A DNA stretch of 64,000 nucleotides. Origin: Crocinitomicaceae bacterium. Lineage in GTDB: Bacteria; Bacteroidota; Bacteroidia; Flavobacteriales_D; Crocinitomicaceae. Shown here piece after piece: positions 1 to 64,000 of this stretch. Position 1 is the first letter of the stretch; each line of letters starts with the position of its first letter. Made by a program: the position numbers and the translations under genes. A model generated the notes under the pieces. The model searched no databases, was not told the DNA's origin, and saw nothing but the letters and a program-made list of their open reading frames with translations. The stretch lies in contig JAGOBK010000002.1 of the NCBI GenBank assembly GCA_017983465.1, positions 124,001-188,000 of the forward strand, written 5' to 3'.

Positions 1-136
1 TCAACCCGCTTTTTATCGGTGTCAAAATTAGGTCAATCATGGCATTTTATGACAATTTCGTGACAAAAAAAGTATAAAAAAAGCTAATTTAAAATCATTC
101 TAAATAGTCTCTTTTATTCATGAAGATGGAAATAAC

Positions 137-144
137 TAATTTTG
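137..144 (+). promoter_or_regulatory. Putative -7 element TAATTTTG
   Basis: TAATTTTG matches the Bacteroidota -7 consensus TAnnTTTG and ends 4 nt before the ATG at 149. No clear -33 TTTG is visible 19-21 nt upstream, so this is weak on its own. If it is used, the mRNA would have almost no leader. The preceding 136 bases show no gene. Confidence 0.35.
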
Positions 145-148
145 ACTG

Positions 149-529
149 ATGAAAACAAGAAAATTCCTATTTATCCTTTTTCTAGCAACCCCTATGTTGA
201 TAGAACATATTTATGCCCAAGTAAGCATTGAAGCGGACGAAAGAATTGAGCAACAAATTACCAAAAAAGCCAATAAACAAATGTCTGGATATCGCTTGCA
301 AATATGTTTTGACTCGGATAAATCGATCATTGATGAAGCAAGAAACCGCTTTATCAGTATGTATCCAAAAATTGATACCTATGTAACATTTGAAGCGCCG
401 AACTTCAATCTAATGGTGGGTGATTTTCGAACGCTTATTGAGGCCGAAAGGATTCAAGCGGAAATTCATGGAAAATTTACGGTGGTTATCGTGCACAAAA
501 CACAAATTAATTTACCACGTATTGATTAA
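149..529 (+). CDS. Small secreted SPOR-like domain protein
   Basis: 126 aa. Residues 1-23 are a signal peptide (basic start, hydrophobic core, cut after IYA). Residues about 47-120 resemble a SPOR domain of the type common in Bacteroidota: a GYRLQI opening strand, a helix (DEARNRFISMYP), a second strand, a VGDF turn, a second helix and a final strand. SPOR domains bind peptidoglycan stripped of stem peptides at the division septum, but this protein is short and has no membrane anchor, so a periplasmic role is inferred. The ATG lies 4 nt after a TAnnTTTG box. The gene converges on thiL with only 3 nt between stop codons. Confidence 0.6.
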   Translation: MKTRKFLFILFLATPMLIEHIYAQVSIEADERIEQQITKKANKQMSGYRLQICFDSDKSIIDEARNRFISMYPKIDTYVTFEAPNFNLMVGDFRTLIEAERIQAEIHGKFTVVIVHKTQINLPRID

Positions 530-532
530 GAA

Positions 533-1564
533 TTAAAAATGTCTCCAGCCTTGAGCAGTTAATGTGACAGCTGAACCGTTTTTATCGACAAAATAAGTTC
601 CATCTTCTGGACTTGTAATGTGTCCAATTATTGAAAAATTTGGATTTGATTGTACTACCTCAAAATCACTTTGTTTAATGGTGAATAACAATTCATAGTC
701 CTCCCCACCATTTAGCGCACAGGTACTTGGATCCAAGTTAAAATCTATTGCCGCCATTGATGTTTTTGCATCGATCGGAATTTTTTCATCATATACATGA
801 CACCCAACATTACTCGCTTTGCAAAGATGCAAGATTTCACTGGCTAGTCCGTCTGAAACATCAATCATTGAAGTTGGCTGAACGCCCAATTCCTTTAAAT
901 ATTTAACCACGTCAACCCTTGCTTCAGGTTTTAATTGACGTTGCATAATGTAGTCGTGTCCATCAAGATCTGGCTGAATAGCTGGATTCGATTTAAACAC
1001 ATCCTTTTCTCTTTCTAATAGCTGCAAGCCCATATATGCACCTCCCAGATCACCAGAAACCACAAGTAAATCAAATTCTTTTGCTCCAGATCGATAAACG
1101 ATTTCTTCTTTTTTCACACGTCCAATCGCCGTAATAGTAATCATGAGTCCAGCGGTTGAACTTGTCGTATCACCACCAACCAAATCAACATCAAACTCTG
1201 TACACGCCAATTTTATTCCAGCGTACAATTCTTCGAGTGCTTCGAGGCTAAATCGATTTGAAACGGCAATCGCAACAGTTATTTGTTCGGCTTTACCATT
1301 CATCGCGCAGATATCGGAAACATTTACCGCAACTGCCTTATAACCTAAATGCTTCAACGGCATATACATCAGGTTAAAATGAATCCCTTCAATTAATGCA
1401 TCCGTAGAAACGAGTAAATACTCGCCATTTCCAGCATCAATTACAGCGGCATCATCTCCAACGCCAGTTATGGAAGATTCATTTTTTAATTCCACACCCT
1501 TTGTCAGTTGATCAATGATTCCAAATTCACCTAGTTCGCTAATATCTGTGCGTGTTTCACTCAT
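533..1564 (-). CDS. thiL: Thiamine-monophosphate kinase
   Basis: 343 aa, normal length for ThiL, which phosphorylates thiamine monophosphate to the cofactor thiamine diphosphate with ATP in the cytoplasm. Visible landmarks are GVGDDAAVI (35-42) near the N-terminus, STDALIEGIHF, the NVSDICAMNG segment, LVGGDTTSS for metal and ATP binding, SMIDVSDGLASE, and NGGEDYELLF near the C-terminus. This order is that of the ThiL/PurM-like ATPase fold. No other thiamine gene is nearby, so it stands alone. A TATCTTTG box with an upstream TTTG lies 14 nt before the ATG. The assignment is firm. Confidence 0.95.
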   Translation of the reverse strand: MSETRTDISELGEFGIIDQLTKGVELKNESSITGVGDDAAVIDAGNGEYLLVSTDALIEGIHFNLMYMPLKHLGYKAVAVNVSDICAMNGKAEQITVAIAVSNRFSLEALEELYAGIKLACTEFDVDLVGGDTTSSTAGLMITITAIGRVKKEEIVYRSGAKEFDLLVVSGDLGGAYMGLQLLEREKDVFKSNPAIQPDLDGHDYIMQRQLKPEARVDVVKYLKELGVQPTSMIDVSDGLASEILHLCKASNVGCHVYDEKIPIDAKTSMAAIDFNLDPSTCALNGGEDYELLFTIKQSDFEVVQSNPNFSIIGHITSPEDGTYFVDKNGSAVTLTAQGWRHF

Positions 1565-1578
1565 CTTTCAATTTTTTA

Positions 1579-1608
1579 CAAAGATACGTTATAATCAATG
1601 GAATCAAA
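1579..1608 (-). promoter_or_regulatory. thiL promoter
   Basis: On the minus strand TTTG (1608-1605), an 18-nt spacer and TATCTTTG (1586-1579) match the Bacteroidota -33/-7 consensus. The last G is 14 nt before the thiL ATG. Confidence 0.55.
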
Positions 1609-1647
1609 TTTAAGATGTCTCGCTTTCAAAAAAAGGCACGCATTTTG

Positions 1648-1655
1648 TAACTTTG
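1648..1655 (+). promoter_or_regulatory. Putative -7 element TAACTTTG
   Basis: TAACTTTG matches TAnnTTTG and sits 14 nt before the ATG at 1670. A TTTC 20 nt upstream could act as a weak -33. Its position inside the longest possible reading frame supports the downstream start at 1670 over the one at 1598. Confidence 0.5.
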
Positions 1656-1669
1656 AGAAAAAGCTTATC

Positions 1670-2341
1670 ATGAAAAAACGACTTCTTTACTTCGTCATTC
1701 TTTATCTGGTTGTTTTACATCCATTTCAATACTTTGCTCAAGCCGGCATATTCAAAGTTCGGTTGCTGGTGGACAAGGCTCTTACCAGTTCTGTTACTTT
1801 TACAACGGCAAATCAGTCAAGCAATGCCTATTCGAATTTCAGGTTTCCATCCAATTTACAGGATTCCATTAAATTTTATATTCAAAAAACGGTAAAGAGC
1901 CAACTATTCAAGGAAGCGGAATTCATATATGATTTAAAATCAGATGGAAGTAAACAAAGAACTTTGGAAACGGGAACTTATGCCGGTGGCTATCCAAAAA
2001 TGACTAAGAAAAGAGCGATTTTCGGCTATGAAGAGGAGATCTATGTTAAGGTAAAAATAAAAGTTCAAGCTTACAATGGCCCTTCTTTGGGCATGATGGG
2101 CGTGCAATATTCAAATATTCATCCCACTGTGAAAGTGAAAATTAAAGCATTCGATATGGACAAAAAGAAAGTTTTTTCTCGAAAAATCAGGCTTTGGGAT
2201 TTTGATAAAATTAGCAGTGTTAGTTATACCGGGCAGTTCGGATCAATTACCAATACAAATGCACTTAATCCCCAACAAATCTACCAAATGATCAAACATA
2301 CACTGTTGGTTTTCAACGAAGAGGAAGAAAGAAATCGTTAA
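1670..2341 (+). CDS. Secreted protein of unknown function
   Basis: 223 aa from the ATG at 1670. An upstream ATG at 1598 would add 24 residues with no signal character and would swallow the promoter box at 1648, so I prefer 1670. Residues 1-25 form a signal peptide (MKKRLLYFVILYLVVL, cut near FAQA). The mature part is rich in beta-strand patterns (VKVKIKVQAY, VKVKIKAFDMDKKKVF) and has a YGG/GGYP segment, but I recognise no family. Periplasmic or outer-membrane associated is the likely location. A strong hairpin terminator follows directly. Confidence 0.65.
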   Translation: MKKRLLYFVILYLVVLHPFQYFAQAGIFKVRLLVDKALTSSVTFTTANQSSNAYSNFRFPSNLQDSIKFYIQKTVKSQLFKEAEFIYDLKSDGSKQRTLETGTYAGGYPKMTKKRAIFGYEEEIYVKVKIKVQAYNGPSLGMMGVQYSNIHPTVKVKIKAFDMDKKKVFSRKIRLWDFDKISSVSYTGQFGSITNTNALNPQQIYQMIKHTLLVFNEEEERNR

Positions 2342-2346
2342 AAAAC

Positions 2347-2381
2347 AAAAAACCCTTGAAAACTATTTCAAGGGTTTTTTT
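2347..2381 (+). terminator. Bidirectional intrinsic terminator
   Basis: Stem AACCCTTGAAA / TTTCAAGGGTT around a short loop (ACTA), followed by a run of T on the plus strand and preceded by a run of A that gives T on the minus strand. It ends the 1670 gene and can also stop transcripts leaving the minus-strand tRNA-Gln. Confidence 0.8.
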
Positions 2382-2394
2382 CGTTTTAAAGAGT

Positions 2395-2466
2395 TGGCCC
2401 ACTAGGGCTCGAACCTAGACTCTTCGGTACCAAAAACCGACGTGTTGCCAGTTACACCATGGGCCA
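2395..2466 (-). tRNA. tRNA-Gln (anticodon UUG)
   Basis: 72 nt on the minus strand folding into a full cloverleaf: acceptor TGGCCCA/TGGGCCA, D-arm GTGT/ACAC, anticodon stem TCGGT/ACCGA with loop TTTTGGT giving anticodon UUG, and T-arm CTAGG/CCTAG with loop TTCGAGC. CCA is not followed by extra encoded bases, so CCA is partly within the acceptor end and completed after transcription. A TTG-N20-TATTTTTG promoter lies upstream and a hairpin terminator downstream, so it is a single-gene unit. Confidence 0.95.
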
Positions 2467-2490
2467 TTCAACATTTTTTCAAATGCGTTG

Positions 2491-2521
2491 CAAAAATAAT
2501 AACATTTTTTCTTGTTGACAA
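2491..2521 (-). promoter_or_regulatory. tRNA-Gln promoter
   Basis: Minus strand TTG (2521-2519), 20-nt spacer, TATTTTTG (2498-2491). The start of transcription would fall about 20 nt before the tRNA. It overlaps the divergent promoter of the gene at 2635. Confidence 0.5.
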
Positions 2522-2543
2522 CTAGATTTGAAAAATAATTTTG
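2515..2543 (+). promoter_or_regulatory. Promoter of the GT117 gene
   Basis: TTG (2515-2517), 18-nt spacer, TAATTTTG (2536-2543). A second match, TAGATTTG, lies at 2523-2530. Both are upstream of the ATG at 2635 and interleave with the divergent tRNA promoter. Confidence 0.45.
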
Positions 2544-2634
2544 AACTTCTTTCGTAATTGCTCAAAATGAGTGGGTTTTGAAAGCGAATATTCTTAAATT
2601 CGCAGAACTAAAAACAGAACTAATTCGCATACAC

Positions 2635-5600
2635 ATGAATTACACTAAATGGAATACCCTACTCGGCTGGCTTGTTTTTCTGATGGCAAGCACTGTGTAC
2701 CTAATGACGATTGAATCCACCGCAAGTTTATGGGACTGTGGTGAATATATAACTGCTGCTTACAAATTAGAAGTTGGGCACCCTCCTGGCGCGCCTTTGT
2801 TTATGGTTTTGGGGCGTTTGTTCTCCTTCTTTGCCGCACCTGAATCTGTTGCTGTTTGGATCAATGCTTTATCTGCAATATCGAGTTCATTGACTATCCT
2901 GTTTATGTTTTGGTCATTAACGTTGTTAATCAAAAAAATCATTCTTTCACAACAGAAAGAGTTAACATGTGGTAACCAAATTGCCATTTTTGCTTCAGCA
3001 GCTATCGGTTCATTGGCTTATACATTCTCTGATTCCTTCTGGTTTTCCGCTGTTGAGGGAGAGGTATATGCCATGGCGTCTTTATTTACCGCTGTCATTT
3101 TCTGGGCGATTCTGAAATGGGATGAAGAAATGGGTTTGTTGGCATCAGGAGAGCTTTCTGATGACTATCGTCCAAACAGATGGATTCTGTTAATTTTCTT
3201 CATGCTTGGATTAGCGATTGGTGTCCATTTATTGGGGATTCTTGTTGTGCCTGCGATTGGATACATGATTTATTTCCGCGTAAAGGAAGAAGTTAATTTG
3301 AAAGGAATTCTTCTCACAGGTATTATTTCGATTTTCGCTCTTGGATTTATTCAAGAAGGTATTATCCCTGGCTCCATTGCGATGGCTTCGAATTTCGAAG
3401 TTGCTTTTGTAAACAGTTTGGGTCTTCCATTCTTTTCTGGAACGGTATTCTTCTTTATCCTATTGATTTTCGCCTGCGTTTTTCTAGTAAGATGGGCGAG
3501 AAAGAAAGGAAATACCTTGGTTTACAACTCCATGATGGGATTGGTGTTTCTATTAATTGGTTACAGTTCCTTTGCAGTCATTGTTATTCGTTCCAATGCA
3601 AACACTCCGTTGGATGAAAATGACCCGGAGAATTTAGTGACATTACACTCTTATTTGAAACGTGAACAATACGGTTCTGCCCCTATTTTCTTTGGAAATT
3701 ATTGGAATTCGTTCCGAAATGGTGAAGAAATGACAGAAAACGGAGCGCGTGTTTTGAGCAATGATGCTTGGAAAGATTTATCCGCTTATTACTTACGTCG
3801 TTTTGTGATTACGGAAGGTGATGTTGAAGTAAAGGCTTTCACCAAAGAATCGGATGCCCAAAAATGGGTGGCTGAACACGATGGAGCTTATTCCATTGAA
3901 GAAAAATATTACGAAAGTAATGCTTCCATTCGCCATGGAGCGGTCGCAACGTATGCCCAATCAACCATTTTCCCACGCATGTACTCTGGTGATAGTCCAG
4001 TGCACAAACAAGGATACGCAAAATGGTCTGGCTATGATGAAAATGATGGGACAAACACCGAAATTGGTCGAGACGGAAAACGTTTGCCGAGTTTTGGGGA
4101 GAACCTTACTTATTTCATGCGCTACCAAGTGAATTGGATGTACCTACGCTACTTCATGTGGAACTTTGCTGGACGTCAAAATGACATTCAAGGTCATGGA
4201 GACAACCTTCATGGAAACTGGATTTCAGGAATTTCTTTCATAGACGAAGCACGTTTAGGAAGTCAAGAGTTTCAACCTCACTACACAACTGAGAATCCAG
4301 CTCATAATAAATTCTTCTTATTGCCACTTATTCTAGCGATCATTGGACTTGTATTCCATTACCGCAAAGCACCAAAGGATGCATTTGTATTAACACTTGC
4401 TTTTGTCTTTACAGGATTGGCGATTGTGGTTTATTTGAATCAAAAACCAATGGAGCCAAGAGAACGTGATTATGCTTACGCCGGTTCGTTCTACTTCTTT
4501 GCGATGTGGATTGGCGTGGGTGTATATGCCATTTATAACTTTGTACAAAGTAAAATTAAATCTCAGGTAAATAGTGCCGTACTAGCAAGTGCGCTTGGTA
4601 TTGCAGTTCCTGTAATAATGGGAGTTCAAGGATGGGATGATCACGACCGAAGTGGCAAAACTTCCGCAAGAGACTTGGCAACAAATTACTTACAGTCATG
4701 TGGTAAAAATAGCATCATCTTTACCAACGGAGATAACGACACTTTCCCACTCTGGTACCTCCAAGAGGTAGAAGGAAAACGAACGGATGTTCGTGTATGT
4801 AACTTATCGTTGATGGGAACAGACTGGTACACGAATCAAATGAAAATGAAATCCTATGATTCTGACCCACTTCCGATTAAATTCCGTGAAGACCAAATCC
4901 TGATGTATGCAGGGAACACGGATCAAGTATACTTCATGCCATTGCTTCAATTATTCTCTATGAATGCAAGTGAAGAAATGATCAATAAGGTTTTGAACAT
5001 GCGCTTGGAAAATAATCCAAAAGAAGCAGTTACAGCTGCGCGTTATTTTGATCAAGAAGTTCAAAAAATCTTTGCAAATGTTTCGATTACAAATCCTGAA
5101 TTTGAAGCGACACGATCAGCTATTGCAAGCACTGACACAACAAACCTCATTCAGGCAACCATTCAAAAATACCTTGGCGTGTTTAAACTGTTTGAAGGAG
5201 CAAGAAGTGGTTCCGTTGAATTTAAAAACGGTTCTGCAGAACAACTTCAAGAATTACTCGAGCAATATGAAAACATCTGGTCTGCTGTTGACTTTAAGGA
5301 TGCTATGGCGTTTGTTCGCGACGACAACAACATGTTAACTGACGAAGGGAAAAAATACAGCTTCTTCCCGTCCAATCGTTTTTCATTAAAAGTGAACAAA
5401 GAAAACGCATTAAAAGCGGGAACGATTACTCAGAAAGAATTGGCCTCTTGTTCAGATGAAATCAATTTTGAATTCAGTACAGAAAGAGATCCAGCTTTAA
5501 CACGTGACGAGGTTATGATGATGGACATCGTAGCGAACAATGATTGGAAACGTGGTATTTTCTTTTCCAGCAGCCGTGGATCGTCTTTCTCGGTAGCATT

Positions 5601-6528
5601 GCTCTCTGGTGGACATGTGAAGCAAGTTGGAATGGCTTACGAGTTGAGTCCAGTTAAAGAAGAACCAATGTTCTACAATGTAGCGAAAATGGTTAAAAAC
5701 ATGATGAGTGTTTATGAATATGGAGACATGGCGAATCCACATGTTTTAACAGATTACTACGCAAGACGCCATACTGTTCAATACCGTTCAAATTTCTTAT
5801 TACTAGCGGAGCAATTGTTAAATCGCAAGCAGACCGCTAAAGCGATTTCAGTATTGGATTACTCCTTGAAATTGATGCCACTCGAAAGAGTTCTTGACTT
5901 TGGCGAGGTGAATTCATGTGATCCATTCATGTCCTTGAAATTCAATGAACGTCATGGGGACTACAACTACCAAGGTCAAACAATCAGAGCTAAATGCAGC
6001 GGTTCATTGCACGAATATGTTCAGTTATATTACCTAGCTGGACAAAAAACCAAAGCTGAAGCCCTTGGAAAGAAATTACTAGCCAACTTCCATAGTGTCA
6101 TCGCTTATTTTGAACATAGTGATGCGGAATTTGCTGGAAATCCGGAAAATGCGGAGGATTTAATTGCGGCAATAGATGCGTGTTTCAAAATGAATGATTT
6201 GGCACAAAATCCACGTTACGGAAACCCATCTTCGGCATTCTCAAAATCACTTAAAAAGGAAATCACACACGTTTACAAGGTTGTATTACCTCGAATTTAT
6301 AGTGATTTAGAGCAGCTAGCTTTAGATAACGGAGAAAGTGTTGAGGCATATTCAGGGGCTTACACGGAAATGATTGGAAATCTTCAATTGTTTATGGGTG
6401 CGATGGCGGAACATTACGGTTTTATTAAATCGTCGAATCCGGTTTCTGAGCCAGTTGCTCCGACTACATCAACAATTGACCCGAGCGCATTGATGCAAGG
6501 ATCGAGACCAATGGAAACAATTCGTTGA
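2635..6528 (+). CDS. GT117 / DUF2723 family membrane glycosyltransferase-like protein
   Basis: 1297 aa from ATG 2635; a TTG at 2578 would add 19 residues with no clear role. The N-terminal ~550 residues carry multiple membrane helices and the family signature SLWDCGEYITAAYKLEVGHP, typical of DUF2723 proteins now classed as glycosyltransferase family 117 and related to eukaryotic TMEM260 O-mannosyltransferases. A second helix cluster follows near residues 560-670, then a long soluble part with the conserved FTNGDNDTFPLWYLQEVEG stretch and a C-terminal TPR-like region. Role inferred: transfer of lipid-linked sugar to exported proteins at the inner membrane. It is alone in its transcription unit. 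Confidence 0.85.
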   Translation: MNYTKWNTLLGWLVFLMASTVYLMTIESTASLWDCGEYITAAYKLEVGHPPGAPLFMVLGRLFSFFAAPESVAVWINALSAISSSLTILFMFWSLTLLIKKIILSQQKELTCGNQIAIFASAAIGSLAYTFSDSFWFSAVEGEVYAMASLFTAVIFWAILKWDEEMGLLASGELSDDYRPNRWILLIFFMLGLAIGVHLLGILVVPAIGYMIYFRVKEEVNLKGILLTGIISIFALGFIQEGIIPGSIAMASNFEVAFVNSLGLPFFSGTVFFFILLIFACVFLVRWARKKGNTLVYNSMMGLVFLLIGYSSFAVIVIRSNANTPLDENDPENLVTLHSYLKREQYGSAPIFFGNYWNSFRNGEEMTENGARVLSNDAWKDLSAYYLRRFVITEGDVEVKAFTKESDAQKWVAEHDGAYSIEEKYYESNASIRHGAVATYAQSTIFPRMYSGDSPVHKQGYAKWSGYDENDGTNTEIGRDGKRLPSFGENLTYFMRYQVNWMYLRYFMWNFAGRQNDIQGHGDNLHGNWISGISFIDEARLGSQEFQPHYTTENPAHNKFFLLPLILAIIGLVFHYRKAPKDAFVLTLAFVFTGLAIVVYLNQKPMEPRERDYAYAGSFYFFAMWIGVGVYAIYNFVQSKIKSQVNSAVLASALGIAVPVIMGVQGWDDHDRSGKTSARDLATNYLQSCGKNSIIFTNGDNDTFPLWYLQEVEGKRTDVRVCNLSLMGTDWYTNQMKMKSYDSDPLPIKFREDQILMYAGNTDQVYFMPLLQLFSMNASEEMINKVLNMRLENNPKEAVTAARYFDQEVQKIFANVSITNPEFEATRSAIASTDTTNLIQATIQKYLGVFKLFEGARSGSVEFKNGSAEQLQELLEQYENIWSAVDFKDAMAFVRDDNNMLTDEGKKYSFFPSNRFSLKVNKENALKAGTITQKELASCSDEINFEFSTERDPALTRDEVMMMDIVANNDWKRGIFFSSSRGSSFSVALLSGGHVKQVGMAYELSPVKEEPMFYNVAKMVKNMMSVYEYGDMANPHVLTDYYARRHTVQYRSNFLLLAEQLLNRKQTAKAISVLDYSLKLMPLERVLDFGEVNSCDPFMSLKFNERHGDYNYQGQTIRAKCSGSLHEYVQLYYLAGQKTKAEALGKKLLANFHSVIAYFEHSDAEFAGNPENAEDLIAAIDACFKMNDLAQNPRYGNPSSAFSKSLKKEITHVYKVVLPRIYSDLEQLALDNGESVEAYSGAYTEMIGNLQLFMGAMAEHYGFIKSSNPVSEPVAPTTSTIDPSALMQGSRPMETIR

Positions 6529-6546
6529 TGCAAGTTCTGATTTTCC

Positions 6547-6584
6547 TTTTTTCGGAAGGTTTGCATACAAACCTTCCGAAAAAA
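6547..6584. repeat. Perfect 17-bp inverted repeat, 4-nt loop
   Basis: TTTTTTCGGAAGGTTTG, loop CATA, then its exact complement. It lies 19 nt after the GT117 stop. The T-run is on the 5' side and the A-run on the 3' side whichever strand is read, so there is no free U-tract after the stem. It is therefore not a standard intrinsic terminator, although a hairpin at an mRNA 3' end is plausible. Confidence 0.8.
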
Positions 6585-6726
6585 GAGAAAGAACTAGCAT
6601 TACTATATTAAAGAAAGGAAGATTTATAAAATTATCGCCCTTTCCATAGCAAATAAAAAAGGGGGTATGATAATAATCAGTTTCCAAACAAAGTAAAACA
6701 CTACTTACAAATAAATCTAATTTAAG

Positions 6727-7950
6727 ATGATTGATTTACCAAAATTTGAATTGCCCTTTTTTGCTGCTCTTCTTTTATTATTGGTTCTAGCACGTTTTTT
6801 CGGGGAGATATTTGAACGTATGAAGCAGCCAGCGATGATTGGTGAAATCATTGCAGGAATCATCTTAGGTCCAACTTTATTAAACTTTATACACCGAACA
6901 GAAGAACTAAAGGTTATTTCTGACTTAGGTGTTTTTCTTCTCGTTATTTTGGCTGGACTGGAAATCAACTTTGATGATATATTAAAGTCCATGAGAGGTA
7001 GAAACATTGTCATTTCACTTTTGGCATTCATTTTACCTATTGTCAGTGGATTTATGATTGGAAAACTCTTTGGTCAAAATGTTATGACTACAGTATTTAT
7101 TGGATTGTGTGTCGCAATTACTGCGCTTCCAGTGAGCATTCGGATACTGATGGACTTAGGCAAACTAAACACCGAAGTTGGACAAAAAATCATTTCTGTA
7201 GCCATTTTTGACGATGTGCTTGCTTTAACGATTTTAGGGATTTTATTGGATATGAATCACATAGACAAAACGTTTTCAGCAATTACCACGGCAACGATTT
7301 TCACCGGAATAAAATTAATTGCGTTCATTCTAGTTGTTTACGTTTCCTACCGTGTCATTCAACATTTTTCACAAAAAGAAAACTTCGTAGAAAATCAAAT
7401 CGATCGTTTATTGGCTGTACTTAAAGGAAAAGAATCTTTATTTGCCATCTTATTTATGTTCATTTTGCTTTTTGCTACCTTAACGGAAAGTATCGGATTA
7501 CATTTCATTATTGGTTCTTTTTTCGCTTCGATGCTTTTGAACAAACGACTTATTGGAACCAAAAACATCGACCTCTTTCACAAAACAACGAGTAGTATGG
7601 CTATGGGATTCTTAGCCCCTATTTTCTTCGCTGGAATTGGGCTTGAATTCAAGTTTTCTGCCATTCATAACTATGGATTACTCATTGCCATTATTTTGGT
7701 CTCTTTCCTTTCTAAAATTTTGGGAGGATATCTTGGAGGTAGGTTTGCACACATGGGTCATCGACAATCCATGACCTTAGCATATGGATTAAATGCACGT
7801 GGAATCATGGAACTTGTGATTGCCAATATCGCATTCCGAGAAGGATTCATTAATGTTGAGATTTTCTCCATGCTCGTGATTATGGGATTGGTCACTACGC
7901 TCTCTACTCCTTTTCTTTTAAAACAGTCTTTTCAGCGTTTAAATCCCTAA
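6727..7950 (+). CDS. CPA2-type cation:proton antiporter
   Basis: 407 aa, an integral inner-membrane protein with about 12 helices and no C-terminal RCK/TrkA domain. Landmarks are MIGEIIAGIILGPTLLNF in the first third, ALPVSIRILMDLGKLNTEVG, then AIFDDVLALTILG with the Asp-Asp pair expected of electrogenic Na+/H+ exchangers of the KefB/NapA type, and a C-terminal GLNARGIMELVIANIA. It should exchange Na+ or K+ for protons. It is followed 16 nt later by the histidine kinase and then gpmI on the same strand, so the three are probably cotranscribed. The ion is not determined. Confidence 0.88.
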   Translation: MIDLPKFELPFFAALLLLLVLARFFGEIFERMKQPAMIGEIIAGIILGPTLLNFIHRTEELKVISDLGVFLLVILAGLEINFDDILKSMRGRNIVISLLAFILPIVSGFMIGKLFGQNVMTTVFIGLCVAITALPVSIRILMDLGKLNTEVGQKIISVAIFDDVLALTILGILLDMNHIDKTFSAITTATIFTGIKLIAFILVVYVSYRVIQHFSQKENFVENQIDRLLAVLKGKESLFAILFMFILLFATLTESIGLHFIIGSFFASMLLNKRLIGTKNIDLFHKTTSSMAMGFLAPIFFAGIGLEFKFSAIHNYGLLIAIILVSFLSKILGGYLGGRFAHMGHRQSMTLAYGLNARGIMELVIANIAFREGFINVEIFSMLVIMGLVTTLSTPFLLKQSFQRLNP

Positions 7951-7966
7951 AGAACCCTAAAATGTC

Positions 7967-8890
7967 ATGAAAAAGCAAGCAAATTTTTTCTTGATTATTC
8001 TAGTGATTTATGTGTTTCTTCAATTTATTTGGTGGGGAAACTTACTTATTCGCTTAAATGGACAAGTCGCCATTTCTTCAGAAGATTACCAACGACGCGT
8101 ATGGATGGTCATTGGGGAAGGCAGTGTATTCATGGTCCTATTATTCCTTGGGATTTGGAAAATGCGGAAAGTCATTCTCAAAGAAATCGGATTAACACAA
8201 AGGCAATCCAATTTCCTGCTCTCCGTTACACATGAATTAAAAACTCCCATCTCATCCGTTAAATTATTTCTTCAGACACTTTTAAAACATGAGTTACCCG
8301 AAGAGAAAAAGACCGATTTACTAAAAAAAGCTATGGATGAAAATGAACGATTGAGTTTATTAATTGACAACATTCTACATGCCTCAAGAGTCGAAAACAA
8401 ATCACTGAAAGCAGTAAACAGTGACATTCAACTCAATAGTCTCGTTCTAAATATTGTAGATCGCTTTCACAAACGATACTTGCAGGATTTTATTACCATC
8501 ACTTCCTCAGAAAGCATTACGTTGCACGCAGATGCATTTATTTTGGAAATGATTATTGTAAATTTACTTGAAAATGCCTGTAAATACGCAGGCATTGATG
8601 CTCATATTAACATTTACATGTACAAACAAGGTACTTATTATGTCCTTGGTGTGAAAGATGAAGGTCCAGGTATACCTTCAAATGAACGCGCATCCATTTT
8701 CGATAAATTTTACCGAATTGGGAACGAAGAAACACGCCAAAAACAAGGAAGTGGTTTGGGATTGTTTATCGCAGCTGAATTTGCTCAATTACAAGGAGCA
8801 TCAATAACATGTAAAGAAAATTTCCCGAAAGGAACAGTTTTTGAGGTAACTTTGCCCTATGACAAATCACTTCGGACTCATCATTCTTGA
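7967..8890 (+). CDS. Membrane sensor histidine kinase (orphan)
   Basis: 307 aa. Two membrane helices (about 6-28 and 46-66) enclose only about 17 extracytoplasmic residues, so it probably senses through the membrane itself or via a partner. HisKA follows with the phospho-accepting His89 in SVTHELKTP, then HATPase_c with N-box NLLENACKYAG, G1 VKDEGPGIP, F-box IFDKFYRI and G2 GSGLGLFIA. No response regulator is encoded anywhere in the window. It lies between an antiporter and gpmI, overlapping gpmI by 32 nt, which implies translational coupling. Confidence 0.93.
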   Translation: MKKQANFFLIILVIYVFLQFIWWGNLLIRLNGQVAISSEDYQRRVWMVIGEGSVFMVLLFLGIWKMRKVILKEIGLTQRQSNFLLSVTHELKTPISSVKLFLQTLLKHELPEEKKTDLLKKAMDENERLSLLIDNILHASRVENKSLKAVNSDIQLNSLVLNIVDRFHKRYLQDFITITSSESITLHADAFILEMIIVNLLENACKYAGIDAHINIYMYKQGTYYVLGVKDEGPGIPSNERASIFDKFYRIGNEETRQKQGSGLGLFIAAEFAQLQGASITCKENFPKGTVFEVTLPYDKSLRTHHS

Positions 8891-10376
8891 TGGTTGGGGT
8901 ATTGGAGACAAATCCGCTTCCGATGCCATCTCTGCAGCCAATACACCATTTATGGACTCGCTTTGGAAAACCTTTCCTCATGCGACATTGAAAACATTCG
9001 GCGAAGATGTTGGATTGCCAGAAGGACAAATGGGGAATTCAGAAGTCGGGCACTTAAACATTGGTGCAGGAAGAATCGTTTACCAAGAACTTACACGGAT
9101 TAATAAATCCATTCGCGACGGGGAATTCCAAAAAAACCCAGTTCTTCAGGCTGCTTTTGACGAAGCAAAAAAACGAAATTCGAAAGTGCACTTCATTGGA
9201 CTTGTTTCTGAGGGTGGAGTACATAGTTCTCAGGCGCATTTACATACGCTTTGTGATATGGCAAACGCTCATGGATTAGAAAAAGTGTTCGTTCATGCTT
9301 TTACCGATGGCCGTGATTGTGACCCTAAAAGGGGACTTGGATTTATTCAAAAACTAGAAAATCATTTAACGACTGGTTCTGCGAAAATTGCCAGTATTAT
9401 CGGACGCTATTATGCAATGGATCGTGACAAACGCTGGGAACGAGTAGCGAAAGCCTATCAACTACTTACAAAAGGAATTGGAACCTTAGCAACATCAGCA
9501 ACAGAAGCGATACGTGAATCTTACGAAAATGGAGTGACGGACGAGTTTATTGAAGGTTTCATATTAGAACAAACTGGAATCATAGAAAATGGAGATATCG
9601 TCATCTCATTTAATTTCCGAACCGATCGTCCAAGAGAAATAACGACCGTTTTAACACAAGAAGCCTTCCCTGACTTTGGTATGTTGCCACTTGACATCTA
9701 TTACTGCACCATGACAAACTATGATGCGAGCTATAAAGGATTACATGTGGTTTTTGAAAAAGACAACTTGGTTAATACGCTAGGAGAAGTGATCTCCAAC
9801 ATGGATCGAACACAAGTTCGAATAGCCGAAACAGAGAAATACCCACATGTGACCTTCTTCTTTAACGGTGGACGAGAAGAGCCATTTCCTGGAGAAACTA
9901 GATTGCTGGTTAATTCCCCCAAGGTAGCTACGTATGATTTAAAACCAGAAATGAGTGCTCCAGAGGTACGGGACCGCATTATTTCTAGCATCATCCATGA
10001 GAAACCAAATTTCATTTGTTTAAATTTTGCAAATCCTGACATGGTTGGACACACCGGTGTATTCGCTGCTATAACTAAAGCAGTTGAAACAGTTGATTCT
10101 TGTCTTCAAGATGTTGTTACAGCAGGTAGATCAAACGGGTATGAATTTTTAATCATTGCAGACCACGGTAACGCTGACTTTGCCATTAACTTGGATGGGA
10201 CACCAAATACGGCTCACAGTTTAAATCCCGTTCCAGTCATATTAGTAACCGAAGATTCGGAGGTTAAATTAAACAATGGAATTCTGGCTGATGTCGCACC
10301 TACTATTCTCAATCGAATGAGATTAGCAGCACCAATCGAAATGACAGGAAAATCTCTTTTACAGACTAATTCATAA
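8859..10376 (+). CDS. gpmI: 2,3-bisphosphoglycerate-independent phosphoglycerate mutase
   Basis: 505 aa, full length. It interconverts 3- and 2-phosphoglycerate in glycolysis using a phosphoserine intermediate and two Mn2+ ions. Visible residues are Asp11 in ILDGWGIG, nucleophile Ser61 in MGNSEVGHLNIGAGR, SEGGVHSS, AFTDGRDCDP, GRYYAMDRDKRW, FNFRTDRPRE, FANPDMVGHTG and ADHGNAD with late metal ligands. The ATG at 8859 lies inside the last codons of the kinase gene (different frame), and the start MTNHFGLIIL is standard for the family. Its 3' end overlaps convergent tspO by 11 nt. Confidence 0.97.
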   Translation: MTNHFGLIILDGWGIGDKSASDAISAANTPFMDSLWKTFPHATLKTFGEDVGLPEGQMGNSEVGHLNIGAGRIVYQELTRINKSIRDGEFQKNPVLQAAFDEAKKRNSKVHFIGLVSEGGVHSSQAHLHTLCDMANAHGLEKVFVHAFTDGRDCDPKRGLGFIQKLENHLTTGSAKIASIIGRYYAMDRDKRWERVAKAYQLLTKGIGTLATSATEAIRESYENGVTDEFIEGFILEQTGIIENGDIVISFNFRTDRPREITTVLTQEAFPDFGMLPLDIYYCTMTNYDASYKGLHVVFEKDNLVNTLGEVISNMDRTQVRIAETEKYPHVTFFFNGGREEPFPGETRLLVNSPKVATYDLKPEMSAPEVRDRIISSIIHEKPNFICLNFANPDMVGHTGVFAAITKAVETVDSCLQDVVTAGRSNGYEFLIIADHGNADFAINLDGTPNTAHSLNPVPVILVTEDSEVKLNNGILADVAPTILNRMRLAAPIEMTGKSLLQTNS

Positions 10377-10836
10377 TAGCAATATACGCATTCAATGATG
10401 CGGCTATTACTAACCAAATAAAATACGGGAATAACAACCACGATTTATTCGTATAAAACGAGTAGCCCATTTGACGATTGAGTTGAATCAAGGTTAATAT
10501 AAGTCCAATTAAAATTGGAAATGCGAGCCAAGTTTGGTGGAAAAAGAAAAAAACTGGATTCCAGGCGATGTTTAAGAGCAAATGCAAAACATAAGTGTTC
10601 CTAAGCTTAGGTTCGTTTAAAACAAATACCGAACTCGTTGCTAAATAGATCGAAAAGCACAACATGATAGATGTCCAAGCGAGTCCAAAAACGAATCCAG
10701 GTGGAGTCCAAGGTGCTTGATTTAAACCATTATACCAATTGTTCTCAGCTGGATTATCGCCCATTAAAATTCCTCCAATGGCCAATGCACCGAAGTTCAT
10801 GACTAAAAAAAGAACGAAGACTGCTATTTTTCTCAT
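10366..10836 (-). CDS. tspO: TspO/MBR family membrane protein
   Basis: 156 aa with five predicted membrane helices. The family pattern is clear: WYNGLNQAPWTPPGFVFGLAW near residue 33, a helix with LHLLLNIAWNPVFFFFHQ, and a C-terminal FIWLVIAASLNAYIAIMN. TspO proteins bind porphyrins and sterol-like ligands and affect tetrapyrrole handling and stress responses. It begins with an ATGA overlap (4 nt) with the unknown gene upstream, so the two are coupled. The last 11 nt overlap the end of gpmI on the other strand. Confidence 0.93.
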   Translation of the reverse strand: MRKIAVFVLFLVMNFGALAIGGILMGDNPAENNWYNGLNQAPWTPPGFVFGLAWTSIMLCFSIYLATSSVFVLNEPKLRNTYVLHLLLNIAWNPVFFFFHQTWLAFPILIGLILTLIQLNRQMGYSFYTNKSWLLFPYFIWLVIAASLNAYIAIMN

Positions 10837-11243
10837 GAAAGGAGGATTCCCTTGTGTCCTAAAAGATCAATCATTTTGAAATCTTCTTGTTTGATACTAC
10901 CTGGAATAAACAAAAAGCGTTTATCATACATCACATCATTAACCCAAAAACTGACCCAATATTCATTCGTTAAATCGAATAATTCAGGCATGATTGGTTC
11001 GATGCGGGCGGCTTCATTAGGCAGCATTAATTCAATGCCTCTTCTTAACGTAGATGTTTTGATTTGCTCACCAGTATTTGGGTTTTCTCCATATCCTGTG
11101 GAAGCTACAATGATTCCTTCCATGATATCATCACGAAGGTTAAGTAAGTAAACGATGTATTCCTTTTCATTATTCTCTAAAGGAATTTCTACTAAAGCAA
11201 TGGACACATTTTCAACTTTCGGTCCTTTTAATTCTTCTCTCAT
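10833..11243 (-). CDS. Conserved-looking protein of unknown function
   Basis: 136 aa, soluble, no signal peptide. It is beta-rich at the N-terminus (VSIALVEIPL, EKEYIVYLLNL) and has a central acidic PNEAARIEPIMPELFDLTN segment followed by EYWVSFWVNDVMYDKRFLF. I do not recognise the family. It lies 8 nt after lipB in the same direction and overlaps tspO by 4 nt, so lipB, this gene and tspO look like one operon. Coding is supported by tight packing and by the absence of a competing frame. Confidence 0.7.
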   Translation of the reverse strand: MREELKGPKVENVSIALVEIPLENNEKEYIVYLLNLRDDIMEGIIVASTGYGENPNTGEQIKTSTLRRGIELMLPNEAARIEPIMPELFDLTNEYWVSFWVNDVMYDKRFLFIPGSIKQEDFKMIDLLGHKGILLS

Positions 11244-11251
11244 TTCAACGA

Positions 11252-11953
11252 TTATTTTGACATCACGAATCCAAAAATGGAAGACATGTGCTTAACTAAT
11301 TTTTGTTTGACTTCATCTATAGGTATTTTTCGACCTAGCTCTTTCTCCAAAGAAGTGACAGCTTTGTCATCTATACCGCACGGCACAATGTGTTGAAAAT
11401 AATTCAAATCTGAATTGATATTGAATCCAATTCCATGCATGGTAATCCACCGTGAGCATTTAACACCCATTGCACAAATTTTACGGGCGTTAGGGGTGTT
11501 GGGTTCTATCCAAACTCCAGTAAGTCCTTCATAGCGATCTGCATCAACGCCATATTCTTTCAAAGTCATGATGACAGCTTCCTCTAGAAACCTCAAATAT
11601 TTATGAATATCCGTGAAAAACTGTTCTAAATCAAGAATTGGGTACATCACGAGTTGTCCTGGACCATGATACGTAATATCACCTCCCCTATTGATTTTAT
11701 AGTATGAAGCAGATACTTCCGTCAACTGCAGGTCATTCAATAATAAATGTTCTTGCTTTCCACTTTTACCAAGGGTATATACGTGTGGATGCTCACAGAA
11801 AAGCAAATGATTAAGTGGTAAATTCGCTGAATTATTGATGCGATTTGAAACTTTAAGGTCTACAGATTCCTTCAATAAGGACTCTTGTATGTCCCAAGCC
11901 TCTTTGTAATCAATTAATCCAAGGTCCTGAACCTGAACCAGTGGTGTTTCCAT
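11252..11953 (-). CDS. lipB: Octanoyl-[ACP]:protein N-octanoyltransferase
   Basis: 233 aa. LipB moves octanoate from acyl carrier protein to the lipoyl domains of pyruvate and 2-oxoglutarate dehydrogenases and GcvH, before LipA inserts sulfur. Visible motifs are RGGDITYHGPGQLVMYP (89-105), catalytic Lys165 in AMGVKCSRW, HGIGFNIN, and catalytic Cys192 in VPCGI. Both catalytic residues are present, so the enzyme should be active. lipA is not in the window. A TACATTTG box 77 nt upstream is a likely promoter, just beyond the end of the giant gene. Confidence 0.96.
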   Translation of the reverse strand: METPLVQVQDLGLIDYKEAWDIQESLLKESVDLKVSNRINNSANLPLNHLLFCEHPHVYTLGKSGKQEHLLLNDLQLTEVSASYYKINRGGDITYHGPGQLVMYPILDLEQFFTDIHKYLRFLEEAVIMTLKEYGVDADRYEGLTGVWIEPNTPNARKICAMGVKCSRWITMHGIGFNINSDLNYFQHIVPCGIDDKAVTSLEKELGRKIPIDEVKQKLVKHMSSIFGFVMSK

Positions 11954-12030
11954 TAAAATTTAACAATTGCTGATTCATCAGAAACATTCTGAGGAAATAA
12001 TACTAAAAACTCTATCATTCTGTTAATTTG

Positions 12031-12038
12031 CAAATGTA
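12031..12038 (-). promoter_or_regulatory. Putative lipB -7 element TACATTTG
   Basis: Minus strand TACATTTG fits TAnnTTTG and lies in the 126-nt gap between the end of the giant gene and the lipB ATG. A clear -33 TTTG at standard spacing is not seen. No hairpin terminator is visible for the giant gene in this gap. Confidence 0.4.
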
Positions 12039-12079
12039 AAGTTACAAGAATGATTTAAACTTGTCCTACAAACTTCATT

Positions 12080-15000
12080 TTACCTCAATGTGGTAACGTG
12101 TCCAACCAGAACTCTAGTCTCTCCTTTATTATCTGTATATCTTATTTTCCAAGTATAAACTCCAAGTTGTACATCCTTGTTGTCTTTGTATCTTCCATTC
12201 CATCCTTCGGATACGATGTCGGTTTCCCATACCAATTGTCCCCATCGGTTGTAGATCTCCATCTGATAACTCTTCATGATGTCCACATTCGAGAAAACTG
12301 GTAAGAATACATCATTGATATTATCTCCGTTGATCGTCAAGGTATTCGGTACATAAACATTCAACAATTCAACCAAACTGAACTCGTAGGATGCCGTATC
12401 CACACAACCATTTGTATCAACGATCGTTAAGGTCACCTCGTAATTCGCTGCTTGCTGATCTGGATAATAATGAATCGGGTTTTCCAACGTTGAGTTCGGA
12501 CTGCCGTCTCCAAATGTCCATAGGTAATCCGTTATGTCTCCATCAGATGTGTTGAGTAAAACCAACTGTCCAGTGTAATAATCGATTCCCGGTGTGCTTG
12601 CGGAAAAACTTGCATCTGGTCCTGAAACCACACATACCAAACTATCCGTGCTCATTGTATCGGCACAGCCTGCTGCATTCGATACAATCAAACTAATATC
12701 ATAACATCCCGGTTGGGTAAACGTCGTGATGCCATTTTGGGTCGTTGCACTTGTCGCATTTCCAAAGTTCCATAAACTATTTGTGTATGGTCCACTGCTA
12801 TTATTTGTAAAGGTTACACTCAACGGAGAACAACCAAAAGTTGTACTTGGATTGAAATAAGCGACGATTGGAGCAGGTTCGGTAATCGTGAAACTCAATG
12901 GAGTCTCGCATCCCTGAGCATCTGTGACAAGTACGCTATAGTTACCTGCTACCAGCGAATCGATGTCCACAATCGTGTCGCCCGTTGACCACAAGATGTC
13001 ATAAGACGGTAAACCGCCACTTATCACCAAACTAATTTCCGCATCACTTCCTCCAAAACACGATACATTATTTACGACAGGATTGACGAGCATAGGATTA
13101 ATTGGGTCTTCTACTGTAAGTGTAGTAATTAGGACACAACCTAGAATATCTGTAATGGTTACGGTATAATCACCAGACGCAAGACTATCAATATCCTGTG
13201 TTGTTTCACCATTACTCCATGAGTAATTATATGCTGGCGTACCGCCATTCATTGTTAAATCAATCCATCCTGTTGGGTCATTTAAACAGATCAGATTAAC
13301 AATTGAATTCGTTGTTGTAATTTCTGATTGTGGTTGCGTAATAGTCACGTTCATGGTTTGACTACAGTTCAAACTATCCGTCACTAATACGGTGTATGTA
13401 CCAATTGGTAATCCACTGATCGTTGAGGTAGTCTGACCATTATTCCACAAGTAATCATAACTCGGTGTTCCTCCTTGACTTTGGATGTTGATGATACCAT
13501 TCGTTCCGCCGTAACAACTCACATTCGTTTGTGTTGAACTGATACTCAAACCTTGGTTTGGCTCCGTAATCGTCGTTTGACTTGTAGAAGTACAGCCGTT
13601 CGCATCGGTTACCAATACACTGTAATTTCCTACAGGCAAATTGAAAATATCTTCTGTTGTTGCTCCTGTTGACCAGCTATACGTATACGGGAATGTTCCT
13701 CCTACTGTATTCAAATTGATGAAGCCTGTTGATGCACCAGTACAACTCACATTCACTTGGCTAATGCTCAAGGTTAATGGTTGAACAGGCTGCGTAATTG
13801 TATAACTAGAACTTACCGTACAGTTATTGTCATCAGTAATCGTTAAACTATACGTTCCTGGTGGGAGGTTGATCAAATCTTGATTACTTGAACCGATGTT
13901 CCAACTGTAATCATACGTTCCTACACCTCCGGTTACACTGATGTCCAAGGATCCGTTACCAAATCCGTAACAACTGACATTCGTTTGAACCACCGTTGGG
14001 GTAATCAAAGCTGGTTGACTCACAACAATGGTGTCTTGAGTCACACAACCGATACCATCCGTTACCATTAACACATAACTTCCTGCAATGACACCAAAGA
14101 TATCTTCTGTTGGTGATACAAATCCCGAAGGACCTTGCCAAAAATATGTATATGGTAAAGCGCCACCAACTGCTGTAGCGTTGATCCATCCTGTACTATT
14201 GCCAAAGCATAAAATGTTGTTAACCGTACTCGAAATAACAGCCTCTGAACTTGGTTGGCTGACATAATAACTCGATGTGATCACACAACCGTTGAAATCA
14301 GTAACTGTGACCGTATAAGTTCCAAAACTTAAATTTGCTAGATCTTCTGACGTAGCACCATTAGACCAAGAATAAAAATAAGGTCCAGCGCCTCCGACTA
14401 CTGTCACATCGATCCCACCTGTACTTTGACCGTAACACTGAACATTTGAAATGACACCAGAAACCAATAACGGACTTGGATTTTGAAGAGTAACTGTGGC
14501 TGAATCGAGGCATCCGTTTACATCCTCAACAAATACTTCATAAGTGGCTGCAGGTAAATTAAAGATATCCTCGTTTGTAGATCCGGTAGACCAATTGATT
14601 TGATACGGTCCAACTCCACCTGTGATGGTTAAATCAACAGAGCCCGTTGATGAATTAAAACATGTTAATCCAACGCCAGTAGTACTTAACATCATTGGTG
14701 TCAACGGAGCGGTAATGGTAAAACTTTGAGCTTGAGTACAGCCATTAAAATCTGTCACATTTATTCCGTAACTACCCGCGCCTAGTCCATATAAATCTTG
14801 TGTCGTCTGACCTGATAACCACAAATATGTATATCCAGGTGTTCCTCCCTCTACAGTAATATTGATACTTGCAGATAACGTTCCAAAGCATCCAACATTT
14901 TGGACAACACTTGTTATGGTGATTGGTTGGTTTGGTTGTGTTGTAAGTGTAATGAGTGTATCGATACATCCCAATGCATCCGTTATAACCAAGGTGTCAT

Positions 15001-18000
15001 TGCCCGCAGGTACGTTCCAAATATCTTGGGTCTGTGCTCCTGTATTCCATTGGTAAGTGTATGGCGTTGCGCCTCCACTTACGGTAACGTTTACGGAGCC
15101 ATTGCTTCCTCCGTAACATTGTACTGGGGTACTCACATAAGTAGCACTCACCCCAATTGGATTCTGTAATGATACCGATTGAGTCGCTATACATCCATTC
15201 GCATCGGTTACCGTCACAAAGTAGATTCCCGCGGTGATAAATCCGATGTCTTGGGTTGTTGCGTTTGTATTTGGTCCACTCCAAGCATAGCCATATGGTT
15301 GCGTTCCGCCGTTCACCGTCAAGTCTATTGAACCTGTTGCCGTACTTGGACACAATGGATTACTTGTATTGACTATCAAACTCATTGCTTGTGGTTGTGT
15401 CACTACTGTACTCGTCGTTACTTGACAACCACCTGCATCCGTTACGACCACCGTGTAGGTTCCTTGGGCTACGTTGCTAAGATCTTGTGTCGTTGCTTGG
15501 TTGCTCCATGTATAATTATACGGACTATTTCCGCCCGTAACCGTTAAATCTATTCCGCCCGTTCCTGATCCAGTACAGCTCACGTTGGTCAATGTTGTAC
15601 TTGTACTCAAGATAGAACTTGGTTGACTCACACTAAACGTTTGACTTGTCAAACATCCTTGTTGGTCGGTCACTGAAACGATGTAACTTCCAGCTAATAT
15701 TCCGCTCAAATCTTGCGTCGTTTGTGTGTTACTCCATGAGTACGTAAATGGAGCAGTACCTCCAATAACAGTAGCATCGATTGCTCCTGTATTTTGTCCA
15801 AAACACGCAACTGGTGTTACTTGTGCCGTGATGCCGTAGAAACTTGGTTGAGTAACCGTGTCTTGCAAAGTAGAACTACAGCCATTTCCATCGGTAACGG
15901 TTACCGTGTAAATTCCTGCGGCTAAGTTTTGTAAATCTTGTGAGGTACTTCCTGTATTCCAAGCATATGTGTAAGGTATTGTTCCGCCAGTAACAGTCAA
16001 GTTCAATTGACCATTTGAACCTCCATAACAACCGCTCGGTGTTTGAACACTTGTCAAGGTTAATGGACTCGAACTTTGTTGAACCACATACGTTTGTTGA
16101 ACGTAACAACCATTCGCATCATTCACTGCCACAACATATGAACCGGCAGGAATATTTGTTAGATCTTCATTTGTTAGTGTCCCATTCCATAAATAATTAT
16201 ATGGACTTGTTCCACCAGTAGCGGTAATGTTAATCGAACCGGTACTTCCTCCATAACACAAGACTTGTCCAATAACACTCGTTACAGTCATCGGAACGCT
16301 CGGTTGACTGATTAATGTCGATCCACTTGCCGTACAACCATTACCATCAGTCACAACAACATTGTATCCCCCCGGACTTAAACCAAAGATATCCTGGCTA
16401 CTTGTACCATTGTTCCAAAGGTAACTGTAACCTAAAGTTCCTCCATTTACAATTAAATCAACTGCACCTGAAGTCTGACCGAAACATGGAATATTCGTCG
16501 GGACTAAGGATACTGTTAGCGGTGCAGAAGGCTGAGAAATTGTTAATGGATTTGAGGAAAGACAACCATTAAAGTCATATACTGTTAATGTATAAACTCC
16601 AGCAATCATGTTTGAGATATCTTGTGTTCCAGGTCCATTACTCCAGTTGTACGTATACGGAGCTACTCCTCCGGTCACTGTCACATCAATCGATCCTGTT
16701 GGGTTACCGTAGCACAAGACATCTGTTACCAAGGCCTGTACATTCATCGCCGTGGATGGCTGTCCTATGTTTACGGATTGTGTTAACAAACATCCATCAT
16801 CATCTGTCACTGTAACACTATAAACACCCGGTGTTAAACTGTCTATGTCCTGTGTGGTTTGACCATTGCTCCATAAATAACTGAATGGAAATCCTGTTCC
16901 ACTAACCGTTAAATTGATTACTCCATTCGAGCCGCCATAACAACTGACATCTACATGTGTCTCCGTGGCAGTCATACTCACTGGCGGTTGACTGACCGTT
17001 TGTGTCGATGTGAAGATACATCCATTGGCATCCAAGATGCTCAATGTGTATACTCCTGCCAATAAATTCGTTAAATCTTCTGTGCTTGATCCTGTATTCC
17101 ACTGGTATTGGTAGGGAAGTGTTCCTCCGCTCACTGTGTTGTTGATCGAGCCTCCATTCACACCAAAACACGTGTTATTGGTCACTACACTACTCATCGT
17201 GATCGCACTTTGAGGTTGATAAATCGTGTCTGAGAATGTTGAACTACAGCCATTGTCATCTAGGACCGTTACAAAATAAGGACCCGCAACTTGATTCACG
17301 ATGACAGAACCTGTTAGGCCATTCGTCCATGAATAACTATATGGTGCTACTCCACCACTCGCTTGTGCAACAATCCCACCCGATGACTGTCCGTAACACA
17401 GAATATTCGTGTTGACACTTTGCATCGTGATTGGACTAGGCTGCGTGATCGTCCAGCTTTGGGTCGCGTTACAACCATAATTGTCCGAAACTATAACGCT
17501 ATAAATACCAGCTGGTATTCCCGTTAAGGTCGATGACGTTGAACCAGTACTCCATAAATACGTGTAGACTCCTGTTCCACCTGTACCTTGTGCAGCGATG
17601 CTTCCAGTTGTTCCACCATGACAAATTACATTAGCGGAAATTCCTGTTACGCCAACCAATGCACTTGGCTGAGTTACTTGTATCGTTAAACTTCCTGTAC
17701 AACCATTCGCATCTGTTACAACAACTGAATAAGTTCCCGCGGGTACATTCGATAAATCTTGTGTCGTTACACCGTTATTCCATGCATAACTATACGGTCC
17801 AGTGCCTCCACTTACCGTTAAATTTATAAAGCCGTTACTCAATCCGGTACAACTCACCGAACTTGTCGATTGAATCAAGGTTAAAGCGCTCAATGGTTGA
17901 CCAACATTCACTGTGTCTGCCAATAAACATCCATTCGCATCTTGTATCGTAACCGAATATTGACCGCCAGTTATCGTTGTTAAATCTTGAGTCGTGGTGC

Positions 18001-20938
18001 CGTTACTCCAACTATACGTATAGCCCGGAACTCCGCCTGATACACTTAAATCAACACTACCTGTCGGTGTGCCAAAACACAAAGCTGAAGTTGGATACAA
18101 GGTCATGGATATTGCTGAACTTGGTTGCGTCAAAGAACTACTAAAAACGGCAGAACAACCATTGGCATCGGACATCGTAACAGAATAAGTTCCTGCCGGT
18201 AAATTATAAATATCTTCCGTCGTTGCTCCATTACTCCAAACGAATGAATAAATTGGTGTTCCTCCAGTTAATGCAAGTGTTACTGCTCCTGTTGTATCTC
18301 CGTAACAAAGCACATTCGTTGATAATGAAGTAAAGGTTAATGGAGCGTCCGGTTGAGTAATAGGAAAAGATTGACCCAAAACACATCCAGAGTTATCAGT
18401 AACTGAAACAGTATATGTGCCCGCAGATAAATTAGAAAGATCTTGAAGTTGAAGTCCATTAGACCAAGTGGTAACATACCCTGGAGTACCTCCTGAAATC
18501 GTTAAATCAATTCCTCCATTAGCACCACCGAAGCAACTTACATTATTTACAACGGATGTAATATTGAGTCCGTTAGCCGGATTGTCAATTACAGCTGTAA
18601 TGGTATCCATACAATCGTTATTGTCTGAAACGATCAAGGTATAAGAACCAATAGGAAGATTCGCTAAATCCTCAATTGTTGCTGCATTACTCCATGAATA
18701 TGTATAAGGAGCCGTTCCACCTGAAACGGAAACATTGATAGAACCTGTACTATAGCCCACACAAATCAAGTCTACATTTGTCTCACTCGCTGAAATAGCA
18801 GATAGTGGTTGAGATATTGTTGCTGAAATATTTGCTGCACAGTTATTGAAATCTGTGACAGAAACGCTGTATGTTCCGGAAGTTAATCCACCAATATCCT
18901 GAGTACTGGCATTATTTGACCATGCATAAGCGTAAGGAGGAGATCCACCAAGAACCGATAAATTAATTTGTCCAGTTGCACCCGAAAAACAAGCCACATT
19001 CTGTTGAGTCGTAGAAAGTGTTAAGGCGGCATAAAGTTCTGCTAACGCAACATTCAAACTAGTATTACAGCTGTTTGCATCCGTTATTTGGACTGTATAA
19101 CTTCCTGCGGCAATTGCCGAGGCATCTTCCGTTGTTAATCCATTGCTCCAAAGAAATGAATATGGTGCAGTTCCACCATTCACTGTTAAATTCACAGTTC
19201 CGGTTGCTGTTCCCGCGCAAATTACATCTGTATGCGTTTCACTTACGGAGACCGATGCTGACGGCTCAGTTACGACAAAGGTTTGATTTGCAGAACACGT
19301 ATTGGCGTCTGTCACTGTCACCGTATATGAACCGGCGTTTATTCCCGAAATATCCTGAGAAGTTGCATTAACTGACCAAAAATAGGAATAGGGTGATACA
19401 CCACCTGTTACATTTAAATCGATTGCACCAGATGATTGACCAAAACAACCGGCATTTGTAATAGTTCCTGTTAACGCTAATGCAGTGGGACCATTTGCAA
19501 TATTTATTGGACCTAAATTAGCTGAACAACCGTTCGCATCGGAAACAGTCACAGAATAATCACCAGCTGACAAATTTCCAATATCTTGAGTCGTTTGACC
19601 ACTACTCCATACATATTGATAAGATGGTACACCACCTGTTACTGTCAAATCGATACTTCCAGTACCATTTGCACAAGGAATATCTATATTCGTTTGAGAC
19701 AGAGAAATTGGAGATGGTTCACTCACATTAAAATAATATGCATTACTCGAATTACAACCCAAATTATCTGTCAAGGTTAATTGATAAAAGCCTGTACCTA
19801 ATCCTGTCAAATCTTCTGTAGTCGCACCATTTGACCAGCCAAACACATATGGTTGTACTCCACCCAAAGCAGTAATATTAACGGCTCCATTTAATAATCC
19901 ATTACAAGTAATATTTGTTGTTACATTACCCACAACAATTTGACTATTTTGAAGTATGGTTTTAGTTGCAGTTGCTGGACAATTATTTGCGTCAGTTATG
20001 TTCACGGTATAATTTCCGGCTGGAATACCGATTAAGTCTTGTGTTGTTAAACCATTATCCCAACTATATTGATATGGACTCGTTCCTCCAGACATGGTCA
20101 AATCCAATGAGCCAGTACTTTGACCATAACAAGTAACGTTGATTTGTGTTGTAGTTGCTGTTAAAATTGGAGGTTGTGTAATTTGAACAGGCATATTTAC
20201 TTGACAACCTTTATTATCCGTTACGGTTAGATTGTAATTCCCAGCGTCAAGATTTATTAAATTTTGATTGTTGTTATTGTTATTCCAAAGAAAACTATAA
20301 GGCAAAGTTCCACCGCTTACATTGGTAGTTATCGTTCCGTTGAATTGTCCAAAACATAAAACATTTGTATGTGTTTCCGTCACAGATAACAATGTTGGTT
20401 GAGTTAAGGTGTACGCTCCTGAAATTGAACATCCATTATTGTCAGTTACCTGTACTGAATAATTACCAGCTGTTATAGATGATAAATCTTCGATTGTTGA
20501 ACCATTCGACCAATTGTAGGTGTATGGTTGAGTTCCATTTCCTGGAACGATATTTATTGCTCCATTATTAAACCCAAAACATGTTGGATTTGTAATGATT
20601 TCCTCCAAGGTTAAAATTTGATTGGATTGAATTGTTTCTGTAATACTTACGACACAATTATTTCCATCTGTTACAGTGCACGTGTAAGTACCGTCTATAA
20701 CATTTGAAAGATCTTGTGTTGTAGCACCATTTGTCCACGAATATGAAAATGGAGAGGAACCACCAGTTAGGGAAACATCAATTCCGCCTGTTGATTGTCC
20801 AGCACAAATACTTGTGTTGACAACTGCTGAAAGTGTAGGACACTGTGCCGCAACATTTCCTTTATAAAAAAGAATACTGCATACAACAAGTAATCTCCAA
20901 ACTCCACTCAATTTATTTTTAACGTAATATCGTAACAT
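12080..20938 (-). CDS. Giant SprB-repeat T9SS surface protein A
   Basis: 2952 aa. Signal peptide 1-31 (…NVAAQ); about 35 SprB repeats of ~76 residues (roughly 33-2690), each with a C-F/Y-G motif, GGTxPYxYxWSNG, TTQDLxNLxAGxY and VTDANGC; two PKD-like domains (LWNFGNA, YLWTFGDGSP); and a C-terminal gliding-motility/type B sorting domain starting near VYVPNTLTINGDNINDVF and ending GHVTTLR. SprB of Flavobacterium johnsoniae is a motile cell-surface adhesin, so adhesion or gliding is the likely role. Its ATG lies in the last 20 nt of giant gene B, in another frame. From repeat 13 on it is collinear and often identical with B. Confidence 0.93.
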   Translation of the reverse strand: MLRYYVKNKLSGVWRLLVVCSILFYKGNVAAQCPTLSAVVNTSICAGQSTGGIDVSLTGGSSPFSYSWTNGATTQDLSNVIDGTYTCTVTDGNNCVVSITETIQSNQILTLEEIITNPTCFGFNNGAINIVPGNGTQPYTYNWSNGSTIEDLSSITAGNYSVQVTDNNGCSISGAYTLTQPTLLSVTETHTNVLCFGQFNGTITTNVSGGTLPYSFLWNNNNNNQNLINLDAGNYNLTVTDNKGCQVNMPVQITQPPILTATTTQINVTCYGQSTGSLDLTMSGGTSPYQYSWDNGLTTQDLIGIPAGNYTVNITDANNCPATATKTILQNSQIVVGNVTTNITCNGLLNGAVNITALGGVQPYVFGWSNGATTEDLTGLGTGFYQLTLTDNLGCNSSNAYYFNVSEPSPISLSQTNIDIPCANGTGSIDLTVTGGVPSYQYVWSSGQTTQDIGNLSAGDYSVTVSDANGCSANLGPINIANGPTALALTGTITNAGCFGQSSGAIDLNVTGGVSPYSYFWSVNATSQDISGINAGSYTVTVTDANTCSANQTFVVTEPSASVSVSETHTDVICAGTATGTVNLTVNGGTAPYSFLWSNGLTTEDASAIAAGSYTVQITDANSCNTSLNVALAELYAALTLSTTQQNVACFSGATGQINLSVLGGSPPYAYAWSNNASTQDIGGLTSGTYSVSVTDFNNCAANISATISQPLSAISASETNVDLICVGYSTGSINVSVSGGTAPYTYSWSNAATIEDLANLPIGSYTLIVSDNNDCMDTITAVIDNPANGLNITSVVNNVSCFGGANGGIDLTISGGTPGYVTTWSNGLQLQDLSNLSAGTYTVSVTDNSGCVLGQSFPITQPDAPLTFTSLSTNVLCYGDTTGAVTLALTGGTPIYSFVWSNGATTEDIYNLPAGTYSVTMSDANGCSAVFSSSLTQPSSAISMTLYPTSALCFGTPTGSVDLSVSGGVPGYTYSWSNGTTTQDLTTITGGQYSVTIQDANGCLLADTVNVGQPLSALTLIQSTSSVSCTGLSNGFINLTVSGGTGPYSYAWNNGVTTQDLSNVPAGTYSVVVTDANGCTGSLTIQVTQPSALVGVTGISANVICHGGTTGSIAAQGTGGTGVYTYLWSTGSTSSTLTGIPAGIYSVIVSDNYGCNATQSWTITQPSPITMQSVNTNILCYGQSSGGIVAQASGGVAPYSYSWTNGLTGSVIVNQVAGPYFVTVLDDNGCSSTFSDTIYQPQSAITMSSVVTNNTCFGVNGGSINNTVSGGTLPYQYQWNTGSSTEDLTNLLAGVYTLSILDANGCIFTSTQTVSQPPVSMTATETHVDVSCYGGSNGVINLTVSGTGFPFSYLWSNGQTTQDIDSLTPGVYSVTVTDDDGCLLTQSVNIGQPSTAMNVQALVTDVLCYGNPTGSIDVTVTGGVAPYTYNWSNGPGTQDISNMIAGVYTLTVYDFNGCLSSNPLTISQPSAPLTVSLVPTNIPCFGQTSGAVDLIVNGGTLGYSYLWNNGTSSQDIFGLSPGGYNVVVTDGNGCTASGSTLISQPSVPMTVTSVIGQVLCYGGSTGSINITATGGTSPYNYLWNGTLTNEDLTNIPAGSYVVAVNDANGCYVQQTYVVQQSSSPLTLTSVQTPSGCYGGSNGQLNLTVTGGTIPYTYAWNTGSTSQDLQNLAAGIYTVTVTDGNGCSSTLQDTVTQPSFYGITAQVTPVACFGQNTGAIDATVIGGTAPFTYSWSNTQTTQDLSGILAGSYIVSVTDQQGCLTSQTFSVSQPSSILSTSTTLTNVSCTGSGTGGIDLTVTGGNSPYNYTWSNQATTQDLSNVAQGTYTVVVTDAGGCQVTTSTVVTQPQAMSLIVNTSNPLCPSTATGSIDLTVNGGTQPYGYAWSGPNTNATTQDIGFITAGIYFVTVTDANGCIATQSVSLQNPIGVSATYVSTPVQCYGGSNGSVNVTVSGGATPYTYQWNTGAQTQDIWNVPAGNDTLVITDALGCIDTLITLTTQPNQPITITSVVQNVGCFGTLSASINITVEGGTPGYTYLWLSGQTTQDLYGLGAGSYGINVTDFNGCTQAQSFTITAPLTPMMLSTTGVGLTCFNSSTGSVDLTITGGVGPYQINWSTGSTNEDIFNLPAATYEVFVEDVNGCLDSATVTLQNPSPLLVSGVISNVQCYGQSTGGIDVTVVGGAGPYFYSWSNGATSEDLANLSFGTYTVTVTDFNGCVITSSYYVSQPSSEAVISSTVNNILCFGNSTGWINATAVGGALPYTYFWQGPSGFVSPTEDIFGVIAGSYVLMVTDGIGCVTQDTIVVSQPALITPTVVQTNVSCYGFGNGSLDISVTGGVGTYDYSWNIGSSNQDLINLPPGTYSLTITDDNNCTVSSSYTITQPVQPLTLSISQVNVSCTGASTGFINLNTVGGTFPYTYSWSTGATTEDIFNLPVGNYSVLVTDANGCTSTSQTTITEPNQGLSISSTQTNVSCYGGTNGIINIQSQGGTPSYDYLWNNGQTTSTISGLPIGTYTVLVTDSLNCSQTMNVTITQPQSEITTTNSIVNLICLNDPTGWIDLTMNGGTPAYNYSWSNGETTQDIDSLASGDYTVTITDILGCVLITTLTVEDPINPMLVNPVVNNVSCFGGSDAEISLVISGGLPSYDILWSTGDTIVDIDSLVAGNYSVLVTDAQGCETPLSFTITEPAPIVAYFNPSTTFGCSPLSVTFTNNSSGPYTNSLWNFGNATSATTQNGITTFTQPGCYDISLIVSNAAGCADTMSTDSLVCVVSGPDASFSASTPGIDYYTGQLVLLNTSDGDITDYLWTFGDGSPNSTLENPIHYYPDQQAANYEVTLTIVDTNGCVDTASYEFSLVELLNVYVPNTLTINGDNINDVFLPVFSNVDIMKSYQMEIYNRWGQLVWETDIVSEGWNGRYKDNKDVQLGVYTWKIRYTDNKGETRVLVGHVTTLR
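12141..14304. repeat. Long direct repeat block 1, copy in gene A
   Basis: 2164 bp matching 20980-23143 at a constant offset of 8839 with no mismatch seen by eye. It covers most of the sorting domain, the PKD domains and about six SprB repeats. Identity stops sharply at 14304. Confidence 0.9.
14932..18120. repeat. Long direct repeat block 2, copy in gene A
   Basis: Matches 23774-26962 at constant offset 8842. Nearly identical from 14932 to about 15800, scattered mismatches to 16114, clearly diverged but same length from 16115 to about 16610, then nearly identical again to 18120. The change of offset from 8839 to 8842 is one codon, within 14305-14931. Confidence 0.88.
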
Positions 20939-23900
20939 GTCCTACTATTATTCGTGATACTGATTTATTATCCGTGTACCTTATTTTCCAAGTATAAACT
21001 CCAAGTTGTACATCCTTGTTGTCTTTGTATCTTCCATTCCATCCTTCGGATACGATGTCGGTTTCCCATACCAATTGTCCCCATCGGTTGTAGATCTCCA
21101 TCTGATAACTCTTCATGATGTCCACATTCGAGAAAACTGGTAAGAATACATCATTGATATTATCTCCGTTGATCGTCAAGGTATTCGGTACATAAACATT
21201 CAACAATTCAACCAAACTGAACTCGTAGGATGCCGTATCCACACAACCATTTGTATCAACGATCGTTAAGGTCACCTCGTAATTCGCTGCTTGCTGATCT
21301 GGATAATAATGAATCGGGTTTTCCAACGTTGAGTTCGGACTGCCGTCTCCAAATGTCCATAGGTAATCCGTTATGTCTCCATCAGATGTGTTGAGTAAAA
21401 CCAACTGTCCAGTGTAATAATCGATTCCCGGTGTGCTTGCGGAAAAACTTGCATCTGGTCCTGAAACCACACATACCAAACTATCCGTGCTCATTGTATC
21501 GGCACAGCCTGCTGCATTCGATACAATCAAACTAATATCATAACATCCCGGTTGGGTAAACGTCGTGATGCCATTTTGGGTCGTTGCACTTGTCGCATTT
21601 CCAAAGTTCCATAAACTATTTGTGTATGGTCCACTGCTATTATTTGTAAAGGTTACACTCAACGGAGAACAACCAAAAGTTGTACTTGGATTGAAATAAG
21701 CGACGATTGGAGCAGGTTCGGTAATCGTGAAACTCAATGGAGTCTCGCATCCCTGAGCATCTGTGACAAGTACGCTATAGTTACCTGCTACCAGCGAATC
21801 GATGTCCACAATCGTGTCGCCCGTTGACCACAAGATGTCATAAGACGGTAAACCGCCACTTATCACCAAACTAATTTCCGCATCACTTCCTCCAAAACAC
21901 GATACATTATTTACGACAGGATTGACGAGCATAGGATTAATTGGGTCTTCTACTGTAAGTGTAGTAATTAGGACACAACCTAGAATATCTGTAATGGTTA
22001 CGGTATAATCACCAGACGCAAGACTATCAATATCCTGTGTTGTTTCACCATTACTCCATGAGTAATTATATGCTGGCGTACCGCCATTCATTGTTAAATC
22101 AATCCATCCTGTTGGGTCATTTAAACAGATCAGATTAACAATTGAATTCGTTGTTGTAATTTCTGATTGTGGTTGCGTAATAGTCACGTTCATGGTTTGA
22201 CTACAGTTCAAACTATCCGTCACTAATACGGTGTATGTACCAATTGGTAATCCACTGATCGTTGAGGTAGTCTGACCATTATTCCACAAGTAATCATAAC
22301 TCGGTGTTCCTCCTTGACTTTGGATGTTGATGATACCATTCGTTCCGCCGTAACAACTCACATTCGTTTGTGTTGAACTGATACTCAAACCTTGGTTTGG
22401 CTCCGTAATCGTCGTTTGACTTGTAGAAGTACAGCCGTTCGCATCGGTTACCAATACACTGTAATTTCCTACAGGCAAATTGAAAATATCTTCTGTTGTT
22501 GCTCCTGTTGACCAGCTATACGTATACGGGAATGTTCCTCCTACTGTATTCAAATTGATGAAGCCTGTTGATGCACCAGTACAACTCACATTCACTTGGC
22601 TAATGCTCAAGGTTAATGGTTGAACAGGCTGCGTAATTGTATAACTAGAACTTACCGTACAGTTATTGTCATCAGTAATCGTTAAACTATACGTTCCTGG
22701 TGGGAGGTTGATCAAATCTTGATTACTTGAACCGATGTTCCAACTGTAATCATACGTTCCTACACCTCCGGTTACACTGATGTCCAAGGATCCGTTACCA
22801 AATCCGTAACAACTGACATTCGTTTGAACCACCGTTGGGGTAATCAAAGCTGGTTGACTCACAACAATGGTGTCTTGAGTCACACAACCGATACCATCCG
22901 TTACCATTAACACATAACTTCCTGCAATGACACCAAAGATATCTTCTGTTGGTGATACAAATCCCGAAGGACCTTGCCAAAAATATGTATATGGTAAAGC
23001 GCCACCAACTGCTGTAGCGTTGATCCATCCTGTACTATTGCCAAAGCATAAAATGTTGTTAACCGTACTCGAAATAACAGCCTCTGAACTTGGTTGGCTG
23101 ACATAATAACTCGATGTGATCACACAACCGTTGAAATCAGTAATCGTAACCGTGTATCCTCCTGCAGCAATATTTAACAAATCTTGCGTTGTTGCACCAT
23201 TAGACCAAGCATATGAATATGGTCCTGCACCACCGGTAACTGTCAAATCTAATGCACCAGTATTTTGATTGTAACACTGTAGATTGGTCTGATTCACACT
23301 CGCAGTAAGAGGTTGCGTCGGTGCTGTAATCGTTATTGAAGTTGAAAGCGTACACCCATTGTTATCCTGAACTGATACAGAATATAATCCAGCTAACAAT
23401 GATGATAAATCTTCAGTTGTTGCTCCATTATTCCATGTGATCAAGTATGGTGTTATGCCTCCTGAAACCGTTAAATTCACTGTTCCATCATTGTTTCCAA
23501 AGCACGTGATATTTGAACCCGTTATGGATAAATACATTTGGCTTCCAAGCTGATTGATTTGGAATGTATCAGTTGAAAAACATCCATTTGCATCATATAC
23601 TATCAAGCTATAAATTCCTGGATTTGAATTAAGTAAATCTTGGCCCGTATAACCATTTGACCATTGATAACTATATCCAGGTGTTCCGCCAATCATCGTA
23701 ACATCAATAGTTCCCGTTTGATTATTAAAACATCCAACATTTTGTATGGTACTTGTAATCGTGAGTGCTAATGTTGGTTGTGTTGTAAGTGTAACGAGTG
23801 TATCGATACATCCCAATGCATCCGTTATAACCAAGGTGTCATTGCCCGCAGGTACGTTCCAAATATCTTGGGTCTGTGCTCCTGTATTCCATTGGTAAGT

Positions 23901-26900
23901 GTATGGCGTTGCGCCTCCACTTACGGTAACGTTTACGGAGCCATTGCTTCCTCCGTAACATTGTACTGGGGTACTCACATAAGTAGCACTCACCCCAATT
24001 GGATTCTGTAATGATACCGATTGAGTCGCTATACATCCATTCGCATCGGTTACCGTCACAAAGTAGATTCCCGCGGTGATAAATCCGATGTCTTGGGTTG
24101 TTGCGTTTGTATTTGGTCCACTCCAAGCATAGCCATATGGTTGCGTTCCGCCGTTCACCGTCAAGTCTATTGAACCTGTTGCCGTACTTGGACACAATGG
24201 ATTACTTGTATTGACTATCAAACTCATTGCTTGTGGTTGTGTCACTACTGTACTCGTCGTTACTTGACAACCACCTGCATCCGTTACGACCACCGTGTAG
24301 GTTCCTTGGGCTACGTTGCTAAGATCTTGTGTCGTTGCTTGGTTGCTCCATGTATAATTATACGGACTATTTCCGCCCGTAACCGTTAAATCTATTCCGC
24401 CCGTTCCTGATCCAGTACAGCTCACGTTGGTCAATGTTGTACTTGTACTCAAGATAGAACTTGGTTGACTCACACTAAACGTTTGACTTGTCAAACATCC
24501 TTGTTGGTCGGTCACTGAAACGATGTAACTTCCAGCTAATATTCCGCTCAAATCTTGCGTCGTTTGTGTGTTACTCCATGAGTACGTAAATGGAGCAGTA
24601 CCTCCAATAACAGTAGCATCGATTGCTCCTGTATTTTGTCCAAAACAGGCAACTGGTGTTACTTGTGCGGTGATGCCGTAGAAACTTGGTTGAGTAACCG
24701 TGTCTTGCAAAGTAGAACTACAGCCATTACCATCGGTAACTGTTACCGTGTAAATTCCTGCTGCTAAGTTTTGTAAATCTTGTGAGGTGCTTCCTGTATT
24801 CCATGCGTAAACGTAAGGAACTGTTCCGCCAGTAACAGTCAAGTTCAATTGACCATTTGAACCTCCATAACAACCGCTCGGTGTTTGAACACTTGTCAAG
24901 GTTAATGGACTCGAACTTTGTTGAACGACATACGTTTGTTGAACGTAACAACCATTGTCATCAAAGACTTCCAAAACATACGTTCCAGATGGTAAACTAT
25001 CTAAATCCTCATTGAATAAAGAACCATTCCATAAATAATTATACGGACTTGTTCCTCCAGTAGCGGTAATATTAATCGAACCTGTGCTATCTCCATAACA
25101 CAATGCCTGTCCAACTACACCACTTACAGTCATCGGAACACTCGGTTGACTAATTAATGCCGAACCACTTATCGTACAACCATTACCATCGGTCACAACA
25201 ACATTGTATCCTCCCGGACTTAAACCAAAGAGGTCCTGGCTACTTGTACCATTGTTCCAAAGGTAGCTGTATCCTAAAGTTCCTCCATTTACAATTAAAT
25301 CAACTGCACCAGTTGGATTTCCACTACATGCAATTTGTGTTGGATTTAATTGAATAGACAAACCTATATTTGGTTGTTGGATGGGCACATTTAAATTTAC
25401 GATACATCCACCTTGGTCACTTACGGATAACTGATAATTTCCAGCAATCACATTTGAGATATCTTGTGTTCCAGGTCCGTTACTCCAGTTGTACATATAT
25501 GGAGCTACTCCTCCGGTCACTGTCACATCAATCGATCCTGTTGGGTTACCGTAGCACAAGACATCTGTTACCAAGGCCTGTACATTCATCGCCGTGGATG
25601 GCTGTCCTATGTTTACGGATTGTGTTAACAAACATCCATCATCATCTGTCACTGTAACACTATAAACACCCGGTGTTAAACTGTCTATGTCCTGTGTGGT
25701 TTGACCATTGCTCCATAAATAACTGAATGGAAATCCTGTTCCACTAACCGTTAAATTGATTACTCCATTCGAGCCGCCATAACAACTGACATCTACATGT
25801 GTCTCCGTGGCAGTCATACTCACTGGCGGTTGACTGACCGTTTGTGTCGATGTGAAGATACATCCATTGGCATCCAAGATGCTCAATGTGTATACTCCTG
25901 CCAATAAATTCGTTAAATCTTCTGTGCTTGATCCTGTATTCCACTGGTATTGGTAGGGAAGTGTTCCTCCGCTCACTGTGTTGTTGATCGAGCCTCCATT
26001 CACACCAAAACACGTGTTATTGGTCACTACACTACTCATCGTGATCGCACTTTGAGGTTGATAAATCGTGTCTGAGAATGTTGAACTACAGCCATTGTCA
26101 TCTAGGACCGTTACAAAATAAGGACCCGCAACTTGATTCACGATGACAGAACCTGTTAGGCCATTCGTCCATGAATAACTATATGGTGCTACTCCACCAC
26201 TCGCTTGTGCAACAATCCCACCCGATGACTGTCCGTAACACAGAATATTCGTGTTGACACTTTGCATCGTGATTGGACTAGGCTGCGTGATCGTCCAGCT
26301 TTGGGTCGCGTTACAACCATAATTGTCCGAAACTATAACGCTATAAATACCAGCTGGTATTCCCGTTAAGGTCGATGACGTTGAACCAGTACTCCATAAA
26401 TACGTGTAGACTCCTGTTCCACCTGTACCTTGTGCAGCGATGCTTCCAGTTGTTCCACCATGACAAATTACATTAGCGGAAATTCCTGTTACGCCAACCA
26501 ATGCACTTGGCTGAGTTACTTGTATCGTTAAACTTCCTGTACAACCATTCGCATCTGTTACAACAACTGAATAAGTTCCCGCGGGTACATTCGATAAATC
26601 TTGTGTCGTTACACCGTTATTCCATGCATAACTATACGGTCCAGTGCCTCCACTTACCGTTAAATTTATAAAGCCGTTACTCAATCCGGTACAACTCACC
26701 GAACTTGTCGATTGAATCAAGGTTAAAGCGCTCAATGGTTGACCAACATTCACTGTGTCTGCCAATAAACATCCATTCGCATCTTGTATCGTAACCGAAT
26801 ATTGACCGCCAGTTATCGTTGCTAAATCTTGAGTCGTGGTGCCGTTACTCCAGCTATACGTATAGCCCGGAACTCCGCCTGATACACTTAAATCAACACT

Positions 26901-29900
26901 ACCAGTCGGTGTGCCAAAACACAAAGCTGAAGTTGGATACAAGGTCATGGATATTGCTGAACCCGGTTGATTGACTATCCCGCTATAATTTGACGTACAA
27001 CCATTTAAATCTGTGACAACAACAGAATATGTTCCAGCAGTAAGGTTGTAAATATCCTGAGTTGTTGATCCAGTATTCCATAGATATGAAAAACCTGGAG
27101 TTCCCCCAGTAATGGTTAAGTCGACGATTCCATTGGTATCCCCTAGGCATACTACATTGTATACCGTTCCCGCGATTGTTAATGGAAGTGCTGGTTGAGT
27201 AACATTGAAACTCAAGAAAACACCACAACCCAAAACGTCCTCGACATTTACATAATATTGTCCAGGAGAAAGATTGGTGATATCCTCCTCTACAGCTCCT
27301 GTTCCCCAGTCAAATACATATCCTGGAAATCCGCCACTTGGACTTAGGTTAATATCCCCATCAGCTCCACCAAAACAATTTACGTTTCCAACTAGGGAAG
27401 TAACAGCAACCGTATTGGATGGATCTAGAATAGGCACTAACAAGACCTCTGGACAACCATTAGAATCGAAGACAGTTACTTCATAATTACCATTTTGTAG
27501 TGCCGAAATATCTTGTGTGGTAGCGCCATTATTCCAACTATACGTATACCCTGGAGTTCCCCCAGAAACACTGATATTGATTGATCCTGCAACAGAATCT
27601 AAACAATTTGCATTTGTATGAGTTTCGGTAATTAAAGTCGAAGATGTTGGTTCCGTTAGCGCTAAAGAAATCGTTTCCGTACAATTATTTGCATCGGTAA
27701 CAACAACGGAATAAGTTCCTGCTGGAACCTGAGATATGTCTTCCGTTGTACTTCCATTTGACCATAAAAAATTAAAAGGAGAAACACCACCAGCAACCAC
27801 TAAATTAACTGAACCTGTAGAATCATACTGACATAAAACATCTTGTCCGGAAATGCTCAGTAAAATAGGCACCGCCAAATTTTGAATCGTTACAGTTAAT
27901 GAATCCGCACAGCCATTTCCGTCCTCAACTTGTACTTCATAAGTCCCTGCTGCGACCGTCAATTGATCTTCCACAAAAACGGAGTTATCCCAGAAGAAAG
28001 AGTATGGTGCTGTTCCACCAGAAGTTGTTAAGTCAATCGATCCAGGACCAAAACAACCGGCATCCGTATGCGTTTCAGATAACGTAAGTGGATTTTGCGG
28101 TTGAGTCACAAGAAAATTACCTGTTAAAAAACATTGATGATCATCAAGGATATCCACTGAATAATTGCCAGCTAAAAGGCTATTGATGTTTTGCGTTGTC
28201 TGAGAGTTATTCCATAAAAAGGTATATCCTGGAGTTCCACCAGAAACAGCAATATTCACCGCTCCATTTGAATTTCCATAACAGCCAATAGGCGTAACAA
28301 GACCAGAGAAAGATAGCGGTGCTGTTGGCTGTTGAATCGTTGCTCCATAAGAAACCGTACAATTGTTTGCATCGGTTACAAGTACAGAATAAAATCCTGT
28401 GGGTAAATTTGAAAGATCTTCGGTAGTTTGAGCAGTCGACCATGAAAATTGATATCCGGGTGTTCCGCCATTCACCGTTAGGTTTATCGAACCTGTTGAC
28501 TCACCATAACATAAAACATCAACTTGTGTATGGGAACATGACAATGGTTGATTCGGTTGAAGAACTGTTGACGTAAGGGAGTCAACACATCCATTAATAT
28601 CTGTAACGTTTATTTCATATGCTCCAGATACCAAGTTATTTATGGATTGATTCACTGGACCATTTGACCAAAGGATTGAATAAGGAAAGACTCCTCCTGT
28701 AATTGTCGCATTCACTGAACCGTTATTCCCTCCAAAACATAAAACATTTTGAATGACAGAAGATATTTGAATATCTGAAGGATGGGTTAATGTAATCGAA
28801 GAAACAGATGAACATCCGTTTGCATCCGTTACGGTCACTGTATACGTTCCAGCACTTAAACCGGTTAAAACTGAAGTTGTTTGTCCGTTTGACCAAGCAT
28901 ATGAGTAAGGTGATGTTCCGCCGGTTACTGTTGCGTTTACAGAACCATCTGAATAATTAAAGCAGGAGATATCGTATCCATTATAATTAAATACACTGGA
29001 AGTGGAAACACTTAATAAATTAGGTTGTGTAATGGAAAACACTGTGTCAGTGATACAGGTATTAACATCCTGAACAGTTAAATTATAGTTTCCTGGGGCT
29101 AATCCTGATAATCCGTTTGTTGTGTTGTTCGTTGACCATAGATAAGAAATAGGATTCGAACCTTGCGCACTTGTTAAGATAGATCCATTTGCAGCATTAA
29201 AGCATGTTACATTTGTTAAATTAACCAATGAAACGATTGGAAGTGGATTTACAACGACACTATTTGTTAAGTTGTTAAATGTACATGATGAACCATTAAA
29301 TGATATATCTAATTCATAAACTCCAGAATTTAACAAGCTAATATTTGAAACGGAAGGATTGTGAATCGTGGATGAAAATCCTTGAGGTCCAGACCAAAAA
29401 TAATTTGCCCACGGGGAATAAGCAGCACTTAATTGAAGCGTATCACCTGGACATAAAGGATCGTTCACAGTAAAATCTACCGATGGACAATTGGCAGTAG
29501 AAATTGTTAATTCATTATTTGAGGACGTTGGACAGCCAAACGCATCATAAACATCAGAGGTTCCATTATTAGTCACCAGGTTTCCAGATAAATTTCCAGT
29601 ACCAAAAATGTATGCTTTGTTTTCAAGCGTGCTATCACAAGATAGAATTAAACAATCAGATGAAACCTGAACTTGAAATCGAATAGCTGTGCTATCTGCA
29701 CCGGTAGGTGAATTAATCATCTGACCCCCTAGAGAAGCCGTAGCACCAGTTCCTACGCGTGTTTTTATCACCCTATTCACCGCATCATATTCTGCTTGGT
29801 CATCACCACTTGCGTCTGTCTTAGCCCCAACAAACGGACCATTTAAATACGTTATCGAATTAGGAATATAGGAAGTTCGAATATCCAATGTATCCGTCAT

Positions 29901-31112
29901 GAATGTATTCAATGAAATATCCGACCCAATATTTTTTCCAATAACAGTATATTCAAGGATATCACCCGGTAAAACAACTCCTCCATTTATATCATTCACA
30001 TAAACCGTCGCTCTTAAATCTGGCTCATAGATATCAATTGCTGATGTAAGTACACGTGTTAAAATTGTTTCAGAAGAGGTTGTCACACGAATGTTAGCCG
30101 AGGATGCTCCATTATTTAAGTAATTCTGTGCAGTATTATTTGGGATATAAACAGTTGCATCATAACCTAGTGTATTATTGTAGCTTGGAACCCTAAACGG
30201 GGTTAACACACCATTGTATGCAATCGTACTGTTAAACATATCAGTAGCCGAGTGAAGTCCGTCAGTTACTTGCACATAATTTGATGCAACACCATTAAAC
30301 AACAATTGATCTCCAGTTTGAGACCTGTCACCATCGTATGCGATGACACCCAACTCGAAATTCACTCCACCGGATAAAGGAGTTAAAAATCCTGATATCG
30401 GAATTGTTACTGTATTCGAAGCTGTTCCTTGACTTACATTTGCTAATCCGTCAAAAACAGTTAAGTTTTTATATGATTCCGCTGTATTTTTATAGACAAC
30501 AACGATTGACCAACCACCAAATAAATTGGTTGAATTTACTTGGTTAATCTGATCGGCAACTGTAAATCGAGCTTTTATTCCTGCGGATTGAACGATGGAA
30601 GTAATGTCTTTGAAACAAAAATAGGTTACTGATCCAGTCGTATTATTAAGCGTTTGGTCGGCAATTAATTGTTGGTAACTTCCATTACCTACTTTGATTT
30701 TAATTTGACTTCGATTTGCGTAATTGGAAGTTGAGGTTGTAATTTTTCCACCCCAATACAATCCAGCCCACGTAATTTCAGAGCAATTAGCAAGATTCAA
30801 ACTATCACTTGAGGACATAAAGGTTGTTGGGTCACCATCGATGTCAACATAACTCATCGTATAACTATTGTTCTGACCTGACCCAGAAGGAGGAATCTGG
30901 TTTTGTGCACTTGTACAACTTGTGCCAGAATTACACGTTACTGAGACGTTTGAGACAAAACGAATGCCTCCCTTTTGTTGAATTTGGTTCCTGATCGCAA
31001 ATGGACTAACCACCTGCGAAAAAACATGAATCGAAAAGATCCCCGACAAGAGAATTAAGGTGAAAAAGAAAACATTAAGTCTTTTGGCAGCGTATTTTTT
31101 CAATTCATTCAT
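20919..31112 (-). CDS. Giant SprB-repeat T9SS surface protein B with unique N-terminal domain
   Basis: 3397 aa. Signal peptide 1-32 (…IHVFSQ). A unique region of about 580 residues follows, containing ITWAGLYWGGKI and FGGWSIVVVYKN (a beta-sandwich as in DUF3344/isopeptide-type adhesin tips) and a DUF11-like segment (LPGDILEYTVIGKNIGSD). About 33 SprB repeats span roughly 620-3130, then two PKD-like domains and a type B T9SS sorting domain ending GHVTILR. Repeats 11-33 align one to one with repeats 13-35 of protein A. It precedes gene A, overlapping it by 20 nt. Neighbours are pccB and gene A; no PorP/SprF-type partner gene is adjacent. Confidence 0.93.
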   Translation of the reverse strand: MNELKKYAAKRLNVFFFTLILLSGIFSIHVFSQVVSPFAIRNQIQQKGGIRFVSNVSVTCNSGTSCTSAQNQIPPSGSGQNNSYTMSYVDIDGDPTTFMSSSDSLNLANCSEITWAGLYWGGKITTSTSNYANRSQIKIKVGNGSYQQLIADQTLNNTTGSVTYFCFKDITSIVQSAGIKARFTVADQINQVNSTNLFGGWSIVVVYKNTAESYKNLTVFDGLANVSQGTASNTVTIPISGFLTPLSGGVNFELGVIAYDGDRSQTGDQLLFNGVASNYVQVTDGLHSATDMFNSTIAYNGVLTPFRVPSYNNTLGYDATVYIPNNTAQNYLNNGASSANIRVTTSSETILTRVLTSAIDIYEPDLRATVYVNDINGGVVLPGDILEYTVIGKNIGSDISLNTFMTDTLDIRTSYIPNSITYLNGPFVGAKTDASGDDQAEYDAVNRVIKTRVGTGATASLGGQMINSPTGADSTAIRFQVQVSSDCLILSCDSTLENKAYIFGTGNLSGNLVTNNGTSDVYDAFGCPTSSNNELTISTANCPSVDFTVNDPLCPGDTLQLSAAYSPWANYFWSGPQGFSSTIHNPSVSNISLLNSGVYELDISFNGSSCTFNNLTNSVVVNPLPIVSLVNLTNVTCFNAANGSILTSAQGSNPISYLWSTNNTTNGLSGLAPGNYNLTVQDVNTCITDTVFSITQPNLLSVSTSSVFNYNGYDISCFNYSDGSVNATVTGGTSPYSYAWSNGQTTSVLTGLSAGTYTVTVTDANGCSSVSSITLTHPSDIQISSVIQNVLCFGGNNGSVNATITGGVFPYSILWSNGPVNQSINNLVSGAYEINVTDINGCVDSLTSTVLQPNQPLSCSHTQVDVLCYGESTGSINLTVNGGTPGYQFSWSTAQTTEDLSNLPTGFYSVLVTDANNCTVSYGATIQQPTAPLSFSGLVTPIGCYGNSNGAVNIAVSGGTPGYTFLWNNSQTTQNINSLLAGNYSVDILDDHQCFLTGNFLVTQPQNPLTLSETHTDAGCFGPGSIDLTTSGGTAPYSFFWDNSVFVEDQLTVAAGTYEVQVEDGNGCADSLTVTIQNLAVPILLSISGQDVLCQYDSTGSVNLVVAGGVSPFNFLWSNGSTTEDISQVPAGTYSVVVTDANNCTETISLALTEPTSSTLITETHTNANCLDSVAGSINISVSGGTPGYTYSWNNGATTQDISALQNGNYEVTVFDSNGCPEVLLVPILDPSNTVAVTSLVGNVNCFGGADGDINLSPSGGFPGYVFDWGTGAVEEDITNLSPGQYYVNVEDVLGCGVFLSFNVTQPALPLTIAGTVYNVVCLGDTNGIVDLTITGGTPGFSYLWNTGSTTQDIYNLTAGTYSVVVTDLNGCTSNYSGIVNQPGSAISMTLYPTSALCFGTPTGSVDLSVSGGVPGYTYSWSNGTTTQDLATITGGQYSVTIQDANGCLLADTVNVGQPLSALTLIQSTSSVSCTGLSNGFINLTVSGGTGPYSYAWNNGVTTQDLSNVPAGTYSVVVTDANGCTGSLTIQVTQPSALVGVTGISANVICHGGTTGSIAAQGTGGTGVYTYLWSTGSTSSTLTGIPAGIYSVIVSDNYGCNATQSWTITQPSPITMQSVNTNILCYGQSSGGIVAQASGGVAPYSYSWTNGLTGSVIVNQVAGPYFVTVLDDNGCSSTFSDTIYQPQSAITMSSVVTNNTCFGVNGGSINNTVSGGTLPYQYQWNTGSSTEDLTNLLAGVYTLSILDANGCIFTSTQTVSQPPVSMTATETHVDVSCYGGSNGVINLTVSGTGFPFSYLWSNGQTTQDIDSLTPGVYSVTVTDDDGCLLTQSVNIGQPSTAMNVQALVTDVLCYGNPTGSIDVTVTGGVAPYMYNWSNGPGTQDISNVIAGNYQLSVSDQGGCIVNLNVPIQQPNIGLSIQLNPTQIACSGNPTGAVDLIVNGGTLGYSYLWNNGTSSQDLFGLSPGGYNVVVTDGNGCTISGSALISQPSVPMTVSGVVGQALCYGDSTGSINITATGGTSPYNYLWNGSLFNEDLDSLPSGTYVLEVFDDNGCYVQQTYVVQQSSSPLTLTSVQTPSGCYGGSNGQLNLTVTGGTVPYVYAWNTGSTSQDLQNLAAGIYTVTVTDGNGCSSTLQDTVTQPSFYGITAQVTPVACFGQNTGAIDATVIGGTAPFTYSWSNTQTTQDLSGILAGSYIVSVTDQQGCLTSQTFSVSQPSSILSTSTTLTNVSCTGSGTGGIDLTVTGGNSPYNYTWSNQATTQDLSNVAQGTYTVVVTDAGGCQVTTSTVVTQPQAMSLIVNTSNPLCPSTATGSIDLTVNGGTQPYGYAWSGPNTNATTQDIGFITAGIYFVTVTDANGCIATQSVSLQNPIGVSATYVSTPVQCYGGSNGSVNVTVSGGATPYTYQWNTGAQTQDIWNVPAGNDTLVITDALGCIDTLVTLTTQPTLALTITSTIQNVGCFNNQTGTIDVTMIGGTPGYSYQWSNGYTGQDLLNSNPGIYSLIVYDANGCFSTDTFQINQLGSQMYLSITGSNITCFGNNDGTVNLTVSGGITPYLITWNNGATTEDLSSLLAGLYSVSVQDNNGCTLSTSITITAPTQPLTASVNQTNLQCYNQNTGALDLTVTGGAGPYSYAWSNGATTQDLLNIAAGGYTVTITDFNGCVITSSYYVSQPSSEAVISSTVNNILCFGNSTGWINATAVGGALPYTYFWQGPSGFVSPTEDIFGVIAGSYVLMVTDGIGCVTQDTIVVSQPALITPTVVQTNVSCYGFGNGSLDISVTGGVGTYDYSWNIGSSNQDLINLPPGTYSLTITDDNNCTVSSSYTITQPVQPLTLSISQVNVSCTGASTGFINLNTVGGTFPYTYSWSTGATTEDIFNLPVGNYSVLVTDANGCTSTSQTTITEPNQGLSISSTQTNVSCYGGTNGIINIQSQGGTPSYDYLWNNGQTTSTISGLPIGTYTVLVTDSLNCSQTMNVTITQPQSEITTTNSIVNLICLNDPTGWIDLTMNGGTPAYNYSWSNGETTQDIDSLASGDYTVTITDILGCVLITTLTVEDPINPMLVNPVVNNVSCFGGSDAEISLVISGGLPSYDILWSTGDTIVDIDSLVAGNYSVLVTDAQGCETPLSFTITEPAPIVAYFNPSTTFGCSPLSVTFTNNSSGPYTNSLWNFGNATSATTQNGITTFTQPGCYDISLIVSNAAGCADTMSTDSLVCVVSGPDASFSASTPGIDYYTGQLVLLNTSDGDITDYLWTFGDGSPNSTLENPIHYYPDQQAANYEVTLTIVDTNGCVDTASYEFSLVELLNVYVPNTLTINGDNINDVFLPVFSNVDIMKSYQMEIYNRWGQLVWETDIVSEGWNGRYKDNKDVQLGVYTWKIRYTDNKSVSRIIVGHVTILR
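20980..23143. repeat. Long direct repeat block 1, copy in gene B
   Basis: Partner of 12141-14304, no mismatch seen over 2164 bp. Sequence 5' of 20980, covering the last few codons of the sorting domain and the stop, differs between copies. Confidence 0.9.
23774..26962. repeat. Long direct repeat block 2, copy in gene B
   Basis: Partner of 14932-18120, with the same graded pattern of identity. Between blocks 1 and 2 (23144-23773 here) the copies encode clearly different versions of about 2.7 SprB repeats. Confidence 0.88.
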
Positions 31113-31207
31113 AGCTTTTAGGAGAGTTTACAGCTTGATTATAACGAATTTGGGGGCAAAAGGTTGCCTAATGTTAGATATCATTTACATCTTTTACTTG
31201 TGCTTAA

Positions 31208-32749
31208 TTAAAGTGGAATATTCCCGTGCTTTTTTTTGGGTAAGGTTTCAGCCTTTTTTTCGAGCATTTTATAGCCATTTATTAGCTTTTGACGTGTCTC
31301 CATCGGAAGAATGACATCATCTATGATTCCTCTCTCTGCCGCCCGATATGGATTAGCAAAAGTATCAGCGTATTCAGCTTCTTTTTCCAGCCATTTTTCT
31401 TGTGGATTCTCAGCTGAAGAGATGTCTCTTTTGAAGATAATTTCCGCAGCACCCTTTGCACCCATTACAGCGATTTCCGCAGTAGGCCAAGCGAAACTTA
31501 AATCCGCTCCAAGGCTTTTTGAATTCATTACACAATAAGCTCCACCATATGCTTTTCTGGTGATTACCGTAATTTTAGGCACCGTTGCTTCTGCGAAAGC
31601 ATATAATAATTTTGCGCCATGGGTAATAATTCCGCGCCATTCCTGATCCGTTCCTGGCAAGAATCCTGGAACATCTTCAATAACCAAAAGGGGAATGTTG
31701 AAGGAATCACAAAAACGGACAAAACGTGCGCCTTTTCGCGAAGCATCAATATCCAATACTCCTGCCATTGAAGCTGGTTGATTCGCTATAATTCCAATGG
31801 TTTTCCCTTCTAAACGTGCAAATCCAACAACAATGTTTTTTGCAAAGTCCTCTTGAACCTCTCTAAAACTTGCGTCGTCAATGATACAATCAATGACTTT
31901 CTTGATGTCATATGGAGTATTTGTATTATCAGGAATGATTTTTTCAATGTTTGTTACTTTGGACTGCGAAAATTCATAAACACTTGGCTCAGGAGCTAAT
32001 TCGTATGAGTTCTGAGGCAAATAAGTGATTAAATCACGTGCTTTTTTAATGCATTCCATATCATTGGTAGCAGTAAAATGATTGACTCCAGATTTTTCAG
32101 CATGCGTTTTTGCTCCTCCCAAATCTTCTGATGTTACTTCTTCATGCGTCACTGTTTTAACCACATTTGGACCCGTAACGAACATGTAAGAAGTTTCTTC
32201 CACCATGAAAATGAAATCCGTCAAGGCAGGGGAATATACTGCACCTCCAGCACATGGACCCATAATTAAGGAAAGTTGGGGAACTACTCCTGATGCTCTT
32301 GTGTTACGGAAGAAAATATCCGCGTAACCACTTAAAGAAACCACACCTTCCTGAATTCTAGCACCACCAGAATCATTCATTCCAATGATTGGAGCACCAT
32401 TTTTCATGGCAAGGTCCATTACACGACATATTTTTGCCGCTTGTGTTTCAGATAACGATCCTCCTAAAACAGTAAAATCTTGAGAATAAACATAAACCAA
32501 ACGTCCATGAATGGTTCCAAATCCTGTAATTACTCCGTCTCCAGGGAATTTCTGTTTCTCTAATCCAAAGTTAGTAGAACGATGTTCAACAAAAGCGCCA
32601 ATTTCATTAAAAGAACCCTCATCAAGCAACAATGTAACACGCTCTCTTGCCGTTAATTTTCCTTGTTGATGTTGTTTATCTATCCGTTCTTTTCCACCTG
32701 CTTGATGCAGTTCTGCTCGTTTCTGAGCTAAATGTAAATTTCTATCCAT
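31208..32749 (-). CDS. pccB: Acyl-CoA carboxylase carboxyltransferase subunit (propionyl-CoA type)
   Basis: 513 aa, full length for the biotin-dependent carboxyltransferase family. N-terminal half: [43 protein letters not shown] and [12 protein letters not shown] with [17 protein letters not shown] forming the oxyanion sites. C-terminal half: [48 protein letters not shown] and [11 protein letters not shown], ending KKHGNIPL. It carboxylates an acyl-CoA (probably propionyl-CoA) using carboxybiotin. A biotin carrier gene lies at 44669-45130; the biotin carboxylase is not in the window. Methylmalonyl-CoA decarboxylase alpha is a related alternative. Confidence 0.9.
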
Positions 32750-32766
32750 AACTACTACTAAGTAGA

Positions 32767-32774
32767 CAAATTTA
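32767..32774 (-). promoter_or_regulatory. Putative pccB -7 element TAAATTTG
   Basis: Minus strand TAAATTTG fits TAnnTTTG, 17 nt before the pccB ATG, in the 31-nt gap after the membrane protein gene. No good -33 is visible, so read-through from upstream is also possible. Confidence 0.35.
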
Positions 32775-32780
32775 AGGAAA

Positions 32781-33368
32781 TTAAAGCGGAAAAAAAGGGC
32801 TTAATTTATCAGCGAATAAGGTGATAACTGTAAAGCCAGTAAGTAGGCATAAAAAACTCGTTGTTTCACTCATTGGAACGAATGATAATACAAGACTCAA
32901 GGATAGAAAGAGTATCAAATACGCGATGATTTGAACGGTATGATGACGCCAATGTTTGAGATGCATTTCATCCGTAAAAAGTTTCGTGTTCATTTTATAC
33001 CGCATTCGTTCGCTGAATAAAACAATAGGGATTAGAATAAATCCTTGCGCAATACCCATATCTTCGAACCAGAAAAAATCATTTATTTCCTTTAGAAAAA
33101 TGATGTCAGGGTGTAGCGAGTGAACATAATAATGAACAGCAAGCAAACATAGGACAAAGGATGAAATATGAACAAGATACATTCGGGGAGCAAGTCTCAC
33201 TCGTTCTCGAATACTATTCATTCGGATAAGACCCGAAATTTCTCTAGAGAATTGGTCAAGTATAAAGAACAGACAAATGAAATAGATACTCCAATTCCAA
33301 AAGAAGAACCCAAAGATTGGAATTCCAATATCGCCAATCAGCGCTCCGATCTTTTCTTGTCGGTTCAT
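32781..33368 (-). CDS. Integral membrane protein of unknown function
   Basis: 195 aa with about five hydrophobic helices: residues about 10-38 ([20 protein letters not shown]), 66-84, 108-118, 144-164 and 172-186. Charged loops include [20 protein letters not shown] and [14 protein letters not shown] see no catalytic or transport motif and do not recognise the family. It starts with a 4-nt overlap with the upstream TPR lipoprotein gene, so the two are translated together. The next gene in the same direction, pccB, is 31 nt away. Confidence 0.65.
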
Positions 33369-34372
33369 CGTTTATTTTTGAGATCCGCCACGCGTTCCTT
33401 CGTCAAAGCGTAATCTGGGTCCATTTTTAAGACCTTTGCATAGGTAAATAGCGCGTTGGTTATGTCATTCTTTTCTTCATAAACCAAGCCTAAATTATGG
33501 TAAGATGGGATGTGTTCTTGATTGGCCTTAATCGCTTTTTTATAGTAAAAAATAGCCGAATCCAATTGAGGTTTATCGTATTGGTAAATGCGCGCAATGT
33601 GGAAAAAAGCATCTGCATAGGTTGAATCTATGCGCGCCATTTTTCGGTATAAGTTCATCGCCTCATTGGTTTGACCGAGGTTTTCCTTCGCGTATGCTAG
33701 GGCATATATCACTTCTGTGTTTTTCGGCTCCAATTGATAGGCTGTAGTGTATTTTTCCATTCCCAATTTGGCGTCGCCGTTCAGTTCATACAAAACGGCA
33801 AGCGAAAGATAGGCCATGGTGCATTTCGGGTCAATTTGAACAGCTGTTTCGTACGAAGAGATTGCTAACTTCAAATCCTGTTTTAAACGATAATTGGTCC
33901 CCTTTAGAATATAAGCATCACGGTATCTTGGATTAATGCGTAGCGCTTTATTGATATAAACGAAGGAATTATCCATATCTTCCAACATGGTATACGTGTT
34001 CGCTAAACCGACAAGTGCTTTTTCACTTTTTGGATTTGCTTTTACGAGCGATTTATACATCAAGTGACCGCGCAACATGTCATCCGCAGAGCGTGAAGGT
34101 TTATTGATGAGTGCTTCCGCATACAACACGCGCGTATCAAAGGAAACACTATCTAATCGATATGCCTTTGCAGCAATTTCCAAGGCTTTTTGGTATTGCA
34201 CTTTTTCAATCAATTCATTTCCTTTCTTCACCAGAAGTGGAATACTATCCGGATAAAGTACCAGTAAACTATCAAGTGTCAATTTTGACGTGTCGATTTT
34301 TTTTGATGTATCACCGCAACTCAAAAGAAGGGATGAAAGTATCGCTGAAATAAGTACAAATAATAAACGCAT
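33365..34372 (-). CDS. TPR-repeat lipoprotein
   Basis: 335 aa from ATG 34372. A TTG at 34378 would add two residues but overlaps the promoter box. The signal peptide ends in the lipobox LLLSC (Cys about 18), so it is lipid-anchored. The rest is helical with about six to seven TPR units; clear ones contain AYILKGTNYRLKQDLKLAI, AYLSLAVLYELNGDAKLG and SYHNLGLVYEEKNDITNAL. TPR proteins scaffold protein-protein contacts; the partner is unknown. It overlaps the membrane protein gene by 4 nt. A TACTTTTG box ends 3 nt before the ATG. Confidence 0.82.
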   Translation of the reverse strand: MRLLFVLISAILSSLLLSCGDTSKKIDTSKLTLDSLLVLYPDSIPLLVKKGNELIEKVQYQKALEIAAKAYRLDSVSFDTRVLYAEALINKPSRSADDMLRGHLMYKSLVKANPKSEKALVGLANTYTMLEDMDNSFVYINKALRINPRYRDAYILKGTNYRLKQDLKLAISSYETAVQIDPKCTMAYLSLAVLYELNGDAKLGMEKYTTAYQLEPKNTEVIYALAYAKENLGQTNEAMNLYRKMARIDSTYADAFFHIARIYQYDKPQLDSAIFYYKKAIKANQEHIPSYHNLGLVYEEKNDITNALFTYAKVLKMDPDYALTKERVADLKNKR

Positions 34373-34375
34373 GAA

Positions 34376-34383
34376 CAAAAGTA
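34376..34383 (-). promoter_or_regulatory. Putative -7 element TACTTTTG for the TPR lipoprotein
   Basis: Minus strand TACTTTTG, only 3 nt before the ATG at 34372. It predicts a leaderless or nearly leaderless mRNA. The -33 region is not obvious. Confidence 0.4.
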
Positions 34384-34387
34384 AGGA

Positions 34388-34419
34388 TTTTGAATTGGAA
34401 TTAATCTTGCCTACCTTTG
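34388..34419 (+). promoter_or_regulatory. Consensus Bacteroidota promoter
   Basis: TTTTG (34388-34392), a 19-nt spacer and TACCTTTG (34412-34419) match TTTG-N19-TAnnTTTG exactly. It drives the small gene at 34438 with a leader of roughly 12 nt. This is the best promoter match in the window. Confidence 0.7.
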
Positions 34420-34437
34420 TGAACGAATATTTTACAC

Positions 34438-34683
34438 ATGAAGGCTAAACTACTTGGATTATTTATCGCATTATTTTCCTTCTCACAGGAGCTATTTGCG
34501 CAAGGATGTTCACAATGTAAATTGTTGGCAGAACAAAATGCTGGGTTGGATGAAAATTCATTCGGATCAAACATCAATGGAGGGATTCTTTATTTGATGA
34601 TTATCCCCTATTTATTGTTGACGTTTTTATTTAGAAAACAGATCCTCGGATTTTTAAAAAGTTTCTTTTCAAAAAAGGCTTAG
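34438..34683 (+). CDS. Small CxxC membrane protein
   Basis: 81 aa. A signal peptide (1-22, cut after LFAQ) is followed by GCSQC, a CxxC pair just after the cleavage site, then a short Asn-rich linker and one membrane helix (about 47-66, GGILYLMIIPYLLLTFLF) with a basic cytoplasmic tail ending FFSKKA. The CxxC at the exported face suggests metal binding or redox, but that is inference. It has the best promoter in the window. Its last 4 nt overlap the 3' end of the convergent oxidoreductase gene. Confidence 0.72.
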   Translation: MKAKLLGLFIALFSFSQELFAQGCSQCKLLAEQNAGLDENSFGSNINGGILYLMIIPYLLLTFLFRKQILGFLKSFFSKKA

Positions 34684-35708
34684 TTCCAACGAATCGTAAT
34701 TTTCCCCATCGATTTTCCGCTTTCGAGTAAATCGTGCGCTTCCACAAGTTGATTTTCGTTAAACACACCGCCAACATGAGTGGTAATTTCATTCTTGCGA
34801 TATAACTCAAGCATTTCTCGAAGACACGTAGAAATAATCTCTGGATAACTATCGGCAATTTTCAACATATTCACACCGACGATGCTCTTGGACTGCATCA
34901 TGAGTCCTATCGGAAGGACAAATCCCATATCCCAAACGAACTTCAGTTTAGATAGTATCCCGAATTTGCCTCCCACCATTTGGGACCCACCGAACAAAAA
35001 CAGTCGTCCGTTGGCACCCATTAACTTCATGTCCTTTTTAATGGTGTCTCCAGCCACAGGATTGAAACTGGCACTTAAGCGATTAGACCCAAGTATTTTT
35101 TGCAATTCGATCTCGTAGGATGTTGTTTTGTAGTTAATTACGTGGTCTGCCCCTAGTTTTTTTGCTAGTTCTCGTTTGTCCTCGGAACCTATTTTTGCGT
35201 AAACAATTGCTCCTTTGCGCTTTGCTAATTGAATAAGCAATGATCCAACTCCACCGGCTGCGGCATGAATTAAGACGTGTTCGTTTTTACGAATTGGGGA
35301 AATAAAGTCAGACATATAATAAGCTGTTACCCCTTGTGTGGAAAGTGACATGGCAATTTCTGCGGGCAAGTCACCGATTTCCACAATCGCATGCACTTTG
35401 GTTTGTACCTTTTTTGCATATCCACCAAAGCGAGAAAAAGCGAGTACTCGTTTTCCAATCCAATCGGGTGAGCAGTTTTGTCCAACTTGTTTAACAACTC
35501 CGACTAACTCATACCCTAAAACACATGGTAATGGAGGCGCTTCTTTATACATTCCATGACGCGCCATGACATCAGCATAGTTCAAACCAAACGCTTCACT
35601 TTCAATCAGTACCTCATCTGAATCCAATGCTGGTAATTCAACGTTTTTTCGTTCAAATGCCTGAGCTGATGGTCCAAATTTACCAAGGACGAATGCTTCC
35701 GTTTCCAT
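34680..35708 (-). CDS. Zinc-type MDR alcohol dehydrogenase / quinone oxidoreductase
   Basis: 342 aa medium-chain dehydrogenase/reductase. The GroES-like N-terminus has FGLNYADVMARHGMYKEAPP and LGYELVGVVKQVG; the Rossmann domain has the NADPH-binding HAAAGGVGSLLIQLAKRKGA and the LGADHVINYKT stretch. The sequence around NYADVMARHG is that of the quinone reductase/VAT-1 branch, which lacks the catalytic zinc ligands of true alcohol dehydrogenases. It reduces quinones or enones with NADPH; the substrate is unknown. Its ATG is 3 nt from the stop of the barrel gene upstream. Confidence 0.85.
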   Translation of the reverse strand: METEAFVLGKFGPSAQAFERKNVELPALDSDEVLIESEAFGLNYADVMARHGMYKEAPPLPCVLGYELVGVVKQVGQNCSPDWIGKRVLAFSRFGGYAKKVQTKVHAIVEIGDLPAEIAMSLSTQGVTAYYMSDFISPIRKNEHVLIHAAAGGVGSLLIQLAKRKGAIVYAKIGSEDKRELAKKLGADHVINYKTTSYEIELQKILGSNRLSASFNPVAGDTIKKDMKLMGANGRLFLFGGSQMVGGKFGILSKLKFVWDMGFVLPIGLMMQSKSIVGVNMLKIADSYPEIISTCLREMLELYRKNEITTHVGGVFNENQLVEAHDLLESGKSMGKITIRWN

Positions 35709-35711
35709 GGA

Positions 35712-37445
35712 TTAGAAGCGAGCTGTCACACCACCCATTACTTGGAATGGTTGAACAGGATAATTATACCAACGGTTATAGCGTTGAGCAGCAACATTGT
35801 TCAATTGTAAAAATGCTGAAACTCTTTGGCTGTAGCGGTATTCAACTCCAAGATTCAAATCCACAATAGTTCCTAAAGAGACGAAATATTGTCCATTTTC
35901 TTCCTTCACACCTTCTCCTGTAGCATAAACAAGCGCATTTCTTCCGGTTTCTAAGGTACCATCCAAAGAAATGGTGAACTTGTCATACAGATTGTAGGAC
36001 CCACGAATCAAGCATTGCAATTGCGGTAGATTCCAAGCACGTGCTTGGTTGTACATTTCATAAGAGTAGAAACGTGCAATTCCATCTATTTTCAATTTTT
36101 CGGACATCTGATAACTCAATGATCCTTCAATGGTTGTTAAGTTCAAGGTGTCATAAATAACGTTAAACTGGTTTCTGTATACACCAAAGGTATCGGTAAC
36201 AAAAAGCGCCTTGTTTTCAATATGCGCAAAACTTGCGCCAATGTTAAAGCTCATTCTTTTACTTAATGTCCCCTTGAAACCACCATAAATATCAAATGGA
36301 TTGTGTTCATTCAACAGTTGTTGATTCACACGAATAAACGGATTCTGACTTGTTAAACTTTGAATCGTATTTTGTTTCAATCCACCTTTAATTCCAAGAT
36401 ATGGAATAAAAATATCATTAAACATCGCATATTTGAACTCTGCTTGTGGATATAAATAGACCATGTTTTTATCCGCGTGGAGGTCCGCCGTAATGCCAAT
36501 GCCAATCTCAATTTTCAAGCGATTGTCAAGCATTTGTGTCCATACGCCTGGCTTAAAGTCAATAATGGTATTTTGATTTGAAATCCCCGTGTCTCCGACA
36601 GACATGACTGAATCTAATATTCCATAGGTATAGCCATTGTATCTCACACCAATATCGCCGTAAAAACGTTCATTTCGGTTGTTATACCAGAGGCGAGACT
36701 TGAAGTTAAAATGATTTTCACGTGCCCTCCAATCGGCAAGCGTATCCGCTATTTTTCTAGTTTGAAAATTCGTGTAGTCTGCTTTTATATTAAAATTTAA
36801 CCTTGCACTATCTCCTCTATTAGCGACATATTCTGCCGATCCATTATATACTTGAAAACGTTGTGCAATAGAATCTTTGGACAAGCTATCATCTTGAACT
36901 CCATAATAGTGAAAGCCATTATTTTGGTAATTAAACTCACCTAAAAGGTTATAGTTGCGTTCATTTATTTTCCCAAAGACTGTAGCGTTCGTGCGGTCAT
37001 ATTGTGCTGGTGCATACACCACTTTTTCTCTGTTTTTGATATCGCCAAAAGAAGATAAGTGCTTTACATTCGCGCCATATTGATAAGCTCTTGAACGAGT
37101 TGAGTTGAAATACAATTCACCTAAAGGCATAATTGTAGACCCCACTCCTACTTTTGCATAGAATGGATACAATTGCTTCAATTTTTCCGTTGTTTCTACC
37201 GTTGCTGCTTCAATTGAATCCAATGATATTTTCGTTGGAACTTGAAAAAACAATAGCGGATAAGCCTTTACCTGAGCAGCTTTCACGGTGTCAATAATTT
37301 TAGGGTGAGCTAAAATTCTGAATGCCGGCTCAACTGTTCTATTTGCCCTCATTTCAATGACTAAATCATCTTTTTGTGCCCAAATGCCAGAAACGAATAC
37401 TAGCGCAATTATCGTAAGTACGTATTTCATGTTCTTAATTTTCAT
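35712..37445 (-). CDS. TonB-receptor-like outer-membrane barrel protein
   Basis: About 577 aa from the ATG at 37445 (37430, MKYVLTIIAL, is equally possible; the TTG at 37454 is less likely). Signal peptide cut after IWAQ. The body is a run of amphipathic beta strands with aromatic ends (FNFKSRLWYNNRNERFYGDI, KISYFPY-like alternations) ending in an outer-membrane type C-terminus, VMGGVTARF, with terminal Phe for BAM recognition. There is no obvious plug domain or TonB box, so it is not a complete TonB receptor. It follows the 1024-aa TPR gene and overlaps it by about 11 nt, so the two are probably partners. Confidence 0.75.
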   Translation of the reverse strand: MKIKNMKYVLTIIALVFVSGIWAQKDDLVIEMRANRTVEPAFRILAHPKIIDTVKAAQVKAYPLLFFQVPTKISLDSIEAATVETTEKLKQLYPFYAKVGVGSTIMPLGELYFNSTRSRAYQYGANVKHLSSFGDIKNREKVVYAPAQYDRTNATVFGKINERNYNLLGEFNYQNNGFHYYGVQDDSLSKDSIAQRFQVYNGSAEYVANRGDSARLNFNIKADYTNFQTRKIADTLADWRARENHFNFKSRLWYNNRNERFYGDIGVRYNGYTYGILDSVMSVGDTGISNQNTIIDFKPGVWTQMLDNRLKIEIGIGITADLHADKNMVYLYPQAEFKYAMFNDIFIPYLGIKGGLKQNTIQSLTSQNPFIRVNQQLLNEHNPFDIYGGFKGTLSKRMSFNIGASFAHIENKALFVTDTFGVYRNQFNVIYDTLNLTTIEGSLSYQMSEKLKIDGIARFYSYEMYNQARAWNLPQLQCLIRGSYNLYDKFTISLDGTLETGRNALVYATGEGVKEENGQYFVSLGTIVDLNLGVEYRYSQRVSAFLQLNNVAAQRYNRWYNYPVQPFQVMGGVTARF

Positions 37446-40400
37446 TGATTTCAATTTTCATTTCTGGTTCCTTTTCTTCTGTTGCCGGTGGATTTTTCAG
37501 TTGCATCAATTCGTCCCAAAGGTCATTCGCTTCTGACTGAATTCCATCATTGGAATCAGGATAAAAATCAATCACCGATTTCAGTGTTTGTTCAGCTTGG
37601 AAAAGATCATCGTTCAACATATGTATTCTCGTTTGCAACATGAGTCCTTTCGCAACCCAGAAATTATAACTTGGTTTCATTTTAACCAAGGCCTTGATTT
37701 CTGTTTCAGCAAGGGCGAGTTCTTTGTTTTTAAAATAGATGTCAGCCAACAAATACTTTGCTTCAGACCCCATTGCCGTTGTGGTGTTTTTCACCAACCA
37801 TTCCAAAGAAGGTTTGGCATTATTGTATTCCTTTAGGTTATAATTGGACAATCCAATTGAATACTCTGCTTCTACTTTAATTTGAGGGGTGATTGCCGCA
37901 TTTTCTAAAACGAATTTAGCATTGACAATAGAGTTTGCAAAGTCATCAATGAGGAATGCACAACGCATTTGACCTAATTTTGCTTGGAAAGTCGTGGTCG
38001 GTTTCGTCGCTAATTCATCTAATTTCTTGTAATAATTATTGGCTTTAGCGTACTCTTTTTTACCGTAGTAATAAGAAGACAACTTCGCGGCTGCGAACTC
38101 CGTATAGGCCGTAGTCGGTGTTTCCATAAATTTCTCAAAATAATTGATGGCATTAACGGAATCCTTTATTTTGAGGTAGCTATTACCTAAATAGAAGTAG
38201 GTTTCATTCGCAAAGCGTCCATTCGGGAATTTCGTTAAATAAATCTCGAAATTCGGTGCTGCTTCAGCATAGTTACTATCAAGGTAACTATTCCAAGCTG
38301 GCGAATAGAACATGTTCTCTTTCTCTTCTTTGGAAATGTTTGCACAAGGATATTGGTCCGCGATGGATGATGCCAATTCTGGATTCTTTTGAGCATTGTA
38401 TACATCAATCAGTGCTTTTACTACTTTTTCACAAACTTCACGTTGCTGTTCAAATTCCGCCAAAATACTTTTGTAGGCAGATTCGGCTTTAATATAATCC
38501 CATTTCTTATAGTATGCATCCGCCATATCGAGACGAACATCCAACACATATGTTGAATTCGGGTATTCCTTTAAGAAATTATCGTAAGCTATTAGTGCCT
38601 CGTCGAAATCTCGTTGGGACATATATGTTCTTCCTAACTCAAAAGAGGCGTTCATTCGGTATTTTGACTTCTTGAAATTACTCAATAAGTCATTCAAGGT
38701 TTTAATTTTATCGCTAGGTTGGTCGTTATACCCGTAAGCTTTTGCCAAGTAATACATCGCCTTGTCGTTCAAACCAGAATTTAACGCCAAAGCATTCTTG
38801 TAGAATTCAACAGCCAATAAATTCTGACGTGTCAAATAATAGCAATCAGCCACCCTGAAGGTCGCGTCCAGCACTTTGTTCTTGTCTTTTGGTGCAAATT
38901 GAAGGTAGGTTCTGAAGGATTCAATGCATTGATCATATGCCTCTTGTTCCATGTATGCGTAACCGATATTGTAATATGCATCGATTTTTTCTGGTAAAGA
39001 GTTTGATGCTGGAGATGAAATAAATTCTCTGTACATGGAGATCGCTTCCTTCAATTCTTTTTTGCGGAAATAAACATCTGCAACCCAGTAACGAGCTAAC
39101 GCAACCATTTGAGGATCCATTGGGTATTTTTCTACCAATTTGAACGCACTCATCGCATCAGTATATTCATTTTTCTGGAACAATTCCACACCATAATTAA
39201 ATGCCACTGTTTGATACACACGTTTTAACTTCGCGTCCATTGAAGGCAATTTATCCAAGCTTTCTATCGCTTTCGCATAGTTGCTTGTGGTTGTGTAAAC
39301 ATTCACCAAATATTGAAACACATCAGATTTTCGTTTGGTATTTGGATAACGTGAAAGGTAGTTTTCAAAGGCACGAACAGACTCATCATATGGGTTAATG
39401 TCCACTTTAAAGGAGATAACTGCAAATTGATATAACGCATCCTCTTGAATATTTGGAAGGCTCGTCATATCGGAAGCACGTTCAAAAGCACTTCTTGCTG
39501 GCAATAATTTATCTGCTTTTAAATACGCGTCACCAATTTGATACATCGAGATATGTCCGAGACTATCATCTACACGTGTCACTTTATCAAAGTTCTTAAT
39601 TGCTTTCTCGAATTGATTCGTCTTGTAATAGGAAAATCCAAGTTCATAAAAGTCATCTCGAGTACCTTTCGATTTGGCATGGAATTTTTCTAGATAGACT
39701 ATGGCTTCAGTGTACATTGCGAGTTGGTAATAGGCATCACCAATAATATGCTGAATATCCGCTTCATTATTTACTACAGAACAGCTTAATACAGTTGGAG
39801 CTAAATCTATTACCTCTTGGAATTTCCCTTGCTTGTGCAATATCTGAGCGATGTAATAAGGAACGACACCACAAAAAGTGGAATCCGTGCGTAATTTTTG
39901 GAATCCCTCTAAGGCAACTTGAAGTGCGTTTTTTGTGTAGCTAATATGTGAATAAAAGTACAAACTTGGTTTAGCGTACTGTGTAGTACCATCTTTAACA
40001 TCGCGAAATGCATCATAAGAGCTTTCTAAATCACCATTTTGAAATGCAGAATACCCCATTTTAAAGAGGACTTCTTCTTTTTCATCGGACTCAACTTCAC
40101 GCACAGGAACTTTGGCGTATGCGATTTGAGCTGATTCAAAATCTTCATTTTGAAAATGGAAATTTCCAATTTTCAAAGCGATTTTATTCTTGTAAATATT
40201 ATCCGGATAGGCTTTATTAAAAGCATCCAAAAGAGGAATCGCATCATTATTATACAATTCCAATGCAGAAATTCCCTCATAGTAATAAGCCTTTATTAAA
40301 AAAGGATCGTTGGGATTTCTTTTAGCTTCTTTACTCCCACTAATAAACGCATGGAATTCTTGTTTGGCCGCACTATATTGGGCTTTTTCATACAATTCTT

Positions 40401-40509
40401 CTGCGCGGAAAAAAGTGGCATTTTCACCGGCATATTTAGCCGTTTCCTGAGCCCAAAAATGAATGGGCAGGAAGATTGCAAGGACGAGATGGCGTAAGTT
40501 ACGATTCAT
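37435..40509 (-). CDS. Large exported TPR protein
   Basis: 1024 aa. Signal peptide 1-20 (…IHFWAQ). Almost the whole length is TPR/Sel1-like helical hairpins; clear units contain AYYNIGYAYMEQEAYDQCI, ETYFYLGNSYLKIKDSVNAI, ASFELGRTYMSQRDFDEAL and PYYIAQILHKQGKFQEVI. The C-terminus is acidic (EEKEPEMKIEINEN). Periplasmic by its signal peptide. With the barrel gene downstream (overlapping starts) it forms a TPR/barrel pair of a kind seen often in Flavobacteriales; a role in envelope assembly or transport is inferred, not shown. Confidence 0.85.
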   Translation of the reverse strand: MNRNLRHLVLAIFLPIHFWAQETAKYAGENATFFRAEELYEKAQYSAAKQEFHAFISGSKEAKRNPNDPFLIKAYYYEGISALELYNNDAIPLLDAFNKAYPDNIYKNKIALKIGNFHFQNEDFESAQIAYAKVPVREVESDEKEEVLFKMGYSAFQNGDLESSYDAFRDVKDGTTQYAKPSLYFYSHISYTKNALQVALEGFQKLRTDSTFCGVVPYYIAQILHKQGKFQEVIDLAPTVLSCSVVNNEADIQHIIGDAYYQLAMYTEAIVYLEKFHAKSKGTRDDFYELGFSYYKTNQFEKAIKNFDKVTRVDDSLGHISMYQIGDAYLKADKLLPARSAFERASDMTSLPNIQEDALYQFAVISFKVDINPYDESVRAFENYLSRYPNTKRKSDVFQYLVNVYTTTSNYAKAIESLDKLPSMDAKLKRVYQTVAFNYGVELFQKNEYTDAMSAFKLVEKYPMDPQMVALARYWVADVYFRKKELKEAISMYREFISSPASNSLPEKIDAYYNIGYAYMEQEAYDQCIESFRTYLQFAPKDKNKVLDATFRVADCYYLTRQNLLAVEFYKNALALNSGLNDKAMYYLAKAYGYNDQPSDKIKTLNDLLSNFKKSKYRMNASFELGRTYMSQRDFDEALIAYDNFLKEYPNSTYVLDVRLDMADAYYKKWDYIKAESAYKSILAEFEQQREVCEKVVKALIDVYNAQKNPELASSIADQYPCANISKEEKENMFYSPAWNSYLDSNYAEAAPNFEIYLTKFPNGRFANETYFYLGNSYLKIKDSVNAINYFEKFMETPTTAYTEFAAAKLSSYYYGKKEYAKANNYYKKLDELATKPTTTFQAKLGQMRCAFLIDDFANSIVNAKFVLENAAITPQIKVEAEYSIGLSNYNLKEYNNAKPSLEWLVKNTTTAMGSEAKYLLADIYFKNKELALAETEIKALVKMKPSYNFWVAKGLMLQTRIHMLNDDLFQAEQTLKSVIDFYPDSNDGIQSEANDLWDELMQLKNPPATEEKEPEMKIEINEN

Positions 40510-40648
40510 AGTATGTAAAATTACAATTGGCCAGCTGTGGGAATGAGGAGACTTTCAAAAGTTTTAAACCTGAAAGTGTTAAGATATTATCGGAGGAGGA
40601 ATTGAATGGTTACAACAAAATCAGCACTTTTGTTTCAAAGTTAAGACC

Positions 40649-41326
40649 GTGTCAAAAGTAATCACCCTCGCAAATGCCCAAATTTATCAGCAAGATAAGC
40701 TGATCCTGAAGAACGTATGGTTCGATTTGGAAGAAACAGAATTCGCCTATTTGATTGGAAAAACAGGTAGTGGAAAAAGTAGTTTGTTAAAAACACTCTA
40801 TGGAGAACTGCCACTAGTGGAAGGAGAGGGACACGTTTCTGAATACAACTTAAAACGAATAACCAAAAAAGAAATTCCTTTTTTAAGAAGAAAAATAGGT
40901 ATCGTTTTCCAGGATTTTCAATTGTTACCAGACCGCACAGTGATTGACAATTTAGCTTTTGTTTTGGGCGCAACGGGATGGAAGGACAAAGAACTCATTC
41001 ATAAAAGAGCACTGAGTTGCTTACAATTGGTAGGGATTGAACAAAAAGCAAATAGCTTCCCGCATACGTTATCAGGTGGAGAACAGCAACGTGTTTCCAT
41101 TGCAAGAGCATTACTTAATCAACCTTCATTAATTCTTGCCGATGAACCAACTGGAAATTTAGATCCGGAAACTTCTGAGGAAATCATGCAATTATTGATT
41201 GCCGTTGCGAAAGAAGAAAAAACAGCCATCCTCATGGCTACGCACGACATGAACATGGTGGAAAAATTTCCAGGTAGAATAATCAAAGTCGAAGAAGGAG
41301 AATTAATTGAGCTAAAAAATCTTTAG
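40649..41326 (+). CDS. ABC transporter ATPase of the FtsE/LolD type
   Basis: 225 aa single ABC domain. Walker A GKTGSGKS (37-44), Q-loop VFQDFQLLPDRTVIDNLAF, signature LSGGEQQR (141-148), Walker B LILADEP (161-167) and switch His in ATHDMNMV. Small size, the FQLLPDRTV segment and an ADEPTGNLD ending are typical of FtsE (division, with FtsX) and LolD (lipoprotein export). In Bacteroidota the single gene without a neighbouring permease is usually called FtsE; no FtsX is in this window. The start is GTG at 40649. It converges on ansA with stop codons overlapping. Confidence 0.85.
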   Translation: MSKVITLANAQIYQQDKLILKNVWFDLEETEFAYLIGKTGSGKSSLLKTLYGELPLVEGEGHVSEYNLKRITKKEIPFLRRKIGIVFQDFQLLPDRTVIDNLAFVLGATGWKDKELIHKRALSCLQLVGIEQKANSFPHTLSGGEQQRVSIARALLNQPSLILADEPTGNLDPETSEEIMQLLIAVAKEEKTAILMATHDMNMVEKFPGRIIKVEEGELIELKNL

Positions 41327-42336
41327 TCCATCTCACCAACCATCGATTCCTGTAATCTTTCTCGTATGTCTGTATGACCTTTTCCTAGTAAATACATGAT
41401 TTTCGTGAGAGCGGCTTCACTGGTCAAGTTTCGACCACTGATGACTCCAATTCGTTCAAAAAAGGAACTGGTCTGATACGCTCCTTGTTGCACGGCGCCA
41501 GATCCACATTGGGTAATATTCAATACGATTCCACCTCTTTCAATAAAAGACGTCACTAATTCTTGGAAAAGAGCATCAGATGGTGCATTTCCAGAACCAT
41601 AGGTTTCCAATACAATCGCTTGAACCCGTTGATCAGCAAAAATAGCTCGGTAGAATTCGAAATTCATTCCTGGAAACAAGCGAATCAATGCGACATTATT
41701 TTTAAAGGATGTAAACACAGTAAATTCAGGCAACTCCGTTCTGAAGAGTCGATCTTTTTGCCATTCAATTTGAACACCTGCTTTGGCCAGTTCCGGATAA
41801 TTTGGTGACTGAAATGCCTCAAATTGGTTTGCTGAAATCTTACTACTACGATTTCCACGATAAAGAGAGTATTCAAAGTATACAGCAACTTCTTGAAGAA
41901 TAGCTGCTCCTTTTTCATCCTTCATTCCCGCAATTTCAATGGCAGTAATTAAATTTTCTTTTCCATCAGTTCTGATTGTCCCGATAGGTAATTGAGACCC
42001 TGTAAATACAACTGGTTTTCTTAGGCCTTGTAACATAAAACTCAATGCCGAAGCAGAAAATGCCATTGTATCCGATCCGTGTAAAATCACAAATCCATCG
42101 TAATGCGCATCGTTTTGTTCAACTAATTCCGCCATTTGAGTCCAATGAAGCAAGTTCATTTCTGAAGAATCGATAGGTTCTTCAAAGCTGATGCTTTCAA
42201 TTTCCACATTTAAGCGACTCAATTCTGGAACGTGGTCGTGGATGTGTTTAAAATTGAAACTTTCCAACTCACCTGATTGGGGATTTTTAATCATCCCAAT
42301 GGTTCCGCCTGTGTATATAAGGAGAATTTTAGTCAT
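41323..42336 (-). CDS. ansA: Type I L-asparaginase
   Basis: 337 aa. It hydrolyses asparagine to aspartate and ammonia in the cytoplasm. The first active-site Thr is in YTGGTIGMI (Thr12) and the second in LHGSDTMAFSAS; further family marks are KPVVFTGSQLPIG, RTDGKENLITAIE and YGSGNAPSD. There is no signal peptide, as expected for type I. Its ATG overlaps the end of the tatD-type gene by 8 nt; galE, tatD-type and ansA form one tightly packed minus-strand unit. The 3' end overlaps the ABC gene stop. Confidence 0.93.
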   Translation of the reverse strand: MTKILLIYTGGTIGMIKNPQSGELESFNFKHIHDHVPELSRLNVEIESISFEEPIDSSEMNLLHWTQMAELVEQNDAHYDGFVILHGSDTMAFSASALSFMLQGLRKPVVFTGSQLPIGTIRTDGKENLITAIEIAGMKDEKGAAILQEVAVYFEYSLYRGNRSSKISANQFEAFQSPNYPELAKAGVQIEWQKDRLFRTELPEFTVFTSFKNNVALIRLFPGMNFEFYRAIFADQRVQAIVLETYGSGNAPSDALFQELVTSFIERGGIVLNITQCGSGAVQQGAYQTSSFFERIGVISGRNLTSEAALTKIMYLLGKGHTDIRERLQESMVGEMD

Positions 42337-43132
42337 GGTTTAACTGTATGAATTTGTGTAATTGAAACAATTCCATCGCATTCTGACTAGTGGTTTCTTT
42401 CACCTCATCCATGGAAATCCCCAAAATATCTACGATCTTACCCGCAACTTCTGCAACGTAACTGGATTCATTTCGCTTGCCTCTGTAAGGCACTGGACTT
42501 AAATAAGGTGCATCCGTTTCTAACACTAAACGATTCAATGGGATGTGTGGAATCACTTCTTGAAGTCCTGCATTTTTATACGTTAGAACGCCCCCAATTC
42601 CAAAGTAGAATTGCTCGTATTTCAGGATTTTTTTGACTTGTTCGACACTTCCGGTGTAGCAATGAAATACGCCTTTTAGCTCTGGAGTCCATTCTTGGTC
42701 CATGATTTCGAACAATTCATCAAATGCTTTGCGCACATGAATAGCAATGGGCAGTTTCAATTCTTTCGCCCAACGTATTTGTGTACGAAAAACTTCCTTT
42801 TGTTCTTCGATAAACGTTTTATCCCAGTAAAGATCCATCCCTATTTCACCTACCGCACAATAATGACTTGGATTAGCGAATAATTTATCCTCGATGATCT
42901 TCAATTCTTCCCTCCAGTTTTCCTTCACATATGTGGGATGTAATCCCATCATTTGAATACAAGAAGAATCTAGAGCCGCCAATTTTTCCATAGGTCCAAT
43001 CGAACTACTGTCGATATTTGGCAATAGCATGGCTTGAACTCCTGCGTTTTTTGCCCTTTGCAGCATTTCCATTTGATCTTCGTCAAATTCTTCTGCGTAC
43101 AAATGCGCGTGTGTATCGATTAAAAAGGACAT
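42329..43132 (-). CDS. TatD family metal-dependent hydrolase
   Basis: 267 aa from ATG 43132, placed 1 nt after the galE stop; an in-frame ATG at 43147 lies inside galE and is less likely. TIM-barrel DNase/deacylase family with the metal-binding DTHAHLYAEEFDEDQ near the N-terminus, GEIGMDLYWD, HVRKAFDEL, GVFHCYTGS and C-terminal ETDAPYLSPVPYRGKRNES. TatD proteins are Mg2+-dependent 3'-5' exonucleases acting in DNA repair and turnover; members of this group also act on D-aminoacyl-tRNA. It overlaps ansA by 8 nt. Confidence 0.93.
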   Translation of the reverse strand: MSFLIDTHAHLYAEEFDEDQMEMLQRAKNAGVQAMLLPNIDSSSIGPMEKLAALDSSCIQMMGLHPTYVKENWREELKIIEDKLFANPSHYCAVGEIGMDLYWDKTFIEEQKEVFRTQIRWAKELKLPIAIHVRKAFDELFEIMDQEWTPELKGVFHCYTGSVEQVKKILKYEQFYFGIGGVLTYKNAGLQEVIPHIPLNRLVLETDAPYLSPVPYRGKRNESSYVAEVAGKIVDILGISMDEVKETTSQNAMELFQLHKFIQLNHD

Positions 43133-43133
43133 G

Positions 43134-44159
43134 CTACTTAATTTCATTTAAGGCCAATTCCCAATTCCAAGCATCGCGAACAGCATCTTCAATGCTGCGT
43201 TTTGCCTTCCAATCAAGCATCTCTTTGGATTTCGTTGCATTGGCATATATCTCAACTACATCTCCTGTCCTTCTTGGTCCAATTTGGTAATTTAATTTTT
43301 CATTGCTCACTTTTTCAAAGACATGGATGACCTCCAGGACAGTTGTGCCGGTGCCGGTGCCGATGTTCACCGCTTCTAAACAGCCATTCTCTTGTTTTTC
43401 CAAAAACTGTATCGCTTGAACATGAGCTTCAGCCAAATCCATCACGTGAATATAGTCTCTTACACAAGAACCATCACGTGTCGGATAGTCATCGCCAAAA
43501 ACCGTCAAGAAAGCTTGTTTTCCAATAGCTGTTTGCGTGACAAATGGTAATAAATTATTTGGTTTTCCCAGCGGGAATTCTCCGATTTTTGCACTTGGAT
43601 GTGCGCCAACTGGATTAAAGTAGCGAAGATTCATCAAGTGAAAATCTGGTGCCGATTTAAAAAAGTCTAGGATGATTTGTTCACCAATCCATTTGGTATA
43701 TCCGTATGGAGATTCTGGTAAACTTTTCGGTGTTTCTTCGTGAACTTCTTTGATTTCCTTCGGTTCACCATAAACAGTACATGAAGAAGAAAAAACAAAA
43801 TTGAGCACCTTGAATTCTTCCATCAAGGATAGCATATTCAATAGTCCAACAAGGTTGTTTTGATAGTACTGCAATGGTTTTTCTACAGATTCTCCAACCG
43901 CCTTGTATGCCGCAAAGTGAATGATGCCATGAAAGGAATATTGTTGGAATATTTTTCGCATTTCATCAACTTGACAAACATCTACACGATGAACCGTCGG
44001 TTGAAAACCTAAAATTTCCGTTAGTCCATTCAATGCCACTTCCGAAGCATTTCTAAAATCATCCACGATAATCGGTGAATATCCTTTTTCTATCAAAGCG
44101 ACAACCGTGTGTGAGCCAATATAGCCTGCTCCACCCGTTACTAAAACATGTTTACTCAT
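43134..44159 (-). CDS. galE: UDP-glucose 4-epimerase
   Basis: 341 aa extended short-chain dehydrogenase. NAD-binding GGAGYIGSHTVV at the N-terminus, IHFAAYKAVGESV, SSSCTVYGEP for the catalytic Ser/Thr, catalytic Tyr and Lys in SPYGYTKWIGEQI, NLRYFNPVGAHPS, and RDGSCVRDYIHVMDLA. It interconverts UDP-glucose and UDP-galactose for envelope polysaccharide. The NIGTGTGTTVLEV segment contains a short DNA tandem repeat (GCCGGT) where relatives usually read GTGKGYSV. First gene of a galE/tatD-type/ansA unit; a TAACTTTG box ends 5 nt before the ATG. Confidence 0.96.
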   Translation of the reverse strand: MSKHVLVTGGAGYIGSHTVVALIEKGYSPIIVDDFRNASEVALNGLTEILGFQPTVHRVDVCQVDEMRKIFQQYSFHGIIHFAAYKAVGESVEKPLQYYQNNLVGLLNMLSLMEEFKVLNFVFSSSCTVYGEPKEIKEVHEETPKSLPESPYGYTKWIGEQIILDFFKSAPDFHLMNLRYFNPVGAHPSAKIGEFPLGKPNNLLPFVTQTAIGKQAFLTVFGDDYPTRDGSCVRDYIHVMDLAEAHVQAIQFLEKQENGCLEAVNIGTGTGTTVLEVIHVFEKVSNEKLNYQIGPRRTGDVVEIYANATKSKEMLDWKAKRSIEDAVRDAWNWELALNEIK

Positions 44160-44164
44160 ACCAA

Positions 44165-44172
44165 CAAAGTTA
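44165..44172 (-). promoter_or_regulatory. galE -7 element TAACTTTG
   Basis: Minus strand TAACTTTG 5 nt before the galE ATG. The 16 bases from this box through the start codon are identical to those before the SCO gene (60799-60814). Confidence 0.5.
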
Positions 44173-44244
44173 GCTATGATTCTGAGGAAAATAGCATTTC
44201 ATCGGGGAAACGAACAAATTTTCCTTATCCTTGTTAACGAAACA

Positions 44245-44667
44245 ATGAAACTCATTCCCATTCTTCTTTTCTTTTTGTTCACTTCCTTTCAATGGAAGCT
44301 GGATTCCAAAAGTAATTTAACCGTTACTGTTACGAATATTCAGAATTCGAAGGGGAAAATTTCCTTCGGATTGTTTCGCAAGGTCGATTCCTTTCCTGTA
44401 AAGGGGAAACAATTCAAAGGAGTCTTTATTGAAACGAAGAAACCGAGTACAAAATATACCTTTGAGAACCTCGCGGATGGGCAATATGCAGTAGCCATTT
44501 TTCACGATGAAAATGAAAACGGCATCATGGATAAGAACATGTTCGGTGCTCCAACCGAAGCGTATGGATTTTCTAGAAATGCGCGAGGAACATTCTCTGC
44601 TCCAAGTTTTGAAGAAGCCAAGATTGATTTGAAAGAAAACAAATCAATCGAAATTTGGATCAAATAA
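44245..44667 (+). CDS. DUF2141 domain secreted protein
   Basis: 140 aa from ATG 44245. An upstream ATG at 44176 would add 23 residues and hide the signal peptide, so 44245 is preferred. Signal peptide 1-19 (MKLIPILLFFLFTSFQW). The domain is recognisable by NIQNSKGKISFGLF, the central DGQYAVAIFHDENENGIMDKN motif (acidic, Ca2+-like DxNxNG) and FGAPTEAYGFSRNARG. DUF2141 proteins are periplasmic or secreted and of unknown function. The stop codon is 1 nt from the convergent biotin-carrier stop. Confidence 0.82.
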   Translation: MKLIPILLFFLFTSFQWKLDSKSNLTVTVTNIQNSKGKISFGLFRKVDSFPVKGKQFKGVFIETKKPSTKYTFENLADGQYAVAIFHDENENGIMDKNMFGAPTEAYGFSRNARGTFSAPSFEEAKIDLKENKSIEIWIK

Positions 44668-44668
44668 T

Positions 44669-45130
44669 TTATTCGAAGGAAACTAAAACGGATCCTTTTT
44701 CGACCACATCGCCTTGTTGAATATTGATGGCACTAACCACGCCTATTCCTTCTGCTTTCAAGACATTTTCCATTTTCATGGCCTCTAGTGACAAAATTGG
44801 ATCTCCTGGTTGAATCTCTTGACCCAATTCTATGTGAATGCTCGTAACACGTCCAGGCATCGGTGCAGCTAATTCTTTTAACTTGCGAATTTTTGGCTTG
44901 TCGAAGCCCAAAGAAGCGATGATTTCATCCAATTCTCCTTTGCGTTTCACCTGAAACACGCGGTGGTTAATTTTAATCGTTAGTTCACGGTTTTCTGATT
45001 GATCTTGAACAATCTCACCATGAAAAACCACGCCATTGTGTGTAATGTCAAAAAATCGATGGTCGTGCCAAGTAATTGCTGCGCCTCCAGCAGTTGGCAT
45101 ATCTTTTCCGTCAAAAATCCAATTATTCAT
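44669..45130 (-). CDS. Biotin carboxyl carrier protein (acyl-CoA carboxylase)
   Basis: 153 aa. The C-terminal biotinyl domain (about 85-153) has LAAPMPGRVTSIHIELGQEI and EAMKMEN with biotinylated Lys119. Residues 1-80 form a beta-rich carrier/BT-type extension (RKGELDEIIASLG). Length and architecture suit the free biotin carrier of a propionyl- or methylmalonyl-CoA type enzyme in Bacteroidota, and the carboxyltransferase at 31208-32749 is a natural partner. The biotin carboxylase is missing here. It lies 3 nt after ileS in the same direction. Confidence 0.88.
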   Translation of the reverse strand: MNNWIFDGKDMPTAGGAAITWHDHRFFDITHNGVVFHGEIVQDQSENRELTIKINHRVFQVKRKGELDEIIASLGFDKPKIRKLKELAAPMPGRVTSIHIELGQEIQPGDPILSLEAMKMENVLKAEGIGVVSAINIQQGDVVEKGSVLVSFE

Positions 45131-45133
45131 GGC

Positions 45134-48100
45134 TTAGTTTGATTTAGTTATGTTAAAAACGGTGTCTCCTTCCGCTTCAATTGCTTCTTGTTGTCCTTCA
45201 GTTAACGCTGTAAATTGAATATTATTCGCTAGGACTTCCGCACAAATATACTGTTCAAATTGCTTGATTGCTTCAGTGATTATATCTGTAGTTTGAATTT
45301 GAACTGAAATGCGATCTGTTACTTCAAATCCGGAATCTTTTCGCATATTTTGAATGCGGTTCACCACTTCGCGTGCAAGACCTTCTGCTTTTAATTCAGC
45401 GCTTAAGGTAATATCTAAGGCAACAGTGATTCCACCTTCGCTTGCCACCAACCAACCTGGAATATCTTGCGCATTGATTTCAAAATCTGCCATGTCCAAT
45501 TGGATGGATGTTCCTTCTATTTCGCCATTCCAGCCTCCATTTGACTCAACAGATGCAATGTCTTCTTGATTAAATCCAGCAACCAATGTCGCAATCGACT
45601 TCATTTGCTTGCCATATTTTGGACCGATGGTTTTAAAGTTCGGTTTGATGCTTTTCACGAGCATTCCTGCTCCATCCGTCAATAATTCTAGTTCTTTCAC
45701 GTTCACTTCTGAAAGAATGAGGTCTTTGACATGCATTAAATGTTCCGCTACTTCCTGATTCAACACAGGAATCATGATTTTTTGCAGTGGCTGACGCACA
45801 CGCAACATGTGTTTTTTACGCAAGCCAAGTACCAGTGAACAAGACTTTTGAGCCAATTCCATTTGACTTTCTAAAGACTTGTCGATGAAGTGTTGATTTA
45901 CTTTCGGGAAAAGCGCTAAATGCACTGATTCCTCCTGATGTTTTCCTGAAACCGCATTCAAATCTTGAAACAACTGATCCATAAAGAAAGGAGCAATTGG
46001 TGAGGCAAGGATGGAAACAGTTTCCAAACATGTGTATAAGGTTTGATATGCTGCCAATTTATCTGTCGGATCGTCATTTTTCCAAAAACGGCGACGACAC
46101 AAGCGAACGTACCAATTGGACAATTGCTCAGTGACAAAGTCCTGAATAGCACGACCTGCTTTTGTTGGCTCATATTCGTTGTACGCTGCATCCACATCCG
46201 AGATTAATGAATGGAGTTTTGACAGTACCCATCGGTCAATTTCCGGACGGTCCTCCAAAGCGATATCCGCAGCGGAGTAATCAAATTCATCCAAATTCGC
46301 ATACAATGCAAAGAAGGAGTAGGTATTGTAAAGTGTCCCGAAGAATTTACGTTGAACTTCGGTAATTCCTTCTAGGTCGAATTTCAAGTTGTCCCACGGT
46401 TGAGCATTCGTAATCATGTACCAACGTGTCGCATCTGGACCATATTTCTCCAAGGTACTGAATGGATCAATGCCATTTCCTAAACGTTTGGACATTTTCT
46501 GTCCGTTTTTGTCCAGTACTAATCCGTTGGACACCACATTTTTGTAGGCAACTGAATCAAATACCATGGTAGAAATCGCGTGTAAAGTATAGAACCAACC
46601 GCGCGTTTGATCCACTCCCTCCGCTATGAAATCTGCTGGATATCCAGTGCGATTTTCGATGAGTTCTTTGTTTTCAAACGGATAATGCCATTGTGCATAA
46701 GGCATAGAGCCTGAGTCGAACCAAACATCGATGAGATCTGCTTCTCGTTTCATTGCTTTTCCTGAAGGAGAAACTAAAACGACCGCATCTACTTTGTGTT
46801 TGTGTAAATCAATTTGCGCGTAGTTTTCGGCGGACATATTTCCCGTTTCAAAATCAGCAAAAGGATTTGACTGCATGAATCCGGCAGCAATAGACTTATC
46901 ACATTCCGCTTTTAATTGTTCCACGGATTCGATGCAAATACGTTCATCACCTTCCTCTGTTGACCAAATTGGAATGGGAATTCCCCAATACCTGGAGCGT
47001 GACAAATTCCAGTCGTTTGCATTCTCCAACCATTTTCCAAAGCGACCAGTTCCGGTAGATTCTGGTTTCCAATGGATGGTATTGTTCAATTCCACCATTC
47101 GGTCTTTTTTATCCGTCACACGGATGAACCAAGAATCAAGTGGATAGTAAAGAACCGGTTTATCTGTTCTCCAACAATGTGGATAGTTGTGTTCGTATTT
47201 TTCGACTTTAAAAGCCTTGTTTTCTTCCTTTAGTTTGATGGCAATTTGCACATCCGATGAACGTTCTGGCTCTTCACCCTCGTTGTAGTATTCATTCTTC
47301 ACATACATTCCGGCGAATTCACCCACCTCTGGACGAAAACGTCCTTGAAGATCAACCAACGGAACTAAATTCCCTCGGTCGTCCGCGACAAGCATCGCTG
47401 GAACACCTGCATCCGATGCAACTTTCGCATCATCCGCACCAAAAGTTGGCGCAGTATGGACGATTCCTGTTCCATCTTCCGTCGTAACGAAATCACCTGG
47501 TATCACCACAAAAGCTTTTTCAGGATTTTCCGCTGGTAACGCATAAGGCAACAATTGCTCGTAGGTATTTCCAAGTAAATCCTTTCCATGACAGCTTCCC
47601 AAAACAACGTAAGGAATCACTTTTGCTCCGGCTTCGTAGCTTGATAAATCTGCGATAGACTCCTTCGCTTCAAATCCTTTGCTGAATTGATACCCAATTA
47701 AATTCTTTGCCAGAATAACGGTAATCGGTTCGTACGTGTATTGATTGTACGTCGCTACTAATGCATATTCAATGTTTGGTCCAACCGTCAAAGCTGTATT
47801 CGAAGGAAGTGTCCAAGGCGTTGTGGTCCAAGCTAGAAAATGAATGTCTTTCGCATATGCACTTACCTCATCGCTTACCTGAAAAGTAGCCGCAATCGTT
47901 GCAGGATTGTTTGCTTTAAACATCGCAACCACTGTCGTATCTTTCACATCCTTGTAACAACCAGGTTGATTCAACTCGTGAGAAGAGAGTCCCGTTCCTG
48001 CTTTTGGCGAGTACGGTTGGATGGTGTATCCTTTGTAAATCAAATTTTTCTGATACAATTGAGACAGCAACCACCAAACGGATTCCATGTATTTTGGTTC

Positions 48101-48562
48101 GTAGGTGATGTATGGATTTTCCATGTCTACCCAATACCCCATTTTCACGGTGAGGTCATTCCAGATATCGGTGTAACGCATGACTGCTTTTCGACAGGCA
48201 TCGTTATATTCATCAATGCTGATTTTTGTTCCGATGTCCTCTTTGGTAATTCCAAGTTCTTTTTCCACGCCAAGTTCAACTGGTAAACCGTGGGTGTCCC
48301 AACCTGCTTTACGTTTAACTTGCTTTCCTTTCAAGGTTTGATAACGACAGAAAATATCTTTAATCGCTCGTCCCATCACGTGGTGAATTCCTGGCAGTCC
48401 ATTAGCCGAAGGTGGACCTTCAAAGAACACATAGGAATCATTCCCCTCTCTTGTGGAAATAGATTTTTCGAAAATGGAATCATTTTGCCATTTTTCTAAA
48501 ACCGATTGAGCCACATTGGGCAAATTTAATCCTTTGTATTCCGGATATTTTGAGCGCATCAT
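45134..48562 (-). CDS. ileS: Isoleucyl-tRNA synthetase
   Basis: 1142 aa class I aminoacyl-tRNA synthetase. The HIGH-type motif is GLPGIHHVMGRA, the KMSKR motif is in GQKMSKRLGNGIDP, and AGWDTHGLPVELGVEKELGI and TRGWFYTLHAISTMVF match the family. An editing domain lies between (LAWTTTPWTLPSNTAL, GTGIVHTAPTFGADDA). The C-terminus has the anticodon-binding region and a DUF5915-like tail (GLAREVVNRIQNMRKDSGF). It charges tRNA-Ile and edits Val-tRNA. The length is that of the longer, eukaryote-like IleS found in many Bacteroidota. The start is the first ATG of a pair. Confidence 0.97.
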   Translation of the reverse strand: MMRSKYPEYKGLNLPNVAQSVLEKWQNDSIFEKSISTREGNDSYVFFEGPPSANGLPGIHHVMGRAIKDIFCRYQTLKGKQVKRKAGWDTHGLPVELGVEKELGITKEDIGTKISIDEYNDACRKAVMRYTDIWNDLTVKMGYWVDMENPYITYEPKYMESVWWLLSQLYQKNLIYKGYTIQPYSPKAGTGLSSHELNQPGCYKDVKDTTVVAMFKANNPATIAATFQVSDEVSAYAKDIHFLAWTTTPWTLPSNTALTVGPNIEYALVATYNQYTYEPITVILAKNLIGYQFSKGFEAKESIADLSSYEAGAKVIPYVVLGSCHGKDLLGNTYEQLLPYALPAENPEKAFVVIPGDFVTTEDGTGIVHTAPTFGADDAKVASDAGVPAMLVADDRGNLVPLVDLQGRFRPEVGEFAGMYVKNEYYNEGEEPERSSDVQIAIKLKEENKAFKVEKYEHNYPHCWRTDKPVLYYPLDSWFIRVTDKKDRMVELNNTIHWKPESTGTGRFGKWLENANDWNLSRSRYWGIPIPIWSTEEGDERICIESVEQLKAECDKSIAAGFMQSNPFADFETGNMSAENYAQIDLHKHKVDAVVLVSPSGKAMKREADLIDVWFDSGSMPYAQWHYPFENKELIENRTGYPADFIAEGVDQTRGWFYTLHAISTMVFDSVAYKNVVSNGLVLDKNGQKMSKRLGNGIDPFSTLEKYGPDATRWYMITNAQPWDNLKFDLEGITEVQRKFFGTLYNTYSFFALYANLDEFDYSAADIALEDRPEIDRWVLSKLHSLISDVDAAYNEYEPTKAGRAIQDFVTEQLSNWYVRLCRRRFWKNDDPTDKLAAYQTLYTCLETVSILASPIAPFFMDQLFQDLNAVSGKHQEESVHLALFPKVNQHFIDKSLESQMELAQKSCSLVLGLRKKHMLRVRQPLQKIMIPVLNQEVAEHLMHVKDLILSEVNVKELELLTDGAGMLVKSIKPNFKTIGPKYGKQMKSIATLVAGFNQEDIASVESNGGWNGEIEGTSIQLDMADFEINAQDIPGWLVASEGGITVALDITLSAELKAEGLAREVVNRIQNMRKDSGFEVTDRISVQIQTTDIITEAIKQFEQYICAEVLANNIQFTALTEGQQEAIEAEGDTVFNITKSN

Positions 48563-48649
48563 TCTTGAACTTTTAAGATTGCGAATTTACGATAAATGGA
48601 GCAAAGGAGCAAGGAATAAAAGGTTCACTGAACAAAGGGGATATTTGAT

Positions 48650-48657
48650 TATTTTTG
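48650..48657 (+). promoter_or_regulatory. Putative -7 element TATTTTTG
   Basis: TATTTTTG, 48 nt before the ATG at 48706, in the 143-nt divergent gap after the ileS start. No clear -33 TTTG; a TTC at 48624 is the nearest candidate. Confidence 0.4.
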
Positions 48658-48705
48658 TTCAAACGTGCTTTTCAAATCAAGAAATAATTTCTCTCCTTCA
48701 TCACC

Positions 48706-49152
48706 ATGTTAAAATCTACAGTACACCAACGTTTAACTGATTTACTTATTCAAAAGCATGAAGAGTTAAATGCCATCCGTTTAGAAGCTTCTGACGGAAA
48801 ATCTAACGATGCCAAAAGTTCTGCTGGAGACAAACACGAAGTAGGCGTAGCCATGGTTCAATTGGAACAAGAAAAACTTGGGAAACAAGTACAGATCATC
48901 GAAGAACAACTCACGTTATTGTCTCGAATCGATTCCACAAAAAAACACTTGAAAGTTAGTTTGGGATCCTTGGTCCATTGTGAAAATCAATGGTATTATT
49001 TTTCGATTGGGCATGGACTTTTACACGTGGAAGATCAAGCTGTTTTTTGTTTGAATCCAAAAGCTCCGTTGGGTATCGCGCTGCTCGGTAAGTCTGAGAA
49101 GGACGAGGTCAGCTTTCAAGGAAGAAAAATGGTCATTCAATCCATATTTTAG
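48706..49152 (+). CDS. GreA/GreB-like transcription factor
   Basis: 148 aa. The N-terminal coiled coil (about 5-70) has the acidic tip DGKSNDAKSSAGDKHEVG, comparable to the Gre tip that enters the RNA polymerase secondary channel. The C-terminal FKBP-like domain carries VSLGSLVHCENQWYYFSIG, NPKAPLGIALLGKSEKDEVSF and ends in VIQSIF. Gre factors stimulate cleavage of backtracked RNA. The protein is somewhat shorter than GreA (about 158 aa); such Bacteroidota proteins are sometimes mislabelled as 3-oxoacyl-ACP synthase. The HI0933 gene follows 18 nt later. Confidence 0.75.
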   Translation: MLKSTVHQRLTDLLIQKHEELNAIRLEASDGKSNDAKSSAGDKHEVGVAMVQLEQEKLGKQVQIIEEQLTLLSRIDSTKKHLKVSLGSLVHCENQWYYFSIGHGLLHVEDQAVFCLNPKAPLGIALLGKSEKDEVSFQGRKMVIQSIF

Positions 49153-49170
49153 GCTAATTTTGACCATTAT

Positions 49171-50391
49171 ATGTCGAAACATCACATTATCATAATTGGC
49201 GGAGGAGCTGCTGGATTTTTTGCTGCATTAAGCGCTAAAAAGCACCATCCACACGCGCAAGTCAGCATCCTAGAAAAGTCATCAAAACTGCTATCGAAAG
49301 TAAAGATTTCAGGCGGTGGACGCTGTAATGTCACACATGCCTGTTTCGACAATAAACAGTTGGCTGGTTATTATCCTAGAGGAGAAAACTACCTTAAGAA
49401 AGCATTTGATCAATTCAATGTACAGTCTACTATTGACTGGTTTGCTGAACGTGGGATTCCCATGAAAACCTATCCGGACGGGTGCTTATTCCCAGAAAGC
49501 AATGATTCGCAGACGATCATCGATTGTTTTTTATCCGAGGCGAATAAGCGTGGTATTCATATTTTACTGAACCAAGGAATCAAAAGAATTGAAGCTGTCA
49601 AAAACGGATTTAAACTTCACGCCGATCAGAAGGTATTCGACGCTACGCGTGTTATTGTAACAACCGGTGGACAACCAAAACGCGGAAATTTCGATTGGTT
49701 GGAACAGCTTGGCCACGACATCATTGAGCCACTTCCCTCTTTGTTCACCTTCAACATGCCCGAAAATCCGGTACGTGAATTAATGGGGACTGTGGTTGAA
49801 AAAGCAAGCGTGAGAGTCGAGGGAACAAAACTCCTCGGACAAGGACCCTTGCTTATCACACACTGGGGAATGAGTGGTCCGGCTGTGCTTTTGCTTTCCG
49901 CATGGGGTGCACGCATTTTAGCTGAAAAAAACTATCATTTTCATGTGTTAGTGAATTGGTTACACGAAATGAAGGAAGCAGATTTGCGTCAAAAAATTGA
50001 GTTGACAGCACATTTGCACGGCGCCAAAAAGGCACAAAACCTCAATCCATTTCACATTACGAACCGTCTCTGGCAGTTTTTATTGTCGAAAGCAGAGATT
50101 CCAAATGAAATACGTTGGCAAGAACTGGGCAAAAAGAACACCAATAAGCTTGTAAATATCCTCTTGAACGATCGTTACGAGGTCAAAGGTAAAACTACCT
50201 TCAAAGAAGAATTTGTGACGGCAGGTGGCGTTTCCATGACGAACATCGATATTCGCAACATGGAAAGTAAACGCGTGCCAGGTTTGCACTTCGCAGGAGA
50301 AATACTAGATATCGATGGAATTACGGGTGGATTCAATTTCCAGGCCGCATGGACCACCGGATTTATTGCCGGGAAAAATTGCCTTGATTAA
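49171..50391 (+). CDS. HI0933 family FAD/NAD(P)-dependent oxidoreductase
   Basis: 406 aa flavoprotein of the HI0933/YhiN group. An FAD-binding [16 protein letters not shown] opens the protein, followed by [69 protein letters not shown], and the C-terminal [13 protein letters not shown] and [20 protein letters not shown]. The motif order and length match the family; the substrate is unknown. It is on the same strand as the Gre-like gene. The stop codon overlaps the convergent asnS stop (TTAA). Confidence 0.92.
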
Positions 50392-51836
50392 AATTCAGCA
50401 TTCAATGGTGTGCGTGGGAAAGGAATAACGTCGCGAATGTTGGACATTCCCGTTACGAACATCACCATGCGCTCAAATCCAAGTCCGAATCCAGCATGTG
50501 GAACCGTACCAAATTTACGTGTATCCATGTACCACCAAAGTTCTTCCGCTGGAATGTGGAATTCCTCACATTTTTGAAGCAATACATCATAACGTTCCTC
50601 ACGTTGAGATCCACCCACGATTTCGCCAATTCCTGGGAACAAGACATCCATCGCCGCAACCGTTTTACCATCTTCGTTCAAACGCATGTAAAAGGCTTTG
50701 ATCTTCGCTGGATAATCCGTTAAAATGACTGGACAATTGAATTCTTTTTCCACTAGGTAACGCTCGTGTTCACTTTGAAGATCGATTCCCCATTCAACAG
50801 GATATTTAAATTTCTTCTTTTTGTAGTGATTTGAATTCATCAACACATCAATCGCTTCGGTATAGGTTAAACGTTTGAATGGATTTTCGATGACAAATTT
50901 CAAGCGTTCCAACAAGGTCATTTCGTTGCGCTCATTTTGTGGTTTCTGTGCTTGTTCTTGCGCATCGCGCTCACTTAAGAACTTCACATCTTCCGAACAA
51001 TTGTTCAGGATGTACGAACAAATGTATTTCAGGAAATCTTCTGTTAGGTCCATGTTGTCTTTCAAATTATTGAAGGCAACTTCCGGTTCAATCATCCAAA
51101 ACTCCGCAAGGTGACGTGAAGTATTTGAATTTTCTGCTCTAAACGTTGGTCCAAAGGTATACACCTGACCAAGTGCTGTTGCAGCTAATTCTGCTTCTAA
51201 CTGACCAGATACGGTCAAGTTCACTGCTTTTCCGAAGAAATCCTCTTTAAAGTCAACAGAACCATCTTCATTCAACGGTGGATTTTTTGCGTCAAGTGTC
51301 GTGACACGGAACATTTCGCCAGCTCCTTCGGCATCTGAACCTGTAATGATTGGTGTATGTAAGTAATAGAATCCACGGTCATTAAAGAACTGGTGTATGG
51401 CAAATGCCACCGAGTGACGGATACGGAAAACAGCACCAAAAGTATTCGTTCTAAAACGTAAATGCGCTTGTTCACGCAAGAAATCTAAACTATGACGTTT
51501 TGGTTGCATGACTGTTTTTTGAACCTCATCCGGATGGGCATCACCTAAAATTTCGATGTGTTCCACTTGCAATTCAACTTGTTGTCCTGCCCCTTGAGAT
51601 TCAACCAATTTTCCAGTTAGGGATAATGCTGAAGCAGTTGTGATGCGCTTCAATAAAGCTTCATCCCATTGTTCAAAATCAACAACAGCTTGAATATTTG
51701 CCATACATGAACCATCATTCAATTGAATGAAACGGTTGCTACGGAAGGCACGTACCCATCCTTTTACATTGATTTCTTCACCAATTTTCAATGGTGAATT
51801 TTCAGCTAAAATCTCGGAAATTCGGTATCTTTTCAT
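50388..51836 (-). CDS. asnS: Asparaginyl-tRNA synthetase
   Basis: 482 aa class IIb synthetase. N-terminal OB-fold anticodon-binding domain ([22 protein letters not shown]), then motif 1, motif 2 with [21 protein letters not shown] and motif 3 [21 protein letters not shown] near the C-terminus. The [10 protein letters not shown] loop distinguishes AsnRS from AspRS. Its presence means Asn-tRNA is made directly. A TAACTTTG box ends 5 nt before the ATG. It converges on the HI0933 gene with overlapping stop codons. Confidence 0.97.
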
Positions 51837-51841
51837 GGATG

Positions 51842-51849
51842 CAAAGTTA
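51842..51849 (-). promoter_or_regulatory. asnS -7 element TAACTTTG
   Basis: Minus strand TAACTTTG, 5 nt before the asnS ATG, in the 45-nt gap after the DUF4907 gene. It predicts a very short leader. Confidence 0.45.
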
Positions 51850-51881
51850 GTTGATTTCAGCTAAATAGCCGAGCACCGACA

Positions 51882-52280
51882 TCAATTCCTCCAAGAAATT
51901 CCTAGTTTTTGAAGTTCTTCCTCCGAAATCGTCGGTGGGAAGGTTCCTTTTTCAAGTTTTTCTATGACAAGTTCCGCTACTTTTTGGGCTTCTTCCGAGG
52001 TACGGAATCCTTGATTCCCGGGTACACCTGGAATGGTTTGTTGGTCGATTATTCGTTTTCCTTTTTCCGAAATGCTATACCCCCATCCTTCCGGTTGCAT
52101 ATGGGTGAAAAAAGTAAAGTTTGAGGCAGTCTTTGGTTTGCTTGGTGTGTTTTTCTCCGGTTCGGTTTGAGGTTGATTCATTCTTTTCTGCTCAATCGGA
52201 ACACGGTCATTTTTTACATTTGGTTTGTCTCCACAAGAAAAAAGTAAAAACAGGATGGAATGAATCAGAATCAATCGCAT
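51882..52280 (-). CDS. DUF4907 lipoprotein
   Basis: 132 aa. Signal peptide with lipobox (LLFSC, Cys 16), a Pro/Lys-rich linker (about 20-52), then a domain of about 75 residues with GWGYSISEKGKRIIDQQTIP, GNQGFRTSEEAQKVAELVIEKL and FPPTISEEELQKLGI, which fits DUF4907. The function is unknown. It is the last gene of a unit with the kelch and GEVED genes and overlaps the kelch gene by 10 nt, so it is probably produced together with those exported proteins and tethered at the envelope. Confidence 0.78.
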   Translation of the reverse strand: MRLILIHSILFLLFSCGDKPNVKNDRVPIEQKRMNQPQTEPEKNTPSKPKTASNFTFFTHMQPEGWGYSISEKGKRIIDQQTIPGVPGNQGFRTSEEAQKVAELVIEKLEKGTFPPTISEEELQKLGISWRN

Positions 52281-53473
52281 TTTACAAATGTTTTTTGGAT
52301 TGGAACACCGTTGATTTCACAACGAAAAATATAGGTTCCTGAATTCCAGTTTGACACATCCAAGGAAAATTGCTGCTGCGCGTCAGATTCAGTGGACACT
52401 TGTTTTCCGTCCAAGGAGTAAACAGCTATCTTCTCCATTGTTTGTTCGGACTGAACCATGAATTGATGTTGAACAGGATTAGGGTAAAGCTTCACGTCGA
52501 TTGTTTCCACCGAGTTTAAACCGGCAGTTCCAGCATACGCCCAAAAATCTTCCAAGAAAACACCATTGTATCCTCCTCCAACATACGAAACGCCATCGAT
52601 GCAGAACGCAAAGGCATTTTTCCTTCCTGGTGCAGGAATGTTTGCGCGTTGAATCCATGCATTCAAGTAATAATTGTACTCATAAAGGTCATGCTTGAAG
52701 TCACCGTTTAAGTCTTCCCCCGTTCCTACATAAGCAACGGTTTGTGCTCCCCAAGCGACAGCACCTGCACGAGGCGTTCCTGGAAACGAAGCTTTATCAA
52801 TCCATGTGTCAGATGTAACATCATACATCCACAAGTCGTTTTTAAGGGTGCCATCGTCACCTGTTCCAACAAAGCCAAATCCATTTAATTCAAAAGCAAC
52901 GGCATCTCGACGAGCAGTTCCCGAAAAATCTGCGACCTGTGTCCAGGTGTTTGATGTTGGATTATAAGCATAAAAATCTTTTTTCAATCCTGATGCGGAC
53001 TCCCCTGTTCCAACATAAGCATTATTTGCTACAGTAAAACATACGGCTTGCCTTCTTGCTGTTCCCGAAAAGTTTGCTTTCTGCGACCAAGTCTCCGTCT
53101 GTGGATTAAATTCCCAGAGGTCTTTCATGTAGGCCACTGTTTGAGTTTGTCCCAAGCAAACGTATACTTTTTGAACGTTTTCATGGTTCAACGAAAATGC
53201 ACAAGCAGAACCACGTTCAAGTCCATCACCTGATGCGCCTCCGAGGGAAACTTCTTCATCCCAGTCATCTTGAAAGGGTGAATACGAATACATTTTACGT
53301 TTGAAACCAAAATCGTCCATTCCACCAATGAGTAATCCAACTTGGGACAATGACACCGCACAACTTGCTGATTTCGGTGATCCTTTCACGGTATCACGTG
53401 GAAACCAATAGTCCTGCGCACCAGCTTGATGAGTGTGTAAAAACAAAACAAATCCTAAAAAATACTTATTCAT
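52271..53473 (-). CDS. Kelch-like T9SS-exported protein 1
   Basis: 400 aa. Signal peptide 1-19 (…HQAGAQ). Five or six kelch-type blades recur every ~50 residues, each with AVCFTVANNAYVGTGES- or AFELNGFGFVGTGDD-like strands followed by Y-N/D-P-x-T-x-x-W. The C-terminal ~80 residues (LYPNPVQHQFMV … GTYIFRCEINGVPIQKTFVK) are a type A T9SS sorting domain. A beta-propeller exposed outside the cell is expected; ligand unknown. It is paralogous to the next two genes and lies 3 nt from the second. Confidence 0.87.
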   Translation of the reverse strand: MNKYFLGFVLFLHTHQAGAQDYWFPRDTVKGSPKSASCAVSLSQVGLLIGGMDDFGFKRKMYSYSPFQDDWDEEVSLGGASGDGLERGSACAFSLNHENVQKVYVCLGQTQTVAYMKDLWEFNPQTETWSQKANFSGTARRQAVCFTVANNAYVGTGESASGLKKDFYAYNPTSNTWTQVADFSGTARRDAVAFELNGFGFVGTGDDGTLKNDLWMYDVTSDTWIDKASFPGTPRAGAVAWGAQTVAYVGTGEDLNGDFKHDLYEYNYYLNAWIQRANIPAPGRKNAFAFCIDGVSYVGGGYNGVFLEDFWAYAGTAGLNSVETIDVKLYPNPVQHQFMVQSEQTMEKIAVYSLDGKQVSTESDAQQQFSLDVSNWNSGTYIFRCEINGVPIQKTFVKCD

Positions 53474-53476
53474 GTG

Positions 53477-54688
53477 TTATTCAATTATGATTTGTTTTTG
53501 AATGAATTGGCCATTCGAAACAAGGATTCTTGCGTAATAAACACCTGTTGCCAAATGCACTAGGTCTAATTCCAGAAAGTTTGATTTGCTTAAGTTTTGA
53601 CGATAACAACATTTCCCGAAGGCATCAACCACTTGAATTTCTTCCATGTATGATTCCGCAGTTACTCGAAGGATTCCTTTGCTTGGATTGGGATAAATTT
53701 GACAAGCATACTCAGTTTCGTTCAAATCTGCGTAATTAGGCGCGGCATATTCTTGGACGCTCGCCTTTTTCCCTGAATACCCTTTTCCAAGTCCAACAAA
53801 TGCGCGGTTATTGACCACAAAACTAATGGCATTTTTACGCTCGCTGCCACCATAAGCGCAGCGCACTTCCCATTCATTGATTTCTGGATTATATTCGATT
53901 AAATCGCCCAATAAGCCCCCGTTTGTCCCTAAACAAATGAATCCGCGATTATTGATTGAGAAAGAGCAAGCACTTCCGCGTTCGCCGCCAATAAAGTCAG
54001 CGATTTGTGTCCATTGGTTAGAACCTGGATTGTAACGGTAAAAATCTTTTTTGTAGGTGTCTTGGTTTGCTCCGAGTCCAACATAACCTTGATTTCCTAT
54101 GGAAAAGGAACTCAATTGATAACGCACACCACCTGGTAAATTCGCGCGTTGGATCCATTGGTCAGAGCTTGGTTTATATTCCCATAATTGACTTGAGTAA
54201 AGACTTGGACCCCATTTACCTCCGCAGATGTATCCTTTGTTGTCCGCAGAAAATGCTGTAGCGAAGTAAATGCCATTTCCACCAGATCCTGGAAAATCGG
54301 CTTTTTGAGTCCAGCTATTTGTGCTGGGATCATATTCCCATAAGTCTTTTAGTTTAGCACCTATCAAGGCATTTGCATTATCGATTCCTGTTCCAACGTA
54401 TCCTTTTCCATTGACCGAAAAAGCGACTGCATCTCTTCTAGCAGCTCCTGGAAGGTCTGCTTTTTGCATCCAAGTATCGGTATTTGGGTCATATTGCCAA
54501 AGGTCTTTCAATAAAATTTCTGCTGTATCAATTCCTGTAGAGACAAAGCCATAATCACCAATGGAAAAAGCAACGGCACGTTCTCTTTTCCCCGCTATGA
54601 AATCTGCTTTTTTCGTCCATGTATTGTATTGATTAAACGCCAAAGTGGGTAAAAGACAAACGATCAACAAGTATATCTTTTTTTTCAT
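53477..54688 (-). CDS. Kelch-like T9SS-exported protein 2
   Basis: 403 aa. Signal peptide 1-19 (…LAFNQ). Kelch-type blades with AVAFSIGDYGFVSTGIDTAE, AVAFSVNGKGYVGTGID, AFSADNKGYICGGK and SFSIGNQGYVGLGAN, each followed by a W-x-Y-D/N-P-x-T strand. It ends with a type A T9SS sorting domain starting IYPNPSKGILRV and ending GQFIQKQIIIE. It differs from its neighbours in having only a short sequence between blades 2 and 3. One nt separates it from gene 3; the three genes are surely cotranscribed. Confidence 0.87.
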   Translation of the reverse strand: MKKKIYLLIVCLLPTLAFNQYNTWTKKADFIAGKRERAVAFSIGDYGFVSTGIDTAEILLKDLWQYDPNTDTWMQKADLPGAARRDAVAFSVNGKGYVGTGIDNANALIGAKLKDLWEYDPSTNSWTQKADFPGSGGNGIYFATAFSADNKGYICGGKWGPSLYSSQLWEYKPSSDQWIQRANLPGGVRYQLSSFSIGNQGYVGLGANQDTYKKDFYRYNPGSNQWTQIADFIGGERGSACSFSINNRGFICLGTNGGLLGDLIEYNPEINEWEVRCAYGGSERKNAISFVVNNRAFVGLGKGYSGKKASVQEYAAPNYADLNETEYACQIYPNPSKGILRVTAESYMEEIQVVDAFGKCCYRQNLSKSNFLELDLVHLATGVYYARILVSNGQFIQKQIIIE

Positions 54689-54689
54689 A

Positions 54690-55835
54690 TCAAAAGATGT
54701 TGATTTGTTTCGTTGTTTTCATTCCCTGGTTGTGCAGACAGAAGATGTAGGTGCCAGGTATTAGTGATTGAACATCGATTTCATTTTCCCCAGAATTTAA
54801 TGGAACACGAAGCACCAACTTGCCGGTCAAATCGAGTAGTTCGCCAACGGTATTTGGATCAAGGTCTTCATTCATTTGAATATGCAGAAAATCAGCAGTT
54901 GGATTCGGATAGACTTTCCACGAGACCAGATTTTGTTCTTCTATTTCGGAAGTATTAATTGAAGGATTGTATTGCCAAAAATCATTCAGGTTAATACCAT
55001 TTGTTCCGGTTCCAAAATATCCTCGGTTATGAATGGCGAATGCAACGGGGAATCTTCGATTCGTTCCCGGAAAGGCCAATTCCATTTGCCAAGTATTTGT
55101 TCCCGGATAGAATGACCACACTTGATCTGTCACGGTGCCTAATCCACCAACATAACCACAGGTCACGAATCCGCGTTGTAAAATGGAAAACCCAGAACTT
55201 CCGCCAGAACTTACACCCGGAAATTCTGCTCGTTGTGTCCAAGTGTTGTGAATTGGTTTGTACTCGAACAATTTGGTTCCCGCTTTTACATAACCACTAC
55301 CTTCGATGGTAAAAGAGCAGGTCCATGAACCAAATGTTACAGGAGGAGTTGCCTTCAAACTCCAACTATTTGTACTTGGGTCATATTCTGCCATTTGTTG
55401 TCCGACATAAACATAACCTTTGTTGTTTACTGAAAATCCTTGTGTATCTCCGGGATTAAAAAAGGGACAAGGCGCAATTGGATTCCAACTATTTTGAACC
55501 GGATCAAATTTGAAAAACTCCCCAGTCAATGCCGACCCTCCCCCCACACATGGTTGGTCATTCACAACAAAACTAGTTGCGCCATGATTGTTCACGGGAA
55601 AATTTGCTTTTTGGGACCATGTATCAGATGAAGGATCATATTCCCACCAATCTTTGTATGAAATATCCACTCCCGTTCCATTAACGTGTCCTAAACCAAG
55701 GTATCCTTTGTTTTCGGTGGCACATCCAACAGCTCGGTGACGTCCAACTCCGCCAAAAGAAGATTTTTGGATCCAATACTGCGCTTGACTTCCTATTGCA
55801 ATTACGCAAAAAACAAGTGTTAATAGCTGCCTCAT
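54690..55835 (-). CDS. Kelch-like T9SS-exported protein 3
   Basis: 381 aa. Signal peptide 1-18 (…IAIGSQAQ). Kelch-type repeats include AVGCATENKGYLGLGHVNG, TSFVVNDQPCVGGGSAL, GFSVNNKGYVYVGQQ and SGFSILQRGFVTCGYVGG, each with a W-x-x-x-A strand. The C-terminal VYPNPTADFLHIQMNEDLD to TTKQINIF is a type A T9SS sorting domain. It overlaps the upstream GEVED gene by 4 nt and is followed 1 nt later by kelch gene 2. Confidence 0.87.
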   Translation of the reverse strand: MRQLLTLVFCVIAIGSQAQYWIQKSSFGGVGRHRAVGCATENKGYLGLGHVNGTGVDISYKDWWEYDPSSDTWSQKANFPVNNHGATSFVVNDQPCVGGGSALTGEFFKFDPVQNSWNPIAPCPFFNPGDTQGFSVNNKGYVYVGQQMAEYDPSTNSWSLKATPPVTFGSWTCSFTIEGSGYVKAGTKLFEYKPIHNTWTQRAEFPGVSSGGSSGFSILQRGFVTCGYVGGLGTVTDQVWSFYPGTNTWQMELAFPGTNRRFPVAFAIHNRGYFGTGTNGINLNDFWQYNPSINTSEIEEQNLVSWKVYPNPTADFLHIQMNEDLDPNTVGELLDLTGKLVLRVPLNSGENEIDVQSLIPGTYIFCLHNQGMKTTKQINIF

Positions 55836-56965
55836 TTCACCAAAACAATTTGTTGTGAAACTTGACCATCAAATGATCTTAAAAAGTAACTTCCAGCTTG
55901 AAAATTACTTAAGTCAATCTGTAGTGACTCATCCGTATCGTATTTAGTTAATTCCGTTCCATTGACATGATATAGGGTAGCAATTCCAATGGATTGATTC
56001 AAGCGTACACTTGCATTCGTTGGATTTGGGAAAACACGTATACTAGCCAACTGTTCCTCTTCCAATCCAACATAATCTGCATTGAGTGTCAAGGTATAAT
56101 TCCCCATTTCACTTCCCCATCCTTCTACGATGATGTAAACAGATCCTAATCCAGCAGTTTCAAAAGTTAAAGCTGACTGACTACCACACTCCACAACGTC
56201 GTCATTAAAAGCGATGACGTTTCCATTCAAATCCACCACACTTAAAAAAGTATCGAAGGATGCTCCACACAAGGAAGCATGCACGGATTGAATCAGCGGG
56301 TTGGGAGTTAATTTATAGTAAATATCCGGTGATGGATAGACGTAATTATTGTTAGAATAGCAGAAAGAATTGTCTCGAGAATCCGTGTAAGGTAAGGCCG
56401 TAACGTTGATAGGTTCAGTGACATCATCGCCAATATAACCAGTACAATCAATTCCATTTCCAATGGTAATTCCAAAGTCCATGACTGACCCCCACGTATA
56501 CGTTCCGCAAGGATTCAAAGGCAAGGTTCCAGATTCACGTTGCATCACACGCATGCGCGACGTACCGTTTTGTGCATTTGCTGGAACAGTAAAGTTGAAC
56601 GTAGAAATCGCTACTGGAGGTGTCCCCATCCACGTTCCAATGGATTCATAAGCATCGAAGTTTCCATTTTGGTCGAAGTCGATCCAAGCCTCTCCTGCTC
56701 CAGCGTAGTTTCCACCACAAGTCCCAAATTTAACATTCAGCACATAGGATCCACCGGCGTTTAACGCAACCGATAACATGGTTAAATCCTGTACGCCTAT
56801 TACAGCAGGACAGCCAATAAAATTTATGTTTCCGGCAGCGCCAGCGATTTGTACGAGTTCCACATTGGAGTCAACAGTGCTTGTTGGACCAACATTCGAG
56901 GTGCAATATTGACCAAATGCTATGGAAAAGAAGCACAAGAAAACACCAAGTAAACCTTTAGTCAT
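55832..56965 (-). CDS. GEVED-domain T9SS-exported protein
   Basis: 377 aa. Signal peptide 1-18 (…IAFGQ). Residues about 20-165 carry a GEVED-like domain with AWIDFDQNGNFDAYES and NGTSRMRVMQRESG, a calcium-binding-like beta domain common on T9SS cargo. A second beta domain (about 175-300) includes YKLTPNPLIQSVHASLCG and VYIIVEGWGSEMGNYTLTL, resembling bacterial pre-peptidase C-terminal domains. The end (VFPNPTNASVRL … GQVSQQIVLVK) is a type A sorting domain. First gene of the five-gene export island; its promoter is not obvious. Confidence 0.85.
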   Translation of the reverse strand: MTKGLLGVFLCFFSIAFGQYCTSNVGPTSTVDSNVELVQIAGAAGNINFIGCPAVIGVQDLTMLSVALNAGGSYVLNVKFGTCGGNYAGAGEAWIDFDQNGNFDAYESIGTWMGTPPVAISTFNFTVPANAQNGTSRMRVMQRESGTLPLNPCGTYTWGSVMDFGITIGNGIDCTGYIGDDVTEPINVTALPYTDSRDNSFCYSNNNYVYPSPDIYYKLTPNPLIQSVHASLCGASFDTFLSVVDLNGNVIAFNDDVVECGSQSALTFETAGLGSVYIIVEGWGSEMGNYTLTLNADYVGLEEEQLASIRVFPNPTNASVRLNQSIGIATLYHVNGTELTKYDTDESLQIDLSNFQAGSYFLRSFDGQVSQQIVLVK

Positions 56966-57028
56966 ATAGTAGTAGATTTAATCGAATGTACTAAAAATCC
57001 ACGAGTTAACAAAAAGTTAATATGGAAA

Positions 57029-57592
57029 TTATCGACCGTTCCAAGCAGTCATGGTCATATCTAGACCAACAAAGGAGAAACTTTTGATAAATTCTGTGGC
57101 AGTTTGAATGCGCTCAGGTAGCGCTAATTGTTCGTCTTTGGACCATTCACCCAAAACATAATCCGCTTGTCGACCTTTGGAAAAGTCGTTTCCAACGCCA
57201 AATCTCAATCGCGTATAATCGACTGTCTTAAGAACGGCTTGAATATCTTTTAAACCGTTATGTCCACCATCACTTCCTTTCCCTTTCATTCGGAGTTTTC
57301 CGAAAGGCAATGCGATATCATCGGTAATGACCAGTAGATTTTTCTGATCTATTTTTTCTGCTTGAAGCCAATAATTCACTGCTTTCCCAGAAAGATTCAT
57401 GAACGTAATGGGCTTTATTAGAATGATGGTTCTGCCTTTGAACTTGGCTTCTGCACGAAAAGCGGCTTTGTCAAGTGTAAAGGTTGCACCTAACTCGCGT
57501 GCCATTTCGTCCACCACTTTGAAGCCGATATTGTGGCGTGTTTCTTCATACTCTTTCCCTGGATTTCCTAATCCGACAACTAAGTATTTCAT
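57029..57592 (-). CDS. pth: Peptidyl-tRNA hydrolase
   Basis: 187 aa, normal length. It releases peptides from peptidyl-tRNA dropped by ribosomes. Visible are VGLGNPGKEYEETRHNIGF with catalytic His20, PITFMNLSGKAVNYW, ITDDIALPFGKLRMKGKGSDGGHNGLKDI, and LRFGVGN. All key residues are present. It lies 3 nt after the barrel gene in the same direction, so it is carried in the same unit. The firm call is independent of that context. Confidence 0.97.
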   Translation of the reverse strand: MKYLVVGLGNPGKEYEETRHNIGFKVVDEMARELGATFTLDKAAFRAEAKFKGRTIILIKPITFMNLSGKAVNYWLQAEKIDQKNLLVITDDIALPFGKLRMKGKGSDGGHNGLKDIQAVLKTVDYTRLRFGVGNDFSKGRQADYVLGEWSKDEQLALPERIQTATEFIKSFSFVGLDMTMTAWNGR

Positions 57593-57595
57593 GAC

Positions 57596-58465
57596 CTACC
57601 AATTTGGACATCCGCCGCACTTGTCACCTTGATTCAGGTAGAACAACGCACCGATAACAATATTTCCTTCACTATAAACAAACACTTGTTTTGCATGAGA
57701 ATCGTAGTCATTTGGTCTCGTTTTCACGCGAACTTGATCGATGAAGCCACCAGTTAGGTTCGTTTGGATAAAAACGCGTCGAAAAAATTCAGCTCTTAGT
57801 CCTGCATGAGCTGAAATACCAAATCCAGATAAGGATACTGTTGCCACGTTTTTTTGTCCAGCGAATGTAAAGTCGTTAAAAGACAAGACCGGTCCTGCTC
57901 CGAAACCCCAAAGTGTCGTTAAGGCAAAACGAGCTTTATCGGATTGATATACTTTAAAAACATTGGATAAATCAGCATGGATGTAATTTATTCCATTTGT
58001 GTTTTCGTAATGAAAGGTATTTGAGTTCGTCACTACCGGTTCATTGTTATACGTTCCTGACCAATTCGTAACAGGGTCTATTCCTGGATTGATTTTTCCG
58101 CTTAATAAATAGGTTGGTCCAGCTTTCATCACATACTTCATGTGGTCGTAGCCTAAAGTAATCGCCCAATTTTTCTTGATGTTGTATCCAATTCGAAAGT
58201 TGAATTGCGGTACCGTGAAATCAGTTAAGCTCACATACGTTTTAATATCTTCAGATGGACGATCTTTTGCTTGAACACCTTTCAACGTAAAGTCATAACC
58301 TGGGCCAATGAAGCGCAAATTACTTTTGGAATAAGCACTTCTATTATATCCCCAATAAAAGAACATGGCCCCTTTAGCTGTTGAACGCTTATTGTTTTTG
58401 GAAGGTTGTTGGGCGATTGAACTGAATCCTAGAAGAAGGAAACAAATTAGAACGTATTTTTTCAT
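57596..58465 (-). CDS. Outer-membrane beta-barrel-like protein of unknown function
   Basis: 289 aa. Signal peptide 1-18 (…SSIAQ). The mature region alternates hydrophobic and polar residues in strands with aromatic girdles (GAMFFYWGYNRSAYSK, FNFRIGYNIKKNWAITLGYDHMKYV, HADLSNVFKVYQSDKARFAL) and ends with an unusual GDKCGGCPNW tail bearing two Cys, rather than the usual terminal Phe. A barrel is predicted by pattern only. It overlaps the lipoprotein gene upstream by 4 nt and precedes pth by 3 nt. Confidence 0.62.
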   Translation of the reverse strand: MKKYVLICFLLLGFSSIAQQPSKNNKRSTAKGAMFFYWGYNRSAYSKSNLRFIGPGYDFTLKGVQAKDRPSEDIKTYVSLTDFTVPQFNFRIGYNIKKNWAITLGYDHMKYVMKAGPTYLLSGKINPGIDPVTNWSGTYNNEPVVTNSNTFHYENTNGINYIHADLSNVFKVYQSDKARFALTTLWGFGAGPVLSFNDFTFAGQKNVATVSLSGFGISAHAGLRAEFFRRVFIQTNLTGGFIDQVRVKTRPNDYDSHAKQVFVYSEGNIVIGALFYLNQGDKCGGCPNW

Positions 58466-59160
58466 CGTGTTATCATTTTAATCCATTCTTCTTGACTTAA
58501 TACTTGTTCAAGACGATAATGGACTTTTTTATTGAGGCTGTGCCATTCCACGAGGCCAAATCCCTCAGAAAAATAACTGATTCGCTGGATACTTTTGGAA
58601 TTTTCTTTTCGGGTGAATGGGTTGAGAACGGTTAATCTCAAATCATCTGAAAAAACAAGCGTTTCTACCTCATCTTCAATAACTGAATGAGTGGTCTTTT
58701 TCTTATACTGTCTTTTCACTTCACTAAGTAACACGGTTGAATCCACCACGCCTCTAAACTTTGCTGCAAACCATGTTTTTTCCTTCAGATTCATCGGGAA
58801 AAGTTTGTCTTTGTACAGAAGTGTTTTTTCTTTTTCTTGGTTGACATCTACCACCATATAATCCTGTAAATTCAAAGAATCCACGTTGTAGTTATAGGCC
58901 TCTCGAATTCTTCCGTCGCTAGCGTAAACTTCAACAATTAAGTGTTCCCCTGCTTGATCTTTCAGTGCATAAATCCGGTGGAATTCCTCTTCAAGTCCAC
59001 CTGCAACATCTCGGTACAAGTAAATCTTTGGGATGGTATCAACGGGGTAAAAATACGCTGCATTTGGATTTTTTGAAACGAAGCCATTGGAATCATTACA
59101 TGAAGTGAAACCGATGATTAGGGATGAAAAAAGCAGTATAAAAACACCGAAGCGCATCAT
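58462..59160 (-). CDS. Lipoprotein of unknown function
   Basis: 232 aa. Signal peptide with lipobox GFTSC (Cys about 21). The mature part is beta-rich with KIYLYRDVAGGLEEEFHRIY, LIVEVYASDGRIREAYNYN, KTLLYKDKLFP and a C-terminal QVLSQEEWIKMITR helix. I do not recognise the family. The ATG shares one base with the stop codon of the pseudouridine synthase (TAATG), and the 3' end overlaps the barrel gene by 4 nt, so all are tightly coupled. Confidence 0.7.
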   Translation of the reverse strand: MMRFGVFILLFSSLIIGFTSCNDSNGFVSKNPNAAYFYPVDTIPKIYLYRDVAGGLEEEFHRIYALKDQAGEHLIVEVYASDGRIREAYNYNVDSLNLQDYMVVDVNQEKEKTLLYKDKLFPMNLKEKTWFAAKFRGVVDSTVLLSEVKRQYKKKTTHSVIEDEVETLVFSDDLRLTVLNPFTRKENSKSIQRISYFSEGFGLVEWHSLNKKVHYRLEQVLSQEEWIKMITR

Positions 59161-60098
59161 TATTTTGTCATTTTTAGGAAAGAAACTTCTTGTTCTGTTA
59201 AGTGTCTATAAAATCCGCGAGGGAGATCTTTCTTTGTTAATCCGGCAAATTGAACACGGTCTAATTTTACCACGACATAGCCCATCGCTTCAAAAAGACG
59301 GCGAACAATTCGGTTTTTACCGGAATGGATTTCCACGCCTACCTCGGTAGAATTTCCATTTTCAATGTACGAAACCTCATCTACGCGAGCTTTACCATCT
59401 TCCAAATCTACACCGCGCATCAATTTTTCCATATCCTCTTTGGTTACGGATTTATTCAATTCCACGTGATAAATCTTTTTTGCTTGATAGCGAGGATGTG
59501 TCAATTTCTTTGCCATATCGCCATCGTTGGTAAACAAGAGTAATCCGGTAGTTTCACGGTCTAGACGTCCAACAGGATAAATTCGTTCTCGACATGCTTT
59601 TTTCACCAAGGTCATCACTGTTTTTCTACCTCTTGGATCATCCATCGTTGTGATGAATCCCTTTGGTTTATTCAATAAGACATAACGTTTTGTTTCGGCG
59701 TTGATTGTTTCTCCGTCGTATTGGATCACATCTTCTGGAGCAATTTTATAGCCTAATTCTGTGACAATTTTACCGTTCACAGAAACGACACCTGTTTGAA
59801 TGAGGACATCAGCCTCTCTTCTTGAACAAATACCTGCGTTTGACAAATATTTATTTAATCGAACTTGATCTTCGTTAAAAGAAGGCAATGGATCGCCTTT
59901 TTTCACTTTGATTTTATAGTCAATGTATTTTCGTTTGTCACGATCTGTGACTGTTTTTTTATCCGTTGGACCCTTTTTATCCGTTGGTCCTTTTTTGTCT
60001 GTTGCTGGTCGTTTGGATGCAACGGGCTTTCTTCCAGCCGCAGCCGGACGTTTATCCGTTGATTGATTTCCTCTCGATGTTCCGCGTGTATTTCTCAT
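59160..60098 (-). CDS. RluB-family 23S rRNA pseudouridine synthase
   Basis: 312 aa. Residues 1-60 are a basic low-complexity extension with repeated DKKGPT units. The S4 RNA-binding domain is at about 78-125 (VRLNKYLSNAGICSRREADV), and the catalytic domain has LNKPKGFITTMDDPRGRKTV, GRLDRETTGLLLFTNDG with the catalytic Asp, and ENGNSTEVGVEIHSGKNRIVRR. This is the RsuA/RluB/RluE/RluF family; the S4 type and length fit RluB, which modifies U2605 in E. coli. A TATCTTTG box ends 8 nt before the ATG. Confidence 0.9.
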   Translation of the reverse strand: MRNTRGTSRGNQSTDKRPAAAGRKPVASKRPATDKKGPTDKKGPTDKKTVTDRDKRKYIDYKIKVKKGDPLPSFNEDQVRLNKYLSNAGICSRREADVLIQTGVVSVNGKIVTELGYKIAPEDVIQYDGETINAETKRYVLLNKPKGFITTMDDPRGRKTVMTLVKKACRERIYPVGRLDRETTGLLLFTNDGDMAKKLTHPRYQAKKIYHVELNKSVTKEDMEKLMRGVDLEDGKARVDEVSYIENGNSTEVGVEIHSGKNRIVRRLFEAMGYVVVKLDRVQFAGLTKKDLPRGFYRHLTEQEVSFLKMTK

Positions 60099-60106
60099 AA
60101 TTCAAG

Positions 60107-60114
60107 CAAAGATA
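60107..60114 (-). promoter_or_regulatory. Pseudouridine synthase -7 element TATCTTTG
   Basis: Minus strand TATCTTTG, 8 nt before the ATG at 60098. It lies in the 43-nt gap after the SCO gene. The -33 region is not clear. Confidence 0.45.
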
Positions 60115-60141
60115 GAGAAAAGTGTTCGGTATTCCTTTAAA

Positions 60142-60801
60142 TCACTCTTTTTGCAGGCGTTTGATATCAGAAATAAGCTGATTTACTTCCTTTTCTGAGG
60201 TTCCATCATAATAACCACGAATTCTCAACTGTTGATCCACCAGAACAAAGTTATTTGTGTGAATAAAATCACTTCCAGCATCTCCCAGGTTTTGAGCCTC
60301 CGCAGGTTTTAGTACAAAGAATGACTTTCGTGCTAACGCGTATAAGTCTGCTTTTTCACCAGTTAAAAAGTGCCATTTTCCCGAAGTAGCTTGATGACTT
60401 GTGGCATATTTTTTCATTTGCTCAACATCATCTGTATCCGGATCAACCGTAAAACTAAAAATCCGAACATCCTGATCTTTTTTGAATGCTGCATCTACGC
60501 GTTGCATTTGTCTGTTCATGATTGGACAAATACTTTTACATGTGGTGAAAAAATATTCCACAACAGCAATTTTCCCTTTCATGTCCGCCGTTGAAATTAC
60601 CTGAGAATTTTGATTTTGGAAGGAAAATGAACCGATGTGGTGACCAAAGCCTAAACGAAGCATTTCCGGATCAACCATTTCTTCGTTTACGTCAATCGGA
60701 TTAATGATAGGTAAATCCTTTTCTTTTTTCGAACTTGTGAAATAGTATGCAATTGGAATACAAACAAGTAACAATAAGCCTAAAAAGAATATCCGTTTCA
60801 T
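60142..60801 (-). CDS. SCO1/SenC family copper chaperone
   Basis: 219 aa. A single N-terminal membrane helix (about 4-22) anchors a periplasmic thioredoxin-fold domain with FFTTCKSICPIMN (Cys88 and Cys92) and the conserved His181 in DFIHTNNFVLVD. Cys-Cys-His is the Cu site used to deliver copper to the CuA centre of cytochrome c oxidase. No oxidase gene is in the window. It lies 10 nt after the NR-kinase gene; a TAACTTTG box ends 5 nt before its ATG, so it can be transcribed separately. Confidence 0.93.
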   Translation of the reverse strand: MKRIFFLGLLLLVCIPIAYYFTSSKKEKDLPIINPIDVNEEMVDPEMLRLGFGHHIGSFSFQNQNSQVISTADMKGKIAVVEYFFTTCKSICPIMNRQMQRVDAAFKKDQDVRIFSFTVDPDTDDVEQMKKYATSHQATSGKWHFLTGEKADLYALARKSFFVLKPAEAQNLGDAGSDFIHTNNFVLVDQQLRIRGYYDGTSEKEVNQLISDIKRLQKE

Positions 60802-60806
60802 ACCAA

Positions 60807-60814
60807 CAAAGTTA
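60807..60814 (-). promoter_or_regulatory. SCO gene -7 element TAACTTTG
   Basis: Minus strand TAACTTTG, 5 nt before the ATG, within a 16-base stretch identical to that preceding galE. It overlaps the last codons of the upstream NR-kinase gene. Confidence 0.45.
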
Positions 60815-61309
60815 CGATTTTTGCAGGTTCTCGAGTGTGACTTTGACTACATTTTCTCGATCTTTCAAAGAACCCTTCAGCACTGTAAATGGACGATTCA
60901 TTTTTTTTAATTCCGCCTCGTAAAGCTCAAATAATTCTTGACGATTGGAAGGATTTTCCCTCAAAGGGTCTGATTCCCATGGAATATCCGGAGCGCAGAG
61001 AAAGTAGTGATCAAAGATTTGCATTTCGCATGCCTCAAGAATCTTCATCGACACATGTTGATAGCGGTATTCAGACCATATTTTCATGACCGTCATTTCC
61101 GTGTCCGCAACGAAATGATCTCCTTTCGACTGCCAATCCGCAAGTTGACCATTAGTGATTTCATCTAGGTCATTCCTTTCGTAGTCGACTTTATCTTGCA
61201 GGTAATCCCGAGCAAATTCCGAACTTAAAGGGAGATTAAGCTGAAGCGCACACCATTGAGCCATCGTTGATTTACCGCAAGATTCTGGTCCAGTGAAAGC
61301 GATTTTCAT
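60812..61309 (-). CDS. NadR-like ribosylnicotinamide kinase (AAA family)
   Basis: 165 aa from ATG 61309, which overlaps the pnuC stop (ATGA); an in-frame TTG- or ATG-type start at 61333 inside pnuC is less likely. Walker A FTGPESCGKST (6-15), SEFARDYLQDKVDY and FVADTEMTVMKIW fit the kinase domain of NadR, which phosphorylates nicotinamide riboside to NMN. The NMN adenylyltransferase half of NadR is absent, so it is the kinase domain alone. Coupling to pnuC supports NAD-precursor salvage. A small AAA NTPase of other function is the alternative. Confidence 0.82.
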   Translation of the reverse strand: MKIAFTGPESCGKSTMAQWCALQLNLPLSSEFARDYLQDKVDYERNDLDEITNGQLADWQSKGDHFVADTEMTVMKIWSEYRYQHVSMKILEACEMQIFDHYFLCAPDIPWESDPLRENPSNRQELFELYEAELKKMNRPFTVLKGSLKDRENVVKVTLENLQKS

Positions 61310-61878
61310 GGTGCAAGAGGTTTTTTGTACCATTCACGTAATCCATAAACTCCAAGTAGGAAATAAGCGGCATAGAGGATGGTAGTAGCATACAGTTCTG
61401 CATTCCAATATAAAACGATACAAGCCAAGTTAATAACTAACCAATAAATCCAATTTGATTTTTCCTTGAGCGTACTAAGAATTGTTGCAAATAAGGAGAA
61501 TAAGGCAATGAACATATCCCATATGACGGTTTCATTTTGAGTCATTTCCCGGAACGTGCATAATGTGAACCAAGAAATACCTATTCCGATTAAAAGGATG
61601 GTAGGTATCATCATCAAGTGCCTGCTTAGTTTCCAAGATACCAAGGTAATCTCATCTTCTTTATTCCAGGACCAAAAGGCGAAAACACTTAATAGGACAT
61701 ACGCTACCGAAAGAATCGACTGCGCCGGTAAATTGGAACGATAAAAAACAAACACATAAATGAAGGAACTTATTCCACCGGATAACCAGGCCCATTTGTT
61801 CTTTTTTGCCACTAGAAAAAGGTATCCAGCACCAGTTGTAGCCGCTGTCCACTCTATAAGCAGGTCGATAGTTGCCAT
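61306..61878 (-). CDS. pnuC: PnuC nicotinamide riboside transporter
   Basis: 190 aa with about seven membrane helices. The family patterns are AATTGAGYLFLVAKKNKWAW with GGISSFIYVFVFY near the N-terminus, VAYVLLSVFAFWSWN, NWIYWLVINLACIVLYW, and LYATTILYAAYFLLGVYGLREW at the end. PnuC lets nicotinamide riboside diffuse in, and the kinase encoded next traps it as NMN. The 4-nt overlap confirms the pairing. The gene starts directly after the stop of the YxNQA-motif gene, so the three may be one operon. Confidence 0.92.
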   Translation of the reverse strand: MATIDLLIEWTAATTGAGYLFLVAKKNKWAWLSGGISSFIYVFVFYRSNLPAQSILSVAYVLLSVFAFWSWNKEDEITLVSWKLSRHLMMIPTILLIGIGISWFTLCTFREMTQNETVIWDMFIALFSLFATILSTLKEKSNWIYWLVINLACIVLYWNAELYATTILYAAYFLLGVYGLREWYKKPLAP

Positions 61879-62214
61879 TTAGTATAGAAGTTGCTTTTTA
61901 GCAGCATTTCTCCATCCGGCTTGATTCTCATAATCCACAAAGAATATTTTTAGGTCCGCTTGATTTTCATAAGGAACAAAAAAGATGGATTTTTTTGCTT
62001 GATTTTCATATTGTGTAAAAAACCATTTGCCATTATTTTCACCGGCCTGATTTTCGTATTTAACTTTGTACACTTTAAGATCTGCTTGGTTTTCGTATTT
62101 CACGACGTACACTTTTACATCCGCTTGGTTGGCGTAGTTAACAGAGAACACTTTTTGGGAGAATGTATGTTGAAACAACAGAATAAAAAAGGAGGTGAAA
62201 AAGATTTTTTTCAT
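61879..62214 (-). CDS. Small secreted six-fold YxNQA-motif protein
   Basis: 111 aa. Signal peptide 1-20 (…HTFSQ). The mature 91 residues contain six Tyr-x-Asn-Gln-Ala motifs at 27, 40, 53, 69, 82 and 95, spaced 13, 13, 16, 13, 13, each followed by a beta strand (VKVYVVK, LKVYKVK, KWFFTQ, SIFFVP, LKIFFVD). This symmetrical spacing is striking. I recall a Bacteroidota family (DUF6150, named for a 7(1) septoil-knot fold) with this look; that link is from memory. A TATTTTTG box ends 11 nt before the ATG. It ends exactly where pnuC begins. Confidence 0.75.
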   Translation of the reverse strand: MKKIFFTSFFILLFQHTFSQKVFSVNYANQADVKVYVVKYENQADLKVYKVKYENQAGENNGKWFFTQYENQAKKSIFFVPYENQADLKIFFVDYENQAGWRNAAKKQLLY

Positions 62215-62225
62215 GGCGTTTTTTT

Positions 62226-62233
62226 CAAAAATA
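62226..62233 (-). promoter_or_regulatory. Putative -7 element TATTTTTG
   Basis: Minus strand TATTTTTG, 11 nt before the ATG at 62214, in the 38-nt gap after the PorZ-like gene. A -33 element is not clear. Confidence 0.4.
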
Positions 62234-62252
62234 AGGATGTTTTGGAATAACT

Positions 62253-64000
62253 CTAGCGGATCACCATGACTTTACCAACTTTCCGATCTCTTCCATCGAA
62301 ATTCGTTGCGGTCCAGATGAAATAAACTCCTGTTGGTACCTTTTCACCATTCAGATTTTGACCGTTCCACGTTGCTGTTCCGCCATTCGATGTTGTTCTG
62401 TAAATCAAATTCCCGGCAACATCTGTTACTTTCACATCGGAATCATAACGAATTCCTTGAATGGTGACTGGTCCAAAATAATTTGGTTTCACTGGATTTG
62501 GGAAAACAATGACGTTCGAATATTCTGGATCTTCATACGTTGCATTAGTGCGGTAAGAAACAAGTCCTTTATCCGTCACAATATATAATTCCCCCGTTTC
62601 TTGATTCAATTGCAAGTCGACAATTACATTTGAGATAATCGGAGAATTATCAGTTGTAAATTGCTCCAATATTTCCGATCCATCTGCAGAAAGAAGAATG
62701 ATTCCACCATTTGCGGTTCCCATCCACTTGCGATTCCCACCATCCACTTCTATGTCCGTGATGTGCGTTTTACCAAGCACAAATTCTCCATTTCCTTCGA
62801 AATTTATCTTTACTTGCTGAGTATTAAAATCTCCAGGTTGTGCATCAAACGCAGCCGCTGAGTTATATAAAATAGCAAAGCCTGTTTCTGTTCCTATCCA
62901 TAATTCTCCATCAAAATCAGCTGCTAGCGCTGTAACGGCAATGGAGGGCAAATTCCCGCTAAACTCACCTTCATCCAAAGTGATCATCTTGTCATCACTT
63001 GGATCTGAAATGGTTCCGTTATGTTGGTAACCAATAATTCCATCCGTTTTGGTGGCAAACCACAAAATTTCATCGAAATCTTGAATCATCTTGGTGGTAA
63101 ATTTATTCTTGGCATCCGGTCCACAATCAAAACTATACCATGCTCCCGTTTTATCACGCACCTTCAGCGGTTGGTCTGAATACCCGTTTAGCGACCATAA
63201 ATTCCCTCGTTTATCGAATAAGACATCCGAAACGAGGCTCCATCCATTTCCAATACTTGATGGTTTAATGGGCGAATTTGCTCCCGTAAATACAAGCGTA
63301 TCGGAAGTATTCATTAAGGTTAGGGGAAGATAAGAATAGGTACACATAGCCACTTCCGATGTATCATTCGGATTTATTGCTACATCGATAAAATCCCAAA
63401 TTTGTGATTCAGGCCATTGGGTAACATTGGTAACATTTAGGAGTTCCCAATTCGCATTTTGATAAAAATGAACACCATTTCTAGTGAAGCCGGGCGAGCT
63501 GCCATTGATGCGCCCTGAAGCGATGGCTAATTTACCATTTTGTGCATCCATAGCATAAAACTGGTTGTTTTTAGATCCTTCAATTGGATAAGTTTGATAG
63601 GAGATTTCAGATGGATACAAGACCAATCCATGTTTCATATCTGCTGACCATAGTCCAGATTGATTTCTGGCCGTTCGAGAAGAAGAAAACCACGTGCTAA
63701 AGTTTCCTGCCCCATAAGATTCAGGAATTTGTAGGTTGTCGTTGTACAAGTTAATTACACCATCGATATTTACTGATAGGTAATTATCGACAACATTAAT
63801 GGAATTAATTTCAACGGAAAAAGGCAAATTCGTCACAAGTTCTAAATCGGAAGCATTGATGCGATAAACAGAATCTGCTCCGTAGTCGTCTGACTTTTTC
63901 AAAACGACAAGTCGATCGTTGAACAGATCCATTTCTGTGTATTTGTTTGCGGTTTGGTATGGTAAGCGAATGTCCCTTACCCATTGGGAATAATCAGGTA
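62253..64000 (-). CDS. PorZ-like T9SS beta-propeller protein, partial at 5' end
   Basis: At least 582 codons; the frame stays open past 63932 to the window edge, so the N-terminus is missing. Repeated propeller strands (GELWIGTETGFAILYN, RKWMGTANGGIILLS, GNLWSLNGYSDQP) indicate one or two propellers. The end (VFPNPVKPNYFGPVTIQGI, DSDVKVTDVAGNLIYRT, NGEKVPTGVYFIWTATN) is a beta-sandwich T9SS sorting-type domain. Propellers plus this tail fit PorZ, which feeds anionic LPS to the T9SS attachment complex. A two-component-regulator propeller protein is the alternative. Confidence 0.68.
   Translation of the reverse strand, partial: PDYSQWVRDIRLPYQTANKYTEMDLFNDRLVVLKKSDDYGADSVYRINASDLELVTNLPFSVEINSINVVDNYLSVNIDGVINLYNDNLQIPESYGAGNFSTWFSSSRTARNQSGLWSADMKHGLVLYPSEISYQTYPIEGSKNNQFYAMDAQNGKLAIASGRINGSSPGFTRNGVHFYQNANWELLNVTNVTQWPESQIWDFIDVAINPNDTSEVAMCTYSYLPLTLMNTSDTLVFTGANSPIKPSSIGNGWSLVSDVLFDKRGNLWSLNGYSDQPLKVRDKTGAWYSFDCGPDAKNKFTTKMIQDFDEILWFATKTDGIIGYQHNGTISDPSDDKMITLDEGEFSGNLPSIAVTALAADFDGELWIGTETGFAILYNSAAAFDAQPGDFNTQQVKINFEGNGEFVLGKTHITDIEVDGGNRKWMGTANGGIILLSADGSEILEQFTTDNSPIISNVIVDLQLNQETGELYIVTDKGLVSYRTNATYEDPEYSNVIVFPNPVKPNYFGPVTIQGIRYDSDVKVTDVAGNLIYRTTSNGGTATWNGQNLNGEKVPTGVYFIWTATNFDGRDRKVGKVMVIR

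Follow-up and report, generated by a model that had tools for sequence, protein, structure and literature searches.

Two adjacent giant genes of SprB repeats, here called A and B, appear to be an old tandem pair whose downstream halves are subject to recurrent, in-register, segmental gene conversion, i.e., concerted evolution; from the sequence comparisons, we put the probability of this reading at about 0.88. The pair lies in a stretch of 64,000 nucleotides (the window) from a genome of 2.56 Mb in 13 contigs, the nearest named relatives of which are MAGs labelled Crocinitomicaceae. In the window and in two relatives, G002 and G077, the paralogues of one genome are more alike over the homogenised tracts than are the orthologues of different genomes. 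At the same time, unconverted segments (the island and patch 1 of Table 1) keep their orthology, and the borders of the tracts are sharp or graded. The original prediction of repeated conversion between the neighbours thus receives strong support from G002, G077, contig forks and tract trees that group by species. The net effect that we see is homogenisation, not diversification.

The gene pair and its mosaic

The open reading frames of A and B overlap by 20 bp, and their coordinates agree with the original prediction. The repeat unit is ~76 aa long, and tandem repeats scoring above the cut-off of the Pfam SprB family (PF13573) number 33 in A and 35 in B, the same counts that had been made by eye. 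Both proteins carry a C-terminal domain above the cut-off for CHU_C/TIGR04131, and T9SS genes are present in the genome, which also encodes SprA, GldB and 9 PorP/SprF-family proteins. All of the latter genes lie elsewhere, none being found beside A or B or anywhere in the 64-kb window. Within the N-terminal region of A (29253-31112), codons ~514-616 weakly match the repeating domain of Aureispira GhpA, and many genomes of the genus conserve the region ahead of them, which has no Pfam family. At the other end of the locus, a SIS-domain gene (sugar-phosphate isomerase-like, by eye) separates B from a lipoyl ligase gene in several relatives (L093, L094 and L096) and is missing at this junction in the window (11953-12080) and in Ww9.

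Table 1. Coordinates of A, B and their segments in the window.
Feature	Positions	Strand	Remarks
Gene A	20919-31112	minus	3397 aa; N-terminal domain, SprB repeats, PKD domains, type B T9SS C-terminal signal
Gene B	12080-20938	minus	2952 aa; SprB repeats, PKD domains, type B T9SS C-terminal signal
Front part of A	26963-31112	minus	Repeats not homogenised with B
Front part of B	18121-20938	minus	Not homogenised with A
Tract T1 in A	25501-26962	minus	Near-identical to B; includes 1321 exact bp
Tract T1 in B	16659-18120	minus	Near-identical to A
Patch 1 in A	24648-25500	minus	Diverged from B, graded edge; A-type also in G077; homogenised in G002
Patch 1 in B	15806-16658	minus	B-type shared with G077 and G035
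Tract T2 in A	23796-24647	minus	852 exact bp
Tract T2 in B	14954-15805	minus	852 exact bp
Island in A	23144-23795	minus	Three repeats; unhomogenised in window, G077 and G002
Island in B	14305-14953	minus	B-type shared with G077, G035 and G080
Tract T3 in A	20980-23143	minus	2164 exact bp
Tract T3 in B	12141-14304	minus	2164 exact bp
Last 61 bp of A	20919-20979	minus	Unhomogenised
Last 61 bp of B	12080-12140	minus	Unhomogenised

As had been proposed, A and B align in register across ~23 repeats. Upstream of A codon 1384, nucleotide identity is ~53%; from there, the order is T1, patch 1, T2, island, T3 and the differing last 61 bp. Exact tracts of 1321, 852 and 2164 bp alternate with the diverged patches, the longest being the mismatch-free stretch described in the original prediction, and dS between A and B is 0-0.02 in T1, T2 and T3. 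The diverged stretch of ~630 bp that had been reported next to it corresponds to the island, which measures 652 bp in A and 649 bp in B, with 56.6% nucleotide identity and synonymous sites near saturation. The second diverged patch, described as equal in length to the first, does exist but is of a different kind, milder, ~850 bp long with a graded edge, and with a core of 77% nucleotide identity (dS ~0.65); it is younger than the island. The longest identical runs span 720, 439 and 284 codons, and no run exceeded 88 codons when the differing codons were shuffled 2000 times. The mosaic is therefore far beyond chance, and divergence is non-uniform, as anticipated. Tandem Repeats Finder reported no repeats in the region, because those inside one gene are too dissimilar.

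Borders and alleles in related genomes

A complete tandem A/B pair is present at the same locus in G002. Its genes share only ~52-63% DNA identity with their orthologues in the window, yet 94.8% with one another over 6.2 kb. The homogenised part begins at the same codon border as in the window, and the island and the gene end are likewise unhomogenised; patch 1, diverged in the window, is homogenised in G002. The best matches of the G002 islands fit descent by paralogue (55% versus 50%). Gene B of G002 (L069/L070) is a frame of 4876 codons, ~1.9 thousand codons beyond B of the window, and its extra front repeats are not homogenised with A.

G077 is much closer to the window (front half of A, 90.5% nucleotide identity, dS 0.43). 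Here, patch 1 and the island are diverged between the paralogues, T2 is nearly identical and T3 mostly so. Between the window and G077, dS is ~0.4-0.7 across T1-T3. Set against the values for T3 (0.54-0.71), the absence of any difference within its 720 codons between A and B of the window indicates that the latest T3 exchange was very recent. For the same pair of genomes, the front half of A gives a dN/dS ratio of ~0.05, tracts T2 and T3 give 0.04-0.1, and the island gives 0.06-0.07; by this measure, orthologous island and tract sequences are under purifying selection. A of G077 (L205) has an additional, species-specific diverged patch at codons 2976-3125 of window A, where the window copies are identical. 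Comparison with relatives, suggested as a way to see which patches swap, uncovered states that differ among species, namely those of patch 1 and of the G077 patch, but no swapped modules among the loci compared.

Trees of T2 plus T3 group sequences by species, with the pairs of G002 and G077 each supported at 100/100 and the window pair identical. The island tree groups them by paralogue: A of the window joins A of G077 (100/100), and B of the window joins B of G077, G035 and G080. Forcing the two window islands together is rejected (p-AU ~1e-53 for protein and 1e-71 for DNA), as is the same constraint on patch 1 (p-AU ~1e-100). The island split likely predates the G002 lineage, although the tree support leaves this unsettled (91/93 for protein, 67/57 for DNA; alternative p-AU 0.136).

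Contig ends in other relatives point to the same borders. G080 and G072 each have a short contig made up of the end of A and the front half of B. The A contig and this A-end/B contig stop at codon 1427 of window A in G080, equivalent to codon 983 of window B, and at codons 1430 and 986, respectively, in G072, an offset of 444 codons at both forks. The contigs holding the fronts of A and B share their exact final 119 bp in G080, 127 bp in G072 and 121 bp in G077, which is how a de Bruijn graph behaves at the edge of sequence present twice. Among 24 A contigs, a non-random sample in which many were picked for a frame open at the contig end, 11 end at codons 1423-1440 of window A and 3 at codons 1385, 1459 and 1471; for the remaining mapped ones, mostly from more remote species, the last codon is 1275 or falls within 1499-1597. 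For 9 of the 11 contigs ending at 1423-1440, the bin holds a single copy of the tract start, and the second copy is inferred. Twelve downstream contigs begin inside roughly the final 20-460 bp of B. A tandem SprB pair in G005 (L084, 1962-15838), with proteins of 2188 and 2400 aa that both have an A-type N-terminal region, was considered as a second homogenised case and rejected, its matched pieces being ~66% identical; tandem SprB genes are hence not homogenised as a rule.

Gene conversion and its alternatives

The pattern would be explained by homologous recombination between direct repeats that lie ~8.8 kb apart, in the same orientation and in register, with recurrent conversion holding the downstream halves near-identical in each genome while the species diverge. 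Conversion would halt where the copies are too different, i.e., at A codon ~1384, at the island (A codons ~2440-2657, three repeats) and ~60 bp ahead of the stop codon; the front halves, the island and the end retain the old A-type and B-type alleles. Exchange is therefore segmental, leaving two genes in place, and since the repeats inside one gene stay dissimilar, misaligned exchange is rare. We suggest that the molecular step is RecA-type conversion and that heterology sets the tract borders; the graded edges beside diverged stretches fit the latter. Gene conversion is the simplest account, paired (reciprocal double) crossovers leaving identical traces.

The identical tracts might instead be one collapsed sequence written twice by the assembler. 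Exact repeats of more than 2 kb are hard to assemble, the contigs of most relatives break exactly there, and the 2-kb exact identity in one assembly could partly reflect consensus copying. However, the layout recurs in independent assemblies from other species: the two tails of G077, on separate contigs, carry the same tracts apart from small differences, and the differences between A and B of G002 are scattered, mostly synonymous and near tract edges. In addition, three assemblies fork at k-mer length, which requires sequence that is really shared, and an artefact is hence hardly credible. Recent re-duplication or unequal crossing-over, by which the downstream half would be copied afresh in each lineage as copy number changes, accounts for the near-identity of long tracts and suits tandem repeats of one orientation. 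Yet a single crossover or a fresh copy would erase the island or alter gene number, whereas two genes have been kept in unchanged order, the front halves and the A- and B-type islands persist through species splits, and the island alleles are conserved by paralogue in the window, G077, G035 and G080, making this process very improbable.

Patch states that vary by species (patch 1, homogenised in G002, and the G077 allele of A described above) are what would be expected if cassettes from other positions or genes had recombined into A or B and thereby varied adhesion, as the terms "diversifying cassettes" and "module swapping" in the original prediction implied. Nevertheless, the nearest relative of every patch is the orthologous position, and no other donor was found among the loci compared. 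The patch repeats retain their number and register, some of the edges cut through repeats, and dN/dS is ~0.04-0.1 in orthologues of the island and tracts. The patches are thus better described as old positional alleles, and this part of the original prediction, improbable on the present evidence, is not supported.

Predicted fold, precedents and implications

A confident structure model (pLDDT 92.8), computed from 39 aligned three-repeat stretches taken solely from the window, consists of all-beta domains. Its best solved matches are filament fragments of the Aureispira grappling-hook protein GhpA (PDB 9flp, 9flw series; E 2.7e-8, TM 0.66), followed by Ig-domain chains. Accordingly, the SprB repeats are predicted to form a rod of Ig-like domains, which implies neither a hook nor an adhesion target, and A and B presumably have a surface or adhesive role. 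The predicted repeat fold is similar to that of GhpA, its nearest solved structure, but sequence identity is only 20-27%, and one domain of A matches weakly. Membership in the GhpA family on the basis of E 4e-73 was rejected, as this score is summed over many weak repeats (best single stretch, ~5e-6). A and B also resemble the gliding adhesin SprB of Flavobacterium johnsoniae (PMC7807042, PMC12635249) in SprB repeats, giant size and the type B T9SS signal, and in having SprA, GldB and PorP/SprF-family genes elsewhere in the genome. Unlike that protein, encoded in a sprBCDF operon, they have no adjacent SprF-family gene, and the N-terminal region of A differs in kind, as far as annotated.

The close precedents are the adhesin genes babA/babB of Helicobacter pylori and hagA/kgp/rgpA of Porphyromonas gingivalis. 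In the former, as in homA/homB, the 3' segments of paralogues are alike within a strain (Pride and Blaser 2002, as related in PMC3960876). As in A and B, concerted evolution there is segmental, other parts staying paralogue-specific; babA/babB encode outer-membrane proteins unrelated to A and B and were compared among strains of one species, whereas A and B are giant tandem repeat proteins with borders conserved between species. The P. gingivalis genes, from the same phylum, also encode surface proteins and have identical adhesin repeats common to several genes, which break short-read assemblies, and strain-level domain rearrangement and allelic exchange have been reported (PMC5266723). Their adhesin domains differ from those of A and B, which are homogenised in register with no rearrangement seen. 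Full-text literature searches returned no match for Crocinitomicaceae with SprB and, for SprB with gene conversion, only a fish-pathogen genome paper. Adhesin paralogues that undergo segmental concerted evolution are thus already known, and the notable feature here is the long conservation of its borders.

It is conceivable, if doubtful, that A and B together form one composite surface filament, in the manner of GhpA subunits, and that conversion is the upkeep mechanism of this two-part filament. Were this so, selection would match the downstream halves for co-assembly, the front halves and the island would give each subunit its identity, and the conversion borders would be held in place across the genus. 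On the practical side, short-read genomes break SprB-type genes at predictable points, and counts of these genes easily go wrong. Finally, the codons at which homogenisation starts, is interrupted by the island and ends are shared by species with no more than about one-half to two-thirds DNA identity between their genes. The pair therefore offers a clean multi-species natural experiment on how much divergence stops conversion, and on whether it is selection, or heterology only, that shields the unconverted islands.

Follow-up and report, generated by a model that had tools for sequence, protein, structure and literature searches.

One four-residue word at six turns of DUF6150 proteins, replaced as a whole between relatives, on a predicted knotted scaffold

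Most members of the DUF6150 family repeat one tetrapeptide at six turns of the chain, yet this tetrapeptide is a different one from protein to protein. The YENQ motif of the protein studied here is one among many interchangeable words, a point that was missed in the initial annotation, and judging by the codons the six copies are kept alike by selection at the protein level and not by DNA copying. The protein is furthermore predicted to fold like Q9PR55 of Ureaplasma urealyticum, the most complex protein knot solved. A common, unstudied family of the Bacteroidota would thereby be tied to this knot, and the evolution of a knot would become accessible in hundreds of natural variants, variants in repeat number included. 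In addition, six distant sites that are held to one word and swapped together constitute a clean natural case of higher-order epistasis.

The gene lies in a window of 64,000 nucleotides, the whole stretch of DNA analysed, and is a frame of 111 codons and a stop (Table 1). A probable Sec signal peptide was assigned on the basis that in the relatives the hydrophobic N-terminus ends ahead of Q-K-V, and judging from its sequence the protein is probably exported. The mature protein is made up of six units, each roughly 13 residues long, and ends in a tail of 12 residues. Six Tyr-x-Asn-Gln-Ala motifs with a spacing of 13-13-16-13-13 had been described before; we find the motifs at the positions given in Table 1, reading YANQA in the first unit and YENQA in the other five, with exactly this spacing, and the three-residue insert in the middle of the protein is indeed located in GENNGKW between motifs 3 and 4. 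The further statement that the whole mature protein is built of such units holds for the six units but not for the C-terminal 12 residues (GWRNAAKKQLLY), which lie outside the repeat.

Table 1. Features of the DUF6150 gene, in positions of the window
Feature	Position	Strand	Basis
DUF6150 gene, whole, 111 aa	61879..62214	minus	ORF list and Pfam match
Probable Sec signal peptide, residues 1-19 (MKKIFFTSFFILLFQHTFS)	62158..62214	minus	read by eye
Mature domain, residues 20-111, model pLDDT 96.4	61882..62157	minus	AlphaFold2
Code 1, residues 27-30, YANQ	62125..62136	minus	motif extraction
Code 2, residues 40-43, YENQ	62086..62097	minus	motif extraction
Code 3, residues 53-56, YENQ	62047..62058	minus	motif extraction
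Stretch with 3-residue insert between the two halves, residues 57-64, AGENNGKW	62023..62046	minus	sequence
Code 4, residues 69-72, YENQ	61999..62010	minus	motif extraction
Code 5, residues 82-85, YENQ	61960..61971	minus	motif extraction
Code 6, residues 95-98, YENQ	61921..61932	minus	motif extraction
C-terminal tail GWRNAAKKQLLY, helix in the model (mature residues 85-91)	61882..61917	minus	AlphaFold2 model

As had been anticipated, the protein matches the Pfam profile PF19647 (DUF6150), with an E-value of 2.3e-24 and 85.7 bits against a cut-off of 27, and the profile is covered from position 6 to 98 of 98, i.e. over the whole mature domain. It is a full member that shows no difference to the family, to which Pfam gives no function. 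The second name proposed in the initial annotation, Septknot, was not found as a family name in the literature searched, nor was any paper naming DUF6150; the Pfam label is DUF6150. All nine further proteins scanned, including members with other codes and L044 with its five repeats, match DUF6150 as well.

In profile searches DUF6150 was detected in 59 of 86 genomes of the genus, where its presence is patchy, in 205 of 399 sampled genomes of the order, in 12 of 198 genomes sampled through the phylum and in none of 14 control genomes. The source genome contains a single copy; a second match there (E 0.036) was judged not credible. From the genome contig collection 80 of 131 loci were kept, mostly labelled as groups of Bacteroidota. 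The odd labels Polynucleobacter, Actinomyces and Falkowbacteria are attached to metagenome-assembled contigs, which may be mis-binned.

For the analysis of the word, defined as the four code residues at each of the six turns, pentapeptides were extracted in 216 aligned relatives. A majority word, present in at least 4 of the 6 repeats, was found in 164 of 207 proteins, and 18 such words occur, namely YENQ, YESQ, SKYD, YESR, AEYK, YKSD, NQAY, ADYK, RESY, DKYN, SEYS, AAYQ, YSSQ, SESY, QSYN, REYN, SEWQ and YKSE. YENQ is over-represented in the sample, since the window protein served as the query of the genome contig search. All six words are identical in 74 of the 207 relatives, compared to a mean of 0.05 and a maximum of 1 in 300 shuffles dealing the words among proteins, a null that ignores relatedness; per residue and without selection, identity within proteins is 0.88 versus 0.37 after shuffling. 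No description of this sixfold pattern was found in the literature searched.

Since the shuffle ignores relatedness, the contrast with the strands is the stronger evidence. Between the repeats of one protein, identity at the four code positions is 1.00, 0.96, 1.00 and 0.98 in 15 class representatives, compared to 0.28 at strand offset -5 and 0.19 at offset -3, the within-protein figures being high because the most homogeneous member of each class was picked. Between classes and at the same repeat, the code positions show 0.14, 0.31, 0.30 and 0.09 and the two strand offsets 0.81 and 0.89; the strands between the words keep position-specific residues. Coherence is not universal, as L007, both copies in L009, the second copy in L096, L118, L164, L166 and L181 are heterogeneous, and the fold therefore does not demand a common word.

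In detail, 218 distinct cores were obtained, of which two shorter than 85 aa were not aligned, and from the 216 aligned ones nine were left out to give the 207. Gaps were the reason for L044, the second core of L032 and the third of L037, weak scores for the second core of L146 and for L008, L010, L011, L012 and L031; among these, L008, L010, L012 and the second core of L146 are heterogeneous. L240-L254 stand outside the counts of 207. Eighty regions were chosen by the analyst, mostly higher-scoring ones among the matches listed in the genus and order searches.

Words are exchanged between proteins that are otherwise closely similar. Identity is 78% or higher outside the code but no more than 30% within it in 419 protein pairs, which overlap and hence are not independent. 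L220 (YESR) and L153 (QSYN), for example, are 93% identical at non-code positions and share 0 of 24 code residues, and in their DNA 71% of the code bases differ versus 21% elsewhere. A tree built without the code columns requires 35 changes for 17 words, although it rests on 68 columns with most forks unresolved and omits the long branches L006, L007, L009, L118, L181 and the second copy in L096. Well-supported sisters with different words are L187 (NQAY) and L179 (YKSD; 99/94), L170 (NQAY) and L173 (SESY; 97/90), as well as the window protein and L222 (YESQ; 99/85).

The window gene has a syntenic orthologue, L025, which by inspection of the open frames is flanked by the same set of genes in unchanged order (propeller protein, transporter, AAA protein and SCO1-like protein). 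The two genes differ by 39 synonymous and 11 amino-acid codon changes, and six of these 11 are Asn to Ser at code position 3, in all six repeats. With 11 random changes over 92 codons this pattern has a probability of 6.5e-7, or 8.4e-6 over 13 registers. L222 differs from the window protein by the same six changes, among 12.

The words obey a grammar. Exactly one aromatic residue is present in 18 of 18 majority words (column recombination gave a mean of 8.5, and 0 of 5000 trials reached 18), at position 1, 3 or 4 and never at 2. Where positions 2 and 4 are both charged, the charges are opposite in 6 of 6 majority words (shuffle means 2.35 opposite and 2.33 same; p 0.0018), a rule that is weaker among the 118 distinct tetrapeptides, with 20 opposite versus 5 same. 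Thirteen of the 18 majority words have a net charge of 0 and the other five of -1. Position 2 is the loosest, with deviations from a protein's own majority in 55, 18, 42, 73, 10 and 27 of 207 for repeats 1 to 6. Repeats 1 and 4 (55/73), 2 and 5 (18/10) and 3 and 6 (42/27) are thus alike, which fits the two-times-three symmetry suggested earlier.

The mature domain was modelled with AlphaFold2 on the basis of 63 aligned sequences, taken exclusively from the window and its related loci, which gave a confident model with a pLDDT of 96.4 and a pTM of 0.84; from the single sequence the pLDDT was 42.7. In mature numbering the model has strands at 2-5, 14-18, 27-31, 44-47, 56-60 and 69-73, a three-residue helical turn at the motif after every strand, and a C-terminal helix at 85-91. 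The guess of a family with a 7_1 knot is supported by the search of solved structures, in which Q9PR55 (PDB 8IWA, 8IWB, 8JRM) was the only credible match. The top four chains in Foldseek against the PDB are all Q9PR55 (E 0.012 to 0.2) and nothing else has a probability above 0.07. VIA-align likewise gave a Z-score of at least 2 in 4 of 89 chains, all four Q9PR55; for 8iwa_A the backbone aligns with Z 6.5, an rmsd of 1.9 A over 60 of 79 residues and 23% identity, a Z-score below 8 being one that may reflect a common arrangement. Nothing was found for the model in the viral fold library.

The 7_1 knot of Q9PR55 was predicted by Brems et al. with a knotted core at 27-83 (PMC9278004), and has been confirmed by X-ray (PMC13352647, PMC11223836). 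The aligned range of Q9PR55, 25-84, covers this core. From the model we infer a knot of torus type in the window protein, though no crossing number; the model is 22 residues longer over the aligned range, and as these extra residues could alter the winding number, 7_1 would be no more than its putative topology. The window protein also differs from Q9PR55 by its probable signal peptide and in that no sequence match was found: neither phmmer nor profile searches listed Q9PR55 up to E 10, nor did another search up to E 1, in which a Lysostaphin match was rejected as one to another repetitive protein. Common descent of the two would be suggested by the predicted fold only.

Another knotted beta-solenoid, the Knotted Solenoid of Brevundimonas, is set apart by its description as a homodimer from another bacterial group with a 3_1 knot formed via a skip-and-backtrack shift (PMC13123833). 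Its absence from the PDB matches listed by Foldseek carries little weight. In L044 (5001-5294), a syntenic close orthologue, one 13-residue repeat has been lost in frame and five remain, which may change the winding count of the knot.

As to function, our best guess, held tentatively and with less than even confidence, is a sixfold repetitive binding surface on the knotted scaffold. The protein would be an exported, very compact knotted solenoid of six units, each a beta-strand plus a short helical turn; the four turn residues would be selected as one unit, and the six turns would have to carry the identical word. Together they could make up a single regular surface for binding, beyond the inner membrane, to a repeating partner such as a glycan or another polymer, and a lineage would switch to a different partner when its word is replaced in every one of the six turns. 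This presumes that the word residues face the solvent and that the surface they form would bind a repetitive ligand. Sugar-binding sites usually combine an aromatic with polar residues. The binding surface is slightly favoured because the strands are nearly independent of the word, because the words have an aromatic-plus-polar make-up and because of the paralogue sets, in which co-resident paralogues often have different words. It counts against it that neither a ligand nor a partner nor any conserved neighbourhood of genes came to light in 56 flanked loci, where no other gene family occurs in more than 9 and neighbours are common only to close orthologues. The heterogeneous members and the co-resident paralogues, which do not avoid equal words, also speak against it.

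A close rival, held with almost the same confidence, is that the six turns stack like on like inside the protein, so that the word would be a self-consistency constraint of the knotted fold with no outside partner. Like-on-like stacking is common in beta-solenoids, and the single aromatic and the opposite charges at positions 2 and 4 fit such an internal ladder equally well. The charge rule in fact favours it, opposite charges being expected where like-charge ladders lie side by side, and the near-neutral net charge of the words and the coupling, which covers all repeat pairs and not chosen ones, speak for it too. However, the strands barely change upon a complete change of the word, as between L220 and L153, which is odd for core packing, and the heterogeneous members persist. 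Moreover, covariation of the strands (effective 48 sequences) singled out no stacking order, the interleaved orders ranking 35 and 162 of 360 and the sequential one 83.

An improbable explanation is that copies with the same word assemble with one another, for kin recognition or in insulated fibres, the word being an identity tag. Neighbouring paralogues with different words in G203, G216, G271, G286 and G287 would agree with this, as would the many word changes required for the 17 classes. Yet co-resident paralogues have equal words in 2 of 23 pairs versus 2.1 expected, i.e. there is no avoidance, and neither an immunity nor a toxin partner was seen. Q9PR55, moreover, was reportedly found by Hsu et al. 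2024 to be monomeric in solution.

That the word is copied between repeats in the DNA, by gene conversion or unequal crossing-over, is very improbable: although the loss of exactly one repeat in L044 suggests that repeats can recombine, the strands beside the word are not homogenised, where all six words of a protein are identical its code codons agree in 2563 of 4440 cases (0.577), close to the 1712 of 3196 (0.536) for codons of the same residue elsewhere, and codon families are mixed within homogeneous columns, with Ser written by both TCN and AGY in 27 of 47 and Arg by both CGN and AGR in 6 of 10. The TCN and AGY families of Ser are not connected by any single synonymous base change. The mixed codons therefore indicate that the six sites arrived at their common residue, or are maintained at it, independently of one another.

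The closest precedent for alike repeats that vary at four positions is the WD40 domain of the fungal NLR proteins HET-D and HET-E, in which repeats are similar within a protein and four residues per repeat vary under selection (PMC1805685). There, recombination exchanges repeat units (same source), whereas the repeats of DUF6150 use differing codons and are homogenised at the four code positions only; DNA-level homogenisation of the WD40 type was not found. Taken further, and somewhat unlikely in our view, the knotted scaffold could be a programmable sixfold display, with one grammar-bound word in six turns that is replaceable wholesale on an unaltered scaffold, giving bacteria a repertoire of specific binders or identity tags. 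If so, natural repeat loss as in L044 would also tune the winding number of the knot.

In the window (59160-63998, minus strand), the DUF6150 gene is separated by 38 bases from a preceding Reg_prop protein, which weakly matches a type IX sorting tail. Directly behind the DUF6150 gene comes an NMN transporter (PF04973), and then an AAA_28 protein, SCO1-SenC and a pseudouridine synthase. By eye, a transporter-like frame also comes after DUF6150 in G286 and G287 (L246, L247).

No match to the window protein or L241 was found in the phage and plasmid collections, and seven scans of viral contigs yielded no more than L118, L240 (matching over 20 residues and not used) and L241/L242, the last two on one contig. 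On this IMG/VR contig (L241, 108-4086) the DUF6150 gene lies between McrBC-type restriction genes and an Exo_endo_phos gene, and its six words have only the Tyr at position 3 in common. Distant members of other classes with heterogeneous words are L008, L010 and L012, the latter two with a longer N-terminal region. A further variant (L011 and L031, in G041 and G217) starts, by eye, without a signal peptide and has five YAYEAD-like repeats at a spacing of 13 with no middle insert, followed by a Ser-rich linker, a hydrophobic segment and an SH3-like domain that scores below its cut-off. Finally, L243, L244 and L245 are variable islands with two or three DUF6150 genes each, whose words are mostly different; they also hold small proteins with signal-like N-termini, one weakly DUF6705-like and one without a family.
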